From an uncultured Pseudomonadales bacterium (GTDB lineage Bacteria; Pseudomonadota; Gammaproteobacteria; Pseudomonadales; Porticoccaceae), in NCBI GenBank assembly GCA_943788895.1, contig CALSRZ010000006.1, positions 62,001 to 126,000 of the forward strand: a stretch of DNA of 64,000 nucleotides. Reading direction: 5' to 3'. The translations under genes were made by a program, and so were the position numbers. The notes below the pieces were generated by a model. That model was not told the DNA's origin. It saw nothing but the letters and a program-made list of their open reading frames with translations, and ran no database searches. Numbering within the stretch: position 1 is the first letter of the stretch; every line of letters starts with the position of its first letter. Of the stretch, positions 1 through 64,000 are shown piece by piece.

Positions 1-869
1 TCTTCATTGATACCGCCAGCATTATTAAGCGCCTCGGCAAGTGTCATGTAGCTGCGATCCATACGCTGCGTAGATGGGGTTTTCACATCACCCATCACAA
101 ACACCTTTAATTTGTCATTGCGAGGGATATGAACAATGTCATTGTGCTTGATCAGTCGATTCTGGCTAATATCCCCTTTTTCATAAAGGGCATATAAGTC
201 TATAAGCTCATCCTTTAAGCCCTCGCTGGTTTCAGTTGTCAAAACCACTGAACGCCAATCGGCATCAGGGCTCATGCCACCGGAAAGGTTTAAAGCATCT
301 AATAAAGTCAACGGCAGGTTTGTCACCGGTATCACCGAAGGAGTCTCGACAGCACCAGTTACAAAAGCTCTCTGGGATCTGTATGCAGCGACAGAGACAT
401 CAATTTGCGGGGATTCAATATACTGGCTCAACTGATCGGTAATCAGCTGTCTAACCTCATCTACAGTTTTATTGATAACTGAGATTTTTCCCACATAGGG
501 ATAGAAGATTTGTCCATCTGAATGAACAACATTGCCCGACTCACCCGGCGATCTAAACTGGCCAGCCGGAGTGGTAAGTTCCGGATGATCCCAAACAGTG
601 ATATTTAAGATATCACCCTTACCGATAAGATAGCTGTACTGACCTATTTCCTTATCAAGTGCTTTATTTGTCTTGGCACCCGGCTCGGACATTTGCAGTT
701 CAGAGAGTAGAGTGGGGTTAATCGGCCTTACGTTAATCCGAGGGTAAATATCATAGGGTTCTTCTTCAATAAGAAGGCCAACATCAACGTGGCCACCCGG
801 GACAACAGTACAGCCAGCAATGGCAATAAATGTGCTGTATATAGCTAAACTTCTTAGAATGCTGATCAT
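1..869 (-). CDS. wza: Wza-type polysaccharide export outer-membrane lipoprotein (partial)
   Basis: Translating the reverse strand from the ATG at 869 gives about 289 residues that run off the left edge, so the C-terminus is missing. The N-terminus is a lipoprotein signal peptide with lipobox IAGC (Cys20). A polysaccharide export (Poly_export) domain follows with the motif YLIGKGDILNITVWDHPEL. After it come SLBB-type segments (RAFVTGAVETPS and KVFVMGDVKTPS). Wza forms the octameric outer-membrane channel for capsule or exopolysaccharide. The neighbour is wzb, 87 bp upstream on the same strand, the usual wza/wzb pairing. A wzc kinase would be expected beyond the left edge. Confidence 0.93.
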   Translation of the reverse strand, partial: MISILRSLAIYSTFIAIAGCTVVPGGHVDVGLLIEEEPYDIYPRINVRPINPTLLSELQMSEPGAKTNKALDKEIGQYSYLIGKGDILNITVWDHPELTTPAGQFRSPGESGNVVHSDGQIFYPYVGKISVINKTVDEVRQLITDQLSQYIESPQIDVSVAAYRSQRAFVTGAVETPSVIPVTNLPLTLLDALNLSGGMSPDADWRSVVLTTETSEGLKDELIDLYALYEKGDISQNRLIKHNDIVHIPRNDKLKVFVMGDVKTPSTQRMDRSYMTLAEALNNAGGINE

Positions 870-956
870 GTTATTTTGTTAATCTCAATTGTTTTATAAT
901 TTTTATATTAGAGATTTTACTTTCTAATAATTAACCAATAGATCACTAATTTAAGG

Positions 957-1397
957 CTAATTATCCTTGTTTAACCTGTCATACCAGCTTAAACAGCCAG
1001 CTTCAATTTGATTGAATATGTAGTTAAATACTTCATCGCTTCTGCGATAGGGGTCATGAATATCAATATCATCCTGCCATTTACCCATCAGCAATATCTT
1101 TCCTGAGGCCTGAGGATACTGTTTCATTATTAGGTTTTGATGGTCATTTTCCATAACTAACACTAAATCAGCATCGGCAATCATTTGGCCGTCCAGCTTT
1201 CTGGCAACGTGCTTTGTAGCCTTATAGCCATTGGCCTCTAGCAAGGAAGCTGCATTTTTGTCTATCTCATGACCCACCAGCGCCTTGACCCCAGCGGATG
1301 AAATTATTTTGTTTGGCATCTTTTGCTGAAGTATTCTTTCAGCAGTAGGGCTTCGACAGATATTACCGACACAAACGATTAAAATATTGTTAAAGAT
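957..1397 (-). CDS. wzb: Wzb-type low-molecular-weight protein-tyrosine phosphatase with apparent AUC start
   Basis: This LMW-PTP dephosphorylates the Wzc tyrosine autokinase that controls capsule assembly. The P-loop VCVGNICRSPTAE is encoded at about 1352-1376 and the general-acid DPYR motif lies near the C-terminus. The first ATG (1319) lies after the catalytic P-loop, so it cannot be the true start. The reading frame upstream is open back to a TAG and contains no ATG, GTG or TTG. Alignment to E. coli Wzb (MFNNILVVCVGNICRSP) puts initiation at the ATC codon at 1395-1397, with AGAAGGG about 9 nt upstream as ribosome-binding site. This gives 146 residues against 147 in E. coli. The start is either a rare AUC or a G-to-C sequence change. 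Confidence 0.88.
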   Translation of the reverse strand: MFNNILIVCVGNICRSPTAERILQQKMPNKIISSAGVKALVGHEIDKNAASLLEANGYKATKHVARKLDGQMIADADLVLVMENDHQNLIMKQYPQASGKILLMGKWQDDIDIHDPYRRSDEVFNYIFNQIEAGCLSWYDRLNKDN

Positions 1398-1913
1398 AAG
1401 AACTAACCCTTCTGAAGCCTACAATACCACTCTAAACCCTGTATTTTTTATAATAATTTGCTGCGTAAGATTTTATAAAATCTTCTAAAAAACACTAAAA
1501 TGTCATACAAAATAACTAATTAGCATAAGACGCAACTTATGGTTTATAGAGTGAACTACGCAGTAATACTAATATATAACGACATAAAGTCCCAGCATTT
1601 TATCATTCTTCGAGTAGAGTAAAATCTTGGAAAAAAACAGGATAAGACTAGTAAATAAGGGTTAAAAACCAATAGATGAAACTCGAATTATCGACAAAAA
1701 CTCTGATCAGTTTGCCTTTTTCAGCAGTATTATTTGCAGGCTAAGGGCTGATTACGGCCTCTGAGATAATCCAAAAAACCATAGCTCTTCGTAAAAAGGC
1801 AGCTTACTTTATTAAACTAAACATAAATACATAGGCACACCCTGTATCATTTTCACAGAATGAACAAATAATTAAATTTTTATAATAAAAACAATAAGTC
1901 CCCGGGGGAAATC
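1398..1913. other. AT-rich divergent intergenic region between wzb and porin gene
   Basis: This 516-bp stretch has no convincing reading frame or RNA gene. It should carry the divergent promoters for wzb/wza (leftward) and the porin (rightward). The only strong structure is an 18-bp perfect palindrome at 1467-1484, listed separately. The porin RBS (GGGGGA) is at about 1902-1907. Confidence 0.6.
1467..1484. promoter_or_regulatory. 18-bp perfect palindrome, possible operator
   Basis: AAGATTTTATAAAATCTT is a perfect inverted repeat with no loop, about 70 bp upstream of the wzb start. A loop-free, AT-rich dyad suits a dimeric repressor site better than a terminator. The cognate regulator is unknown. 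Confidence 0.35.
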
Positions 1914-3371
1914 ATGCAAATTCGTACATCTGTATTAGTATCTTTAATATTTATGGGCTCTGTATCAGTCAACACTGTAGCAGCACCAAGCAATCAAGAA
2001 TTATTCGAACTGTATAACGCGGCTCTCGATAGAATTGCAGCACTAGAATCCAAAATTGCTGACAATACTGAAAACACAAATAGCGCCGAGGAAGCAAAGT
2101 CCTCAGATCTGGTCGGATCTAATGCAGCCTACAACTTTAAAGTACTCGATCATTCAAGAGACACCAATATCAAGCAGCTTGTTCAGCTACAGGCACTGCG
2201 CGACGGTGATCTAAAACAAAAAGTTACACTCGGCGGTCAGGTCACAGCTCTGGTGAACTATCAGAAATCAAATATAGACACCAAGTTTGGCTGGCTGATG
2301 CGCCACCCCACTTCATCTAATCAAATCGGCAAGACTGTGTCAGAAGCTGTGATTCACTCAAGCAACCTGAATGTAACTGCACGCCTAACTGACAATCTGA
2401 CTGCTTATGCTGAGTTGCTGTATAACCCGGAGCAAAACTTCGCATCTGGTTCAACCATCACCGGTTTACCGCGCAACAATATCAATATGCGTCGCGCCTA
2501 TCTTCTCTATGGAAACCTGGCAGAATCAAACGTTTATGCGTCTCTTGGTAAAATGGATATTCCCTTTGGTCTAAACGATACCGTTAGCCCATTTACCAAC
2601 TCAACTAACTGGCACTCATTTGCCGGTCTGGCCTATGGCGGCCTGGTAGGCTATTCCAGCGATAATCTACATCTCCGCGCAATGGCCATTCAGGGTGGTG
2701 CACAGTTCAGAAACGCCAACACACCTGTTGGAGACTCTGCTGTTCCCTCACTGCTAAATAACTTTGCAGTCGATGCAAACTACAGTTTCGCGCTTGATAG
2801 CGGCTCACTGCTCGCCGGTGCTAGCTACCAGTACGGAACCGCTTACTGTCAGGAATATGTGGTTAAGCATTTCCGCGCCTGTGACGACAATGTAGATGCT
2901 GTTTCGGTTTACTCTCGCTATGAGAATGGCCGCTTAACGCTGCTTTCAGAGTTTGCAGAGACATTGAAAGTTTGGCCTGGTACAGCTAACCCTAACTTCC
3001 CTGCCTATGCCGGATTTGAAGCTGTAAAGAACTTCACCTGGACTGTTGGTGCTGGCTATTCTTACGACTTCGGTCTTGAGAAAGATGTCGACCTCTCAAT
3101 CGAGTTCAGTGAATATGTTGCCGGCGATACAGGCGCTCCTTGGGAGAAGCAAGACCAGCTGGTACTTGGCGCATCCTACATGCCGAATGACAACGTGAAA
3201 TACTTTGCTGAAATCATTGAAGCGAATGGCTGGGTTCCACTTAACTTCCTGAGTGGTGGCCATATGGATCCCAACAATGAACAGCCTAATATGCCATTTC
3301 TACATGAGTCATGGTCTGAGGCAGATGCCAAAACCAGCGTGATTGCTTTTGGTGTGCAGGGAGCGTTCTAA
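1914..3371 (+). CDS. Outer-membrane beta-barrel porin with N-terminal coiled coil
   Basis: This 485-residue protein has a Sec signal peptide ending near VAA-APSN. A short helical stretch rich in Glu/Leu/Ala follows (ELYNAALDRIAALESKI), typical of the periplasmic coiled coil of trimeric porins. The rest alternates aromatic and polar residues in beta-strand pattern, as in GKMDIPFGLNDT. It ends in a phenylalanine (GVQGAF), the usual BAM recognition signal. The overall design resembles LbtU-like siderophore porins and the FupA/DUF3573 group, but I cannot assign a substrate. It has an RBS (GGGGGA) and its own terminator, so it is probably monocistronic. Confidence 0.75.
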   Translation: MQIRTSVLVSLIFMGSVSVNTVAAPSNQELFELYNAALDRIAALESKIADNTENTNSAEEAKSSDLVGSNAAYNFKVLDHSRDTNIKQLVQLQALRDGDLKQKVTLGGQVTALVNYQKSNIDTKFGWLMRHPTSSNQIGKTVSEAVIHSSNLNVTARLTDNLTAYAELLYNPEQNFASGSTITGLPRNNINMRRAYLLYGNLAESNVYASLGKMDIPFGLNDTVSPFTNSTNWHSFAGLAYGGLVGYSSDNLHLRAMAIQGGAQFRNANTPVGDSAVPSLLNNFAVDANYSFALDSGSLLAGASYQYGTAYCQEYVVKHFRACDDNVDAVSVYSRYENGRLTLLSEFAETLKVWPGTANPNFPAYAGFEAVKNFTWTVGAGYSYDFGLEKDVDLSIEFSEYVAGDTGAPWEKQDQLVLGASYMPNDNVKYFAEIIEANGWVPLNFLSGGHMDPNNEQPNMPFLHESWSEADAKTSVIAFGVQGAF

Positions 3372-3392
3372 ATAAAGCCTGAAAGTTAGTAT

Positions 3393-3424
3393 AAAAAAGC
3401 CGTGATTTATCACGGCTTTTTTTA
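3393..3424 (+). terminator. Rho-independent terminator of porin gene
   Basis: Stem GCCGTGA/TCACGGC (3399-3405 and 3410-3416) with a TTTA loop, flanked by A-run and T-run. It lies 22 bp after the porin stop and could work in both directions. Confidence 0.85.
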
Positions 3425-3483
3425 TGGGCCCGCCCTAATAGCGCAGCAATAAGAATAGGTGCCGGAACGCACTACTGGTTTTA

Positions 3484-4476
3484 TTAATCCCTGTGAATAC
3501 AGGCCATCAACTGCTGTTCCCATTGGCTGTCAACTTTATCCGAGATAATCTCAACACGGCTTTCTACGCAGTCATCCAATTCAATTTCCGTCAAGGTATC
3601 AGGCGTTAGGTTATAGCCGAATACACCAGCTTCAGTGATAAACACGGCTTTCATTCTTTCGGCATTTATACCACTTAGAAATAAGAATAATTTCTTGTGA
3701 TTAAACACACGGCTTGGTGAAAAGCGCCAACCGACACTGTGAAAGCCTTCACCCTTATTGACCGCTTTAATATAACCAGAGTCAGGAATAGGCAGTTCGG
3801 AAAGCAAGGGTTTTTCTTCACCTGAACTGTGATGATGAGCCTTGGCTTTAGCAGCTGTTTTACCCAGTAAATATGTCGGTGCTATTTCACCATTTTGGCT
3901 AAATAACACCTCAGCTTCGGCTGTGCCCTGCTGCTTTACGTAGGCCTCAAGTTTGGCCTTATCTTCAGGCTGATATAAGTCCTGTTTATTGCCCAGAATA
4001 ATATCGGCAATGGCAATTTGCTGATTAAAAGTTTGGTGTGAGGTATAGCGTTTATCCGAGAGTTTTCGAGCATCAACCAACGTCAGAATTTTCTGTATAT
4101 CAAGGATCTGTTGGTAGTAGTCCGCAGAGAGCACCTGCAACACTTCTTTGGGGTGGCCGAGGCCGGTTGGCTCAATCAACAGGCGATCCGGTTTAGCGCG
4201 GGTGATCAATTGATTTAATGCGACCTGCATAGGCAGTCCTGCTGCACAGCACATACAGCCACCTGGAACCTCGCGAATAAATACGCCCTGCTCTTCACTG
4301 TGCTGGCCTGTAAACAGACTGCCATCCACGCCAATCTCACCAAATTCATTGACCAGAACCGCCCAGCGTTCATCAGCAGGTTTTGACTTCAACAGATGTA
4401 AAATAGCCGAGGTTTTTCCGACGCCTAAAAAGCCGGTAATAATATTGGTAGGAATAGCCGAAACATGCGCATTCAT
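3484..4476 (-). CDS. COG0523 (CobW/YeiR-like) zinc GTPase
   Basis: This 330-residue G3E-family P-loop GTPase has Walker A GFLGVGKTS at residues 15-23 and the metal-binding CxCC motif GGCMCCAAG. It also has an EPTGLGHP switch and an NKQD-type guanine specificity motif (LGNKQD). A CobW C-terminal domain follows (VGWRFSPSRVF). Members of this group deliver or sequester zinc under limitation. It lies 64 bp downstream of zur on the same strand, which supports a Zur-regulated role. It is shorter than, and distinct from, the second COG0523 protein at 5892-7109, so the two are probably not redundant. Confidence 0.85.
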   Translation of the reverse strand: MNAHVSAIPTNIITGFLGVGKTSAILHLLKSKPADERWAVLVNEFGEIGVDGSLFTGQHSEEQGVFIREVPGGCMCCAAGLPMQVALNQLITRAKPDRLLIEPTGLGHPKEVLQVLSADYYQQILDIQKILTLVDARKLSDKRYTSHQTFNQQIAIADIILGNKQDLYQPEDKAKLEAYVKQQGTAEAEVLFSQNGEIAPTYLLGKTAAKAKAHHHSSGEEKPLLSELPIPDSGYIKAVNKGEGFHSVGWRFSPSRVFNHKKLFLFLSGINAERMKAVFITEAGVFGYNLTPDTLTEIELDDCVESRVEIISDKVDSQWEQQLMACIHRD

Positions 4477-4540
4477 AGGGACTTTGCAATAGGTTTTGTC
4501 ACTTGTAATACCTTATTTGTAAATACAATTCTGGGCATTG

Positions 4541-5008
4541 CTAAGCTGCTCTTGCCGAGCAGTTATTGCACAGGCACTGCAGTTCTAATTGCGGATTGGT
4601 AAGCCTGTAGTCGGCTTTACCTACCAGGTCACCCAGCTCATCGATAATGCTTTTAGAGATTGCGATTTCTTTGGTACTTTGACACTCACCACAGATTAAA
4701 AATTGCGGGATTTGGTGTGCGTGATCACAGCTGATATGGGAGCAGGCAACATACTTATTGGTTGAGCTTAGCTTGTGTACTAAATCTTCTGCTTCAAGAA
4801 ATTCTAAAATGCGATACACAGACATTGCCGGCATGGATTTTTCAGCGATCTTTTTATAAGCATCGGTGATTTCATAGGCCGATAAGGGTGTATTGGAAGC
4901 TAGCAATAGCCTCAAAACGCCTTTGCGCTTCTCGGTCAAACGCCCACCAGAACGTGCGCAGAGGTCCTCTGCTTTGTCGATAACGCGATTGAGTTGCTGT
5001 TTATTCAT
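4541..5008 (-). CDS. zur: Zur, Fur-family zinc uptake regulator
   Basis: This 155-residue Fur-family protein has a winged-helix N-terminus (LTEKRKGVLRLLLASNTPLSAYEI) and a recognition-helix region MSVYRILEFLEAEDLVHKL. The metal-binding dimerisation domain contains two CxxC pairs, CGEC and CNNC, that form the structural zinc site. In E. coli, Zur-Zn represses zinc uptake and zinc-sparing genes. Its neighbours are two COG0523 GTPases and a DUF1826 gene, a typical Zur regulon, which separates it from Fur. The first gene of this group has a Zur-box-like dyad upstream. Confidence 0.88.
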   Translation of the reverse strand: MNKQQLNRVIDKAEDLCARSGGRLTEKRKGVLRLLLASNTPLSAYEITDAYKKIAEKSMPAMSVYRILEFLEAEDLVHKLSSTNKYVACSHISCDHAHQIPQFLICGECQSTKEIAISKSIIDELGDLVGKADYRLTNPQLELQCLCNNCSARAA

Positions 5009-5069
5009 AGGGAAGGATCTGCTCTCTGCCTTTGCTTAAGCCTTATCTGCTTGCTTTACGCCGTTGATC

Positions 5070-5090
5070 AAACTGATTGAGAATCAGTTT
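5070..5090. promoter_or_regulatory. 21-bp inverted repeat upstream of zur
   Basis: Nine-base arms AAACTGATT and AATCAGTTT are perfectly complementary around a 3-nt centre (GAG). The site lies 62-82 bp before the zur start and 116 bp after the DUF1826 stop. No T-run follows on either strand, so an operator (Fur/Zur type) is more likely than a terminator. It is not a close match to the Zur-type dyad at 7158. Confidence 0.4.
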
Positions 5091-5205
5091 AACGACGTCC
5101 ACTTTATTTTTCCTCAAGAATACTTTACTACTACCGGATGTCAACGGTATAGCCCCTTGCCTGGCTTAGCTTGCCCATATCTGCGGGCTTAAAGCTGGCC
5201 AAAAA

Positions 5206-5895
5206 TCAGTGACTAAAATCGAGCGTTAATAACAGGCGACTTTTATCTGCCGACAAAGCCGGCGAACGATGCACCAGTCCGGCATTTTCATTGCCTTCCC
5301 AAAGTTCGCCTTTTAACAGGGCAACCTCTCCACAGCGGAGTTGTTGGATATCATCGGGGTTTTTATATAGTCCGGATTCGCTGTCGGGTTTGCCATTGCT
5401 TCCCAGTCCCAATTTTTCACGGTTAACTGTCTGATGGGGTAACCACTCAGTGGCAATACCTTGAAAAGTTGTTACCAGACGAGTGGGCACTCTATCGACA
5501 TGGAATTTTGGGCACATTGCGCGATTAAGCACGGTTAAACGCAATCCCACGCGCTTAAGTTCAAAGAGGTAGCAAAACATATCCACGAGTTCGGCAATGT
5601 TTTCGCACAGCTCCTGTTGGCTGCTATCCGCTAAAGATTCGCTAATGCTTGAAAACACAGTTTGTGGTGTGACGGTCATCGACGCTTGGAATGTTGGATT
5701 GGCCTTTATAAAGGCATCGACAGAATCTTTTAGTGTTGCGGATAACTCGCGCTTCCAAATAACGATATTGTTTTCTGCAAGGTAGATATCAGACAAAACC
5801 GCCGGTTCGCTACCTTGAGCAACGCGGCGAACTTTTATCTCACTGTTATTCAGAGAATCAACACTGGGTGCCTGGGCCGCGCTTAAAGTATTCAT
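5206..5895 (-). CDS. DUF1826 protein of zinc-limitation operon
   Basis: This protein of about 229 residues matches the DUF1826 family. Its C-terminal half carries an iron/2OG-oxygenase-like [14 protein letters not shown] segment and a late His-Arg (VHRSPAL), but the biochemical function is unknown. DUF1826 genes recur beside COG0523 GTPases under Zur control, as here. I chose the ATG at 5895 because GGGAG precedes it by about 5 nt and it overlaps the stop of the upstream GTPase gene (ATGA). An ATG 12 bp further upstream is possible. The two genes are therefore translationally coupled. Confidence 0.8.
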
Positions 5896-7109
5896 GCTTG
5901 CTCCCATGCGGGGAATGGATCCTGTAATGTCGCCCAGTAAGCTTTGCCGCGCAATACTTCATCTTCGCTTAACAGGCAGTCATCAAGGGCTTGAGTGAAG
6001 CCGCTTTGGTCCAGACCCTGACCGATAAATACCAACTCCTGGCGCATATCACCGAAGGGTTCCACCCACTGTTTTTCAATGGAGGCGAGATATTCTTCGT
6101 CAGTGGGCCAGCTTTCTTTCGGTAGTGCTTTCCAAAACATACCTGCGAAACCGTAGCGAGCAATGCCTCCCGCCTGACTCCATTGACCGGCAAATTCGGG
6201 GCGTGAAGCCAGCCAGAAATAGCCTTTGGAACGGATCAACTTGCCGTATTTATCGGTGCTGTGCAGAAACTGGTGGAATTTTTCCGGATGAAAGGGTCGT
6301 CGTGCTTGATAGGTAAAACTGCCAATGCCATATTCTTCCGTTTCGGGAACATGCTCGCCGCGCATCTCTTTAAGCCAACCCGGGGCTTGCTGGGCGCGCT
6401 CAAAATTAAATAAGCCGGTGCTAAGCACATCATCGATATTCACCTGCCCTTGGGAAATCGGAATTATTTTCGCATGGGTATTCAGGGTTTTAAGAATGGC
6501 GGTTAGACGGTCTATATCAGACGGACTCGCCAAATCAGTTTTACTGACGAGAAGAACATCGGCGAACTCAACCTGATCGACCAGTAGATCGGCAACACTG
6601 CGCTCATCCTCTTCACCTAGAGACTCAGCTGTATCCTGTAGGTATTTTGCCTCGTCATAATCCTTTAGAAAGTTGACCGCATCGACCACAGTAACCATTG
6701 TGTCCAAGTCGGCGACATTAGATAGGGAGACACCATCTTCGTCGGCGAAGGTAAAGGTTTCTGCTACCGGCAAAGGCTCTGAAATCCCCGTCGATTCAAT
6801 AACCAGGTAATCAAAACGGCCCTCCTCGGCAAGCTTGGTAACCTCCTCCAAGAGGTCTTCCCGCAGCGTGCAGCAAATACAGCCATTGCTCATTTCAACA
6901 AGTTTCTCTTCACTGCGGTTTAGTGACACATCGTTCTGAACTATCGCCGCATCAATATTGATTTCACTCATATCATTGACGATAACAGCGACTTTTTTGC
7001 CTTCCCGGTTGTTGAGGATATGGCTAAGCACGGTGGTTTTACCGGCACCTAAAAAACCTGAAAGTACGGTGACTGGGAGTTTGTTTGTTTGCACTGTTAG
7101 TCTCTCCAT
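5892..7109 (-). CDS. zigA: ZigA-type COG0523 zinc metallochaperone GTPase
   Basis: This 405-residue GTPase has Walker [11 protein letters not shown], the zinc-binding CxCC motif ([11 protein letters not shown]), an [10 protein letters not shown] switch and SKTD in the guanine-binding position. A long CobW_C domain follows ([12 protein letters not shown]). Length and sequence match the ZigA/YciC group, proposed to hand zinc to priority enzymes when zinc is scarce. It heads the operon with the DUF1826 gene, with start and stop overlapping. A Zur-box-like dyad is centred about 58 bp upstream of the start. Confidence 0.88.
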
Positions 7110-7157
7110 TTTGAGTAGTGTTGATCTCTGGGTGGCTACAAAGTTAAATATTAATGC

Positions 7158-7176
7158 AATGATACATCATATCATT
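7158..7176 (-). promoter_or_regulatory. Zur-box-like operator upstream of zigA
   Basis: AATGATACATCATATCATT is a 19-bp dyad with 7-bp perfect arms (AATGATA/TATCATT) in the promoter region of the zigA-type gene. Spacing and sequence resemble the gammaproteobacterial Zur site (AATGTTATA-N-TATAACATT). A zur gene in the same cluster supports the call. Confidence 0.65.
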
Positions 7177-7289
7177 TACTTATAAAAACAACTCCTCCTC
7201 ATTATATTTTTTGTCGCCACTATGTGAGGCCACTGCCAAGGAATTGATTTTATTGAGAGGGATTTGGTTGGGGCCGAAAAAGATAGGGG

Positions 7290-7721
7290 TTTTAAATTAG
7301 CATGGGGGCGGTATTTATTTCTCGGATTTTAATGGTGCCCGGGGCCGGAGTTAATCAAATCAGCCTTTGGGCTGCTTTGACCCCTTCGGGGCTTTATTGC
7401 CAAGGATGGCATGTATGCAGATTTTGCAGGAGCAAAAATCTGCCCTCGTTCAAAATGCTTCGCATTTTGTGAACCTCACCGCTTCAAGTCCTAATATAGG
7501 AGTTTTAAATTAGCATGGGGGCGGTATTTATTTCTCGGATTTTAATGGTGCCCGGGGCCGGAGTTAATCAAATCAGCCTTTGGGCTGCTTTGACCCCTTC
7601 GGGGCTTCGTCGCTGTGCGACTCGTTCAAAATGCTTCGCATTTTGTGAACCTCACCGCTTCAAGTCCTAATATAGGAGTTTTAAATTAGCATGGGGGCGG
7701 TATTTATTTCTCGGATTTTAA
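7290..7721 (-). repeat. Tandem repeats carrying the 3' end of tRNA-Leu (rtT-like)
   Basis: Repeat units start at 7290, 7503 and 7679, with periods of 213 and 176 bp; the last unit merges into the intact tRNA-Leu. Each unit contains the 17-bp tRNA-Leu 3' end (7333-7349, 7546-7562, and the true end at 7722), its downstream flank, and short hairpins. Examples are AAAATGCTTCGCATTTT at 7452-7468 and 7629-7645. The 213-bp copy has about 37 extra bases. Read with the tRNA (leftward), this is a transcribed tail of repeats, like the 178-bp repeats after E. coli tyrT. No protein gene is apparent. Confidence 0.85.
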
Positions 7722-7808
7722 TGGTGCCCGGGGCCGGACTTGAACCGGCACAACCGTGAGGTCGGGAGATTTTAAGTCTCCTGTGTCTACCAATTCCACC
7801 ACCCGGGC
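7722..7808 (-). tRNA. tRNA-Leu(UAA)
   Basis: An 87-nt cloverleaf including an encoded CCA. The acceptor stem is GCCCGGG/CCCGGGC, the D-arm contains AATTGGTAGAC, the anticodon loop ACTTAAAAT carries UAA, and there is a long class II variable arm and a GGTTCAAGTCC T-loop. It lies with tRNA-Cys downstream of pgsA, matching leuZ in the E. coli pgsA-glyW-cysT-leuZ order. Confidence 0.95.
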
Positions 7809-7870
7809 AAGGGACTTCTGCGGGGGCCGGTATAGCCCATGGCCGATATTGGATAATCAGCCGGTAAAAA

Positions 7871-7944
<74 letters not shown>

Positions 7945-8071
7945 TCAAAAACTTGTATATAAACTTCCCGTCGGTCTCACTCTTTAGACGGTCGGAAGAA
8001 TCTTAACAGCCTACAGGCTGTTAATCCCCTTCGGGCTTCGCTTCGCTCGTTGCTAATTGCTTCGCAATTGG

Positions 8072-8127
8072 TCGAACCGACGATGGCGGAGTTGCAGTCC
8101 ACAGCATTACCACTTTGCTACCGCGCC
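8072..8127 (-). pseudogene. Truncated tRNA-Cys copy ending in the T-loop
   Basis: The 5' part of tRNA-Cys, from the acceptor strand through D-arm, anticodon (GCA), variable loop and T-stem to GGTTCGA, repeats exactly 183 bp away. It then diverges into a hairpin (8055-8069) instead of completing the T-arm and acceptor, so it cannot fold as a tRNA. The upstream flank of the tRNA (7945 to about 8010) is also duplicated at 8128 to about 8205, with a few substitutions. It is therefore a tandem duplication of flank plus truncated tRNA. Confidence 0.88.
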
Positions 8128-8285
8128 TCAAAAACTTGTATATAAACTTCCCGTCGGTCTCACTCTTTAGAAGGTCGGAAAAATCTTAACAGTCTTTAAA
8201 CTGTTAAGCCCCTTCGGGCTTCTTGCGAAGAGGCCGTATTCTAGGGAATACCAGCAATAAATCAACTACTTATCGCCCCTAATAT

Positions 8286-8846
8286 CTACTTATCTTCGCC
8301 GGCACTCAATTGCGGCCATGCGGCGCGCAGATAGTGCACCATCGACCAGAGGGTAAGCGCTGCTGCGATATAGATTGCAATAAAGCCTAAAAGCGTCAAA
8401 AGTTCATGTTCCGGCTTGGCCGCCAGCAACACAGCAATAGCAACCATCTGCACCCAGGTCTTAACCTTGCCGATCATTGCCACGGCTACCGTGCCGCGAT
8501 AGCCCATCTCGGCCATCCATTCACGGAGTGCTGAAATCACAATCTCGCGACCGATAATCACAATAGCTGGCAGGGCAAACCATGGGGTCGCATGCACTTC
8601 CAACAACATCACCATTGCAGCCACTACAATCAATTTGTCGGCCACCGGATCGAGGAATGCACCAAAGGCTGTAATCAGGTTGTATTTGCGCGCCACATAA
8701 CCATCTACCCAGTCAGTGGCCGCCGCCAGGCCAAATATCGCTGCTGCCGCTAGGTTATGCAGTTCCCATGCGCTGTAGTAGACGATAATAAACACCGGAA
8801 TCAGGGCAATTCTCAGCAGGGTCAGGATATTGGGCAGGTTCCACAT
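8286..8846 (-). CDS. pgsA: CDP-diacylglycerol--glycerol-3-phosphate 3-phosphatidyltransferase
   Basis: This 186-residue inner-membrane enzyme makes phosphatidylglycerophosphate, the committed step to phosphatidylglycerol and cardiolipin. The CDP-alcohol phosphotransferase signature DG-x2-AR-x8-G-x3-D-x3-D appears as DGYVARKYNLITAFGAFLD followed by PVADK near residues 48-70. Several hydrophobic segments span the protein. It starts 68 bp after uvrC, giving the conserved uvrC-pgsA operon, with the tRNAs downstream. Confidence 0.95.
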   Translation of the reverse strand: MWNLPNILTLLRIALIPVFIIVYYSAWELHNLAAAAIFGLAAATDWVDGYVARKYNLITAFGAFLDPVADKLIVVAAMVMLLEVHATPWFALPAIVIIGREIVISALREWMAEMGYRGTVAVAMIGKVKTWVQMVAIAVLLAAKPEHELLTLLGFIAIYIAAALTLWSMVHYLRAAWPQLSAGEDK

Positions 8847-8914
8847 TCGGTTATCTTCTTATTTAATGACTTTGGGGCGGCTTTACTAACCGCATACAAT
8901 TATGTACCGCGAAC

Positions 8915-10738
8915 TTATTCATTATACAGTGCGCTGTAAATAGCATCAGCAACCTTTTTGCTGATATTCGGCACTTTCATCAAATCAGCGACACTGGCTT
9001 TCTTAACTTCCTGAATACCACCAAAGTGTTTTAACAGATCTCGCCGTCGGGTTGGCCCCACTCCCGGGATGCCCTCCAGCGGTGAAGTACGACGCTTTTT
9101 ATCGCGCCTTGCCTTATGACCGGTAATGGCAAAACGGTGCGCCTCATCGCGGATCTGCTGAATCAGATGCAATGCCGCCTGCTGGGGCCGGGCTATTACC
9201 TTGTTGTCCTGATCGGCTAAAATCAGGGTTTCCAGGCCCGGCTTTCTGGTCGTGCCCTTGGCCACCCCCAGAATCATCACGCCGACCACACCCAGATCAG
9301 CCAGCACATCTTTAGCAATTCCAATCTGACCCTTACCGCCATCAATCAGCAATATATCCGGCAGCTTGCCCTCGCCTTTCATCAGCCTTGTGTAACGACG
9401 ACGAATGGCTTGCTCCATCGCGGCATAGTCATCACCGCCGGTAATGCCTTCAATATTAAAGCGTCGATAATCGCTCTTCAGGGCGCCGTTGGAATCAAAT
9501 ACTACACAGCTAGCCACCACCGCCTCACCACTGCTATGGCTGATATCAAAACATTCTAGTCGCTGGGGTGTCTGCTCCAAACCTACGGTTTCACGCAGGG
9601 ATTCAAAACGCTGTTCAATGGTCTTTTTCGATGCCAGCTTGGCGGTCAGGTTCTGCTCGGCGGTTCGCTGAGCCAACTCAACCCACTTGGCGCGAAAGCC
9701 TCGTACCGAATCGCGAATTTCAAACTTGCGCCCCACCCTATCCTTTAGAGCCGCACAGAGAGTCTCAGCGCCTTCAACAGGTGCATTGACAATAATTTCC
9801 TTGGGCAGATCAGGCCGACCGGCACCATTCAGATAGAGATGAGGTAAAAATTCATCGAGCAGATCAGAAACCTGCTCCGCCAAAGGCGCCTTGGGGTAAT
9901 AGCTACGACTACCAAGAATCCGCCCCTGGCGAATATAGAGCATATGCACACAGGCCTGGCCATTATTCACAGCACCGGCAACCACATCCACCGTACCCTT
10001 GCCCTTCTCAATCATCTGCTCTGATTGCACTCTGCGCAGCGCAGAAATCTGATCGCGATGCTCGGCCGCTTTTTCAAATTGCAGATCACCCGAGGCGGCT
10101 TCCATCTCGACTTCCAGCTGCTTAAGCAACTTATCCGCCTTGCCATCCAAATAGAGCCGCGTTGACTCTACATCGGCGCTGTAGTCTTCCGCACTAACCA
10201 GATCGACACAGGGTGCGGTGCAGCGTTTAATTTGATATTGCAGGCAGGGCCGCGAACGGTTTTTAAAGAAGACATCCTCACACTGGCGCACCTTAAATGT
10301 CTTCTGCAGAAAGCTCATGCTTTCACGCACCGCATAGGCATTGGGAAAAGGCCCAAAGTAAGTGCCCTTGGCCTTTTTTGCACCGCGATGAAATGCCAGC
10401 CGTGGCCACTGATCACGATCGGAGAGAAAGATATAGGGGTAGCTCTTATCATCGCGCATCAAAATATTGTAGGGCGGATGATTTTGCTTAATCAGATTGT
10501 GTTCGAGAATCAATGCTTCGGTTTCTGTCTCAGTTACCGTGACATCTATTTTGGCGATACGCTTAACCAGCGCAGCTGTTTTCGGGGTTAAACCAGTTTT
10601 ACGAAAATAGCTGCTAACGCGGTTTTTAAGATTTTTGGCTTTGCCCACATAGAGTATCTGCCCCTCGCTATCAAACATCTGATAGATGCCCGGGCGAACA
10701 GTTAGGGATTTAAGGAGGGATTTGTAATCGAAAGCCAT
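8915..10738 (-). CDS. uvrC: UvrABC excinuclease subunit C
   Basis: UvrC makes both incisions in nucleotide excision repair. Seen in order: a GIY-YIG nuclease domain near the N-terminus (GIYQMF, YVGKAKNLKNR), a Cys cluster (CLQYQIKRCTAPC), a UVR motif that binds UvrB, an RNase H-like C-terminal nuclease (ECFDISHSSG, LLIDGGKGQ), and terminal helix-hairpin-helix motifs (LEGIPGVGP). I start at the ATG that begins MAFDYKSLLK, which lines up with E. coli UvrC and gives 607 residues. A GTG 36 bp upstream (10774) is also open. The spacing to pgsA suggests co-transcription. Confidence 0.94.
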   Translation of the reverse strand: MAFDYKSLLKSLTVRPGIYQMFDSEGQILYVGKAKNLKNRVSSYFRKTGLTPKTAALVKRIAKIDVTVTETETEALILEHNLIKQNHPPYNILMRDDKSYPYIFLSDRDQWPRLAFHRGAKKAKGTYFGPFPNAYAVRESMSFLQKTFKVRQCEDVFFKNRSRPCLQYQIKRCTAPCVDLVSAEDYSADVESTRLYLDGKADKLLKQLEVEMEAASGDLQFEKAAEHRDQISALRRVQSEQMIEKGKGTVDVVAGAVNNGQACVHMLYIRQGRILGSRSYYPKAPLAEQVSDLLDEFLPHLYLNGAGRPDLPKEIIVNAPVEGAETLCAALKDRVGRKFEIRDSVRGFRAKWVELAQRTAEQNLTAKLASKKTIEQRFESLRETVGLEQTPQRLECFDISHSSGEAVVASCVVFDSNGALKSDYRRFNIEGITGGDDYAAMEQAIRRRYTRLMKGEGKLPDILLIDGGKGQIGIAKDVLADLGVVGVMILGVAKGTTRKPGLETLILADQDNKVIARPQQAALHLIQQIRDEAHRFAITGHKARRDKKRRTSPLEGIPGVGPTRRRDLLKHFGGIQEVKKASVADLMKVPNISKKVADAIYSALYNE

Positions 10739-10878
10739 AGGCAATTGTAACGTTTTTAAACCCAGTTGGATCACTGTAATCTTATTTTACTGATTAACGG
10801 ACTTTTCCACTCAGGGATTCTATAATCGCAGCCTGATTAAACACCAAGCTCTATAGCTATTTATAACCAATAAATAAA

Positions 10879-11856
10879 ATGCCTTTAAATAGAAAATTCT
10901 GTGTAGCCCCCATGCTCGACTGGACTGATCGCCACTGTCGCTTTTTTATGCGCCTGATCAGTCAGCATGCGATTCTCTATACCGAGATGATTACCACTGG
11001 AGCAATTATCCATGGCGATACCCACCGCCACCTGCAGATGGACGCTTTTGAGCACCCGGTGGCCCTGCAACTGGGTGGCAGTAATCCAGGTGACCTGGCC
11101 AAGGCCTGTGTGCTGGCCAGTCAGTATGATTATGCAGAGATCAACCTAAACTGTGGCTGCCCCAGCGATCGGGTGCAGAATGGGATGTTTGGCGCGGTGA
11201 TGATGAAAAATGCTCAGGTCACTGCCGACTGCATCGCAGCTATGCAGGATGCGGTGGATCTGCCAATTACGGTAAAGCACCGAATTGGCGTGGATGACTT
11301 TGATAGCTATGAGTTTCTTTGCGAGTTTGTCGATACGGTAGCCAAGACTGGCTGCGAGACTTTTTTAGTTCATGCGCGCAAGGCTTGGCTGAAAGGTCTC
11401 AGCCCAAAACAGAATCGTGAGGTGCCGGAATTAAACTATGACCGCGTCTATCAGCTGAAAAAAGATTTCCCTCATCTGGAGATTATTATCAATGGCGGGA
11501 TCACTACCCTCGAGCAGTCCAGTGAGCATTTAAAACACCTCGACGGGGTGATGATCGGGCGCGAGGCCTATACCAATCCATACTTGCTGGCTAGCGTAGA
11601 TCAATTTATCTATGGCAGCGACAATCCGCTAAAAACACGTGAAAAAGTTGCTGAAGAGTTTCTTAAATACGTGGATAATGAGCTGTCCAAAGGCACCAAG
11701 TTAAGTGCTATGACCCGCCATATTTTAGGTCTGTTCCACGGGATGCCCGGAGCACGCCAATACAGGCGACATATCAGCGAAAACGCACATAAACCCTCGG
11801 CCGGTATTGAGGTTTTAACCAGTGCATTAGAAAAGACATCTGGAGTAAAAGGTTAA
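10879..11856 (+). CDS. dusA: tRNA-dihydrouridine(20/20a) synthase DusA
   Basis: This 325-residue FMN enzyme reduces U20/U20a in the tRNA D-loop. The TIM barrel begins [17 protein letters not shown], and the catalytic cysteine is in [17 protein letters not shown] flavin-phosphate segment ([15 protein letters not shown]) follows. Length and motifs fit DusA rather than DusB or DusC. It is divergent from uvrC, with about 104 bp between them. Its stop overlaps the tal start by one base. Confidence 0.94.
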
Positions 11857-12821
11857 TGAGCAACAACAAAAGTAAACTTGCCCAATTAAAAGAGATAACC
11901 ACCGTAGTAGCAGATACCGGTGATTTTGATGCAATTGCGCAATATTCACCCGAGGATGCCACCACCAATCCTTCCCTGCTGTTAAAAGCGGCCCAGATGC
12001 CTGCCTATCGCGGCCTTGTCGACTCTATTGTTGCCGACACTATGAGTGGTCGCCAGTCGAGTGATGAGCAGGTTGCAGACTGTATGGATAGACTGGCTGT
12101 GGGTTTTGGTGAAAAGATTCTTGAGCAAATTCCGGGTCGCGTCTCTACCGAAGTTGATGCCCGCCTCTCCTTTGATGCCGAGGCTTCGATTGCCAAGGCC
12201 CGTCACCTGATCAATCTCTATGAGCAGGCAGGTATAGGTAAAGAGCGCGTTCTAATTAAAATGGCTTCTACCTGGGAAGGTATTCGCGCTGCTGAGCAGC
12301 TTGAGAAAGAAGGTATTAACTGTAACCTGACTCTGCTGTTTAACTTTACTCAGGCTGTGGCTGCGGCAGATGCGGGCGCATTTTTGATCTCGCCGTTTGT
12401 TGGCAGAATTCTCGACTGGTATAAAAACTCTACTGGTCTTACTGAGTATGCACCGGCGGATGATCCCGGTGTGCAGTCGGTGACCCGTATCTATAATTAC
12501 TACAAGCAGACTGGCTACAACACTGTAGTGATGGGCGCGAGCTTTAGAAATACTGAAGAGATTACCGAGTTGGCTGGCTGTGACCGCTTAACTATCAGCC
12601 CGCAGTTATTGCAGGCGCTGGATGATGACTACGGTTCACTTGAGCGCAAGCTTGATCCCGCCAATACGGGTTCAAAAATTCACTACCAGCTGGGTGATGA
12701 GAGCAACTTCCGCTTTGAGCTCAATCAGGATGCGATGGCTACGGAGAAACTGGCAGAAGGTATCCGCGGTTTTGTTGCTGACCAGATCAAGCTGGAAAGC
12801 TGGTTAAAAGATCTTAACTAA
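11856..12821 (+). CDS. tal: Transaldolase
   Basis: This 321-residue transaldolase of the non-oxidative pentose phosphate pathway has the Schiff-base lysine in the motif [16 protein letters not shown]. The N-terminal signature DATTNPSLL and the [11 protein letters not shown] strand are present. Length matches E. coli TalB (317). The ATG overlaps the dusA stop, and its own stop overlaps the ATG of the following TerB-like gene. These three genes look like one translationally coupled operon. Confidence 0.95.
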
Positions 12822-13267
12822 TGATTGATAAGATTAAGGCGTTCTTTGCCAAGAATGTTATTGAGGCCGATGATAGCTCTCTGAGTGGCGAGCAACTCGC
12901 CACTGCAGCCCTGCTGATTGAAGTGATGGTTATCGATGGCAATCTTGGTGAGGATGAGCTGACCTCAATTAGCAAGACCCTTGCCGAGATGTTGGAAATT
13001 AGTACTGAGCAGGTGGATGAGCTAATTTTGCTGTCTCGAGATGAGGTGGCTGATGCCACGTCGCTGTATCAGTTTACCCGTGAGATCAATGCCCACTTCG
13101 ACCACGACAAAAAGATCGATCTGATGACCGCGATGTGGCGGGTGGCGTTTGCCGATGGCCATCTGGATAAGCACGAGGAAGGGATTATTCGTCGGGTGGC
13201 GGATCTGCTACATATTCGCCACAGTGAATATATCAAGTGTAAATTGACGGCCCGAGATCAGGCCTGA
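12821..13267 (+). CDS. TerB-like (DjlA/TerB superfamily) protein
   Basis: This 148-residue, all-helical acidic protein has the TerB-fold pattern of two pseudo-repeats with conserved acidic turns: EVMVIDGNLGEDEL and VAFADGHLDKHEEGIIRRVADLL. It is soluble with no signal peptide. TerB-type domains are linked to tellurite resistance and metal binding, but stand-alone copies like this have no established function. It is coupled to tal by a start/stop overlap. A hairpin with arms CAATAATC/GATTATTG (13275-13292) lies between it and the convergent STAS gene. Confidence 0.75.
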   Translation: MIDKIKAFFAKNVIEADDSSLSGEQLATAALLIEVMVIDGNLGEDELTSISKTLAEMLEISTEQVDELILLSRDEVADATSLYQFTREINAHFDHDKKIDLMTAMWRVAFADGHLDKHEEGIIRRVADLLHIRHSEYIKCKLTARDQA

Positions 13268-13286
13268 TACGCCTCAATAATCGGGA

Positions 13287-13772
13287 TTATTGATCCGCTT
13301 CAAGAGCCCGAATCAGGTCGGTAAACTCTTTGCTGTTATCAGGGTTAAGCTCCATTAACAGCTTGTGCGCCTCGACTACCTGGCGACGTATTTCATCCAC
13401 TTCTGAACTCACCGATTCGATACTGTGCAGCTCTGCATCAATGGCTGGTACTTCCTGAATAATATCGAAGATCTCATCAAAGCCCATACAGTCCAGGGTG
13501 CGCAGAATGCTTTGGTTCTGACAGAAGACCTGGACATTGATACCGTACTCTTTGCGACAGTACATGCCCAGCTTGGCCATCAGCCCGAGTGTGGTGCTAT
13601 CCAGACCCTCAGCCTCAAGCATATCGACAACCACTTTCTTGACATCATGACTGCCAAAGATGGTTTCCATATGGCGGTTTAATGATCCACAGAGGGTTAC
13701 CCGAACATCGCCTAAAAATTTGAGCAGGTAGTTGCCCTGATTATCGGAGACCAGAATCTTTCCCGCGCTCAT
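13287..13772 (-). CDS. STAS-domain anti-sigma-factor antagonist (HsbA-like)
   Basis: A STAS domain occupies about residues 10-100 of this 161-residue protein. The phosphorylatable serine is probably in GLDSTTLGLMAKLG. A helical C-terminal extension (VDEIRRQVVEAHKLLMELN) follows. It directly follows the PP2C-response-regulator gene with no gap, matching the P. aeruginosa HsbR-HsbA pair of the HptB pathway. By analogy it would be dephosphorylated by that phosphatase to switch an anti-sigma or diguanylate cyclase partner. Naming after HsbA is by organisation, not proven function. Confidence 0.78.
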   Translation of the reverse strand: MSAGKILVSDNQGNYLLKFLGDVRVTLCGSLNRHMETIFGSHDVKKVVVDMLEAEGLDSTTLGLMAKLGMYCRKEYGINVQVFCQNQSILRTLDCMGFDEIFDIIQEVPAIDAELHSIESVSSEVDEIRRQVVEAHKLLMELNPDNSKEFTDLIRALEADQ

Positions 13773-14957
13773 CTACATGCCTCTCGTCAGCAGCAGGACG
13801 GAGATATCGTCTTGGGGGGCTTCGACAGTATCGACAGAGAGCGACTCTTTTAACTTCTCGATATTATCAGAGCTGGTGGCCAGGTAACTGAGCAGGGTCT
13901 GTTCCTTATCAGCAATCTCTTTGTCGGGTATTAAATCGAAGACACCATCGGAGAGCAGTACAAAGGCAAATTTTTCCGGCAGGGTCATCTCTTCAACAAC
14001 CCAGGAGGCATCTTCAAAGATACCGGCGGGCTTGCCCTTTCCAGGGAGATACTCGGCATGGCCCTCGGTAACCAGAATTGGCGATGGCTGCTGGGCACCC
14101 ACTACATAACGCAATTTACTGGTCTCTGTATCCAGGGATCCGGCAACGATGGTCAGATGCTTGCCGAGACCTGTGGCCAGCAGCTGATTGTTTATATGTT
14201 CAACCAACCCTTCAGGTGCCTGTGCCAGCGCCACATAGTCTTGTTCCAGCTGGTGACGGCGGATTACCCGGCCAATCATAAAGCGCAGCAGAACGGTAAC
14301 AAATGCCGAGGAGGCACCGTGGCCGGAGACATCGGCAAAGTAAAACAGCAGGTAGCGGCCAAGGACAAAGTTATAGCCGACAAAGTCGCCACTTAAATAG
14401 AGTGATGGGGTGATCGAGTGAGAGATTTCATAGTCACCAAACTTTAATGGGCTCTCTGGCATCAGGCTCTTCTGCACTTCGAGCCCGGCCATCTGGTCCT
14501 GCTTTAGTAGCCGTAAGCTCTCCTGCAGTTCGAGATTGGTTTTTTCCAGTTCGCTGCGATAGAGCCTTTTTTGCAGGCGCGATTCTGCGCGTCGGTCAAT
14601 GCGCTGCAGGGTAGCTTTAATTTTCTCTTCGCTGGGCTCAGGAAAGACCACATCGGCAACGCCGAGACGAAAGTATTCGGCAATATTCTCAATACCCGCT
14701 TCGCTGAGTGCAACAATGACCAGGTATTTAGTGGCCATCACTTGCAGCTGTTCGCGCTGACTGTCGGTTTCCAGAGGAGTGTTTTCAGAGCTGATAACCA
14801 CTGGTTGAATCAGTGGGTCGGAGCAGAGGCTGGCTATGGATTGGTAATTTTGCGCCGCCGCAGTCTCCCGGCCAAGGGATTGGAGACTGTGACCTAAACT
14901 TTGCACCCTGGGTTCATTTCCATTGAGGAAAATAATCAGGCTTGATGCTTTACTCAT
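13773..14957 (-). CDS. Response regulator with PP2C-type phosphatase domain (HsbR/RssB-like)
   Basis: This 394-residue protein has an N-terminal receiver-like domain (LIIFLNGN..., PVVISSENTP, GVADVVFPEP), a coiled coil at about residues 110-150, and a C-terminal SpoIIE/PP2C phosphatase. Phosphatase motifs are FYFADVSGHGASSAF and FVLLSDGVFDLI, which hold the metal-binding aspartates. The expected substrate is the STAS protein encoded directly downstream. I start at the ATG of MSKASS; an ATG 33 bp upstream is possible. The usual phospho-acceptor Asp of the receiver is not obvious (GNEPRV, SSENT), so it may not be classically phosphorylated. Confidence 0.82.
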   Translation of the reverse strand: MSKASSLIIFLNGNEPRVQSLGHSLQSLGRETAAAQNYQSIASLCSDPLIQPVVISSENTPLETDSQREQLQVMATKYLVIVALSEAGIENIAEYFRLGVADVVFPEPSEEKIKATLQRIDRRAESRLQKRLYRSELEKTNLELQESLRLLKQDQMAGLEVQKSLMPESPLKFGDYEISHSITPSLYLSGDFVGYNFVLGRYLLFYFADVSGHGASSAFVTVLLRFMIGRVIRRHQLEQDYVALAQAPEGLVEHINNQLLATGLGKHLTIVAGSLDTETSKLRYVVGAQQPSPILVTEGHAEYLPGKGKPAGIFEDASWVVEEMTLPEKFAFVLLSDGVFDLIPDKEIADKEQTLLSYLATSSDNIEKLKESLSVDTVEAPQDDISVLLLTRGM

Positions 14958-15124
14958 CGCAAACCTGTCTTGTGCATTGGGCCAGCTCAAACTTGCCAGA
15001 GTCGCGCTGGTTAAAATCAGGCACCATTGGGCGCCAATAGAGTACTGCTTTTATCATTATTAGGTGTTCCAAATCGAGTCCTATCAGTTATTGATAGGGC
15101 TCTGATGAAATTTATCGTCTGCTA

Positions 15125-15823
15125 TTAATAATCTTCAAAATCACCGAAATCGTCTTCTATTGCACCGTCGTTGACCAGGTATCTGTTGCGCTGCAAATAG
15201 ACATCTCGAACAAACAGATATTTGTCGCCAGAGATAACCCGGTCAATCTCGAGCAGGCTGGCTCTTTTGGCCAGCAGATCAACACCCCTGGCAGCATTTC
15301 GAGTTCTGACATCATCTACGTAAGAAAATGGACTGGTTATACTGTCGACGAATTTACTCGGGGCATCCCTCAATGTCGACGGGCCTATAAGCGGCAGCAT
15401 CAGGTAAGGACCTTCACCAACACCCCAGACTGCCAGTGTCTGACCAAAATCTTCGCCATCACTTTTTTCCAGACCGGCGCGCTGGGCAACATCGAAAAGG
15501 CCGCCGATGCCTATAGTTGTATTGATCAGGAAGCGTCCACTGTCATGGGCTGCCTGACCAAATTTTCCCTGTAAAAGATCGTTGAGCACGTTGGTCACTT
15601 CATCGAGGTTGCCAAAAAAATTATCAACGCCTTTCTCCAGGGGATTTGGCATCACAGTTTTGTAGGCCACTGCAGCCGGACGCAGGGCGTATTGGTCGAG
15701 ACGATCATTGACAGTGAAAATCTTGCGATTGAGATTTTCAAATCTGTCATCATCAGCAAAAACCGGTATTGCCACCAATCCCGAAAGAATTACAGCAACT
15801 GCTGCCAAGCTTATCTTTTTCAT
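15125..15823 (-). CDS. mlaA: MlaA/VacJ family phospholipid-transport protein lacking a lipobox
   Basis: This 232-residue protein carries MlaA motifs: FENLNRKIFTVND, FGNLDEVTNVLNDLLQGK, GRFLINTTIGIGGLFD, DFGQTLAVWGVGEGPYLMLP and GPSTLRD. MlaA with OmpC removes misplaced phospholipids from the outer leaflet and passes them to MlaC. Typical MlaA is a lipoprotein. Here the leader ends GLVAIPVFADDDRF with no cysteine, so signal peptidase I cleavage after AFA-like VFA is predicted. No other mla genes are adjacent. It is probably monocistronic, with a 97-bp gap to the next gene. Confidence 0.88.
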   Translation of the reverse strand: MKKISLAAVAVILSGLVAIPVFADDDRFENLNRKIFTVNDRLDQYALRPAAVAYKTVMPNPLEKGVDNFFGNLDEVTNVLNDLLQGKFGQAAHDSGRFLINTTIGIGGLFDVAQRAGLEKSDGEDFGQTLAVWGVGEGPYLMLPLIGPSTLRDAPSKFVDSITSPFSYVDDVRTRNAARGVDLLAKRASLLEIDRVISGDKYLFVRDVYLQRNRYLVNDGAIEDDFGDFEDY

Positions 15824-15920
15824 AAATTTACTCGCAAATCGTTTGCATATTTATATATCGAGGCATTCTACTGCTCAATGTGAGCCGCGTACACAGCCTG
15901 AGGGACTTGAGGATAAAAAA

Positions 15921-16682
15921 TTAATGGAATCCGCAAATAATATCTTTACTGCGCAACTGTAATAGTAGATCAAGGCCGAATTGAAGCAAGGCCTGAGGAT
16001 TGGGATGATTGAGTTCAGAGGCCAATTTAAGCAGCGCCTCTCGACCTGAGAGGTTCTCTTCGCGAAATATTTCCAGCAGACGGCTGGTGGTGGCATTGGT
16101 TTCAAGAAAGCCTATTTGTAGTGCGCGATTGCGATAGACAATAAGATGGGTCGGGACAGCCTGATCCGCTGTCGGTTGAAATTCCGGGCCTATCATCTGC
16201 ACCTGGTAGTTGTAGCTTAGGGGCCAGGCAAGCGGTGAAACGATCGGCCGGTCGGCGAGTAGATCGCCGTCACTTTTAGCGTTGGGAAATTCCACTGTTG
16301 AGGTGTCCAGCGCCAGCTCTACCCATTCATAATGGGCCAGCTCGAGAAGAAACCCGGGGTCGCTTTCCAGGGGCTCACGCTCATTTTGCAAATAGTCGAA
16401 AAATTCGCTGCCTATTTGCAAAAAATAAGGACTGTGGCTCTGGTGATGGTGGATAAAGTCGCGAACCATCGCTGTCCACTGCTCTGGATCGGTAATGGAT
16501 TTAAGGATTGGAAAGCCATTGGCGACGAAGGTCTGGATATTATTAAAAAACAGGTTGCGGTAGATATCCATGCGGCGATCTTCGATTCCCTGAGGCGCTG
16601 GATTGCTCTCGGGGCTACGGATATGGGCAGCAAACTCTATCTGCGCCTGTTGAAAGGATGGCCTTTGGGAATCACTGGTCAT
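15921..16682 (-). CDS. hvfC: HvfC/BufC-type DUF2063 partner of MNIO enzyme
   Basis: This 253-residue protein is of the DUF2063 (putative DNA-binding by name only) family. The conserved N-terminal pattern is MDIYRNLFFNNIQTFVANGF and SPYFLQIGSEFFDYL. These proteins act as substrate-recognition partners of DUF692/MNIO enzymes, binding the precursor leader. Its ATG overlaps the stop of the MNIO gene by 4 bp, so the two are coupled. Third and last gene of the operon; no DoxX-type (BufD) gene follows. Confidence 0.88.
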   Translation of the reverse strand: MTSDSQRPSFQQAQIEFAAHIRSPESNPAPQGIEDRRMDIYRNLFFNNIQTFVANGFPILKSITDPEQWTAMVRDFIHHHQSHSPYFLQIGSEFFDYLQNEREPLESDPGFLLELAHYEWVELALDTSTVEFPNAKSDGDLLADRPIVSPLAWPLSYNYQVQMIGPEFQPTADQAVPTHLIVYRNRALQIGFLETNATTSRLLEIFREENLSGREALLKLASELNHPNPQALLQFGLDLLLQLRSKDIICGFH

Positions 16683-17557
16683 GCCTTGTTACCTGCTAAG
16701 GCTTGCTGACCGGCGTACCTGGCCTGGCGCACTGTTATCTGTTCGACTTCTTTAAGCAGCTCTTCGACCGGAGGGATATTAAAGTCTCGCTCCAACAGTG
16801 TCGGAAATGCGCCAAATTTCGCGTAGGCGGCATCGAGGAGATCCCAGACCGGATCAATCACATCGGCACCATGGGTGTCGACGCGCAGGTCTTCGGCTTC
16901 GTCGAAATGGCCGGCAATATGACCATAGGCAATACGCTCGCCGGGCAGTGCCTTAAGGAATTCGAGGGGGTCGTAGCTGTGGTTAATACTGTTGACGTAA
17001 ATATTGTTTACATCGAGCAGCAGCTTGCAGTCGGCTTTTTCCAGCACTGCATTGGTAAAGTCGATCTCTGACATCTCCTGCTGAGGCGCTGCATAGTAGG
17101 AGACATTCTCCATGGCGATACGCTGGCCGAGAAAATCCTGTATCTGCAGTATGCGCTCAGCCACATAGTCGACAGCCTCTTCGGTAAAGGGTATGGGCAT
17201 CAGGTCGTAGAGATGACCACTGTCGCTGCAATAGCTTAGATGTTCTGTGTAGCAGCGTATGGAGTGTTCAGCCATAAAGGCCTTAATGGCTTTTAATAGA
17301 TCCCAATCGAGTGGTGAGGGGGAACCTATTGAGAGGGAGAGTCCGTGGAGGACAAAGGGAAACTTTTCGGTGTATTCTCTAAACGCCGCACCGTAGCGGC
17401 CACCGACATCAATCCAGTTTTCCGGCGCAACCTCCATAAACTGAACCTGTTCTGGGGACACAGAAGAAAGCGGGCCACAAAGTGCCCGCCTTAATCCCAA
17501 ACCCGCACCCTGAACAGGGTAGCTTTGTGTTTTTTCAAGCATTGATTCTGATGGCAT
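16679..17557 (-). CDS. hvfB: HvfB/BufB-type MNIO (DUF692) RiPP-modifying multinuclear iron oxidase
   Basis: This 292-residue TIM-barrel enzyme carries the DUF692 metal ligands in order: FVLHGLSLSIGS, YTEHLSY, IAMENVSYY, LLLDVNNIYVN, IAYGHIAGH, VDTHG and LLERDFNIP. MNIO enzymes use a di- or tri-iron centre and O2 to convert cysteines of precursor peptides into oxazolone/thioamide or thiooxazole groups. The adjacent precursor has eight EGKCG motifs, the substrate type described for HvfA. It lies 22 bp downstream of that gene and overlaps the DUF2063 gene. Confidence 0.92.
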   Translation of the reverse strand: MPSESMLEKTQSYPVQGAGLGLRRALCGPLSSVSPEQVQFMEVAPENWIDVGGRYGAAFREYTEKFPFVLHGLSLSIGSPSPLDWDLLKAIKAFMAEHSIRCYTEHLSYCSDSGHLYDLMPIPFTEEAVDYVAERILQIQDFLGQRIAMENVSYYAAPQQEMSEIDFTNAVLEKADCKLLLDVNNIYVNSINHSYDPLEFLKALPGERIAYGHIAGHFDEAEDLRVDTHGADVIDPVWDLLDAAYAKFGAFPTLLERDFNIPPVEELLKEVEQITVRQARYAGQQALAGNKA

Positions 17558-17579
17558 TAAAAGCTGGCTTTTAAGCTAG

Positions 17580-17927
17580 TTAAGCAGCGCCGCCACATTT
17601 GCCTTCGCCGCACTTACCTTCAGCATCAGCTTTGCTTTCGCCACATTTGCCTTCGCCGCACTTGCCTTCAGACTCGGCCTTACCTTCACCACATTTGCCT
17701 TCGCCGCACTTGCCTTCAGAGTGAGCTTTTCCTTCTCCGCACTTACCTTCACCACATTTGCCCTCGGCGTGACCGTCGGCAAGGTTGTAGCCTGAGCGCA
17801 ACTCGTCGGCTTGGAAGGGGTTTTCAGCGGCGAACGCTGGTGATGAGATTGCTGCAGTGGCGAGGAATGCTGCACTTAGTGCTGTTGCTGTTGCCTTAGC
17901 CAAGGGTTTGATATTTTGTTTATTCAT
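17580..17927 (-). CDS. hvfA: HvfA-type EGKCG-repeat RiPP precursor (metal-binding, secreted)
   Basis: This is a 115-residue precursor. A Sec signal peptide (MNKQNIKPLAK... ending SSPAFA-AENPF) is followed by a short leader (FQADELRSGYNLADGHA). Four 16-residue repeats follow, each starting with two adjacent EGKCG units and then EGKAxS-like spacers, so there are eight EGKCG motifs and eight cysteines; the last repeat ends GKCGGAA. I start at the ATG at 17925-17927, with GGAG 8 nt upstream. In the related bufferin/HvfA families the cysteines are modified by the MNIO enzyme and the product binds copper or other metals in the periplasm. First gene of the operon behind a sigma-E-like promoter. Confidence 0.92.
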   Translation of the reverse strand: MNKQNIKPLAKATATALSAAFLATAAISSPAFAAENPFQADELRSGYNLADGHAEGKCGEGKCGEGKAHSEGKCGEGKCGEGKAESEGKCGEGKCGESKADAEGKCGEGKCGGAA

Positions 17928-18023
17928 TAGACTTTCTCCATGTGTTAGTAATAGCTGGTTAATCATTTACTAGGCATTCAATTTTTACCTGCACCCCATT
18001 CCAAGTTAATTTTGGGATGCTGT

Positions 18024-18051
18024 TCTGACAAATGAGTCTATACGAAGTTCC
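18024..18051 (-). promoter_or_regulatory. Sigma-E (RpoE/ECF) type promoter of the hvfABC-like operon
   Basis: On the reverse strand, GGAACTT (18051-18045) is followed by exactly 16 nt and TCAGA (18028-18024). This fits the RpoE consensus GGAACTT-N16-TCnnA. It lies about 97 bp before the precursor ATG, leaving an untranslated leader of about 90 nt. Confidence 0.75.
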
Positions 18052-18101
18052 GCTTTAAGAGATAGATATTTCTATCGGGCTCTGGGCACTATTTTTATAG
18101 A

Positions 18102-21100
18102 TTAAACCCGGAACCTTCGCAACTCGTCTTCAATTTCATCCCAGCGCTTTTGCAGCCGCTTGAGAGATACCGGAACACGGGTTTTTAACTGCTGGGCAAA
18201 CAGCGAGACCCGATATTCTTCGACTAGCCAACAGTAGTCCCGCAGTGCCTTCTCAAGCTCAGAGGAGAGCGGCTGGTCATCTACCAATGCCTGCTTGCAA
18301 GCGGTCAAAAGCGTCTGCAGCTCGTCAATATGCTGGCGATCTTTACTGACCTGTGCGGCAAGCTTTTCGAGGCGCACCTGCAGAGCTTTGATATAGCGCG
18401 GATACTGCCTGATCGACTCGGTGGAGCTGGTCGATAAGGTCTCGGCGCTAAACAACCAGTCCAGCTGGCTGCGAATATCATCAGCTGCATAGATAGCGGG
18501 CAGACCCAGAGCTCTCAGCTTCTTCTGGCAATCGTGCAAAGGGGTTAGTAAAGATTCTATGGCCTGACCATGTTCCTGAGCAAACATCACCACATTGGCA
18601 ATTCCCGACTCAAAGGCCTGATCAAACTGCTGCTGTTCTCTAAGTACCTGTCCATCGGCAAATATTGCCTGCTGGAAACTGGCGTTAATCAGGGCATCGA
18701 CCAGCGTTTTTCTCTCGCCAATTTTGGCAGCCGTGATTGCCAATTCTTTACTGCGCAGCAGATGCTTGCTGAGATATTTAACCTGATCACGACCCTTTAA
18801 TAGCGCCAGCCGCAACTGACCCTGGCGGCTGGTTTTTTCCGCCTGCAGCGGGTTATCAATCACTTCAAGAGAGACTGATTCTCCACAGTCGCGCAGTGCC
18901 GGCCAGGCTTTGATGGTGATTTTACCGTGCTTTAAAGCCACCTCTTCTGGCAACTCTTCAAAGTCCCACTCGACAATACCCTGCCTTGTTCTGTTCTCCT
19001 CTGCGTTCTGGTCGGCGGCCTGCTCAAGCCCCTCGGAAATCTGCTGCTTAAAGTCCTGCTGAAGCTTTTCAAGGCTCCGGGCCATAGCAATCTCGGCGCC
19101 ATTTTCATCTTCGAGCACAAAATTCATCTGATACCAGGCATCGAGATTTTCCGGCTTCCACTGTTCCGGCACAATAGCCACGCCGGTTTGCTTGTGCAGA
19201 TACTCTGCCAGCACTTCGGTTAGCGGCCGATCCTGGGGCTTGGTTTTTAGCAGAAAGGCATCGACATAGTCCGGGACTGGCACAAAGTTGCGCCTTGTCT
19301 GTTTTGGCAGGCTTTTTACCAAGGCAATACATTTGTCGCGCAACATGCCCGGCACTAACCATTCAAAAAAGTATCTCGGTAGTTGATGCAACAGCGGCAA
19401 CGGCACGACGGCGCTGACACCATCTTCAATATGATTGGGCTCAAAATGGTAACGCAGGTTATAGCTAATACCCTGATAGCTGATGATTTCGGGAAACTGG
19501 GTCTGCTCTTCCTGGGAGAGGCCGCGTAGCAGTAGGTACTCTTTTTCGAGGACTAATAATTTTGGCTCGCTGGCCTCGACCTGTTTGCGCCATTTTTCAA
19601 AGAGCGCCAGGTTGTATATTCCAGTGGGGATTCGCTCGTTGTAGAACTCAAAAATAACCTGCTGCTCTACCAATAGATCGCGGCGACGAAAGCGATCTTC
19701 AAGGGCCTGCAGTTCTTCGACCAGCTTTTGGTTTTGCGTATAAAACTGACCTTTGCCGCGATAGCCCTCTTCCACCAGCGCCTGCTGAATAAAAATCTTG
19801 CGCGCTTCATCCGGATTGACCTGCCCGTAGACGCGGCGTTTGTTTTCAACAATGCTCAGACCAAACAGGGTCTGCCGCTCACTGGCCATAACCTGACCGG
19901 ATTTAATGCTGTAAAACGGTTCGCTATAGGTCTTTTTCACCAGGTGGGCAGCGAGTGGCTCGAGCCAATCGGAATCAATTTTCGCCACGGTAAGGGCGAA
20001 CTGTTTGCTGGTTTCCATCAACGAACCGGCCATCACCCACTTCGGTGGTTTTTTGCTCAGACCAGAGCCGGGGAAGATAAAGAATTTGCGGTTGCGAGTA
20101 CCGAGGAACTCCCACTTGTCCTGAAGGATACCCACCTGCCCTAATAAGCCGGCGAGTAGTGAACGGTGGATATCATCGGCCTCGGCAGGCTTGCTGTTAT
20201 CTGTAAGTTTTAATGCTCGACAGGCGCTGTGTACCTGATGGTGCAGGTCGCGCCACTCGCGCATGCGCAGATAGGAGACATAGTTGGCTTTGCAGTAACG
20301 ACTATATTGATTGCCGGAGAGTTGCTGGCGCTGCTCTTCAAAATGACGCCACAGGTTTAATAACGAAATAAAGTCGGAGTTCGGCTCCTGCCATTTTTTA
20401 TGGCTTTGATCTGCGGCCTGCTGTTTGTCGGCGGGGCGCTCGCGGGGATCCTGAATACTCAGGCCAGTGGTGATTACCATCACCTCGGAGAGACAGCCGT
20501 TTTTCGCCGCCTCTAACAGCATACGAGCAAATCTGGGATCCAGTGGTATATGCACTATACGTTTGCCGAGGGCGGTTAATTTGCCATTGGCAGTGACCAC
20601 CTGAAGTTCTTCGAGCAGTTTAAATCCATCGCTGATCATGCGCTGATCGGGCGCATCAACAAAGGGGAAACTGCGAATATCACCGATCTTAAGATGCAGC
20701 ATCTGCAGAATAACTGCCGCTAGATTGGTGCGGATAATTTCTGGATCGGTAAACTCGGGGCGGCCCTGAAAATCCTCTTCACTGTATAGGCGATAGCAGA
20801 TACCTTCGCTTACTCGACCACAGCGTCCAGCGCGCTGATTGGCACTGGCCTGGGAGACTGCTTCGATAGGCAGTCGCTGTACCTTGGTGCGGAAACTGTA
20901 GCGCGAGACTCGCGCGCGGCCGGTGTCGATCACATAGCGAATACCGGGCACGGTCAATGAGGTTTCAGCGACATTGGTACTCAGCACCACCCTTCGCCGC
21001 GGTGGGCGGAGAATATTTTACTCTGCTCGGCAAGACTCAAGCGGGCATAGAGGGGAACAATTTCGGTATGCGGCAGCTGCGCGCGCTTTAGGGCCAGATT

Positions 21101-22033
21101 GACTTCGCGAATCTCACGCTCGCCACTGAGGAAGACTAAAACATCACCCTGCTTTTGATTGGCCTGAATATCCCGCAGGCAGTCGACAATCATCTGGTCG
21201 CGATCGCTCTCGATATCGTCGGGATGGTTATAAATAATATCTACTGGGAAGCTGCGGCCCGAGACTTCGACTATGGGTGCGCCATCGAAGTGGGCGGAAA
21301 ATTTTTCCACATCGATGGTCGCCGAGGTAATGATGATTTTTAGATCGGGCCGCTGGGGCAGTAAATTTTTCAGGTAGCCGAGTAGAAAGTCGATATTAAG
21401 GCTGCGCTCGTGGGCCTCATCGATAATCAGGGTATCGTATTTGCTGAGAAAGCGATCGTTCTGAATTTCCGCCAGCAGAATACCGTCGGTCATCAATTTG
21501 ATATAGCTGTTTGGCGAGCTCTGGTCAGAAAAGCGCACCTGGTAACCGACGGCTTCGCCGAGAGATACCTTGAGCTCTTCAGCAATACGATTGGCTACTG
21601 TGCGTGCGGCAATACGTCGCGGCTGGGTGTGGCCTATCATGCCTTTGACACCACAGCCGGCCTGCAGGCAGATTTTCGGCAGCTGGGTGGTTTTACCGGA
21701 GCCGGTCTCGCCGGCAATAACAATCACCTGATGCTTGCGGATTAATTCGGCAATTTCATCTGCTCTGGCGCTGACCGGTAGATCTGGATACTCAAGGGTT
21801 GGCAGGTTTTGCCGGCGCTTTTCGATCTGCTGCTGGTTTTTTAACAGTGCCCCATGCCATTTTTCCCAGCGCGTGCCGATATCTTTGCCCTGCTGGGATA
21901 GCTTATTGAGCTCGGCCAGTTGGCGGCCTAATCTAAAGCGCTCGGCGGTGCTGGTCGATTGTTCGACTAGTGTTTTGAGTCGCTGAAAATCCTGCGCACT
22001 GCTGGGTCGGTTTATCTCTTGCGCTGCTGACAT
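18102..22033 (-). CDS. hrpA: ATP-dependent RNA helicase HrpA, interrupted by one frameshift
   Basis: Two adjacent frames together encode a full-length HrpA (about 1311 residues; E. coli 1300). The upstream frame (22033-20981) has Walker A GETGSGKTTQLP, the DEAH box IIDEAHERS and SATID. The downstream frame (20990-18102) continues with TNVAETSLTVPGIRYVID, QRAGRCGR, the HA2/OB region and the long HrpA C-terminal domain. The break is near 20990-21000, where GCGAAGGGTGG apparently lacks one base; inserting an A (GAAAGGG) restores HRGERVVLSTN. It is either a recent mutation or a sequence error; the rest of both frames is well conserved. DnaQ lies 8 bp upstream. Confidence 0.9.
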
Positions 22034-22041
22034 GGGGCTTA

Positions 22042-22761
22042 TCAGTCGCTACTGCCCATCCAGATACAGGCCCCGCTGCTCTTGTTGATGGCATCGAGTT
22101 TTTGTTGATGAAGGCTGATTTCTTCGGCGCTGGGTTTGACGACTCGCAGCGGGGTGCGATCTGCTGCAAGACGGCGAATACTGCTCGCTGTATTAACTTC
22201 ACCGCTGTCTGAGTTGGATTGATCGCTGATATTAAGATTGACCTGTCCGCCGGTCATCAGCAGATAGACATCGGCGAGGATCTCGGCATCGAGAAGTGCG
22301 CCGTGCAAATCGCGCGCTGAGTTATCTACACCGTAGCGCTTGCAGAGTGCATCGAGATTGTTTTTCTGCCCCGGGTGTTTTTGTCGCGCCAGTGCCAGGG
22401 TGTCAATAATTCGGCAGCTGGTTTCAATCACCTGGTACTTGCCGGAGAGCTTGGCAATTTCGTGGTTGATAAAGCCAACATCGAAGGGCGCGTTGTGAAT
22501 GATCAGATCGGCGCCGTCAACAAATTCTAAAAATTCTTTGGCGACCTGATCAAACAGCGGCTTGTCTTCAAGAAACTGGTCGGTGATTCCGTGGACTTCC
22601 ATGGCACCCTCATCGACTTTGCGCTGGGGATTGACGTACTGATGGTAATGCCTGCCGGTGAGCTTGCGCCCGACTAGTTCGACACAGCCAATCTCGATAA
22701 TACGGTGATCCTGGGAGGTCTCCAGACCGGTTGTTTCTGTATCAAGTACGATTTGTCTCAT
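22042..22761 (-). CDS. dnaQ: DNA polymerase III epsilon subunit (proofreading exonuclease)
   Basis: This 239-residue DEDDh exonuclease has ExoI VLDTETTGLETS, ExoII IIHNAPFDVGFINHE and ExoIII DLHGALLDAEILADVYL with the catalytic His. A C-terminal tail for the polymerase alpha contact follows. It supplies 3'-5' proofreading in the replicase core. The rnhA/dnaQ neighbourhood is standard, but here the two genes are co-directional rather than divergent as in E. coli. hrpA follows 8 bp downstream, so they are probably co-transcribed. Confidence 0.95.
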   Translation of the reverse strand: MRQIVLDTETTGLETSQDHRIIEIGCVELVGRKLTGRHYHQYVNPQRKVDEGAMEVHGITDQFLEDKPLFDQVAKEFLEFVDGADLIIHNAPFDVGFINHEIAKLSGKYQVIETSCRIIDTLALARQKHPGQKNNLDALCKRYGVDNSARDLHGALLDAEILADVYLLMTGGQVNLNISDQSNSDSGEVNTASSIRRLAADRTPLRVVKPSAEEISLHQQKLDAINKSSGACIWMGSSD

Positions 22762-22798
22762 GGTGCCTGCTTTTTATATGGTTTTGTCAGGTTCGGAT

Positions 22799-23230
22799 TT
22801 ACAGCTCGTCAATACCGCGATTGGCCAGCTGATCGGCAATTTCATTTTCACGGTGGCCGCTGTGACCTTTAACCCACTGCCAGTCTATCTCATGACTGTC
22901 GATAAGGGCATCAAGCTTTTGCCATAGATCGACATTTTTTACCGGCTTTTTACTGGCGGTTTTCCAGTTGCGTTTTTTCCAGTTCGGCAACCATTCCTGA
23001 ATGCCTTTTAAAACATAGGTTGAGTCTGAGGTCAGGGTGATTTTGCAGGGCTGGGTGAGTGCCGCCAAGCCCTCGATAACCGCGGTCATCTCCATACGGT
23101 TGTTGGTGGTTTCAGCTTCGCCGCCAAACAGGGATTTTTCCTTGTCACCATAGCGCATCAACACACCCCAGCCACCGGGGCCGGGATTACCTCTGCAGGC
23201 ACCGTCTGTAAAAATTTCTATCGTTTTCAT
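22799..23230 (-). CDS. rnhA: Ribonuclease HI
   Basis: This 143-residue RNase HI has the DEDD active site: [16 protein letters not shown] (Asp), [13 protein letters not shown] (Glu), LTSDSTYV (Asp) and [15 protein letters not shown] (His and Asp). The basic protrusion ([17 protein letters not shown]) typical of E. coli-type RNase HI is present. It removes RNA from RNA-DNA hybrids and lies between the methyltransferase gene and dnaQ. Confidence 0.96.
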
Positions 23231-23294
23231 TGTCTTTCCTCAACCACAGCTATAACGGCCTTTCTGGTCTTGTTATTAATTTTTTATCAATGGC

Positions 23295-24119
23295 CTATAG
23301 CCGGTTGCTGTCTACTGCTGTGCTCTTCAAACCCTCGGTCACTCTATAGCTTTTATTGGTCGCGGCGCGCCAGGCTTTGCCGGGGCCTCGAATACCTCTG
23401 GGTACACGTTTAACCGCGTGAATCATATAGAAATTCCCCATCGGCAGGCGAATCTTTTCACCCCACTTTTCCCAGCGGCTTTTATCGCCAGTCTGCTCAA
23501 CTTGGGACTGGTTTCCGAAGGGCAAATTATAAGCGCCGCGGTCTATTCGTTCTACGTGAAAATTTAATAGCGACAGCCAGTCGGTCAAACGGCCCAGACG
23601 CAGATTGTGGAACCTGAATTGGGGTTTGTCGGAGAGCAACTGCATAGGGAACTTGGCCATACCCATGGGGCCGTAGGGATTGAACAGACAGAGCAACAGG
23701 TGACCGCCGGGCATAACCACACGGCTGGCTTCGGCAAGTACTGCTCTCGGGGTCTTGGAGAACTCCAACGCATGCTGCAGTAACATCACATCGATGGTTT
23801 CTGACATCAGCGGCAGTTCCATATAGTTTGCCAGTGCACCATGGGCGCCATTGATCTCTGAGGGGTGCAGGCTAAGGCGATGAATATGCTTAAAACAGTC
23901 CAGGGTCTGGGTATCTTCGCTAAGTCCGAGGCGCAGAAAGCGATAACCGGGAAGGCCTGAGTAGTGGTGCTGTAGAACCTCCAATTCACGGGCCTGCAGA
24001 TAGCGACCAAAATCGCTCTCTAGCCAGTACCTGAGGTCAGCGGATGTGCTGGCAAGATCCTCGACCTTAAATCGATCGACAAGATTATGTGCGGCGCTGC
24101 TGATAAGCTTTAGGGGCAT
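23295..24119 (-). CDS. Class I SAM-dependent methyltransferase (YafS-like)
   Basis: This 274-residue protein matches the YafS/type-11 methyltransferase group that sits next to rnhA in many gammaproteobacteria. The middle of a Rossmann methyltransferase is visible (LPLMSETIDVMLLQHALEFS, EASRVVMPGGHLLLCLFNPYG). The glycine-rich SAM loop is poorly defined (YRFLRLGLSEDT), so cofactor use is inferred. The substrate is unknown. It is divergent from mltD, with about 212 bp between. gloB, often found here, is absent. Confidence 0.75.
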   Translation of the reverse strand: MPLKLISSAAHNLVDRFKVEDLASTSADLRYWLESDFGRYLQARELEVLQHHYSGLPGYRFLRLGLSEDTQTLDCFKHIHRLSLHPSEINGAHGALANYMELPLMSETIDVMLLQHALEFSKTPRAVLAEASRVVMPGGHLLLCLFNPYGPMGMAKFPMQLLSDKPQFRFHNLRLGRLTDWLSLLNFHVERIDRGAYNLPFGNQSQVEQTGDKSRWEKWGEKIRLPMGNFYMIHAVKRVPRGIRGPGKAWRAATNKSYRVTEGLKSTAVDSNRL

Positions 24120-24331
24120 AGGGCGGCCAGTAGGCTACGGTTAGGTGGTTATGAAATTACATAGCTATTATGTTCTCTGGGTTGAATAAAAACCAGTATC
24201 GGAATATCGGCAATTCAGCGCCATAAAAAGCCCTATAGCTTCGACTTCACAGAACAATTGAGAATCTTGTCATTGTTTCGACCTCGACTGACCGATACAA
24301 TCGCGCCCCAAAATAGAATAAGGGTTAAAAC

Positions 24332-25945
24332 TTGCAGCCTCTGCACTCACCACTTCGTGTGATTCTTTTAAGCACTGCATTCACTGCCGTTCCCCTGATG
24401 TCCGGCTGTGCCCTTCTGCCTGCAAGTACTGATAATTCTACTGTTGCCAGCGAAAAAGTTTCTGAGATAACTCAGGCCGCCTCGGTTAGCGCTCGCCCAG
24501 AAGCGGGTCTGGTTATCAGTGAAGAGGTTGAGGCCTCTAAGGCTGTTTTAGAGCCGATATCGGTTGTCATTGAGGAAACCCCTGAGCCAGTAGAGATCGA
24601 CCTGTGGCAGCGTATTCGAGACGGCTATAACATGACCCCGGAATCTATGCCTGAGAGTGTGAGTAAACAGCGCGACTGGTATCTTCGAAATCCGAGTTAT
24701 CTGAAGACGGTTTTTTCCCGCGCCCGCCCCTATATCTACTATGTTACCGATGAGCTGGATAAGGCTGGCCTGCCTCTTGAGCTGGCACTGCTGCCGATTG
24801 TCGAGAGTACTTACGATCCCCTCGCCTATTCACACAGCCATGCTGTCGGTCTATGGCAATTTATTCCATCTACTGGCAAGTCTCTGGGCCTGCGACGGGA
24901 TCGCTGGTACGACGGCAGACGCGACGTTATCTATTCAACCCAGGCGGCGATTACCTATCTAAAAAAGCTTAACCGGCGCTTCGACAATGACTGGCTGCTG
25001 GCACTGGCGGCCTATAACTCTGGTCAGGGTTCGGTGAGCAAGTCGATTAGACGCAATCGAAAGCTTGGCAAAGGGACTGATTTCTGGTCGATTTCTCTTC
25101 CGCGGGAAACCCGCAACTATGTGCCCCAGCTGCTGGCACTGGCAACATTGATACGCGATCCTGACAAATACAATGTCAGGCTGCCAGATATGCCCAACGA
25201 GCCATTCTTTGAAGTGGTTGAAATTGAGTCGCAGATTGATCTAAACAATGTGGTCAAGGTTACTGGAATAGAGGTGGATGATTTCACCCGACTCAATCCG
25301 GCTTATCGTCGAGCTATCACACCACCCCAGGGCAAACATAATTTACTACTACCTGTGGGTACCGCAGAACCACTTAGGCATATGCTGGCGACCACTGACC
25401 CTAAAACCTGGGTGCCTCATACCGAGTATGCAGTGACTAGTGGCGACACTCTGTCGCATATCGCGGCGCGCTTTGATATTCCTACCAGCTGGTTGAGAAG
25501 TCGCAATAACCTGCGCACTGATCGCTTGCAGATTGGCCAGGTTCTGCTGATTCCTCACTCGAGAGATAATATTGATTATCTCTCGAATAGCCTGAGCAGC
25601 AGTAAACAACCTGTCTACCATTCTGTTCGCCGCGGGGATTCCCTGTGGACTATCGCGAGAAAATACGACACCAGTATCAGCCGACTGCGTAAGACCAATA
25701 AACTTAGCAGCAACACACTTCGTGTCGGTGACCGCCTGGTGGTGGGCAGCCGTTTAGAGGAAGCGGCGGCTAAAAATCTTCGTCGACTCTCCTACCGTGT
25801 GCGCCGCGGCGATTCACTGTCGCTAATTGCCAGTAAGTTTGATATTGCGATAAGGGATATTACGCGCTGGAACAAGATTAGCCGCAACGATCTGCTGCAA
25901 CCTGGTCAGCGTCTGACTCTGTTTATTGATGGGCTGAAGATTTAA
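24332..25945 (+). CDS. mltD: Membrane-bound lytic murein transglycosylase D
   Basis: This 537-residue lipoprotein (lipobox LMSGC near residue 26) has a lytic transglycosylase domain. The catalytic Glu is in LELALLPIVESTYDP, followed by AVGLWQFIPSTGKSLGL and NDWLLALAAYNSG. Three LysM peptidoglycan-binding repeats lie in the C-terminal third (VTSGDTLSHIAARF, VRRGDSLWTIARKY, VRRGDSLSLIASKF). It cleaves glycan strands to 1,6-anhydro ends. The start is TTG at 24332 with AAGGG about 8 nt upstream; no ATG suits the signal peptide. Confidence 0.94.
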   Translation: MQPLHSPLRVILLSTAFTAVPLMSGCALLPASTDNSTVASEKVSEITQAASVSARPEAGLVISEEVEASKAVLEPISVVIEETPEPVEIDLWQRIRDGYNMTPESMPESVSKQRDWYLRNPSYLKTVFSRARPYIYYVTDELDKAGLPLELALLPIVESTYDPLAYSHSHAVGLWQFIPSTGKSLGLRRDRWYDGRRDVIYSTQAAITYLKKLNRRFDNDWLLALAAYNSGQGSVSKSIRRNRKLGKGTDFWSISLPRETRNYVPQLLALATLIRDPDKYNVRLPDMPNEPFFEVVEIESQIDLNNVVKVTGIEVDDFTRLNPAYRRAITPPQGKHNLLLPVGTAEPLRHMLATTDPKTWVPHTEYAVTSGDTLSHIAARFDIPTSWLRSRNNLRTDRLQIGQVLLIPHSRDNIDYLSNSLSSSKQPVYHSVRRGDSLWTIARKYDTSISRLRKTNKLSSNTLRVGDRLVVGSRLEEAAAKNLRRLSYRVRRGDSLSLIASKFDIAIRDITRWNKISRNDLLQPGQRLTLFIDGLKI

Positions 25946-25990
25946 GGCGCAAGCCCTGAGAGAACCTAAAAGAAAATCTTAAAAAAAAAT

Positions 25991-26030
25991 CACTGCCAGC
26001 TTCTGCGATCGCTCCGCTGGCAGTGTTTAT
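25991..26030. terminator. Bidirectional terminator between mltD and ppiD
   Basis: Ten-base arms CACTGCCAGC (25991-26000) and GCTGGCAGTG (26016-26025) are flanked by a run of nine A on the left and T-rich sequence on the right. It sits between two convergent genes. Confidence 0.85.
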
Positions 26031-26048
26031 TTTATTGCTTACTACCTA

Positions 26049-27902
26049 TTACTCAACAATTTTGGCATCGGCCAATAATGTCGCCTGCAGTGCCTGAAGT
26101 TCACGGCTGCTGTTAGCTGCGGTGCCCGCATAGACTAGGTTGTTCTTGCGATCTGTGCTTAGGGTGCTGCTATCGCCCGGGGTCACTTCGGTCATTGCCA
26201 CAACAACGAAGTCACCAGCTCGGGTATATAAGCTTTCAACCACATCGGAATCTGCTGTTGCAGGAAGCTGGAAGACAAAGCGTTTTACATCTGGATTGAT
26301 ATCGCCAGTGCTGCGCTTGGCATCCAAAACTACCTGCCAATTCAAATCCTGGCTTTTAGCAACCGCTTCAACGCTCTCTCCAGCCGCTACACGGGCCAAT
26401 AGGGCTTCGCCCTGCTCAGCCAGCTCAGCTTTGGCCAGATCGGCACTGATAGTTGCCACAATTGAATCTTTAACTTCTGTCAGTTCTTTTTGACGGGCTG
26501 GAATGCTTTCGTTCAGCTTTAGAACCACATAGCGATCATCGCCCAGATCAATCACTTCACTGGCGTAGTTTTCATCGATCACTTCTGCGCTAAAGGCGGC
26601 TTTTTGAACTGCTGGGTATGCTGCTATGCCAGCTGCGCCAGAGCGAGTAAAGGCTGCAGATACTTGAGCGGTTAAGCCGAGATCTTCAGCAACTTCGCCA
26701 AGACTTTCAGCGTTAAAGCTAAGCTCTTTAAGGTTGGCAAGCTTCTCAACCAACCACTCGTTTCTCAACTCTACAGCGAGCTCCTGCTCAATTCGAGCGC
26801 GCTCAGTGGAGAAGTCAATAACCGTCTCCTGCTTGCCAACAAGCTTAATAAGGTGTGTGCCGCTGTCTGTTTCTACTGGTGCGGAGACCTGACCTACTTC
26901 AAGAGCAGCCAGTGCAGCTTCAAAGCTTTCAGGGAAGGTATCGCCAGAAGTAAAGCCAAGGTCACCACCAAAGTCTGCAGAACCGACATCCTGAGAGTAC
27001 TCTTTGGCCAGTGCTGCAAAGTCTTCACCAGCATCGAGCTTGGACTGAACTTCAGCCAGCAGTGCCGCATCGGGCTCTGACAGAAGTATATGTGCCGCCT
27101 GTAGCGAAACACCTGATTCAAGTGACTGTGACTGCTCATCAAAGCGCGCTTTAATCTGCTCTTCGCTCACCGCGTCAGAATCATTGAACTGGGCTGGATT
27201 GAGTTCGATATAGTCGACTACAACCTGCTCTTCAGCCTGGTAGCTAGCCTTGTTGTCTTCGTAATAAGCGGCGACCTGCTGATCAGTCACTTTGATCGCA
27301 TCTTTAACTGGCTGCAGTGGCAGTGTCAGGTAATAGTAATCACGCTGCTGTTCGAAAACACTGGCGAGGAGTTCTAGCTCATTGCTGGTGGTGAAACCAG
27401 AGGCTACAAAGCCGCGCACAAATTGTTCGATAAGAAGGTTTTCTTCAATCATCTCCAGAAAGTCAGCACTGGTGTAACCCAGGTTGCGAATTCTGTAGAG
27501 GTATAATTCCTGATCAAAGCGACCGTCGGTCTGGAAGGTTGGCGTGTCGAGAAGCAGCTTGCCTGTGGTTCGCGAAGAGATCGCCATTCCACCAGAGCTG
27601 GCTTCCTGTGACAACAACTTGCGTCCAACAATCTGCTCAACAACCTGTGGTCGGAGTAAATCATCTTCGAGCAGTGCCGCATCAAGGCCTTCATTTTCAT
27701 TGAGTATTCTTTGCTTCTCGGAAGTAAGTGCCTGCTGAACCTGTAATTCCGAAACTCGTTCACCATTAACTTTTACTGCGGTTTCCGATGCGCTTCCGGA
27801 GATCGATAGCGAGCCAATTCCAGAAAAAGCGAAGACAATTGCGATCAGTACAACAATCGCGAAAGCTATACCCTTCATATTAGTTCTAAAACTATCCAAC
27901 AT
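26049..27902 (-). CDS. ppiD: Periplasmic folding chaperone PpiD (parvulin-type)
   Basis: This 617-residue protein has a single N-terminal transmembrane anchor (GIAFAIVVLIAIVFAFSGIG). A SurA-like N-terminal chaperone region and a central parvulin domain (AAHILLSEPDAALLAEV, DFGGDLGFTSGDTF, VETDSGTHLIKL) follow, then a C-terminal region as in PpiD. Length matches E. coli PpiD (623). It assists proteins leaving the Sec translocon. Position after hupB follows the conserved lon-hupB-ppiD order. Confidence 0.93.
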   Translation of the reverse strand: MLDSFRTNMKGIAFAIVVLIAIVFAFSGIGSLSISGSASETAVKVNGERVSELQVQQALTSEKQRILNENEGLDAALLEDDLLRPQVVEQIVGRKLLSQEASSGGMAISSRTTGKLLLDTPTFQTDGRFDQELYLYRIRNLGYTSADFLEMIEENLLIEQFVRGFVASGFTTSNELELLASVFEQQRDYYYLTLPLQPVKDAIKVTDQQVAAYYEDNKASYQAEEQVVVDYIELNPAQFNDSDAVSEEQIKARFDEQSQSLESGVSLQAAHILLSEPDAALLAEVQSKLDAGEDFAALAKEYSQDVGSADFGGDLGFTSGDTFPESFEAALAALEVGQVSAPVETDSGTHLIKLVGKQETVIDFSTERARIEQELAVELRNEWLVEKLANLKELSFNAESLGEVAEDLGLTAQVSAAFTRSGAAGIAAYPAVQKAAFSAEVIDENYASEVIDLGDDRYVVLKLNESIPARQKELTEVKDSIVATISADLAKAELAEQGEALLARVAAGESVEAVAKSQDLNWQVVLDAKRSTGDINPDVKRFVFQLPATADSDVVESLYTRAGDFVVVAMTEVTPGDSSTLSTDRKNNLVYAGTAANSSRELQALQATLLADAKIVE

Positions 27903-27950
27903 GTTTCTATCCCCATTTCAGATTGTAATCATCTGTTTTTAATAATATTA

Positions 27951-27974
27951 AAAAAGGCGCATCACCGATGCGCC
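27951..27974 (-). terminator. Terminator of hupB
   Basis: Stem GGCGCATC/GATGCGCC (27956-27974) followed on the reverse strand by five T. It ends the hupB transcript 31 bp after its stop and separates it from ppiD. Confidence 0.82.
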
Positions 27975-28004
27975 TTCAATTAAAGCTTAAAGACTGTCTG
28001 AAAA

Positions 28005-28277
28005 TTAATTTACAGAGTCTTTCAGAGCCTTACCAGCTTTAAAGCTTGGCACGTTGGCTGCTTTAATCTGGATTTCCTGACCAGTCTGCGGGTTGCGACC
28101 AGCGCGAGCTGCGCGGTGCTTAACAGAAAAAGTACCAAAGCCAACCAGTGATACCTGGTCGCCATTTTTCAGTGATCCTGTTACTGCTTCAAGTGCTGAA
28201 TCAAGTGCACGTCCAGCAGAAGCTTTAGAGATGTCTGCGCCAGCAGCAATTGCGTCGATAAGTTCAGATTTATTCAC
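28005..28277 (-). CDS. hupB: DNA-binding protein HU-beta
   Basis: This 90-residue histone-like protein starts [25 protein letters not shown]. The beta-arm region contains [20 protein letters not shown], matching the HU/IHF signature. It bends and compacts DNA. The gene has its own terminator and lies 168 bp downstream of lon; I see no obvious promoter motif in that gap. Confidence 0.97.
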
Positions 28278-28445
28278 GGTATTCCCCTTTTCTTAGAGTT
28301 AGTAATTCCTAGTCGTATTAGAGAGTGTCTTTTTATCAGCCAAACTCGCTATCTATCTGGCCTCAAGCACTTTCTTGCCTACTTTATACCAATAGCCATT
28401 TAGCGGGTCAAGCTCCGTTTGAAGAAATAAGCAAATTCTTTAACA

Positions 28446-30863
28446 CTAGTGTGTACTTGGCCTAGAGGATGAAACCTCTTTTTCCGAAGCTGCACTGCTG
28501 CGATTAAACTCTTCTTCACTGAGTGATTCCGGATCTTTCTCCAGCGCTATAGCCAAAACCTCATCGATCCATTTTACCTGACAGATTTTAAGGTCTGCTT
28601 TAATATTGTCCGGTATCTCCTTCAAATCACTACCATTATCGTCGGGAATAATAACCGTGGTAATGCCGCCGCGGTGAGCTGCAAGGAGTTTTTCCTTGAG
28701 GCCACCAATCTTTAACACCTGCCCACGCAATGTAATTTCACCGGTCATGGCAACATTGGATTTAACCGGAATGCCGGTTAAAACCGAAACCAGGGCCGTG
28801 CACATGCCAACGCCGGCTGATGGGCCATCTTTTGGTGTTGCCCCCTCGGGTACGTGAATATGCAGATCATTTTCCTGATGGAAGTCTTTGCGTATTCCCA
28901 GTGCTTTGGCGCGACTTCTGACCACGGTCAGAGCGGCCTGAATGGATTCCTGCATAACATCGCCCAGAGAGCCGGTTTTGATCACGCGGCCTTTGCCGGG
29001 GATAGCGGCAGACTCAATGGTCAACAGCTCACCACCAACCTGTGTCCAGGCCAGACCTGTAACCTGCCCTATCTGGCTTTCTTTCTCGGCGCGACCATAG
29101 TCAAAACGCCTTACGCCCAACAGCTTTTCCAACTGCTCAGAACCAACACTGTCGGTAGATGACCCGCCATCGCGAACATGCTCAGTGACAATTTTTCGAC
29201 AGATCTTGGCTATATCACGCTCCAGCCCACGCACACCTGCTTCGCGGGTGTAGTATCTGATCGCGTCTTTAAGGGCCTCTTCACTAATTGCCAGCTCTTC
29301 GTCTTTAAGACCGTTTGCCTTGCGCTGCTTGGGCACCAGATATTTTTCGGCAATGGCGACTTTTTCACCCTCGGTATAACCGGGAATACGAATCACTTCC
29401 ATACGATCGAGCAGTGGCCCGGGAATATTCATCGAGTTTGCCGTACAGATAAACATAACTTCAGAGAGATCGTAATCAACCTCAAGATAGTGGTCATTAA
29501 AAGTATGGTTTTGCTCTGGATCGAGAACTTCAAGCAGTGCCGATGCCGGGTCACCACGTTGATCCATACCCATCTTGTCGATTTCATCGAGCAGGAATAA
29601 GGGATTCTTGACCTTGACCTTGGAGAGCTTCTGAATAACTTTACCGGGCAATGAGCCAATATAGGTTCGTCGATGTCCGCGAATCTCCGCTTCATCGCGC
29701 ACCCCGCCCAGACTCATACGCACAAACTGCCTGCCAGTTGCCCGGGCAATTGATTCACCCAACGAGGTCTTACCTACACCTGGAGGCCCTACCAGACAGA
29801 GTACTGGCCCCTTTAATTTTTTCACCCGCTGCTGAACCGCAAGAAATTCAAGGATGCGCTCTTTGACCTCTTCCAAGCCATGATGGTCTTGATCCAGGGT
29901 CGTCTGGGCTGCAACCAGGTCGTGCTTTACGCGGCTGCGCTTCTTCCAGGGCACGCCGACCATCCAGTCAATATAGTTGCGCAGCACCGAGGCCTCTGAG
30001 GACATCGGCGACATCATTTTCAGTTTGCCGAGTTCCGACTGGGTTTTTTCCAGCGCCGCTTTTGGCATACCCACTTCGACAATTTTCTTATCCAGCTGAT
30101 CGAGCTCTGAACCCTCATCATCAATATCACCGAGTTCCTTTTGAATGGCTTTCATCTGCTCATTCAAATAGTACTCGCGCTGGCTCTTCTCCATCTGCTT
30201 CTTAACCCGACCGCGAATACGCTGCTCAATTTGGAACAGGTCAATTTCGGATTCCATCAGGCCCATAAGATGCTCAAAGCGCTCGGTGAGATCAGCTACT
30301 TCAAGCACGTCCTGCTTCTGTTCAATAGTCAGGGTCATATGCGAGGCAACGGTATCGGCGAGACGATTAGCGTCTTCAATACCGCTGACGGTGGCGATAA
30401 CTTCCGAGGGGATTTTTTTACTTAAATTAACATATTGCTCAAACAGGGAGATTGCCGAGCGCATCAGCACATCAGCTTCGCGCTCTTCCAGCTCGCCACT
30501 GGCAAGCTCTGAAATCTGGGTTTGCATATAGGGCAGGTCAGCTTCAACCGGGCTGATAAGGCCAACTCGACTGACGCCTTCGACCAGAACTTTTAAGGTG
30601 CCATCGGGCAATTTGAGCATTTGCAGAATAGTGGCCCGAGTCCCCACAGCGTAGATATCGTCTATCTTCGGGTTATCTTCACCGGGATTCTTCTGCGCGA
30701 CCAGGACAACCTGCTTATTATTTTCCATGGCTTCTTCGAGAGCCAGAATAGATTTCTCTCGACCGACAAAAAGTGGGACGACCATATGCGGATAGACAAC
30801 CACATCGCGCAAGGGCAAAAGCGGATAGATTGTATCTGTGGACTCAATTGGTTTAGCAGCCAT
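28446..30863 (-). CDS. lon: ATP-dependent protease Lon
   Basis: This 805-residue protease has an N-terminal LON substrate domain ([20 protein letters not shown]). A coiled linker, an AAA+ module (Walker [13 protein letters not shown]; Walker [12 protein letters not shown]) and a C-terminal protease domain follow, with the catalytic Ser in [11 protein letters not shown] and Lys in [12 protein letters not shown]. It degrades misfolded and regulatory proteins. The 250-bp gap to clpX contains the clpX terminator. A CCCAATAT element there faintly resembles a sigma-32 -10, but no good -35 accompanies it. Confidence 0.97.
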
Positions 30864-31036
30864 TATTACCTCTGGTTATCTAAAGCTGTTTAGAACACCA
30901 TTTAATAAACGGTATTATTAGTAGATTAGTCTTTTATATTGGGACGCGCACGCTAAAAACAACCTTGCAGTGAAGCATAAACGGAAATAGTGCCTTTTTA
31001 ATTACGCATGAAGAGGTCGAGAGGTTTTGACTGGCG

Positions 31037-31065
31037 AAAAAAAGGCGACTGTCGTCGCCTTTTTG
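31037..31065 (-). terminator. Terminator of clpX
   Basis: Stem GGCGAC/GTCGCC (31044-31049 and 31054-31059) with TGTC loop, flanked by seven A on the left and five T on the right. It lies about 50 bp after the clpX stop. Confidence 0.82.
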
Positions 31066-31113
31066 TTGCTTTCCGATTGCTGCTTTTAGAAGAAGCAGGG
31101 CCGAAATCAATAT

Positions 31114-32400
31114 CTAGGCCTCATCAGTGCCTGACTTCTGCTCATTCTGCTCGTAGACCAGCAGTGGTTCGTTTTCACCATTGATCACTGCGGCATCAAC
31201 AACCACTTTAACGACATTTTCTTCTGATGGGATTGTATACATGGTATCCAGAAGCACTGTTTCAAGAATCGAGCGCAGACCTCGCGCACCGGTCTTTCTC
31301 TCAATAGCTTTTTCGGCAATGGCATTCAGCGCATCAGAGCGCAGGTCGAGATCGACACCCTCCATACCAAACAACGCCTGATACTGTTTGAAAAGTGCGT
31401 TCTTTGGCTCGACAAGAATATTTACCAGTGCATCGCGATCCAGCTCCTTGAGGGTAGCCACAACCGGCAGACGACCAATAAATTCTGGAATCAATCCGTA
31501 ACCAATCAGATCACTTGGCTGCACATCGAGCAGGGTTTCACCAATTGATTTCTGGCTGTCCTTGCTGTTGACCTCGGCTTTAAAGCCGATGCCGCCCTTC
31601 TCAGAGCGTTCGCGAATAACCTTTTCCAGTCCAGCAAAGGCACCGCCGCAGACAAACAGGATATTCGAGGTATCAACCTGCAGGAACTCCTGCTGAGGAT
31701 GCTTGCGGCCACCTTGAGGAGGCACCGAGGCAACTGTGCCCTCGATCAGCTTTAGCAGAGCCTGCTGAACACCTTCACCGGAAACATCACGAGTGATTGA
31801 GGGGTTGTCAGACTTGCGTGAAATCTTGTCGATCTCATCAATATAAACGATGCCGCGCTGGGCTTTGTCTACATCGTAATCGCATTTCTGCAACAGCTTT
31901 TGAATAATATTTTCGACATCTTCACCCACATAACCAGCCTCTGTGAGGGTGGTTGCGTCGGCAATCGTAAAGGGAACATTGAGCATGCGAGCTAGAGTTT
32001 CAGCCAGCAGGGTTTTACCACTACCGGTTGGTCCAATCAGCAGAATATTACTTTTGCCGAGCTCGACATTTGAACTGTCACCACTGGTTTCGCTTACCTG
32101 CAATCGCTTGTAATGGTTGTAGACCGCGACCGATAAAATTCTCTTGGCGCGCTCCTGACCAATCACATACTCGTCGAGATTGCCTTTGATTTCAGAGGGA
32201 ACTGGCAGGCGATCGCTGCTATCGCCGGAGTCGGCAACAACAGACTCTTCAGTGATAATGTCATTACACAGATCGACGCATTCATCACATATGTAGACAG
32301 AAGGGCCGGCAATTAAACGCCGAACTTCATTTTGATTTTTGCCACAGAATGAACAGAAGAGAAGTTTACCGCCTTCATCCAACGTCTCACCATCACTCAT
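31114..32400 (-). CDS. clpX: ATP-dependent unfoldase ClpX
   Basis: This 428-residue AAA+ unfoldase has an N-terminal C4 zinc-binding domain ([11 protein letters not shown]...YICDEC), Walker [14 protein letters not shown] and Walker [11 protein letters not shown]. Sensor/arginine-finger motifs are present, and the IGF-type loop for ClpP docking is seen as [10 protein letters not shown]. It feeds tagged substrates to ClpP, encoded 68 bp upstream, and the two are probably co-transcribed. Confidence 0.97.
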
Positions 32401-32468
32401 AACCTATCTCCCAAAACCCACAAAACCAATAAAAAAATCAACAACTTATAGATTAAAGACTAGCGCCT

Positions 32469-33104
32469 CTATCCACGATTGTCCAGCACGTCATCCACCA
32501 ATCCATAGGACTTGGATTCTTCGGCACTCATAAAGTTATCACGCTCTGTATCTTCGGTAACCTGCTCCACTGGCTGGCCAGTATGCTTAGCCATCAGATC
32601 ATTCAGACGCGCTTTAATCTTGAGGATTTCCTGGGACTGGATATGTATGTCAGTAGCCTGACCCTGAGCACCACCACTTGGCTGGTGAATCATTGTTCTT
32701 GAGTTTGGCAGGCAGTAACGCTTGCCCTCGGCACCGGCGGCCAATAGAAAGGCGCCCATACTGGCGGCCTGACCAATACACATGGTGCTTACATCTGGTT
32801 TGATAAACTGCATGGTGTCATAGATAGACATACCTGCGGTCACTGAACCACCTGGAGAATTGATATAGAGATGAATGTCTTTGTCTGGATTTTCAGATTC
32901 CAAAAATAGCATCTGGGCGACAATAAGATTGGCCATATGGTCTTCAACCTGACCAACCAAAAAGATAACGCGTTCTTTTAAAAGCCGCGAATAGATATCG
33001 TAAGCTCTTTCACCGCGAGAAGTTTGCTCAACGACCATTGGAACCAGTCCACTGGCTTGAACATCATTGGGGATACTGCCGACATTTGATTGCTGAAAAT
33101 TCAT
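32469..33104 (-). CDS. clpP: ATP-dependent Clp protease proteolytic subunit
   Basis: This 211-residue serine protease has its catalytic triad in [14 protein letters not shown] (Ser), [11 protein letters not shown] (His) and the downstream Asp in [18 protein letters not shown] short propeptide and [20 protein letters not shown] at the N-terminus match E. coli ClpP. It forms the tetradecameric chamber used with ClpX and ClpA. It lies between tig and clpX in the standard order. Confidence 0.97.
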
Positions 33105-33324
33105 TGCTTCCTCGCTATTGTATTTTTCTTCGATTCAAGATTATCGGTATATACGCAGGGCAGTCAATCTACGGATTGAACTATCTGTATAGTTCTCAGC
33201 TTAGTTCTCGCTTTAGCTCTTAATTTAGTTCTCGATTCAAATGCCCTGCCATAAATATTTCTACTCAAGCAGCAAAATGTCAATAACCAAGTCCAGTCAT
33301 TGACACTCGGCTATTGATTGAGCC

Positions 33325-34638
33325 TTAAGCAACAGCTTCAGGATCTGGCTTAATTGCCTCTTCGTAGGAAAGAGATTCCTCAGTAACCTTGGCCTTTGAT
33401 AACACCAACTCGGTTACCTGATCTTCCAATACTACCGCTTCTACAGAGCTCAACAATTCCTGCTGACTGTAATAGTAGTCGACAACTTCCTTCGGCTGGT
33501 CATAAGTTGAAGCTATTTCATTAACTCTTTCACGCACACGATCTTCGTCTGGCGTCAGTTCTTCAACTTTAACCACCTCAGAGACAATAACACCCAGTGC
33601 CGCTCGGCGCTCGGCCTTGGCTGTGAACATTTCGTCAGGCAGCATACTTGGATCAAACTGCTGGCCACCGCCAAACTGCTGAATCATCTGCTGCTTAAGC
33701 TGAGTAATCTCGTTGGCAACCAGAGCCTTGGGCAACTCAACCTTGTTGAGATCAAATAGCTGATCCATAACGCGGTTCTTTACCTTATTGCGAATCGCAT
33801 TGCGCAATTCACGCTCCATATTATTGCGAACATCTTCACGGAATTTTTCTTCACCACCTTCGCTAACACCGTAGAGTTTGAAAAACTCATCGTTCATTTC
33901 TGGCATTTGCTTTGCAGCGACTGAATTGACTTTAACAGCGAACTGTACAGCCTTACCTTTAAGGTCTTCAGCATGATAATCTTTAGGGAATTTCAACTTG
34001 AGAACAGTTTCATCACCAGCACTCACACCCACAAGTCCGTCTTCGAACCCGGGAATCATGCTGTTTGAACCCAGAATCAGATCCTGGCCTTCTGCGCTGC
34101 CACCGGGAAATTCAACCTTCTTTTGCGTGCCAACATAGTCGATATTAACCTGATCGCCGTCTTCTGCGGCTCTTTCAACCACATCAAAGGTAGCCTGCTG
34201 GTTGCGCAGTACGTCGATCATAGTATCAAGATCGGAATCATTGAGGTCGGTTACCGGACGAGCGATAGCAACTTTAGCTAGATCTGCCAGGGCAACTTCC
34301 GGGTAGACTTCGAATACTGCAACGTATTCGAGATCCTGACCTTCAGCATCAGTGACATCGTCGATACGTGGCTGGCCTACTGGCTGCAGATCTTCTTGCT
34401 TAATGGCTTCATAGAAGCTCGAATTTACTACTTCGCCAACTACTTCCTGGCGAACACCTTTGCCATATTGCTGCTTAACTACCTTAAGCGGTACCTTGCC
34501 TTTACGAAAGCCAGCAATCCTGACTGTCTTGGTGGCTTTTTGAAGACGTTCGGTAACTTCTTTTTCAATACGCTCGGCAGGAACACCAATCTTCAGCTGA
34601 CGCTCCAGACCTGTGCTCGATTCGATGGAAACCTGCAT
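33325..34638 (-). CDS. tig: Trigger factor, ribosome-bound chaperone
   Basis: This 437-residue protein has the ribosome-docking signature GFRKGKVP near residues 44-51. A central FKBP-type PPIase domain (EDGDQVNIDYVGT, MIPGFEDGLVGVSAGD) and a long helical C-terminal chaperone domain follow. It binds nascent chains at the exit tunnel. tRNA-Leu(UAG) lies 31 bp upstream on the same strand, so they may share transcription. A 220-bp gap with no gene separates tig from clpP. Confidence 0.97.
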   Translation of the reverse strand: MQVSIESSTGLERQLKIGVPAERIEKEVTERLQKATKTVRIAGFRKGKVPLKVVKQQYGKGVRQEVVGEVVNSSFYEAIKQEDLQPVGQPRIDDVTDAEGQDLEYVAVFEVYPEVALADLAKVAIARPVTDLNDSDLDTMIDVLRNQQATFDVVERAAEDGDQVNIDYVGTQKKVEFPGGSAEGQDLILGSNSMIPGFEDGLVGVSAGDETVLKLKFPKDYHAEDLKGKAVQFAVKVNSVAAKQMPEMNDEFFKLYGVSEGGEEKFREDVRNNMERELRNAIRNKVKNRVMDQLFDLNKVELPKALVANEITQLKQQMIQQFGGGQQFDPSMLPDEMFTAKAERRAALGVIVSEVVKVEELTPDEDRVRERVNEIASTYDQPKEVVDYYYSQQELLSSVEAVVLEDQVTELVLSKAKVTEESLSYEEAIKPDPEAVA

Positions 34639-34668
34639 GGATTTGCCTCTTGATCAAACTCGATAAAA

Positions 34669-34753
34669 TGGTGCGAGTGGAGAGACTCGAACTCTCACAT
34701 CCTAGGACACTAGAACCTAAATCTAGCGCGTCTACCAATTCCGCCACACTCGC
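34669..34753 (-). tRNA. tRNA-Leu(UAG)
   Basis: An 85-nt class II tRNA with encoded CCA. The acceptor stem is GCGAGTG/CACTCGC, the anticodon loop GATTTAGGTTC carries UAG, and it has a long variable arm and T-loop AGTTCGAGTCT. It lies directly upstream of tig, as in many gammaproteobacteria. No repeat array is attached to this tRNA. Confidence 0.95.
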
Positions 34754-35041
34754 AAAAAAATGGGCCTTTAATAGTCGGAAACTATGAGTCAGACCAATTA
34801 CTTGGTGACCCTGATTAAAAGCGGCGTGAAGTTTGCCACAGCACCCTGTAATCGGCAACCACTTCCACACAAAATCAGCCTATTTAACACACATAATGGT
34901 TTAATTTTAAATATAAAGGCCTGCAATAGCTGCCAATAAAAAAAATTACTGATAACCATTCACTATCTATAGCCTTGGACTATGCTTTATTGGAGCAACA
35001 TTTTTCTCACATAATTCAAACAATTTGGTAGGAGTAAGGAT

Positions 35042-35311
35042 ATGAAGAAGCACCACCTTTTGCTTATTGCCGCAATGGCAACTCTGGGACTAAGCGCCTG
35101 CGATAGTGGCGACTCACCAGCCGACGAAGCAGCAGCCGTCAAAGAGTCAAGCATGATGGATAGCGTTGAAGAGGCAAGCGAAGATGCCATGGAGACCATT
35201 GAAGAGGTAATTGATGACGCATCTGACAGCATGGATGAGATGATGGAAGATATGTCTGACAGCGCTGAAGAAGATCTCTCCGAGTCCGTCGACAAGATGA
35301 TGAACAAATAA
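35042..35311 (+). CDS. Small acidic lipoprotein of unknown function
   Basis: This 89-residue protein has a lipoprotein signal peptide (MKKHHLLLIAAMATLGLSAC, lipobox LSAC). The mature part is strongly acidic and Met-rich (MDSVEEASEDAMETIEEVI, MDEMMEDMSDSAEEDLSE), with a repeating pattern that suggests an amphipathic helix or coiled coil. The RBS TAGGAG lies about 11 nt upstream. I do not recognise a family. The acidic/Met residues could bind cations, but that is speculation. It has its own terminator. Confidence 0.75.
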   Translation: MKKHHLLLIAAMATLGLSACDSGDSPADEAAAVKESSMMDSVEEASEDAMETIEEVIDDASDSMDEMMEDMSDSAEEDLSESVDKMMNK

Positions 35312-35354
35312 CTGCATTCTATTTTAAACAGTTATTTCAAAATCTATCTTAAAC

Positions 35355-35384
35355 AAAAAAACCCCAGCAATGCTGGGGTTTTTT
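35355..35384. terminator. Bidirectional terminator between lipoprotein and PEP-CTERM-type gene
   Basis: Stem CCCCAGC/GCTGGGG (35362-35368 and 35372-35378), loop AAT, with seven A on one side and six T on the other, between two convergent genes. Confidence 0.88.
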
Positions 35385-35411
35385 ATTTGCAGATTGTCGC
35401 TTAACGAAAAC

Positions 35412-36044
35412 TTAAGCAGCAGCTTTACGGCGACGCAGACCTGTAAGACCCAGAAGTGCTGAGCCAAACAACCAAGCGGCGGCAGGAATTGGCACTTCGT
35501 TGATACCTGCAACATAGAGGTTATCTGTTGTTTCAGACTTATAACCAAAATCACCTTGCCCAAAAATCTTCAAGGTTGTCAGATAAAACCCTAGAGTTAT
35601 CTTATCTGCAGCAATCTGAAGATAATCCCAGCCTTGGGTATCAGTCCAAATACTAACCCACTCACCATTTGCATGCTTGTGAGCGCCATTAATACCAACA
35701 ACAGAGATTTTCTTGGCGCTGTCGAAAATAAACTCCAGCATTTCGTCGACCTGAAGATTGTCATCACTAGCTGGATTACACCAGTTAGTACCCTGCTGCT
35801 GATCAAGCAGCGTTCCACAAACGCCTAATCCAGCAAGGTTGCCGCTATCCAAATAGGCATTGGCAGCATTGCCATCCTTGTAACCATAAACATTGAGGTC
35901 ACCAAAATTTAACGGCTGACCACCACGCTCATTTTCATCAGCATCAAAATCATAATCATAGGTTGCTGCCATCGAAAAACTGGCCATTGATAACAGTACT
36001 ACGCCTGCGAATGACTGCAGTAATTTTACAAAACTCTTATTCAT
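35412..36044 (-). CDS. VPLPA-CTERM (PEP-CTERM-type) secreted protein
   Basis: This 210-residue protein has a Sec signal peptide (LSMASFSMA-ATYDYD) and a C-terminal sorting signal: VPIPAAAWLFGSALLGLTG and then a basic tail (LRRRKAAA). That is the tripartite exosortase signal of the VPLPA/PEP-CTERM family. The body has two cysteines and aromatic beta-rich sequence with no domain I recognise. PEP-CTERM proteins are processed by an exosortase, usually encoded with exopolysaccharide genes. None is in this window, although Wza/Wzb are. The 267 bp upstream (36045-36311) hold no other gene. Confidence 0.82.
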   Translation of the reverse strand: MNKSFVKLLQSFAGVVLLSMASFSMAATYDYDFDADENERGGQPLNFGDLNVYGYKDGNAANAYLDSGNLAGLGVCGTLLDQQQGTNWCNPASDDNLQVDEMLEFIFDSAKKISVVGINGAHKHANGEWVSIWTDTQGWDYLQIAADKITLGFYLTTLKIFGQGDFGYKSETTDNLYVAGINEVPIPAAAWLFGSALLGLTGLRRRKAAA

Positions 36045-36311
36045 ATCTAACTCCTCAAACTCCTGAAACTAATATTTCGCAGGGATACTTAAAATCTAAG
36101 CATTTGCGACCAAATCCATATTTTGAAACTAAAAAACATAACTGCTTAACAGGCTAATTAAAAGTAGTTCTCATTTTTAATGATGTCAAAAAATAAAGCC
36201 GTTTTATTTGCAGGTTTTTATACGAAGAATCAATCACTTACCCCAAGATTAAGAAGGTAAACAACGATTATAGAAATACATCGAAAGGCAAAGCGTTTTA
36301 AAAACAATCAG

Positions 36312-36932
36312 TTAGCCTGTTTTATTAACAAACATATTAACTGCGCAGCGGGAGACCTCTTCAATTTGCGCTGAATCAGTATAAATTCCATCAATCCACA
36401 GCTTGGCGATACCGTGCACCGTCCCCCAGATGACCTGGGAGGTACGCAATGGGTTTGTACCGCCGATAAGACCGCACTGCTGCCAGCTGCGAATCATCTC
36501 AAGCTGATGTTGAAAGCAGGGATAGGCGACATCGCGCAACTCCTGAGTGCTATTTTTTTGCTTCCAGATATTGCGCCCAAACATTAGCTCGTACTCTTCA
36601 GGGTTTTCAGCGGCAAAGCTGATATAGCCGCAGATAAACTCCTCAAACTTTTCCCGAGGTGTCAGCGCAGTATTTTCAAAGGCCTGAGCCGCAGCTCTGT
36701 GGCGGCGACAAAAGCCCCCCGCAGCAATCGCGCAGAGCAGATCATTTTTATCCGAGAAATGGTGGTATGGCGCGGTGCGCGACACGCCGGCCCGCTCCGC
36801 CAGCTTGCGCAGCGAAAGACTCTCTATACCAGCCTCGGCTATCAGCGACTTGGCAGCCACAAGCAATGTCTGGCGCAAATCCCCGTGATGATAATTTGGA
36901 CGGCTATTCTTTGGATTAACTGATAACTTCAT
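36312..36932 (-). CDS. TetR/AcrR family transcriptional regulator
   Basis: This regulator of about 206 residues has an N-terminal TetR helix-turn-helix (SLRKLAERAGVSRTAPYHHFSDKNDLLCAIA). It carries the NYHHGDLRQTLL lead and a C-terminal TetR_C_33/WHG-like domain (SQVIWGTVHGIAKLWIDGI). I start at the ATG of MKLSVNPKNSRP; 22 upstream codons are open. It is divergent from the FadH-like oxidoreductase, with a gap of about 130 bp, and probably controls that gene group; the inducer is unknown, perhaps an acyl-CoA. Confidence 0.85.
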   Translation of the reverse strand: MKLSVNPKNSRPNYHHGDLRQTLLVAAKSLIAEAGIESLSLRKLAERAGVSRTAPYHHFSDKNDLLCAIAAGGFCRRHRAAAQAFENTALTPREKFEEFICGYISFAAENPEEYELMFGRNIWKQKNSTQELRDVAYPCFQHQLEMIRSWQQCGLIGGTNPLRTSQVIWGTVHGIAKLWIDGIYTDSAQIEEVSRCAVNMFVNKTG

Positions 36933-37033
36933 CGCGGCAATGTAACAACCCATCTTGACACTGTCAAAATTGCACTCTAATCTGCTTAAAAAATACATCC
37001 AAAGCCTTTAAGAACGACGTAAAAAACCGATAA

Positions 37034-39091
<2,058 letters not shown>

Positions 39092-39224
39092 GCAATTGAC
39101 TAATAATCCTTGCAACCGTTGGGCATTCAACCGATTATGCGCGCTGGTTTGAGCGCGGATATCCTGATTCTGTGCCGGCCCAACGAATTTATTTACTAAA
39201 AATTATTAAAGCTTTTTTAAAACT

Positions 39225-39704
39225 ATGCCTGATAACAAACAAAACTCGATCGACTTCCGCAACGCTCTCGGCAGCTTCACAACCGGCGTAACCATCGTCA
39301 CTGCACTGGGAAAGGATGGCCAAAAAATCGGCATGACCGTCAATAGTTTTAATTCAGTATCCCTCGACCCCGCCCTTGTTCTGTGGAGCATTGACCGGGA
39401 TGCAAATTGTTTCGAGGACTTTATAGCGGCAGAATCATACGCTATCCATATACTCAGCGAAGATCAGCAGAAGTTATCCAACCTCTTCGCCAAGAGTGGC
39501 GAAGATAAGTTTGCAGGTATTCAGTGTAGCCAGGGCCTCGCCGGCGTCCCCATTCTGCCCCATTACAGCGCCTGCTTTCAGTGTTCTCTCGAACACCAGT
39601 ACGAAGGTGGCGACCATATAATTCTTGTCGGCAAAGTGCTTGAGTTTGTCGATAATGGTCATAAGCCATTGGTATTTTACCGCGGTCAATACAGCGCCAT
39701 TTAA
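39225..39704 (+). CDS. Flavin reductase-like FMN-binding split-barrel protein
   Basis: This 159-residue protein of the HpaC/ActVB flavin reductase family begins DFRNALGSFTTGVTIVTAL. The conserved GMTVNSFNSVSLDPALVLWS, a phosphate-binding region, and HIILVGKVLEF and PLVFYRGQY at the end are present. It would use NAD(P)H to reduce free FMN/FAD for a partner monooxygenase, but none is adjacent, so the role is open. It lies between the FadH-like and HMG-CoA lyase genes, 133 bp after the former. Confidence 0.85.
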   Translation: MPDNKQNSIDFRNALGSFTTGVTIVTALGKDGQKIGMTVNSFNSVSLDPALVLWSIDRDANCFEDFIAAESYAIHILSEDQQKLSNLFAKSGEDKFAGIQCSQGLAGVPILPHYSACFQCSLEHQYEGGDHIILVGKVLEFVDNGHKPLVFYRGQYSAI

Positions 39705-39800
39705 TTTCTAAAGCGTTCCCCGGGGAAATACAATCCCCATTGGCATTCACCATTACTTGCCCCTATTATCCACTCTCTGGTTACCATAGGTTTTAGTGAA

Positions 39801-40721
39801 ATGAACTACCCCAAGTCGGTTCGAATTGTCGAAGTCGGCCCTCGCGATGGCCTGCAAAATGAAAAAGTGGCTGTCGATGTAGCCACAAAGGTCGCCCTGA
39901 TCAATCAACTGGCAGAGGCTGGCCTCAGCTATATAGAAGCCGGCAGTTTTGTCAGCCCCAAATGGGTACCGCAGATGGCTGGTAGTGATCAGGTTTTTGC
40001 TCAGCTCTCTACCCAGCTTCCTGAAAACTCCAATACAGTTTATGCCGCACTGGCACCCAACCTGCGTGGTTTGGAACGCGCTATAGACTGTGATGTAAAA
40101 GAGGTGGCGGTCTTTGCCGCGGCCTCGGAGAGCTTTAGCCAAAAAAATATTAACTGCTCAATTGCCGAGAGCCTTGAGCGTTTTAAACCTCTCGCCGAAC
40201 AGGCACTGGCTAATGATATCAGGCTGCGTGGCTATATCTCCTGCGTGGTCGGCTGCCCCTATGAGGGTAGTGTAGATACTGAAACCGTTGCCGGGATTGC
40301 CAAACAATTACTGGCTATGGGCTGTTATGAAATCTCTCTTGGCGACACTATAGGTGTCGGCACCCCCGCCTCTATTGAAAAGTTACTGGGCAGATTGTTA
40401 GAAGATATCCCCGCTGAAAAAATCGCTGTTCATCTCCACGACACCTATGGCCAGGCACTGGCCAATGTTCTTATAGCACTGCAGATGGGTATCTCGGTTA
40501 TCGACAGTTCTGTGGCCGGCCTCGGCGGATGTCCCTACGCCAAACTCGCCAATGGCGGCGCCGCATCGGGCAATCTGGCCACCGAAGATCTGGTCTATAT
40601 GCTCAATGGTCTAGGTATAGAACATGGTGTCGATCTTAAAAAGCTAATCGCCACCGGTAACTTTATCAGTCGTAAACTCCAGCGCGTTAATGGCTCAAAG
40701 GTAGGAATAGCACTGCAGTAA
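39801..40721 (+). CDS. mvaB: Hydroxymethylglutaryl-CoA lyase
   Basis: This 306-residue enzyme of the HMGL/DRE-TIM family cleaves HMG-CoA to acetyl-CoA and acetoacetate, the last step of leucine/isovalerate breakdown. Motifs are VEVGPRDGLQNEK, YIEAGSFVSPKWVPQM, VHLHDTYGQAL (metal His) and the catalytic-Cys signature GLGGCPYAKLANGGAASGN. Other leucine pathway genes (liuABC) are not nearby, so the gene is isolated from them. Confidence 0.94.
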   Translation: MNYPKSVRIVEVGPRDGLQNEKVAVDVATKVALINQLAEAGLSYIEAGSFVSPKWVPQMAGSDQVFAQLSTQLPENSNTVYAALAPNLRGLERAIDCDVKEVAVFAAASESFSQKNINCSIAESLERFKPLAEQALANDIRLRGYISCVVGCPYEGSVDTETVAGIAKQLLAMGCYEISLGDTIGVGTPASIEKLLGRLLEDIPAEKIAVHLHDTYGQALANVLIALQMGISVIDSSVAGLGGCPYAKLANGGAASGNLATEDLVYMLNGLGIEHGVDLKKLIATGNFISRKLQRVNGSKVGIALQ

Positions 40722-40772
40722 GTTTTACATAAGTTATACTGCGGCCTTTATAGACACTTCGGAGTTAGCCCC

Positions 40773-41551
40773 TTGACCGCGTTTCGCCCCTGCATCGACC
40801 TTCACCAGGGTCAGGTAAAACAGATTGTCGGCGGCAGTCTTACCGACAGCGGTGCCGACACCAACTTTATCAGCTCTCATGATGCCGCCTATTATGCGCA
40901 ACTCTACAGAGAGCATAAGCTGACCGGTGGTCATGTTATCGCCCTCGGCCCCAATAATCAGCAGCAGGTTCTTAAAGCACTGAAAGCCTATCCAAACGGC
41001 ATGCAATTTGGTGGTGGCGTTAACTTAGAAAATGCCAGCAGCTATCTAGAGGCCGGCGCCTCGCATATTATTATCACCTCCTATCTATTTGAGAATGGTG
41101 AATTCTCCTGGTCGCGACTGGAGGCCATTAAGGCCGAAGTCGGCGCTGATAGATTAGTGCTCGATTTAAGCTGCCGCAGAACTGACAATGGCTGGATGAT
41201 TGCCACCGATCGCTGGCAGACAATTACCAATACAGCAGTCGATCAGCAAACCCTTGGCGAACTGGAAAAACACTGTGCAGAGTTTTTAGTTCACGGTGCA
41301 GATGTTGAAGGGCTGCAGGCTGGTATCGACCAGGAACTGGTCAGCCTGCTTGGCGACTGCTGCACCTTCCGGTTACCTATGCCGGCGGCGCCCGCTCACT
41401 GCAAGACCTCGAACTGGTTCAAACTCTCTCCAAGGGTAAGGTCGATCTTACGATTGGCAGTGCCCTGGATATCTTTGGTGGCTCGGGAGTGACTTTGGAC
41501 GACTGCATCAACTGGAACCAGCTTCAATCAAAACCCAAATCAATTAAATAA
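40773..41551 (+). pseudogene. Eukaryote/plant-type HisA homologue (BBM II isomerase) with one frameshift
   Basis: The product (about 259 residues when repaired) matches the eukaryotic-type phosphoribosylformimino-AICAR-ribotide isomerase: FRPCIDLHQGQVKQIVGG, GGHVIALGPNNQQQ, MQFGGGVNLENASSYLEAG, LVLDLSCRRTDNGWMIATD and [13 protein letters not shown]. Near 41360-41372 the frame shifts. The second frame reads [17 protein letters not shown] through [11 protein letters not shown] and ends at TAA 41549-41551. Adding one T (ACCTTTCCGG) restores continuity, so a single-base deletion is implied. The start is TTG at 40773 after GGAG. This is not the usual bacterial HisA, and no his genes adjoin it. Confidence 0.82.
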
Positions 41552-41600
41552 CAATCAAACACCCTAACTACAAAAATACTTAATACAGGATCTCAACCGA

Positions 41601-42477
41601 ATGACTCGCCTTTTTCTCAGCTTTATATTTGGCCACCCTGCTCCCGCTTACATCCATCAGTGATCACAGTAGCCAACCAGCAGGCAACCGTTTACCTTTA
41701 CCGCCATTCCCGATCAAGACGAAGCTCATCTGCAAGAGCGCTTTAATAAGATCGCCGACTATCTGCAAAAAGAGCTAGAGATTGAAGTGCGCTATATCCC
41801 GGTTAAAAGCTATGCCGCTGCGGTAACCGCGTTTCGCAATAATCAGGTTCAGTTGGCCTGGTTTGGCGGTCTCTCCGGCGTTCAGGCAAGACGACTGGTT
41901 CCTGGCAGCCAGGCCATCGCCCAGGGCTATGAGGACCCGTTCTTTAAAACCTACCTGATTGCCCACAGCAGCAGCGGTCTGGAGAGCAGCACTGATTTTC
42001 CAGCGGCTATTGCCGGCAAAACCTTTACCTTTGGCTCCAAAGGCTCCACCTCTGGACGGCTGATGCCCGAGTACCATATCCGCCAGCAGCTCAAGGATAC
42101 ACCGCAGAATATCTTCTCCAAGGTGGGCTTTAGCGGCGACCACAGCCGCACCATTGCCCTGGTACAGTCCGGCGCCTACCAGGTTGGCGCGGTCAACTAC
42201 AAAGTCTGGGCCAAGGAGCTGGCAGCGGGGAAAATTGACCCCACCAAGGTAAAGATTATCTGGGAGACACCTCCCTACCCTGACTACCAGTGGACATTGC
42301 GCGGTGATGTCAGTGCTGATATCCACAAGAAACTGGTCAACGCCCTGCTGGGGATGAAAGATCCGGAACTGCTTGCCAGCTTCCCGCGCAAGAGCTTTAT
42401 TGAAGCCAACAATGATCTCTATGCGCCCATCGCCGACACGGCAGTTGACCATCGGCCTTATCGACGCAGAGAAATAG
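41601..42477 (+). pseudogene. PhnD-type ABC transporter substrate-binding protein, frameshifted
   Basis: Starting at ATG 41601 (MTRLFLSFIF), frames must be changed near 41630 and 41690 to reach the long body that begins FTFTAIPDQDEAHLQERFNK. The body continues with AAAVTAFRNNQVQLAWFGG, TFTFGSKGSTSGRLMPEYHI and YQWTLRGDVSADIHKK. Another shift near 42449 gives the natural end VDIGLIDAEK with TAG at 42475. The family is the phosphonate/phosphite/putative selenate binding proteins. All parts are present and conserved, so the damage is a few single-base indels. Confidence 0.8.
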
Positions 42478-42480
42478 AGG

Positions 42481-43161
42481 CAGCTTTGGACACGCGCTCA
42501 CCACCAGCCACTGTTTGAACTTAACAACAGACGACTCGAGTACCAGGGAAAAACGGTACTCGACAATCTGTCTTAACGTATTACCGCGGCGAGCGAGTAG
42601 CTCTGGTGGGTGGCAGTGGCGCGGGCAAATCAACACTGCTTAAAGCACTGCGCGAACAACTGCCCAACCAGGTCGCCTGGTGTCCACAGCAGCCCGGGCT
42701 GGTGCCTATGTTGAGCGCCTTTCACAATATTTATATGGGTGCGCTGGATCGCCACTAGCTTTCTCTATAACTTGGCAACCTGATTAAACCGCTGCCTGCC
42801 GCGCGCCGTGAAGTTAGCGAAATAGCCCGCAGTATTGACCTTGAACAGCAACTCTTCAGCTCCGTGGATAAACTCTCCGGCGGGCAACAGCAACGCACCA
42901 GTATTGGCCGCGCGCTCATCCAGCGGCGTGCGATCTTTATTGGCGACGAACCAGTCGCCAATGTCGATGAGTACCAGGCGGAAAGACTGCTACAGCTAAT
43001 CTGCCAACAGCACCAACCGTTGTTTGGCCCTGCATGATATAGAACAGGCGCTGCAGTTCTGCACACGGATTATAGGTCTTAAGGATGGCGCAATTGCCCT
43101 GGATGCAGCCAGCGATCAACTCTCTGCCAGCGATCTCGCCGGCCTCTACGATGCTGTTTAA
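42481..43161 (+). pseudogene. PhnC-type ABC transporter ATPase, broken by several frameshifts
   Basis: Fragments in alternating frames spell an ABC ATPase: LFELNNRRLEYQGKTVLDNL, ERVALVGGSGAGKSTLL (Walker A), VAWCPQQPGLVPMLSAFHNI (Q-loop), DKLSGGQQQRTSIGRALIQR (signature), AIFIGDEPVANVDEYQA (Walker B) and LALHDIEQALQFCTRIIG (H-switch). Breaks lie near 42574, 42758, 42773 and 43025, with in-frame TAG and TAA at about 42757-42770. I see no clear start codon. The stop TAA at 43159-43161 overlaps the permease ATG. Confidence 0.78.
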
Positions 43162-44701
43162 TTCAGGCTCAAATAGCCTAGATACCTCTGCTAAGGCACT
43201 GCGCAAAACCAGCTTTTGGTTTGCCGCCATTGCCCTGCTGTGCCTGCTCTGCGCTGATCTGGATATTTCCACTGTAGATCCCTGGCATGAACTGAGCCTT
43301 ATGGCAGCTGGTGCACTCAGCCCCTCGGTCTGGTCATGGCCGACACTGTTAAGCAGTCTCGCCAATACCTTTTCCTTTGCCCTGCAGGGTGTCGCACTGG
43401 CAGCCATTGGCGGTTTTATTCTCGCACTGGGCTATGGCTCTACTATGGTGCGCGCCTTCTGTGCCTTTATTCGCTCAATCCACGAACTGTTCTGGGCACT
43501 GCTGTTTATTCAAATCACCGGGCTCTCATCACTGACCGGCCTGCTGGCCATTGCCATCCCCTATGCCGGCACATTGGCTAAAATCTACGGCGAGTTATTT
43601 GAAGAAGTGGATCGGGCACCGGCTCACAACAGCCCCGCCGCCAAACAGCCCCTGACTCATTTTTTCTATACAGTGCTGCCCATGGCATGGCGGCCTATGG
43701 CCACCTATACCAGCTATAGATTTGAATGCGCGATTCGCTCCAGTGCCATTCTTGGTTTTGTCGGCCTGCCGACGCTGGGCTTTCATCTTGAGACTGCATT
43801 GGGGGAAGGCCATTACAGTGAAGCGGCGGCTTATTTTTACGCCCTATTACTGCTGATTGGCACCCTACGCTTTTGGCTGCAAAAACGTGCTACTGCCATC
43901 TATCTGCTTGCAGTCTTTTATTACCTGCCACCCCAGGCGCAGGTTTCCTGGGATCTGGTGGTACGCTTTATCACTGAGGATATAGTGCCAGCGCCACTGC
44001 GCGGTGAAGCGCTTTTCACTGCAAGTACCCTATCGGAGTTTGCCAATTGGTTTAGCCTGCTATGGCAGCAACAGATATGGCCGGGGCTTATCAATACCGT
44101 GGTTTTAGGCCAGATCAGTCTGGTCTTTACCGGACTGCTGGCACTATTGCTGTTCCCATTAAATTCACCGCTGTTTTTCCGCCGCTGGGGCCGCACGGCC
44201 GGAGATGGCCTGCTGATTTTGCTGCGCACGCTGCCGGAATATCTGCTGGCCTTTTTAGGCCTGCTGATACTCGGCCCCTCAATGGTGCCAGCAATACTGG
44301 CGCTGGGTATTCACAATGCCGCGATAATCGCGCATTTGGTAGGTCGTCACAGTGAAGAGCTGAGTTTAAGGGGGGATGCCAGTCGTGGTTTAAACCGCTA
44401 TTTCTTCGAGGTACTGCCACGTATCTACCGGCAGTTTTTAGCCTTTCTGTTCTATCGCTGGGAAGTGATTTTGCGTGAGACAGCCATCCTTGGCATTCTT
44501 GGAATATCGACACTGGGCTTTTATATCGACTCGGCCTTTGAAGAGTTTCGCTTTGACCGCGCCTTTATCCTAATTCTCGCCAGTGCCCTGCTCAATATTG
44601 GCGTGGATAATTTTGCCCGGCGAATTCGCCTGCGCTCTGCATTTGAAAACCGCGCCGGAATCTCTCTAAGCTCAAACCTTACTATCCGTTTCATAGTCTG
44701 A
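43151..44701 (+). CDS. PhnE-type fused double permease of ABC transporter
   Basis: This protein of about 516 residues has two BPD_transp_1 permease halves in one chain. Each has several transmembrane segments and an EAA-like coupling loop followed by matching ends: [19 protein letters not shown] in the first half and [18 protein letters not shown] in the second. PhnE normally exists as one half, so this is a natural fusion. The start ATG at 43151 overlaps the end of the phnC-like gene. Unlike its two partners this frame is intact. Its 3' end overlaps the convergent gcvP end by about 30 bp. Confidence 0.82.
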
Positions 44702-47565
44702 ATTGATGGGCAGGAACAGACCAGATTGCGATCGCCAAATACATGATCAAGACGACCCACCGGCGGCCAGTACTTGTTTTCACGCAGTGATGCCAGCGGA
44801 TAAGCCGCCTGACTGCGGCTGTAGTTTCTTGTCCAGCTATCCGCCGAGACAACCGCCGCCGTATGGGGCGCGCCAACCAGGGGATTATCGTCCAGCTCAA
44901 ACTGCCCGCGGCAACCTGATCGATCTCATGCTTAATCGCGATCATCGCATCACAGAAACGATCCAACTCGGCTTTTGACTCACTCTCTGTAGGCTCGATC
45001 ATCAATGTGCCAGCCACTGGGAAAGACATGGTTGGCGCATGGAAACCAAAGTCGATCAGACGCTTGGCAATATCATCAACGCTGATACCTATCTCATCTT
45101 TAATATCGCGAACATCGAGAATACATTCGTGGGCAATACGCCCCTGAGCGCCGGTATAGAGAATCTGGTAGTGATCCTGCAGACGGTTGGCCACATAGTT
45201 GGCATTGAGAATAGCCACTTCAGTCGCCTGCTTAAGACCTGACGCGACCCATCATACGGATATACATCCAGGTGATCGGCAAGATGCTGGCGCTGCCAAA
45301 GGGTGCCGCGGAAACCTGAGCACCGCGACGCTGGCTGTCGCCAGATTCAACCGCAGACTCGCTGGGCAAAAATTCTGCCAGATGCTCACCCACAGCGACT
45401 GGGCCAACACCTGGGCCACCGCCACCATGGGGAATACAGAAGGTTTTATGCAGATTCAGGTGCGACACATCGCCACCAAATTTGCCCGGCTGGCAGACAC
45501 CAACCATCGCATTAAGGTTGGCACCGTCGATATAAACCTGGCCGCCATGGTCATGGACAATCGCGCAGATCTCAGTGATCTTCTCTTCGAACACACCGTG
45601 GGTTGATGGGTAAGTGACCATAATTGCCGCCAGGTTTGCTGCATGCTTTTCAGCCTTGGCCTGCAGATCGGCAACATCCACATTGCCCTGATCATCACAT
45701 TTAACCACCACCACTTTCATACCACACATCTGTGCAGAAGCCGGATTAGTGCCATGGGCAGAGCTTGGAATTAAGCAGACATCTCGGTCGCTGTCACCGC
45801 GGCTCTCGTGATAACCACGGATCGCCAACAGACCAGCATATTCACCCTGAGAACCAGCATTCGGCTGCAGGGAAATAGCGTCGTAGCCTGTCGAGGCGCA
45901 GAGCATGGATTCCAGATCGTCGATCATGGCGCGATAGCCCTGAGTCTGGTCCGCCGGTGCAAAGGGGTGCATAGAGGAAAATTCCGGCCAGGTAATCGGC
46001 AGCATCTCGGCGGTAGCATTTAACTTCATGGTGCAGGAACCGAGAGGGATCATTGCACGATCAAGGGCAATATCCTTATCCGACAGCTTACGCAGATAGC
46101 GCAACATTTCGGTTTCTGAATGGAAGCTGCTAAAAGTTGGGTGATCGAGGAAGCTATCGGTACGTATCAGATCGCCAGGTAGTGCTTCGGCAACCTCCGC
46201 CGCAATCTCTTCAACCTGCAGACTGTGCTCACCGATAAGGATATCCCAGAGATCGACAATATCCTCTTCTGTGGTTGTTTCATCCAGTGAGATACCCAAC
46301 GTATCTTTATCAATCGCGCGCAGATTAATTTCTCGCGCTGCAGCGGCCTGGAGAATCTCCTGAGTGCGGCTGCCGGTATTTAGGGTCAATGTGTCGAACC
46401 AATTGTTGTTGCTCGGCTCAAGACCATTTAAGCGCAATCCTGTCGCCAGCACAGAGGTCAGCAGATGAACCCGCTGAGCAATACACTGCAAGCCACCAGG
46501 GCCATGGTAAACCGCATACATACTGGCGATAACCGCCAGCAATACCTGCGCGGTACAGATATTTGAGGTCGCCTTTTCACGGCGAATATGCTGCTCGCGA
46601 GTTTGCAGTGCCAGACGGTAGGCCGGATCGCCATTGGCATCCTGAGACAGGCCGACTAAACGACCGGGGAGATTGCGCTTATAGGCTTCTCGAGTCGCCA
46701 TATAACCGGCGTGAGGGCCACCAAAACCGAGGGGGACACCAAAGCGCTGGGTCGAGCCAATAGCCACATCCGCACCCAGTGAGCCGGGTGATTCAAGCAG
46801 TACCAGACTTAAAATATCCGCAGCCATCACCACCAGAGCACCCTGCTGCTGTGCCTGCTGGATAACCTCGCGGAAGTTGCGGATTTCACCGCTGGCACCT
46901 GGATATTGCAACAGCATGCCAAAAAGTTCGGTCTCTGCATCTAGTGCAGCCGGATCACCAACCACCACTTCGATGCCCGTTGGCTCGGCGCGAGTTTTAA
47001 TAATCTCAATAGTCTGGGGCAGGCAGTCGCTATCGACAAAGAAGCGCTGCGATTTTGATTTCGACATACGCTGACAGAGCGACATCGCCTCCGCCGCAGC
47101 CGTACCTTCATCCAGCATCGAGGCATTGGACATCTGCATACCGGTCAGGTCGGTAACCATGGTCTGGAAGTTAATCAATGCCTCCAGTCGACCCTGAGAA
47201 ATCTCTGGCTGATAGGGTGTGTAGGCTGTGTACCAGGCGGGGTTTTCAAGAATATTACGCTGGATAACATTGGGGGTAATTGTGTTGTAGTAACCCTGAC
47301 CAATAAAGCTGCGAAAGACTTTATTCTGCTCGGCCAGTGCGCGCAACTCGGCGAGTGCCTGAGCTTCAGTACAGCTATCGACAACATCCAGCTCCTCGGC
47401 CATAGCAATAGCTTCTGGAACCACCTCTGAGGTCAACTGCTCGAGACTATTACAGCCCAGCGTGCTGAGCATCTGCTGCTGGTCTTCAGCGCTGGGGCCA
47501 ATATGACGGGCAATAAATTCAGCCGCGTTTTGTAAATCTTTTAAGCTGCGTTTTTTCTGTAACAT
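44672..47565 (-). pseudogene. gcvP: Glycine dehydrogenase (decarboxylating), P protein, three apparent frameshifts
   Basis: The product (about 965 residues when repaired) is full length for PLP-dependent GcvP. The N-terminal half includes [20 protein letters not shown]; the C-terminal half includes [18 protein letters not shown] and [19 protein letters not shown], holding the PLP-lysine. Frame breaks: near 45239-45250 (one extra base), near 44895-44912 (one base missing before [15 protein letters not shown]), and near 44697-44711 (one base missing before DYETDSKV). The net length change (minus one) agrees with these three. The protein family is otherwise well conserved throughout. Confidence 0.88.
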
Positions 47566-47644
47566 TTTTTATCTACTCCCCAGAGAAGAACATTAATCTA
47601 TTAAATACTTGTTAGTTGCCGAAGCCATTAGCGACACTCTATAC

Positions 47645-47800
47645 AGAGCCTTCAGCGTCTTGTAATAAAAAGCAGAGCCTTCAGCGTCTTGTAATAAAGC
47701 AGCCTTCAGCGTCTGTAATAAAGCAGGCCTTCAGCGTCTTGTAATAACAGAGCCTTCAGCGTCTGTAATAAGCAGAGCCTTCAGCGTCTTGTCATAAAAA
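47645..47800. repeat. Six imperfect tandem copies of a ~28-bp unit between gcvT and gcvP
   Basis: The unit is approximately CAGAGCCTTCAGCGTCTTG followed by TAATAAAAAG. Six head-to-tail copies differ mainly by one-base gaps (GTCTTG versus GTCTG) and by loss of AGAG or AAAA. It fills the gcvT-gcvP gap where gcvH would normally lie. There are no spacers between copies. No reading frame spans it. Confidence 0.9.
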
Positions 47801-47801
47801 G

Positions 47802-48924
47802 CTAACCACGAAAATAACGCTGCGGAACCAAGGGCATCTTCGCAATAGTGATTGGCCGTGCAATACCGCGTACCAGCGCACTGTGTTTGGTTCCTACAGC
47901 TGACAGTTCAGTCGGCACATAACCCATCGCAACTGGCGCTTGCAGGGTAGGCCCAAAGCCACCGCTGGTAATAGCGCCAATAACATTACCCTGCATCATC
48001 GACAATCTCTGCACCCTCGCGAACCGGTGCGCGGCCATCCACCAAAAAGCCAACACGTTTTTTAGCGGCCCCATTGGCAATCTGCTCAAGAATCGTCTCA
48101 GCGCCTAAAAAGCCGCCCTCTTTAGCGCCACCGGCACGACGGGATTTACTGATACTCCAGATAATGCCGGCCTCAACTGGTGTGGTCTGCTGATTCATAT
48201 CATGGCCATAGAGACACAGGCCCGCCTCCAGACGCAGAGAGTCCCGTGCACCGAGACCAATCCAATTAACAGACTCATAGGAAAGCAATTTATCGGCCAG
48301 TTTATGGGCATTTTTCGGATCGACAGAAATCTCAAAACCATCTTCGCCGGTATAACCAGAGCGCGTGATATAGCAGTCGATACCATCAATAGAGGTGTGG
48401 CAGCCATTCATAAATACCAGCTTATTGGCTTCAGGTGATAACTCAGCCATCACCTCTTTGGCCTTTAAACCCTGCAGCGCCAGCAGTCCACGATCGCCCA
48501 GATAGGTAATATCAAAATCGCCAAGATGGTTGCGGATATGGGCTATATCCTCATGCTTACAGCCGGCATTGACCACCAGAAAGAAAGTATCCTCAGCCCA
48601 GCGCGTAACAATTAGATCGTCGAGCACCCCGCCCTGCTCATTGGTCAGGGTTGCGTAGGTCTGCTGATTGATTGCCAGAGCTTCCAGATCAACAGGCATC
48701 AGTTTCTCAAGCGCCAGAGCAGCGCCCTCGCCTTTTACAATAACCTGCCCCATATGGGAGACATCAAATAAACCGGCATTATCCCTGCTGTGTAGATGCT
48801 CTTGCTTAATACCAGCACTGTATTGCACAGGCATAAGATAGCCGGCAAAAGGCACCATCTTGCCCCCTGCACCCAGGTGGTAATCGTAGAAAATAGTCTT
48901 TTTTACTGGAGTATCTGTAGTCAT
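47802..48924 (-). pseudogene. gcvT: Aminomethyltransferase (T protein) of glycine cleavage system, one frameshift
   Basis: The product (about 373 residues when repaired) is a folate-dependent GcvT: MVPFAGYLMPVQYSAGIKQEHLHSR is read across the start, with FDVSHMGQV, DLIVTRW, SGYTGEDGFEI and GLGARDSLRLEAGLCLYGHD following. Near 47996-48002 the frame changes from APVREGAEIVDDAG to a second frame with GNVIGAITSGGFGPTLQAPV through RYFRG. Removing one G restores it. gcvH is missing from this locus. A 161-bp AT-rich region (48925-49085) separates it from the divergent LysR gene, with an ATTAAT-ATT-ATTAAT element that could bind the regulator. Confidence 0.88.
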
Positions 48925-49085
48925 AGAGCTCTTCTTTTAACGTCTATTTAAAGCATATATATACGCGCAATAGCGCATTTTATTCCGATACTTATAATTT
49001 GTTAAATTAATAGATACAATGTAATCATTAATATTATTAATAGTTAATTCTCCCGTTCCCTGAACCAGAAACAGGTGCCAGAAAG

Positions 49086-49940
49086 ATGAAGAATTTACCT
49101 ATGGATCTGCTGCGAACTTTTGTCTCCGTAGCTCAGCTAAACAGCTTTACCCGCGCCGGCGAACTGCTTGGCCGCTCACAACCAGCCGTAAGCTTGCAGA
49201 TGCAGCGTCTGGAAGAACTGGTCGATGAGACATTGCTGGTACGCAATGGTAAAAATCTCGAGCTGAGTGAAGCTGGCGAAAACCTCTATAACTATGCCAA
49301 CCAGATTTTAACCCTCAATGACCTGGCCATTAGCCAGTTATCGAAAAGCACTATCACCGGTAAAATTCGTCTGGGTATTCCCAGTGAATTTGCCACCGTT
49401 CTACTGCCTAAAATTGTCAGCCGTTTTGCCAAGGCCTATCCAAATATCACTCTCGAGGTCAACTGTGAGCTGAGCAAAACCCTGCTCTCAAAAGAGGGCA
49501 AGGCAAACCACGACCTTATCCTCGCCCTCGAAGACAATCCTTCCAAAACCGGCTCAAGCCTGGTTAAAACCGATGAATTAGTCTGGGTGGCCAGTGCCGA
49601 ACACAGCACACAGAAAGTTGAGATAGTCCCACTGATCGCTGCCGCAGAGGGCTGCATCTACAGACAGCGAGCAATAAAACTATTGGATAGAGCCAGACAG
49701 CCCTGGCAGATTGTCTACACAATCCCGGATTTAACCGGCATCCAATATGCCATTCAGGAAGGGCTGGGGGTCACCGTGCTGGCCAAGAGCACAGTGCCGG
49801 AAAATCTGAAAATCTTAACTCCGTCGGCGCGCTTTCCAGAACTCGGCAAGGTTGGAATTAGCCTTATATGCTCGGCTAGAAACAAAAAGAATGAGGCCGT
49901 TCACCTGTTGATTGAGTTCTTAAAGACCAGCCTGTCCTAG
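49086..49940 (+). CDS. LysR-family transcriptional regulator
   Basis: This 284-residue LysR protein has an N-terminal winged HTH (MDLLRTFVSVAQLNSFTRAG, SQPAVSLQMQRLEELV). A periplasmic-binding-like effector domain follows (GKIRLGIPSEFATVLLPKI). It is divergent from gcvT and so is a candidate regulator of the glycine cleavage genes. It is not clearly GcvA by sequence, so the effector is unassigned. An RBS (AGAAAG) precedes the ATG. Confidence 0.87.
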   Translation: MKNLPMDLLRTFVSVAQLNSFTRAGELLGRSQPAVSLQMQRLEELVDETLLVRNGKNLELSEAGENLYNYANQILTLNDLAISQLSKSTITGKIRLGIPSEFATVLLPKIVSRFAKAYPNITLEVNCELSKTLLSKEGKANHDLILALEDNPSKTGSSLVKTDELVWVASAEHSTQKVEIVPLIAAAEGCIYRQRAIKLLDRARQPWQIVYTIPDLTGIQYAIQEGLGVTVLAKSTVPENLKILTPSARFPELGKVGISLICSARNKKNEAVHLLIEFLKTSLS

Positions 49941-50052
49941 ACTGTCTTAGACAGCCAGCTAGGTAAAACTACAGGGTCAGAAAAACCTATTTCCCCCAGC
50001 AGATACTGCTATTATGCTCTGCATAACAATACATATACCTTTAGAGGTGGAT

Positions 50053-50418
50053 ATGACCGAGATTATCTTATACACACTCACACTGGCTCTCGTGCAGATA
50101 TGGCTTTTACCTATGGCCATCAATATCAAGAGCATGACTTACCTGCTATCTAACCGCGATGAAGAACTGCGGACTTCACCGCTATCTCAAAGAGTTGCCC
50201 GCGCATCAGCCAACCTGCAAGAAAGCCTGCCTGCATTTCTTGCCCTGAGTCTTCTGGCGATGATTGTTGAAGCTGATGTAACCACAGCTGCAACCACCTG
50301 GCTGGGACTGAGAGTTGCCTATCTGGCCTGCTACTCATTTGGCATCCCGGTGCTTAGAAGTGGTATATGGGCCGCGTCTATTATCGCCATGATTTGCATG
50401 GCGCTTCAGATAGCCTAA
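50053..50418 (+). CDS. MAPEG family membrane protein
   Basis: This 121-residue protein has four predicted transmembrane segments and the bacterial MAPEG pattern: RVARASANLQESLPAFLALS then VAYLACYSFGIPVLRSGIW. Eicosanoid/glutathione-metabolising MAPEG relatives bind glutathione, but the bacterial short forms are uncharacterised. I chose the ATG at 50053, preceded by AGAGG; an upstream ATG at 50014 would add 13 residues without an RBS. Confidence 0.8.
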   Translation: MTEIILYTLTLALVQIWLLPMAINIKSMTYLLSNRDEELRTSPLSQRVARASANLQESLPAFLALSLLAMIVEADVTTAATTWLGLRVAYLACYSFGIPVLRSGIWAASIIAMICMALQIA

Positions 50419-50474
50419 ATCAAGAACAACCAAAAAATTAAAAAAACAACAATATATTGAGGGGATTAGTACTG

Positions 50475-52606
50475 ATGGCGAAGATACCATTTAGTCAGTT
50501 TCACAAAGCCTGTGGCCTGCTGGCCCTGCTGTTATTAACCGGCATGGGTCAGGCTATTGCTGAGGAATTCACTGTTTTTGATCAGGGCAGCGCCCCATCT
50601 ACCTGGGACAGAGGAATCAGCGCCTTTGACTCGGCAATCGGCTATGGCGTCTGCAGCAATGACGGAGGCAATGGCTGCCCAAGTATCAGCTGGGCAACAG
50701 TCAACGACAGCCAGCGCGGCTCAGTACTGCAAATTAGCCACAGCGCTTCGGGCAATCTGGCCGGCCTGTTTATTTCCTCTGGTTCAGGTAAAAATTTGAG
50801 TAATTATGCCGGCGGTAATATTGTATTTGATATTAAGGTGGTTTCTGGCAACAGCAATATCACTATGAAAATTGACTGCATATACCCCTGCACATCCGGC
50901 GACCAGCCACTGGGGAGCAAAGGAGCCTCAGGCTGGGAAACAGTCACTGTATCTGTGGACTCACTGGTTTCCTCTGGCTTAAATCTATCGCAAGTAGATA
51001 CCGGCATAGTGATCTGGGCAAGTAACTCAACAAGCACTGTATTCCGCATTGATAATGTTCGCTGGGAGACTTCTGGTGGCGGCGATGGCGGCGGTACTGG
51101 TGGAGGAACTGGCGGAGGCTCTGGCTCAGTCGGTTGCTATTGACTCAAGCAAATGGTTTCACCAAACCCAACTACCAAGTGGCGGCAGCTGGTATAACAA
51201 CGAACAGCAGCATTACACCAACCGTATTGAGAACGCCTATGTCAGCGATGGCAGCCTGAAAATTGTTGCCAAAAAAGAATCCTTTTTTAATCAGGGACAA
51301 ACCAAACAGTACACCTCTGCCCGCCTCAATTCCAAATATGCCTTTAGATATGGGCGCGTGGTAGTTAGAGCAAAACTACCCACTGGCGCTGGCACCTGGC
51401 CAGCGATCTGGACTCTGGGTAAAAATATCAATGAAGCTGGCGCCTACTGGCAGACCCAGGGTTTCGGCAATACAAATTGGCCGGCCTGCGGTGAGATAGA
51501 TATTATGGAGCACTGGGGTAATAACCAGAACTTTGTCCAGAGTGCTATGCATACGCCGTCCAGCTATGGCGGCACCGTCAATCACGGCGGTCAGGTAATC
51601 AGCACAGCTTCCACACAATTCCACAACTATGAGATGGATTGGAATAGCCAACGAATAATTTTTAGTGTTGATGGCAATGTTCATTACATCTACCAACCTT
51701 CCGTGAAAAACTCTTCCACCTGGCCCTACAACGCAGAACAGTACCTGATATTAAATGTTGCTATACAGGACAGTATCGCGTCGAATTTCAGCCAGTCAGC
51801 TATGGAAATTGATTACGTTAGAGTCTATGCAGAAAATGCCAGCGCTTCCGCCCAGCCAATTTGGTCAGACGAATTTAATACCGACAGTGGAGTAGATACA
51901 GATGGCGATGGTATTGATGATAGCCTGGACTCAGATGATGATAATGATACCTATGCTGATTCAATCGACGCCTTCCCGCTGGATAATTCCGAGTGGCTTG
52001 ATACAGATTCCGACGGCACAGGTAATAATGCCGATACGGATGATGATAACGACAACGTCAGTGATTCACAGGATGCATTCCCGCTGATTTCCTCAGAGTG
52101 GGCCGATGCAGATTCCGATGGCACTGGTGACAATGCCGATACAGATGATGATAACGACAATGTCATCGACTCACAGGATGCCTTTCCCCTGAATTCTTCC
52201 GAGTGGCTTGATACAGATGGCGATAACATTGGTAACAATGCAGATACTGACGATGATAACGATACCGTTATTGACTCACTGGATGCATTCTCACTGTTAG
52301 CCACTGAATCGATTGATACAGATGGTGATGGCATCGGTGATAACGCCGATACAGATGATGATGGCGACGGTATCCTCGATAGTCTGGACAGCTTCCCATT
52401 GGATTCAACCAACACGCCAACCAATGTTATGGATATTGATGGTAATGGCCAGAGTAGATGGATTAACGGATGTTATGCTGGTTCTTCGCTATGTATTTGG
52501 CTTTAGCGGTGAATCCTTGATCGATGGAGTCGTTGGCGATAATGCTACCCGAACCAGTGCCGCTGAAATTGAGGCTCATCTTGAATCACTGATGCCGACT
52601 TTTTAA
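50475..52606 (+). pseudogene. Secreted GH16 glycosidase with TSP3 repeats and C-terminal dockerin-like domain, two frameshifts
   Basis: Three frames compose one protein of about 710 residues. N-terminus: signal peptide (LLALLLLTGMGQAIA-EEF), a carbohydrate-binding-like beta domain, and a Gly-rich linker (GGGDGGGTGGGTGGGSGS). Middle: a GH16 domain with catalytic motif EIDIMEHWG, typical of laminarinases. Then aspartate-rich thrombospondin-3 repeats. C-terminus in a third frame: VDGLTDVMLVLRYVFGF through AEIEAHLESLMP, a dockerin-like end seen in marine hydrolases. Breaks are near 51138 and 52452; both fit one extra base. The WSDEFN motif that should open GH16 instead lies after it (51862-51879). 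Confidence 0.82.
51895..52410 (+). repeat. In-gene tandem repeat encoding Asp-rich TSP3 calcium-binding units
   Basis: About five units of roughly 100 bp encode DTDGDGIDDSLDSDDDND-like segments alternating with AFPL(D/N)xSEW. Such thrombospondin type 3 repeats bind calcium and act as rigid spacers between catalytic and anchoring domains. The repeats are the region most likely to mis-assemble. Confidence 0.85.
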
Positions 52607-52622
52607 AAGAGAAGATAAGTTA

Positions 52623-53516
52623 ATGGAAAGGATTGCCCTGTCTGACAGCCTTGCGCTCTCGCGCATTATCTATGGAATGTGGCGACTAACAGACGACACA
52701 GATACATCCACCGGACATGTTCAAGCCAAGATCGAAGCCTGTCTGGATCAGGGCATAACCAGCTTTGATCAAGCGGATATCTACGGTGGTTATACCAGCG
52801 AAACGCTGCTGGGGAAAACCCTGCAACAGGCACCTAGTTTGCGCGAGCAAATGGAAATAATTACCAAATGCAATATCGTAGCGCCCTGCGGAATTCATTC
52901 GGATAAACGCCTTAAACACTACAACAGTTCCGAAAAATATATCAATCAAAGCGTCGAACGCTCTCTTCGCGAAATGTCGATTGATCATATCGACTTACTA
53001 TTGCTTCACCGCCCAGACCCACTATTAGATGCTGATGAAACCGGCGCCGCTCTCGACAAGCTGGTTAAAAGTGGCAAGGTAAAAGCTATTGGAGTTTCAA
53101 ACTTCCGCCCCTGGGATCTGGATCTACTGCAGTCGCGGATGAGCAATAAACTTGTCACCAACCAAATTGAGATCAGTCTTGCCGAGAATTCCGCACTGAC
53201 TAATGGTGATTTGGCACATTTGCAGCAACATAGAATTGCGCCTATGGCCTGGTCTCCGCTGGCCGGTGGCTCGCTGTTTCAAGAGCCGCACTGCGATTTA
53301 AGCTTAAATTTAGAAAAGATGGCTGAGGCGTTTGCTGTTGATGCCACTTCACTTGCCATTGCCTGGCTGCTGAAACATCCAGCGAATATTTTGCCGATTA
53401 TGGGAAGTAATAATATTCAGCGGATAGAGAGCTTTTCTAAGGCGTTGGAGATTGAACTGGATCAACAGTCCTGGTTTGAGCTCTATGAGGCGGCTAAAGG
53501 GCGTGAGGTGGCTTAA
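52623..53516 (+). CDS. Aldo/keto reductase (YdhF-like)
   Basis: This 297-residue AKR has the catalytic tetrad in context: SFDQADIYGGYTSE (Asp and Tyr), EIITKCNI (Lys) and DLLLLHRPDP (His). The NADPH-phosphate-binding end is NILPIMGSNNIQRIESF. The closest group is E. coli YdhF oxidoreductase. It starts 16 bp after the GH16 gene with an RBS (GAGAAG) and may be co-transcribed. The substrate is unknown. Confidence 0.9.
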   Translation: MERIALSDSLALSRIIYGMWRLTDDTDTSTGHVQAKIEACLDQGITSFDQADIYGGYTSETLLGKTLQQAPSLREQMEIITKCNIVAPCGIHSDKRLKHYNSSEKYINQSVERSLREMSIDHIDLLLLHRPDPLLDADETGAALDKLVKSGKVKAIGVSNFRPWDLDLLQSRMSNKLVTNQIEISLAENSALTNGDLAHLQQHRIAPMAWSPLAGGSLFQEPHCDLSLNLEKMAEAFAVDATSLAIAWLLKHPANILPIMGSNNIQRIESFSKALEIELDQQSWFELYEAAKGREVA

Positions 53517-53537
53517 AGCTAAAGCTTCAGCCTTGCT

Positions 53538-53864
53538 CTACCTAAAACCGATTACTCCCCTTTTGATAAGAACAATGCAAAGCCCTGAAACGCCATAACT
53601 GACCAGAGCCATGTAAATAAGACCCATCATATCAATGCTACTAAAATGAGTAATAAGACTGCCTGTCAGCTGGTTGATCGGCGAGAAAAATAAAGCCAAA
53701 CAGGTGATAAATAATAACAGCGAAGCCCACAACTTCTTTTGCAACTTTTTCGATGCCTGTTCTTGAGCGATAAGTGTCAAGGTATAAAAGCTAAACAGCT
53801 CTTTGTCTCTTTGGGCGTATGAGACGGTCTTTTCGAGATTTATAGTCTCTTCGAATAAATTCAT
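53538..53864 (-). CDS. Small two-TM membrane protein of ECF-sigma operon (possible anti-sigma)
   Basis: This 108-residue protein has a soluble N-terminus (MNLFEETINLEKTVSYAQRD) and two transmembrane segments (LLLFITCLALFFSP and MGLIYMALVSYGVSGLCIVL). Its start overlaps the sigma-factor stop by 4 bp. That position and the cytosolic N-terminus plus membrane anchor suit an anti-sigma or sensor role, but it lacks a recognisable ZAS domain. No family is recognised. Confidence 0.7.
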   Translation of the reverse strand: MNLFEETINLEKTVSYAQRDKELFSFYTLTLIAQEQASKKLQKKLWASLLLFITCLALFFSPINQLTGSLITHFSSIDMMGLIYMALVSYGVSGLCIVLIKRGVIGFR

Positions 53865-54352
53865 TTTAATTTCTCCAAAGCACGACTTATTTTAGATTTT
53901 ACGGTGCCGGGTTTTAGGTCTAAAAAGTCGGCCATATCATTGATCTGATAGTCGTAAATATATTTGAGAGTAAAGAGAATCTTTTCATCTTCGGTTAACG
54001 GTTTGATCAAATCAAAAAACCCCGTATTACCTTCAAGTTGGGGCGAATAGCTCTGCTCACTGCCACTGCCTAAATCCGTGTATTTCTGCTCCTTTTTAAT
54101 CATATCCCTAAAGCAGTTAACAGCAATCCCTGTAAGCCAATATTTATAGGTCTTGCGAGAATCAAAGCTTTTAAGGTAGCTGTAAGACTTAAGAAAACTT
54201 TGCTGAGAGATATCCTCAGCAAGTTCTCTATTACCCGAAGTCAGGCGCATACCCAATCCAAACAAATAGTCAGCATAGCGCTGAATAAGCACCCCATAAT
54301 GGTGGTTTCCACCTTTAAGGGCTCTTTTTACCAGCTCTTCATCTGTGTCCAT
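53861..54352 (-). CDS. ECF-type RNA polymerase sigma factor
   Basis: This 163-residue sigma-70-family protein has region 2 (RELAEDISQQSFLKSYSYLK) and region 4 (LKYIYDYQINDMADFLD, PGTVKSKISRALEKLK) with no region 3. It sits in the middle of a three-gene overlapping operon: DUF6249-like gene, sigma, small membrane protein. Adjacent genes overlap by 1 and 4 bp. The duplicated sequence upstream of the operon is a candidate autoregulated promoter. Confidence 0.88.
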   Translation of the reverse strand: MDTDEELVKRALKGGNHHYGVLIQRYADYLFGLGMRLTSGNRELAEDISQQSFLKSYSYLKSFDSRKTYKYWLTGIAVNCFRDMIKKEQKYTDLGSGSEQSYSPQLEGNTGFFDLIKPLTEDEKILFTLKYIYDYQINDMADFLDLKPGTVKSKISRALEKLK

Positions 54353-54744
54353 TAAACAGCATCATCAAGGTTCTTATTCTTAGCGTAAATGCCATAGGCA
54401 AGAAACGCCAAACCCAGTGATGCTACCAGTAATCCTGAGGCCCAAACTACCGTCGCATGCAATCCAAAGTACCCCAGCATTACGACACCTACACCTATGC
54501 CAATTAAAATCGCACCAGATTTAATATCACTGATTTTTTTATCTTCTTCTTTGTAGCCTGGAATACTTTGCAATAATTCTGGCGATAGCTCTTGCCCGCT
54601 TTCAATTAATTTTTGTAGGGATGCGTGAAACTGCTGCTTCTTTTTGTTATTGAAGTGCAACGCAGTCCAGACGATAAATACCGGCATTCCAAAAACACCG
54701 ACTATGCCAACGATTGGTACTAATGAGTCTATAAAGCCTTCCAT
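54352..54744 (-). CDS. DUF6249-type membrane protein of ECF-sigma operon
   Basis: This 130-residue protein starts MEGFIDSLVPIVGIVGVFGM, one transmembrane helix. A cytosolic loop (QELSPELLQSIPGYKEEDKK) and two further hydrophobic segments (GAILIGIGVGVVMLGYFGL, LLVASLGLAFLAYGIYA) follow. The layout matches DUF6249 proteins found next to ECF sigma genes. Its stop overlaps the sigma ATG by one base. An N-terminal fragment of a paralogue lies upstream at 54847-54975. Confidence 0.78.
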   Translation of the reverse strand: MEGFIDSLVPIVGIVGVFGMPVFIVWTALHFNNKKKQQFHASLQKLIESGQELSPELLQSIPGYKEEDKKISDIKSGAILIGIGVGVVMLGYFGLHATVVWASGLLVASLGLAFLAYGIYAKNKNLDDAV

Positions 54745-54790
54745 AATTTTTTCCTTATTGCTTTGGTTAAGTTGGGTCCTTCAGATATAT

Positions 54791-54820
54791 ATACCTTGGG
54801 TATCGGCAAAAGGTTGCAAG
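54791..54820 (-). promoter_or_regulatory. Candidate ECF promoter of the sigma operon
   Basis: On the reverse strand GCAACC (-35-like) is followed 16 nt later by GGTATA, with ATACCCAAGGTAT (54791-54803) partly palindromic. The same block is conserved upstream of the truncated paralogue at 55021-55050, while surrounding bases differ. That conservation supports function. Confidence 0.5.
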
Positions 54821-54846
54821 GTTTTTTTAAATGGATCGACTTATAC

Positions 54847-54975
54847 CTAAGTTAATATAGCAGAGTAAATATAGATGGAGTTGAAATTCAGTGCGAACCA
54901 CACGAAAAATACTGGCATTGCAAAAACACCGACTATGCCAACAGTGGGTACTAATGAGTCTTTAAAGGTTTCCAT
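54847..54975 (-). pseudogene. Truncated DUF6249 paralogue (42 residues)
   Basis: From ATG 54975 the frame reads METFKDSLVPTVGIVGVFAM and continues PVFFVWFALNF, close to the start of the intact gene, then ends at TAG 54847. It keeps only the first transmembrane helix. It carries its own copy of the upstream promoter block. It looks like a partial tandem duplication that has drifted by about 20 percent. It could still be a translated micro-protein. Confidence 0.7.
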
Positions 54976-55020
54976 GATTTTTTCCTTTTTGTCCTGATTA
55001 AGTTGTGTCCTTCAAAGATA

Positions 55021-55050
55021 TATACCTTGGGTATTGGGGAAAGGTTGCGA
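55021..55050 (-). promoter_or_regulatory. Second copy of the candidate ECF promoter block
   Basis: GCAACCTTT and ATACCCAAGGTATATAT are retained with the same spacing as at 54791-54820, in front of the truncated paralogue. Confidence 0.45.
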
Positions 55051-55152
55051 GGTTTATTGTTTTAGCATGAAGCCTCTTAGAGTGAAGTTAATATAGCAGG
55101 CGACAGCCTATTCATATATGATCATTTTCTCAGCTAACGGAGTATTTTCACT

Positions 55153-55587
55153 ATGGTCGAGATGCCACTTTACTGTGTGATATGCAGCACGAATAAACAC
55201 CCAAGCTTAATGATATCGATTGATACTTGTCACGACTGTCAGGACAGGAATCGTTATTGCGATAATTGCGGCGGCAATCGTTTAGCCAAGGTATGGCTCG
55301 AAGGCAACTGTCCTGAATGTAAATTAGGCGGTGATATATCTGCCAAACCAACAGTCAATAGCAAAATCATCAGACCAAATATCATTGACCACCTATCTGC
55401 TTTGGGCTGGCTCCTGCTGATATTGGCAATATGTACCGCATTTATAGTTTCTAAGCAGATGAGTGTTATTTTTGCAGCACTCATTATTGCTTCGGGAATA
55501 ATCCAACTATTAATCTTGCTAGGACTCTCAGAAGTAATAGACCAGCTTTATAAAATTAATGTAAACACATCTAAACCTGACAAGTAA
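55153..55587 (+). CDS. Zinc-ribbon membrane protein, unknown function (first of a pair)
   Basis: This 144-residue protein has an N-terminal cysteine-rich region with four paired motifs (CVIC, CHDC, CDNC, CPEC), consistent with two zinc ribbons. Two C-terminal transmembrane segments follow (ALGWLLLILAICTAFIV, VIFAALIIASGIIQLLILLGL). I recognise no family. A similar protein follows 33 bp downstream, so the pair probably arose by duplication. It is divergent from the ECF-sigma operon with its duplicated promoter blocks, so a link is possible. Confidence 0.7.
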   Translation: MVEMPLYCVICSTNKHPSLMISIDTCHDCQDRNRYCDNCGGNRLAKVWLEGNCPECKLGGDISAKPTVNSKIIRPNIIDHLSALGWLLLILAICTAFIVSKQMSVIFAALIIASGIIQLLILLGLSEVIDQLYKINVNTSKPDK

Positions 55588-55620
55588 TATAGGTAACCCT
55601 CAGGAACAGGAGCAGAGAAA

Positions 55621-55992
55621 TTGAGCATCCAATGCAGCGTCTGTGCAGCAGACAAAAACACTGATGAAATGTATAACAATCAATACTGTTCGAGATGTGC
55701 GGAAACCTATCGATTTTGTGAATTTTGCAAAGAAACCTTTGTAAGAAAGAGCTGGCGAGAAGATGACTGCCCCAGTTGTGAAGCCACTAATATTCGAGTG
55801 ACCACCTACCAAGAAAGCACTGAAGAAGAGAAACGAAATACCCCTGACCCTATTTCAGTAAAAGTCATGAATATCGACATACCCTTCGGGTCTATGGTTT
55901 TGTTAATAATCAAATGGACTTTCGCATCGATCCCCGCAGGTATAATCCTCTGGTTCATATGGATGCTTCTAATTAGCTTAACAAGTCTTTGA
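55621..55992 (+). CDS. Zinc-ribbon membrane protein, unknown function (second of a pair)
   Basis: This 123-residue protein has the same order of motifs as its neighbour (CSVC, CSRC, CEFC, CPSC) and one or two C-terminal hydrophobic segments (GSMVLLIIKWTFASIPAGII, LWFIWMLLISL). The start is TTG at 55621 with CAGGAACAGGAG upstream. The two proteins share spacing of the cysteine pairs but little else, so they are old paralogues. Function is unknown. Confidence 0.68.
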   Translation: MSIQCSVCAADKNTDEMYNNQYCSRCAETYRFCEFCKETFVRKSWREDDCPSCEATNIRVTTYQESTEEEKRNTPDPISVKVMNIDIPFGSMVLLIIKWTFASIPAGIILWFIWMLLISLTSL

Positions 55993-56017
55993 ACGATTTG
56001 GCGGGTATTGAGAGAAG

Positions 56018-56630
56018 GGTTTAAAGGATTAGCATGATTGGGTTGGTGCTGGGTGAAGGGATTGATTGTTAAGACCCTAAAGGGACTTAACAACCCCTGC
56101 GGGGCGCCCTGCGTGCGTCCAAAATGCATGCGCATTTAGTGATCACTAGCAGGCTGAAGCCTGTTATTTAGTCCTGCGGACCGCCTGCGGCGTCCAAAAT
56201 GCATGCGCATTTAGTCGAACCGGCTAGGGTTCTCACCCGAATTCTTCGCAAATAAAAAAGCCCCCTTCTTGAGAGGAGGGCTTAACGGAATAGCATGTTG
56301 GGTGGGTACTGGGAGAAGGGATTGATAAATAACAGGCTGAAGCCTGTTATTTAGTCCTGCGGACCGCCTGCGGCGTCCAAAATGCATGCGCATTTAGTCG
56401 AACCGGCTAGGGTTCTCACCCGAATTCTTCGCAAATAGAAAAGCCCCCTTCTTGAGAGGAGGGCTTAACGGAATAGCATGTTGGGTGGGTACTGGGAGAA
56501 GGGATTGATAAATAACAGGCTGAAGCCTGTTATTTAGTCCTGCGGACCGCCTGCGGCGTCCAAAATGCATGCGCATTTAGTCGAACCGGCTAGGGTTCTC
56601 ACCCGAATTCTTCGCAAATAAAAAAGCCCC
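56018..56630 (-). repeat. 183-bp tandem repeat array downstream of tRNA-Ser
   Basis: Two complete, nearly identical 183-bp units (56214-56396 and 56397-56579), a partial third that runs into the tRNA-Ser terminator (56580-56630), and a diverged unit at 56018-56213. Each holds, on the reverse strand, GGGTGAGAACCC, a T-arm-like GCCGGTTCGAC, a hairpin TAAATGCGCATGCATTTT, a GC-rich hairpin, AACAGGCTTCAGCCTGTT, and a terminator-like stem (GCCCTCCT...AGGGGGC). Apparent short reading frames inside are repeat artefacts. Confidence 0.9.
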
Positions 56631-56652
56631 CTAAAAGGGGGCTTTTTTATTT
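56616..56652. terminator. Terminator of tRNA-Ser
   Basis: A 17-bp perfect stem, AAATAAAAAAGCCCCCT paired with its complement, and a 3-nt AAA loop. It directly abuts the tRNA-Ser 3' end. Its left half matches the terminator-like stem in the adjoining repeats. Confidence 0.85.
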
Positions 56653-56742
56653 GGCGGAGAAAGAGGGATTCGAACCCTCGATACGCTATTAACGTATACG
56701 CCCTTAGCAGGGGCGCGCCTTCAGCCACTCGGCCATTTCTCC
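56652..56742 (-). tRNA. tRNA-Ser(GCU)
   Basis: A 91-nt class II tRNA with encoded CCA. The acceptor stem is GGAGAAA/TTTCTCC, the anticodon loop CTGCTAAG carries GCU, and it has a long variable arm and T-loop GGGTTCGAATCCC. It follows csrA, as serV follows csrA in E. coli. Confidence 0.95.
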
Positions 56743-56895
56743 ATAAACTTGTATACCGTTTTGCCTGCTAGTGTTGTCAGGCTCGCCCGGTCGCGGGTTG
56801 CTTTCTAAGGGTGATATTGTGCCTCGTTAGAAACAACTATGCCGCCCTTAAACAGCGGCGGCATAATAGCACATTGACGAAAAAATCAAACCAGT

Positions 56896-57102
56896 TTATT
56901 CAGCTGAATCGTCGGCTGCAGGCGCTGCATTTCCGCCCTTCTCCATTTGGATACGCTGATAGATTTCTTCACGATGTACGGCGACTTCTTTTGGTGCATT
57001 TACACCCAGTCGAACCTGATTTCCTCGAACTCCCAATACCGTAACGGTGACATCATCACCAATTACAAGAGTCTCTCCTACACGTCTAGTAAGTATTAAC
57101 AT
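56896..57102 (-). CDS. csrA: Carbon storage regulator CsrA
   Basis: This 68-residue RNA-binding protein starts [39 protein letters not shown] holds the RNA-contact Arg. It binds GGA motifs in mRNA leaders to repress or stabilise messages. The C-terminal tail ([14 protein letters not shown]) is slightly longer than in E. coli. It is preceded by lysC (188-bp gap) and followed by tRNA-Ser. Confidence 0.97.
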
Positions 57103-57289
57103 ATATTGCTCCTACACTGCTGTTCACCAATCATTGGTGAAGAATATTTCCTTAATCCGCCATACTCACTGTTTTATATCTAGTGGTCACGGCCAATCCC
57201 CCCGGTTGAACGCTGCTCTAAGGTTTAAACCTCTCCCAAGCAGCGCAGAATCTAACAGTTTTTAACTGCTGTGTCCAAAATCTGACCGC

Positions 57290-58516
57290 TTATGCATCCG
57301 ATTGTTCAAGTCCAAACGCAGAATGTAGCGCTCTAACTGCCAATTCTAAGTACCGCTCCTCAATTACCACGGTTATTTTAATTTCTGAGGTAGTAATCAG
57401 CTGGATATTAATGCCTTCTGCCGCCAATGATTCAAACATGGTTGCAGCCACACCCGCATGGGAACGCATACCCACACCGACAATCGATACCTTAACAATA
57501 CGGTCGTCTGTATCGACTTCAATAGCACCGAGATCAGCTGCAATTTTCTCCAGAAGATCAGAGGCCCTTTTTAGGTCGTTGCGATGCACTGTAAAGGTGA
57601 TCGTCGCCGAGTTGTCTTTGGCGACGTTCTGCACGATTACATCAATTTCAATATTGGCCGCACTAACAGCACCCAATACTTTGTAGGCAACACCGGGCTG
57701 ATCCGGTATACCGCGAATAGTTAATTTAGCTTCGTCGCGGTTAAACGCGATACCTGAAACAACTGGTTTTTCCATCTGATCGTCATCCTCGAGAGAAATC
57801 AACGTGCCTGGACCATCTTCAAAACTGGACATCACACGTAGTGGTACATTGTATTTTCCAGCAAATTCAACAGAGCGAATCTGCAATATCTTTGAACCCT
57901 GACTGGCCATTTCCAGCATTTCTTCAAAGGTAATCTTATCGAGTCGTCGCGCTTCAGCGACAACTCTGGGGTCGGTGGTGTAAACACCATCGACATCTGT
58001 ATAGATCTGGCACTCATCGGCATTTAGCGCGGCAGCCAGTGCCACTGCTGTGGTATCTGAACCACCGCGTCCGAGGGTGGTTATATTGCCGGCATCATCG
58101 GCTCCCTGAAAACCGGCCACAACAACTACTTTACCGGCCTCCAGATCGTCCTGAATACGGTGTCCGTCGATTTCCTGAATACGTGCCTTACCGTGGGCAT
58201 TATCGGTCAGGATTCGCACCTGGCCGCCAGTGTAGGAGCGCGCTTCAATACCAGCTTCCTGCAGTGCCATACACAACAGTGCAATAGTTACCTGCTCACC
58301 GGTCGAAACCAACACATCCATCTCACGGAGATTCGGCTGTTCCTGAATCTCGCTGGCAAGACCAATCAATCGATTGGTTTCTCCGCTCATCGCTGAAACG
58401 GCGACCACAATCTTGTCGCCGGCACGATGGCCTGCGGCTACTTTTTCGGCAACAGCTTTAATTCGGTCAACAGTGCCTACCGAGGTGCCGCCATACTTTT
58501 GAACAATTAAACTCAT
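57290..58516 (-). CDS. lysC: Aspartate kinase (ACT-regulated)
   Basis: This 408-residue aspartokinase starts IVQKYGGTSVGTVDRIKAVA, with TLGRGGSDTTAVALAAALNA and IYTDVDGVYTTDPR in the catalytic domain. Two C-terminal ACT domains (LTIRGIPDQPGVAYKVLGAV, VSIVGVGMRSHAGVAATMF) confer feedback by lysine and/or threonine. It catalyses the first step of the aspartate amino-acid family and diaminopimelate. Position between alaS and csrA matches Pseudomonas-type gene order. Confidence 0.95.
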   Translation of the reverse strand: MSLIVQKYGGTSVGTVDRIKAVAEKVAAGHRAGDKIVVAVSAMSGETNRLIGLASEIQEQPNLREMDVLVSTGEQVTIALLCMALQEAGIEARSYTGGQVRILTDNAHGKARIQEIDGHRIQDDLEAGKVVVVAGFQGADDAGNITTLGRGGSDTTAVALAAALNADECQIYTDVDGVYTTDPRVVAEARRLDKITFEEMLEMASQGSKILQIRSVEFAGKYNVPLRVMSSFEDGPGTLISLEDDDQMEKPVVSGIAFNRDEAKLTIRGIPDQPGVAYKVLGAVSAANIEIDVIVQNVAKDNSATITFTVHRNDLKRASDLLEKIAADLGAIEVDTDDRIVKVSIVGVGMRSHAGVAATMFESLAAEGINIQLITTSEIKITVVIEERYLELAVRALHSAFGLEQSDA

Positions 58517-58582
58517 CTTATATATCTACTTAGATAAAAAGGTCGCTGATTAAACAGCAATTTCGGTTAAAAGTTAAGGACT

Positions 58583-61181
58583 TCAGACTGTATCCTCAAC
58601 CCAACCATAAACAGATTCTAGCGCAGCAGGCAGATTCTCGGTGCTGCCAGCAGCACCCTGGGCCATATCCGGTCGGCCACCACCTTTGCCATCAACCTGG
58701 GCAGTGACAAACTTGAGCAGGTTGCCAGCACTCAACTTATCGGTGAGATTACTGGTAACACCAGCAACCAGCGCCGCTTTATCACCATCCACCGCAGCCA
58801 GTAAGAATACGCCGGACTGCATTTTTGAACGCACCTGGTCGGCAACACCGCGCAGGCTTTTGCCATCGGCACCCTCAACAACAGTCGCCAGAACACTGAC
58901 ACCCTTAACTTCTTTTAGGGCTGACATTAGATCAGTACCTGAGGCATTGGCCAGCTTGCTCTTTAAGGCGTCTATATCTTTCTGCAGGCGACGATTCTCT
59001 TCGACTACCTGACGAACCTTGTCGGCCAACATTATGTCGCGCAGCCCGCACTATATTAGCAACATCAGTAATACTGTCCTGCAGCTCATCGACCAGTGTC
59101 AGTGCATTGTCGCCGGTAACCGCTTCGATACGTCGCACACCTGCAGCTACGCTCGACTCACCACTTATTTTTAGCAGACCTATATCACCGGTGCGCGCAG
59201 CGTGGGTGCCACCGCAGAGTTCTACGGAGAAATCGCCACCCATACTGAGTACGCGAACTTCATCGCCATACTTCTCACCGAACAGTGCCATGGCACCTTT
59301 TTCAACGGCATCATCCATACTCATTACTTCGGTATTTACCTGAGTATTGCGGAGTATCTCGCGATTAACTGTATGTTCAAGCTCACGAATCTGTTCAGCC
59401 GTGACCGCTTCATTGTGAGAGAAGTCAAAGCGCAGACGCTGACTATCGACCAGCGATCCCTTCTGTTGAACATGGTCGCCAAGTAAATCCTGCAAGGCTT
59501 TGTGTAACAGGTGGGTTGCCGAGTGATTTAATGCTGTGGCACCGCGCACTGTGGCATCAACCACTGCAGTAACAGTCTCACCGGTTTTAACCTGACCTGA
59601 AAGCACACGACCAATATGCATATGGTGATCACCAGACTTACGACAGTCGCTGATCTCTATTTTTGCTGAATCGGTCTGCAGGTAACCGCTGTCACCCACC
59701 TGACCACCAGACTCTGCATAAAATGGTGTGCTATCGAGGATAACCACAACTTCAGAATCTTCATTGGCCGATTCAACTTCTTCGCCCGCTGCATAAATAG
59801 CAACAACAGTGGCTGAGTTTTCCAGACTGCTGTAACCACAGAATTCAGTTCTGCCATCAACGCGAATACTATCGGTGTAATCAATACCAAACTGGCTGGC
59901 TGAGCGGGCGCGGTTGCGCTGCTCTTCCATACACTTCTCGTAACCTTTCATATCCAGGCTGTAACCTTTTTCACGGGCCACATCATTGGTTAAATCTGTG
60001 GGAAAGCCAAAGGTGTCATAGAGCTGGAATATCAACTCGCCGGGCAACACATCACCGGAAACTTCTTCCAACGCAGCTTCAAGAACGCCCATACCCTTAT
60101 CCAGAGTTCGGGCAAACTGCTCTTCCTCTTTCTTTAATGTATCGGTAATTTCTACCTGCATACTCAGCAACTCTGGATAGGCTTCACCCATCACTTCACC
60201 GAGAGAGGCCACCAGCTTATAAAAGAAGCTGCCACTGGCACCCAGATTGTGCCCATGTCTCAGGGCGCGACGAATAATACGCCGCAGCACATAGCCGCGA
60301 CCTTCATTCGAAGGTTTGACACCATCAACCACTAAAAAGGCACAGGAGCGAATATGATCGGCAACCACTTTTAGAGAGTTTTCCTGCAGATCGGCAACGC
60401 CAATCACTTTGGCAGCGGCTTTAATCAGATGCTGAAAGAGATCAATATCGTAATTGTTATGCACGCCCTGCATCACTGCAGCAATACGCTCAAGACCCAT
60501 ACCGGTGTCGATAGAAGGCTTGGGCAGCGGCGTCATCTTGCCGCTGGCATCGCGCTCAAACTGCATAAACACCAGATTCCATATCTCGATATAGCGATCC
60601 AGATCATCGTCTTCACTACCTGGAGGGCCACCGGGAATATCTTCACCATGATCCCAAAAGATCTCGGTGCAGGGGCCACAGGGGCCGGTATCGCCCATCT
60701 GCCAAAAATTATCTTCATCGAGTCGCGACAGTCGTGCTGGATCAACACCAATTTCATTGATCCAGATATCCGCAGCTTCGTCATCGCTAATATGCACAGT
60801 GACCCAGAGTCGCTCTTTGGGCAGCTCGAGTACTTCGGTCAAAAATTTCCAGGCAAAATTAATTGCATCGCGCTTAAAGTAATCGCCAAAGCTAAAGTTG
60901 CCGAGCATTTCAAAGAAGGTGTGATGGCGGGCGGTATAACCGACGTTCTCAAGATCATTGTGCTTGCCACCGGCACGCACACAGCGCTGTGATGATGCGG
61001 CGCGAACATAGTCGCGTTTCTCTGCACCAAGAAAAAGATCTTTAAACTGCACCATTCCCGCATTGGTAAATAGCAGGGTTGGATCATTTCCAGGCACCAG
61101 GCTACTACTAGCCACAACTGTGTGCTGCTGGCTGGCAAAATAGTTTAAGAATGCGTCACGAATTTCGGCGCTTTTCATCAT
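58583..61181 (-). CDS. alaS: Alanine--tRNA ligase, interrupted by one apparent frameshift
   Basis: Together the two overlapping frames encode a full-length AlaRS (about 866 residues). The N-terminal catalytic domain ([38 protein letters not shown]), the editing domain ([27 protein letters not shown]), then in a second frame the C-Ala/DHHA1 region ([29 protein letters not shown]) are present. The break is at about 59028-59036; removing one T from GTTGGCC restores RHNVADKVR. alaS is essential and no second copy is in view, so a sequence error is likely. Confidence 0.92.
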
Positions 61182-61222
61182 TAATAATTTCCAATTATGG
61201 CTAGGTCGTTGTGACCGCTGCC

Positions 61223-61579
61223 TTACATATTAGATTCAGAGAATGTATCGCTACCCTGGGGATCAGCCAGGACATGCAGGTGCAGATGAAAAATCGTCTG
61301 ACCAGCCCCCTGACCATTATTGACCACCAGGCGAAAGCCTTCGGCAACACCAGCCTGTCTGGCCACTTCGCCAGCAACCCACATAAGATGACCCAACAGA
61401 GACTTATCGCCCTCGTCTGCATCAGCTAATTTAACGATGGGTTTACGCGGGATAACCAGCATATGTACCGGCGCCTGAGGCGAGATATCGTTGATCACAA
61501 TACACAGATCATCCTCGTAGAGGATATCTGCGGGAATCTCACGATTAATAATCCGGGTGAATAAAGTTGCTTCTGTCAT
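61223..61579 (-). CDS. hinT: HIT family protein (HinT-like)
   Basis: This 118-residue purine-nucleoside phosphoramidase-like protein has the histidine triad motif IFHLHLHVL near the C-terminus. The N-terminal [19 protein letters not shown] is typical of HinT. HinT hydrolyses AMP-lysine and aminoacyl adenylates, a plausible match with its alaS neighbour. It lies 41 bp upstream of alaS on the same strand and may be co-transcribed. Confidence 0.93.
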
Positions 61580-61590
61580 AACCTACCCCG

Positions 61591-61785
61591 TTATTTGGCA
61601 GAGTCGCGAAGCTTTTCATCAGCATCGAGCTGTCGCGCCTCGGTCTCCAGCATCACTGGAATACCATCACGTATGGGATAGGCGAGACCACTGGCCCGGC
61701 AAACCAATTCCTGCTTGTCTTTGTTATATTCGAGAGGTGCCTTGCTAACCGGGCAAACCAATATACTTAAAAGATTTTTGTCCAC
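61591..61785 (-). CDS. Trm112-like (UPF0434/YcaR) protein
   Basis: This small protein of about 64 residues matches the YcaR/Trm112 family: [36 protein letters not shown] and a downstream Glu-rich end. Bacterial members usually have CPxCK; here the second Cys is Ser (CPVSK), a known variation. I chose the GTG at 61785 (reads MDKNLLSIL); a TTG at 61803 adds six residues. It lies 11 bp before the HIT gene, so they are co-transcribed. Confidence 0.85.
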
Positions 61786-61889
61786 GATAACCGTCCGTTT
61801 CAAAACCGCGTTAGTTTACGCAAAATCCCCCAAAACCGCCATGGCCTGTGGAAAATTAAAGCTGAGAATAGAGGAGATAAACGCAAATG

Positions 61890-62747
61890 CTACTGTGCAG
61901 GAAAGGCCTTTAGAACCAGCTCGGGGTCGACGCGCACCGCGCGCCAGTTCATTCGCCAATCCAAATGGGGGCCTGTGGCGCGGCCTGTTGCGCCAACGCG
62001 GGCAATGGCATCGCCGCGTTCAACCCGGCTGCCCACGCTGACGAGGATATCGCTGAGATGGAGAAAACTTGAGCTCAGGCCATGACCGTGATCGATAATC
62101 AGTGTGCCGCCGGAATAAAACAGATCTCTGTGCGCCAGACGAACCACACCAGCTGCGGGGGCTATTACTTTGGTGCCAGTGGGAGCGGCATAATCAACAC
62201 CGTAATGGGGGCTTTTGGGTACGCCGTTATAAAATCGCTGACTGCCATAGACACCAGTCTTGGGGCCATCGAGAGGCTTGATAAAGCCCTTGAGAAAATC
62301 AGTACTAAGAGTTACTTCCCGGCGTGCCTCTTTCACCAGCGCCGAATCAGATTTTATTCTCTGCAACTGCTCAGCGGGTGGCTTAACTGTGTGCTGAGGA
62401 ACACCCTCGACACGCTGAATCTGGTATTGGCGCTCGGCAATTGGATATTCCACTTCTGTAACAGCACCATTCGGACTGCTGACAATAAACTTGGAGGAAC
62501 CCTGTGCATTGCGCCCAAGGCCAAACAGAAAGCGTCCATCGTCCGTGGTCTTTATCGGCTCGCCGGCATAACTAATATTGTCACTGGGATTAATCTGGCC
62601 GAGCAACAGACTCCCCTGTTGCCAACTGCCCTGCCAGACAATCGCTGATTCAGAAAAAGCACTGGGGGCCAGAAACAGGCCAAGCAATGCAAGCGCCCTA
62701 ATGCAGGAGCAGCAGTGTTTTATTGAAGGCATCTTTAGTGACATCAT
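61890..62747 (-). CDS. M23-family (LytM) peptidoglycan metallopeptidase
   Basis: This 285-residue secreted protein has a signal peptide (ALALLGLFLAPSAFS) and a C-terminal LytM/peptidase M23 domain. The zinc-binding motif HYGVDYAAPTGTKVIAP (H-x3-D) and the later HGHGLSSSFLHLS and GATGRATGPHLDW hold further His ligands. All M23 ligands are visible, so it is likely an active endopeptidase rather than an EnvC-type activator. The N-terminal domain (residues 30-130) is a DUF with beta-rich sequence. Two alternative ATGs lie within 15 bp of the start. Confidence 0.88.
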   Translation of the reverse strand: MMSLKMPSIKHCCSCIRALALLGLFLAPSAFSESAIVWQGSWQQGSLLLGQINPSDNISYAGEPIKTTDDGRFLFGLGRNAQGSSKFIVSSPNGAVTEVEYPIAERQYQIQRVEGVPQHTVKPPAEQLQRIKSDSALVKEARREVTLSTDFLKGFIKPLDGPKTGVYGSQRFYNGVPKSPHYGVDYAAPTGTKVIAPAAGVVRLAHRDLFYSGGTLIIDHGHGLSSSFLHLSDILVSVGSRVERGDAIARVGATGRATGPHLDWRMNWRAVRVDPELVLKAFPAQ

Positions 62748-62806
62748 GCAGGGCTCTTAATAGTTTATATAGTTCACAGAGCCCTGAAATAGAATCAATC
62801 TAAATT

Positions 62807-63274
62807 TCAATCAAGCTTTTCACCCAGCTTAGGCTCTTCAATATTTACATAGGGTTCCAGGGACTCTATTCGACAGCTGTACCCGGAGGATCCCATAACC
62901 ACAAAACGATCAAAACCGGCGCAAAGTCTCAGCCCAGAGGTTCTATGAATATAGCCATTGCGCTTGATACCCGGGCACTCGCCCCTTAGTTTCAGAATGA
63001 TCTTTTTCCTGTCCGGATTTCTATTTCGCATAGACATCAAGGCAGTCTGATCATCGAGAAACTTTATACGTTTTACTCTACTTAAGGTTACACAACCACC
63101 ACGTATATTCCAAGCCGCCGGATTGACCTCATCCTCTATCGCTTTAAGCTGATCTGTCAGACTGGCAACTTGCGGGGCACTGGCTTTATTTACATCCACT
63201 TGTTCGCCATAAGATAGGCTGGCAAGCACTACAGCCATTAGAATAACGGCTTTTAAAATACAGGTTATTTTCAT
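62807..63274 (-). CDS. DUF6491 family secreted protein
   Basis: This protein of about 155 residues has a signal peptide (MKITCILKAVILMAVVLASL...SYG-EQVD). DUF6491-type features follow: GGCVTLSRVKRIKFLDDQTA, ILKLRGECPGIKRN, GLRLCAGFDRFVV and CRIESLEPY. Four cysteines suggest disulphides. The start is the ATG at 63274, with GGGAG about 6 nt upstream; an upstream start at 63343 would bury the signal peptide. Function is unknown. Confidence 0.78.
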   Translation of the reverse strand: MKITCILKAVILMAVVLASLSYGEQVDVNKASAPQVASLTDQLKAIEDEVNPAAWNIRGGCVTLSRVKRIKFLDDQTALMSMRNRNPDRKKIILKLRGECPGIKRNGYIHRTSGLRLCAGFDRFVVMGSSGYSCRIESLEPYVNIEEPKLGEKLD

Positions 63275-63410
63275 CTTGATCTCCCTGATACAAAGATGAC
63301 GGGAATCCTTGTCGGAAGAAATGATTGACCCTTCAACCTTCAAGCATCTAATATAAAAATATTAGTATAAAAATCTTCGTCACCACTAAAAATAATGCGC
63401 TCTACCTAAT

Positions 63411-64000
63411 ATGACTGCAAACAACCCTTTTACCCCACCTCTACTGTTAAGAAACCCTCATATACAGAGCATTCTTAACAGTGTCGGCCCAAGAAAAATA
63501 CGCGCCAACAGATTGGTTCAGCGTTTGAATAGCGAAACGTTAATTCTTACCGCGAAGGATGGAACCAGGCTAAAAGGGGAATATGATCGCAGCACATCAG
63601 CAAATGGCGGACTGATTGTCCTCGTCCATGGCTGGGAGGGTTCGAGCAGATCTGCCTATGTAGTAACCACTGCTAATTACCTTCTTCAACAGGGTTTTGA
63701 TGTACTGCGATTAAATCTTCGAGACCATGGCGACACCCAGCATCTCAATCAGGGGATTTTCAACTCGACGCTAACCGATGAAGTGGCAGGTGCAATTTCA
63801 GACTTCAGCCTGAAATACAGCTACAAGAAAATCTTCCTAAGCGGGTTCTCACTGGGTGCAAACTTTGCCTTGCGCATAGCTGCAGATCATGGCGAAAGGC
63901 TTAACTTATCCGCCACTGTTGGTATCTGCCCACCAGTGGACCCGGTCAATGCCATGATCGCTCTAAATAGAACAGTATTTTTCTATGAGAAATATTTCTT
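63411..64000 (+). CDS. YheT-type alpha/beta hydrolase (partial)
   Basis: From ATG 63411 the frame is open to the window edge (about 196 residues shown). It contains NPHIQSILNSVGPRK typical of YheT, the oxyanion-hole motif LVHGWEGSSRSAY, and the nucleophile elbow FLSGFSLGAN with the catalytic Ser. The Asp and His of the triad lie beyond the edge. It is probably a cytosolic esterase-like hydrolase with unknown substrate. The start has no strong RBS. It is divergent from the DUF6491 gene. Confidence 0.85.
   Translation, partial: MTANNPFTPPLLLRNPHIQSILNSVGPRKIRANRLVQRLNSETLILTAKDGTRLKGEYDRSTSANGGLIVLVHGWEGSSRSAYVVTTANYLLQQGFDVLRLNLRDHGDTQHLNQGIFNSTLTDEVAGAISDFSLKYSYKKIFLSGFSLGANFALRIAADHGERLNLSATVGICPPVDPVNAMIALNRTVFFYEKYF

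Follow-up and report, generated by a model that had tools for sequence, protein, structure and literature searches.

A three-gene HvfABC-type RiPP operon and an unlinked hvfX gene in an uncultured Porticoccaceae bacterium

Peptides with EGKCG motifs that are modified by an MNIO enzyme have been characterised in several bacteria. In these relatives, four hydrogens are lost per EGKCG, a 5-thiooxazole is formed and copper is bound (PMC12668002, PMC12538549, PMC13419390), and the chemistry of the oxazolins has been reassigned to 5-thiooxazole (PMC12668002, PMC13419390). In the HvfABC(X)/oxazolin system of H. influenzae, the precursor HvfA has three AEGKCGEGKCG motifs with six modifiable cysteines, and HvfX is encoded in the hvf operon (PMC13419390). 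For the Buf_EGKCG/oxazolin type 1 systems, the core genes encode the precursor, the MNIO, a DUF2063 protein and DoxX in varied combinations; the type-1 EGKCG proteins also have the paired layout, and 17-residue repeats and a beta-helix with inward cysteines are reported for them (PMC12452194). In Fontimonas thermophila, FonABC produces fontiphorin, in which the seven sites of the EGKCG repeats of FonA are converted to 5-thiooxazole by the MNIO plus PME1, and the product binds Cu (PMC12668002, PMC13097082).

The mmrABC operon of Microbulbifer has been expressed in E. coli, where MmrB/MmrC removed four hydrogens at each modified site of the precursor; the resulting bulbicupramide was able to chelate copper (PMC12538549). 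According to the same report, MmrA-C were undetected in Microbulbifer with or without copper and gave slight protection in E. coli, and its authors were hesitant about a role in copper protection (PMC12538549). The locus described below is an ordinary member of this published family of HvfABC/oxazolin, mmrABC/bulbicupramide and fontiphorin systems.

The operon and its relatives

The source genome has a size of 1.95 Mb in 6 contigs and is 93% complete. In the window, which is the whole 64-kb stretch of DNA that was analysed, three genes are located on the minus strand at 15921-17927, encoding a precursor, an MNIO (DUF692) and an HvfC (DUF2063) protein, as the first-pass annotation had proposed. 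Its description of the genes as following each other without gaps was nearly right: the MNIO and HvfC genes overlap by 4 nt, while 22 nt separate the precursor gene from the MNIO gene. The extent it gave to the operon, 15921-18051, goes beyond the genes, which fill 15921-17927; its stated end is 124 nt ahead of the precursor ATG. Position 18051 is also the start of a promoter-like element described below. The gene mlaA (15125-15823, minus strand) lies 97 bp downstream of the operon and hrpA lies upstream. There was no obvious metal gene among the neighbours, which were labelled mostly by eye, and an Rfam search of 14900-18300 returned no element at the gathering threshold. Profile scanning of the 93% complete genome yielded one MNIO and one EGKCG precursor, so the two presumably serve each other.

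The precursor gene (17580-17927, minus strand, 115 aa) starts with the ATG at 17927, which is preceded by GGAGA 7 nt upstream. As judged by inspection, residues 1-33 (17829-17927, minus strand) are signal-peptide-like, with a basic start and an Ala-rich stretch leading to a likely cleavage site, AFA/AEN. This site is followed by ENPFQADELRSGYNLADGHA, four EGKCGEGKCG units joined by six-residue Cys-less linkers, and GGAA at the end. The cysteine spacing of 5,11,5,11,5,11,5 confirmed the earlier count of eight EGKCG motifs, with eight cysteines, in four 16-residue repeats. At the DNA level, the repeat region (17583-17765, minus strand) contains a 48-bp repeat in 3.6 copies over 17591-17762. The precursor scored 66.4 bits with the NCBIfam model NF050137 (KCGExKCG_twice; cut-off 19.5, E 1.2e-18), far beyond chance, and three stretches of the genome scored above this cut-off. 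With the HvfA equivalog NF050188, the score was 67.6 bits, below the cut-off of 95, so we did not file the precursor as HvfA in the strict sense. Pfam gave no match to the precursor. The AlphaFold model, built from a 16-row alignment, had a pLDDT of 42.9 and a pTM of 0.13 and did not reproduce the published beta-helix of an EGKCG protein.

The MNIO maturase (16679-17557, minus strand, 292 aa) belongs to the HvfB family, scoring 442.2 bits with the HvfB equivalog NF003818 (cut-off 360) and 345.2 bits with PF05114 (cut-off 25). The nearest solved structure by sequence was PDB 3bww (E 2.4e-78). In an alignment of 81 MNIOs, comprising that of the window and the best 80 among 561 confirmed relatives from named genomes, the ligand-type residues H71, H106, E150, D182, N184, N185, H213, H217, D227, H229, E256 and D258 were invariant in 81/81. 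The DVNN and DTHG motifs were intact and aligned with 3bww. The invariance of the ligand-type residues bears out the earlier description of the metal ligands as intact. Alanine variants of HvfB at N175, D242 and H244 are reported to be inactive (PMC13419390); mapped by motif position, DVNN and DTHG would hold the equivalents of these residues. The third protein, the RRE-type partner HvfC (15921-16682, minus strand, 253 aa), scored 304.3 bits with the HvfC equivalog NF050145 (cut-off 142) and matched PF09836 and PF22106 over their cut-offs; Pfam agreed with the assignment of both MNIO and HvfC. The curated models, the ligand-type residues and the experiments on relatives all support the family and the MNIO-catalysed cysteine chemistry proposed in the first reading; of the products it named, oxazolone/thioamide or thiooxazole, the published reassignment points to 5-thiooxazole.

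The paired EGKCGEGKCG layout had been regarded as distinctive. To compare it across the family, we surveyed the same 81 loci (the best 80 of 561 MNIO relatives and the window), 72 of which had a precursor ORF passing the position filter. The remaining nine were left out: L041, L043 and L101 begin with the MNIO or close to it, no precursor was recognised in L072, L087, L095 and L110, and precursors do exist in L050 and L074. The strict pair was present in 63/72 precursors, the window included, and eight Cys-Gly sites was the commonest number (24/72). The pairing is thus the norm in the family, as also seen in HvfA and the type-1 EGKCG proteins. Relatives shared both the three-gene order and the repeat grammar, and the exact spacing of 5,11,5,11,5,11,5 recurred in L036, L046, L060, L091 and L099.

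Like the window, the mmrABC system comes from marine gammaproteobacteria and consists of a precursor-MNIO-DUF2063 operon with di-Cys cassettes, Microbulbifer precursors having five to eight cysteines (PMC12538549). The MNIOs are 68-72% identical, and mlaA follows the operon in six Microbulbifer loci (L054, L063, L075, L078, L080 and L101) among the best 80 of 561. However, the Microbulbifer units are 17-residue or shorter with KKK linkers (L054, L063 and L078), whereas those in the window are 16-residue with a Cys-less EGKA/ESKA linker. The H. influenzae system resembles the window in the HvfB and HvfC equivalogs, both over cut-off, and in the paired motifs; it differs in having six modifiable cysteines instead of eight and an operon-borne HvfX instead of an unlinked one (PMC13419390), and the window precursor falls under the HvfA cut-off. 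The reported type-1 repeats have 17 residues against 16 in the window (PMC12452194), and FonA has seven sites against eight in the window (PMC12668002, PMC13097082). A Buf1 (DUF2282) bufferin system also combines an MNIO, a DUF2063 protein and a secreted Cys-containing precursor. This candidate was rejected: the genome had no DUF2282 match, and the MNIO scored below the cut-off of the BufB equivalog NF050167 (257 against 310).

An unlinked HvfX and the hrpA-mlaA site

The first-pass annotation was right that DoxX is absent from the operon, but this absence does not set the locus apart. HvfX, of the DoxX family, is encoded on another contig of the same genome (G000:C3:333252-333818; NF050144, 216.6 bits against a cut-off of 80), unlinked and between DEAD-box helicase-like and MATE-efflux-like genes (labels by eye). 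In addition, mmrA-C was described with flanking ORFs judged unrelated, and DoxX is not named in the main text of that report (PMC12538549). With HvfX encoded in trans, a special lack of DoxX was ruled out. Since pairing is common in the relatives and HvfX is present in trans, both supposed distinguishing features fail.

The distribution of HvfX matches that of the precursor. In 112 family genomes, HvfX was above cut-off in 57/57 with an EGKCG precursor and in 8/55 without one, among the matches listed. Again among the matches listed, HvfX lay within 10 kb of a precursor in 9/56 genomes and not in 47/56. Of those 47, 4 had both on a single contig at distances of 0.42 to 1.24 Mb, and 43 had them on different contigs, where closeness is still possible given the broken assemblies. 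The 57th genome (G063) had no precursor place among the matches listed, and further copies may exist. For the best 80 of 561 loci, all named, the 3-kb flanks included an HvfX-like match with E no higher than 1e-4 in 32/80. Twelve named isolates were picked from these 80 for having no HvfX in the flanks; 11/12 had HvfX over cut-off elsewhere in the genome, and the genome search of Microbulbifer halophilus revealed no HvfX above cut-off outside the flanks.

The site of the operon was then compared within the genus. The surroundings of mlaA could be read in 46/50 genomes, the other four (G025, G029, G049 and G052) being without a MlaA match. In 18/46 genomes, the hrpA-mlaA interval was 2058-2368 bp and held hvfABC; in 3/46, the cassette genes lay upstream of mlaA on a contig ending before hrpA, with hvfC in two pieces in G032. 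In 23/46, a gap of 4-257 bp separated hrpA from mlaA, and no hvf match was found. The remaining two were G019, with a broken mlaA and no hvf match, and G045, with two hvfC fragments only. Within the genus, the cassette between hrpA and mlaA is either present or cleanly absent, save for the remnant in G045. On a genus tree of the MlaA, RsbU-like and HrpA proteins, the cassette state changes at least 6 times.

Among the matches listed, HvfX was over cut-off in 21/21 genus genomes with the cassette and in 0/24 without it, plus the remnant genome G045. In G051, stops occur inside the HvfX match. When the counts were examined on the tree, 5 independent pairs were obtained, in which HvfX followed the cassette in 4, went against it in 0 and showed no difference in 1 (sign test, p 0.125); with only 5 such pairs, this test cannot reach 0.05. 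The association between hvfABC and HvfX is striking in raw counts, yet few independent events stand behind it. HvfX may act in trans as a partner of the operon.

Promoter-like elements

ECF promoters carry AAC at -35 and GTC or TCTAA at -10. An ECF-sigma-type element, GGAACTT-N15-GTCAGAA, is located at 18023-18051 on the minus strand, 95 nt ahead of the precursor ATG, and this strict form had its single match in the genome there. Sigma70 promoters at 15000-18300 were not in excess of chance (4 found, shuffle mean 3.0), and none of the four preceded the precursor gene on the minus strand. Among the hvfA upstreams of 18 genus genomes, the form G[GA]AACTT-N15-GTC[AT]GAA was conserved in most members. 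The pattern [AG]AACTT-N14-17-GTC was present in 16/18 of these upstreams (shuffle mean 0.10, maximum 2) and in 24/62 upstreams of distant loci (200 shuffles: mean 0.53, maximum 3). The distant set consisted of 62 upstream regions from 70 loci (L046-L115), many of them mutually related, and GAAACT was its top enriched hexamer (30/62 against 5.5 expected). An earlier pattern demanding GGAA or AGAA had matched 3/70 loci, most genus rows having GAAACTT.

Upstream of the unlinked hvfX, for which regions came from 15 of 20 fetched genus genomes, GGAATTT-N13-17-TCTAA was found in 13/15 genus members. The strict hvfA-type element occurred in 0/15 hvfX upstreams and the strict hvfX-type element in 0/18 hvfA upstreams, while a looser common pattern fitted both (16/18 and 13/15, respectively). 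Because the strict forms never occur at the other gene, one shared sigma factor is not demonstrated. The counts of 16/18 and 13/15 are post hoc, as the pattern was chosen with the genus alignment already in view, and the distant set of 62 provides a fairer test of the element. A loose scan of the genome with the hvfA motif was no better than the reversed control (3 places against 4), indicating that only the strict form is specific.

The hvfA and hvfX elements resemble ECF promoters, and the operon is probably transcribed from an ECF-sigma promoter ahead of the precursor gene. The genome contains eight sigma region-4 matches, one RpoE-like beside RseA-like/RseB-like genes and one beside a ChrR-like gene (by eye); no promoter match in the genome clearly pointed to any of the eight. 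In H. influenzae, hypochlorite induces the homologous doxX-DUF692-DUF2063 cluster through the ECF sigma factor RpoE2 (PMC7907618). An anti-sigma mutant of Neisseria meningitidis shows a 12- to 36-fold rise of a doxX family gene and of neighbours of the sigmaE operon (PMC3240639).

Proposed working and rival roles

With a probability of roughly 0.78, we read the locus as a standard HvfABC-type RiPP operon, whose modified and exported peptide would bind soft metal in the periplasm, with HvfX supplied from an unlinked locus. The precursor, which would carry a Sec signal peptide as well as a conserved PF-x-GY segment, would be recognised by HvfC and handed to the MNIO. In its mixed-valent diiron form, the MNIO would catalyse the four-electron oxidation of each EGKCG cysteine to 5-thiooxazole, the eight sites together lowering the mass by as much as about 32 Da. 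After export through Sec, the peptide would bind a soft metal, Cu(I) or another, in the periplasm, and HvfX, which is often encoded beside such genes, would assist at the membrane. Formation of 5-thiooxazole followed by periplasmic Cu(I) binding is likely; the chemistry is well supported by homology, and export and metal binding are transferred from the characterised relatives. A role as a periplasmic copper buffer is inferred, and such a role is doubted for the close Microbulbifer system.

The main rival keeps the same peptide chemistry and assigns it to envelope oxidative or chlorine stress, with the thiooxazole being sacrificial or redox-active or protecting periplasmic thiols, instead of to copper buffering. 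The ECF-type element upstream of the precursor is consistent with this, as are the RpoE2-dependent hypochlorite induction of the homologous H. influenzae cluster (PMC7907618), the rise of the doxX family gene in the Neisseria meningitidis anti-sigma mutant (PMC3240639) and the Microbulbifer proteins, undetected even after copper addition (PMC12538549). However, several modified relatives bind copper, bufferins aid growth under copper stress (PMC12452194, PMC12668002, PMC12538549), and none of the eight sigma-like genes in the genome was tied to the element. We consider the stress role unlikely, though it deserves to be taken seriously. That the precursor is cut into small secreted methanobactin-like chalkophores for copper acquisition appears improbable. 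The MNIO belongs to the same enzyme superfamily as MbnB and matches the MbnB equivalog TIGR04159 weakly, but with 33.3 bits against a cut-off of 325. The precursor has a signal-peptide-like start, the genus cassette between hrpA and mlaA consists of hvfABC only, where a protease or transporter gene would not fit, and bulbicupramide and related products are reported as undetected in Microbulbifer extracts (PMC12538549).

The genus comparison bears on two further readings, both of which we hold to be very improbable. One makes mlaA part of the functional unit, tying the peptide to outer-membrane lipid asymmetry. In 28/80 related loci (the best 80 of 561), mlaA does lie downstream on the same strand inside the 3-kb flank, but in 23/25 genomes without an intact cassette the gap between hrpA and mlaA is 4-257 bp, and the exceptions are the genomes with the broken mlaA (G019) and the cassette remnant (G045). 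As hrpA and mlaA adjoin in members without the cassette, mlaA is a backbone gene beside the site; its membership of the unit was rejected and the lipid-asymmetry reading is largely refuted. The other takes the operon to be in decay and without function in this small genome, which the repeated changes of cassette state and the genome with hvfC fragments only might suggest. Against this, all three frames are open, no ligand-type residue and none of the eight motifs has been lost, and the genome still encodes HvfX. The standard HvfABC-type reading is preferred.

Since the operon and hvfX are kept or lost together and both lie behind ECF-sigma-type elements, alike in layout and not identical in letters, they may form a split regulon. 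More tentatively, and at somewhat less than even odds, HvfX would have left the operon in this lineage yet have stayed its partner in trans, with joint loss and retention and the ECF-type elements as traces of such a regulon; its omission may also explain the weak copper protection seen with the Microbulbifer genes. The openly licensed literature, as far as its text was accessible, yielded no report of HvfX in trans or of an ECF-type promoter for such operons, and these two are the only leads found beyond published work. Otherwise, the locus enlarges by one a family that numbers thousands and of which some members are already characterised. Surveys limited to the MNIO neighbourhood would score this lineage as being without HvfX, though its genomes carry the gene unlinked. 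Presence or absence of the operon at the single hrpA-mlaA site, together with the promoter-like element, offers handles on the role of HvfX and on the inducing signal.

Genes and tandem repeats around the operon

The hrpA gene, one of the two genes flanking the cassette site in the genus, lies beside the operon on the minus strand (18102-22033) and is read there as two overlapping ORFs, 20981-22033 and 18102-20990. Most of the genus relatives read carry a single long hrpA frame, whereas the window's genome has two ORFs; this split is a frameshift or a sequencing error.

Tandem repeats also occur elsewhere in the window. A 183-bp repeat of 1.8 copies (7889-8222) overlaps tRNA-Cys, and part of this tRNA gene is duplicated in the second copy. 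Another 183-bp repeat, with 2.6 copies matching at 99%, adjoins tRNA-Ser (56150-56632), and a 25-bp array of about six copies with small indels lies between ORFs (47641-47802). In addition, a 105-bp DNA repeat underlies the acidic repeats of the plus-strand ORF at 51049-52506, which, judged by eye, appears to encode a GH16-type glucanase followed by these thrombospondin-type-3-like repeats. Elsewhere in the same genome, at locus L188 (G000:C5:18542-18697), an ECF sigma gene precedes one for a ChrR-like cupin anti-sigma factor; both labels were assigned by eye.

Other arrangements of precursor, MNIO and HvfX

Among the matches listed, eight family genomes, mostly of group g10 (G068, G070, G072, G076, G077, G083, G085, and G086), had a second EGKCG precursor gene approximately 1 kb or less from the gene for the DoxX-family partner HvfX, separate from the precursor-MNIO operon. 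At three loci of MNIO relatives (L072, L095, and L110), the HvfX gene immediately preceded the MNIO gene, and no EGKCG precursor was recognized within these loci. In two genomes of the same genus as the window's (G024 and G046), the MNIO was located inside a 525-aa open frame, and the matches listed included neither an EGKCG precursor nor an HvfX over the NF050144 equivalog cut-off. The MNIO of both genomes is probably of a different type.

The PF-x-GY segment of the precursors

In the window's precursor, a PF-x-GY motif region (17766-17828, minus strand) directly follows the signal-peptide region. Using a pattern with 5 to 8 residues between PF and GY, plus an optional one, we found the motif at this position in 69 of the 72 precursors recognized among the window and the best 80 of 561 MNIO relatives. 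Residues P37, F38, G46, and Y47 were invariant in an alignment of 16 sequences. The segment is a candidate recognition segment for HvfC, and it would remain on the mature peptide.
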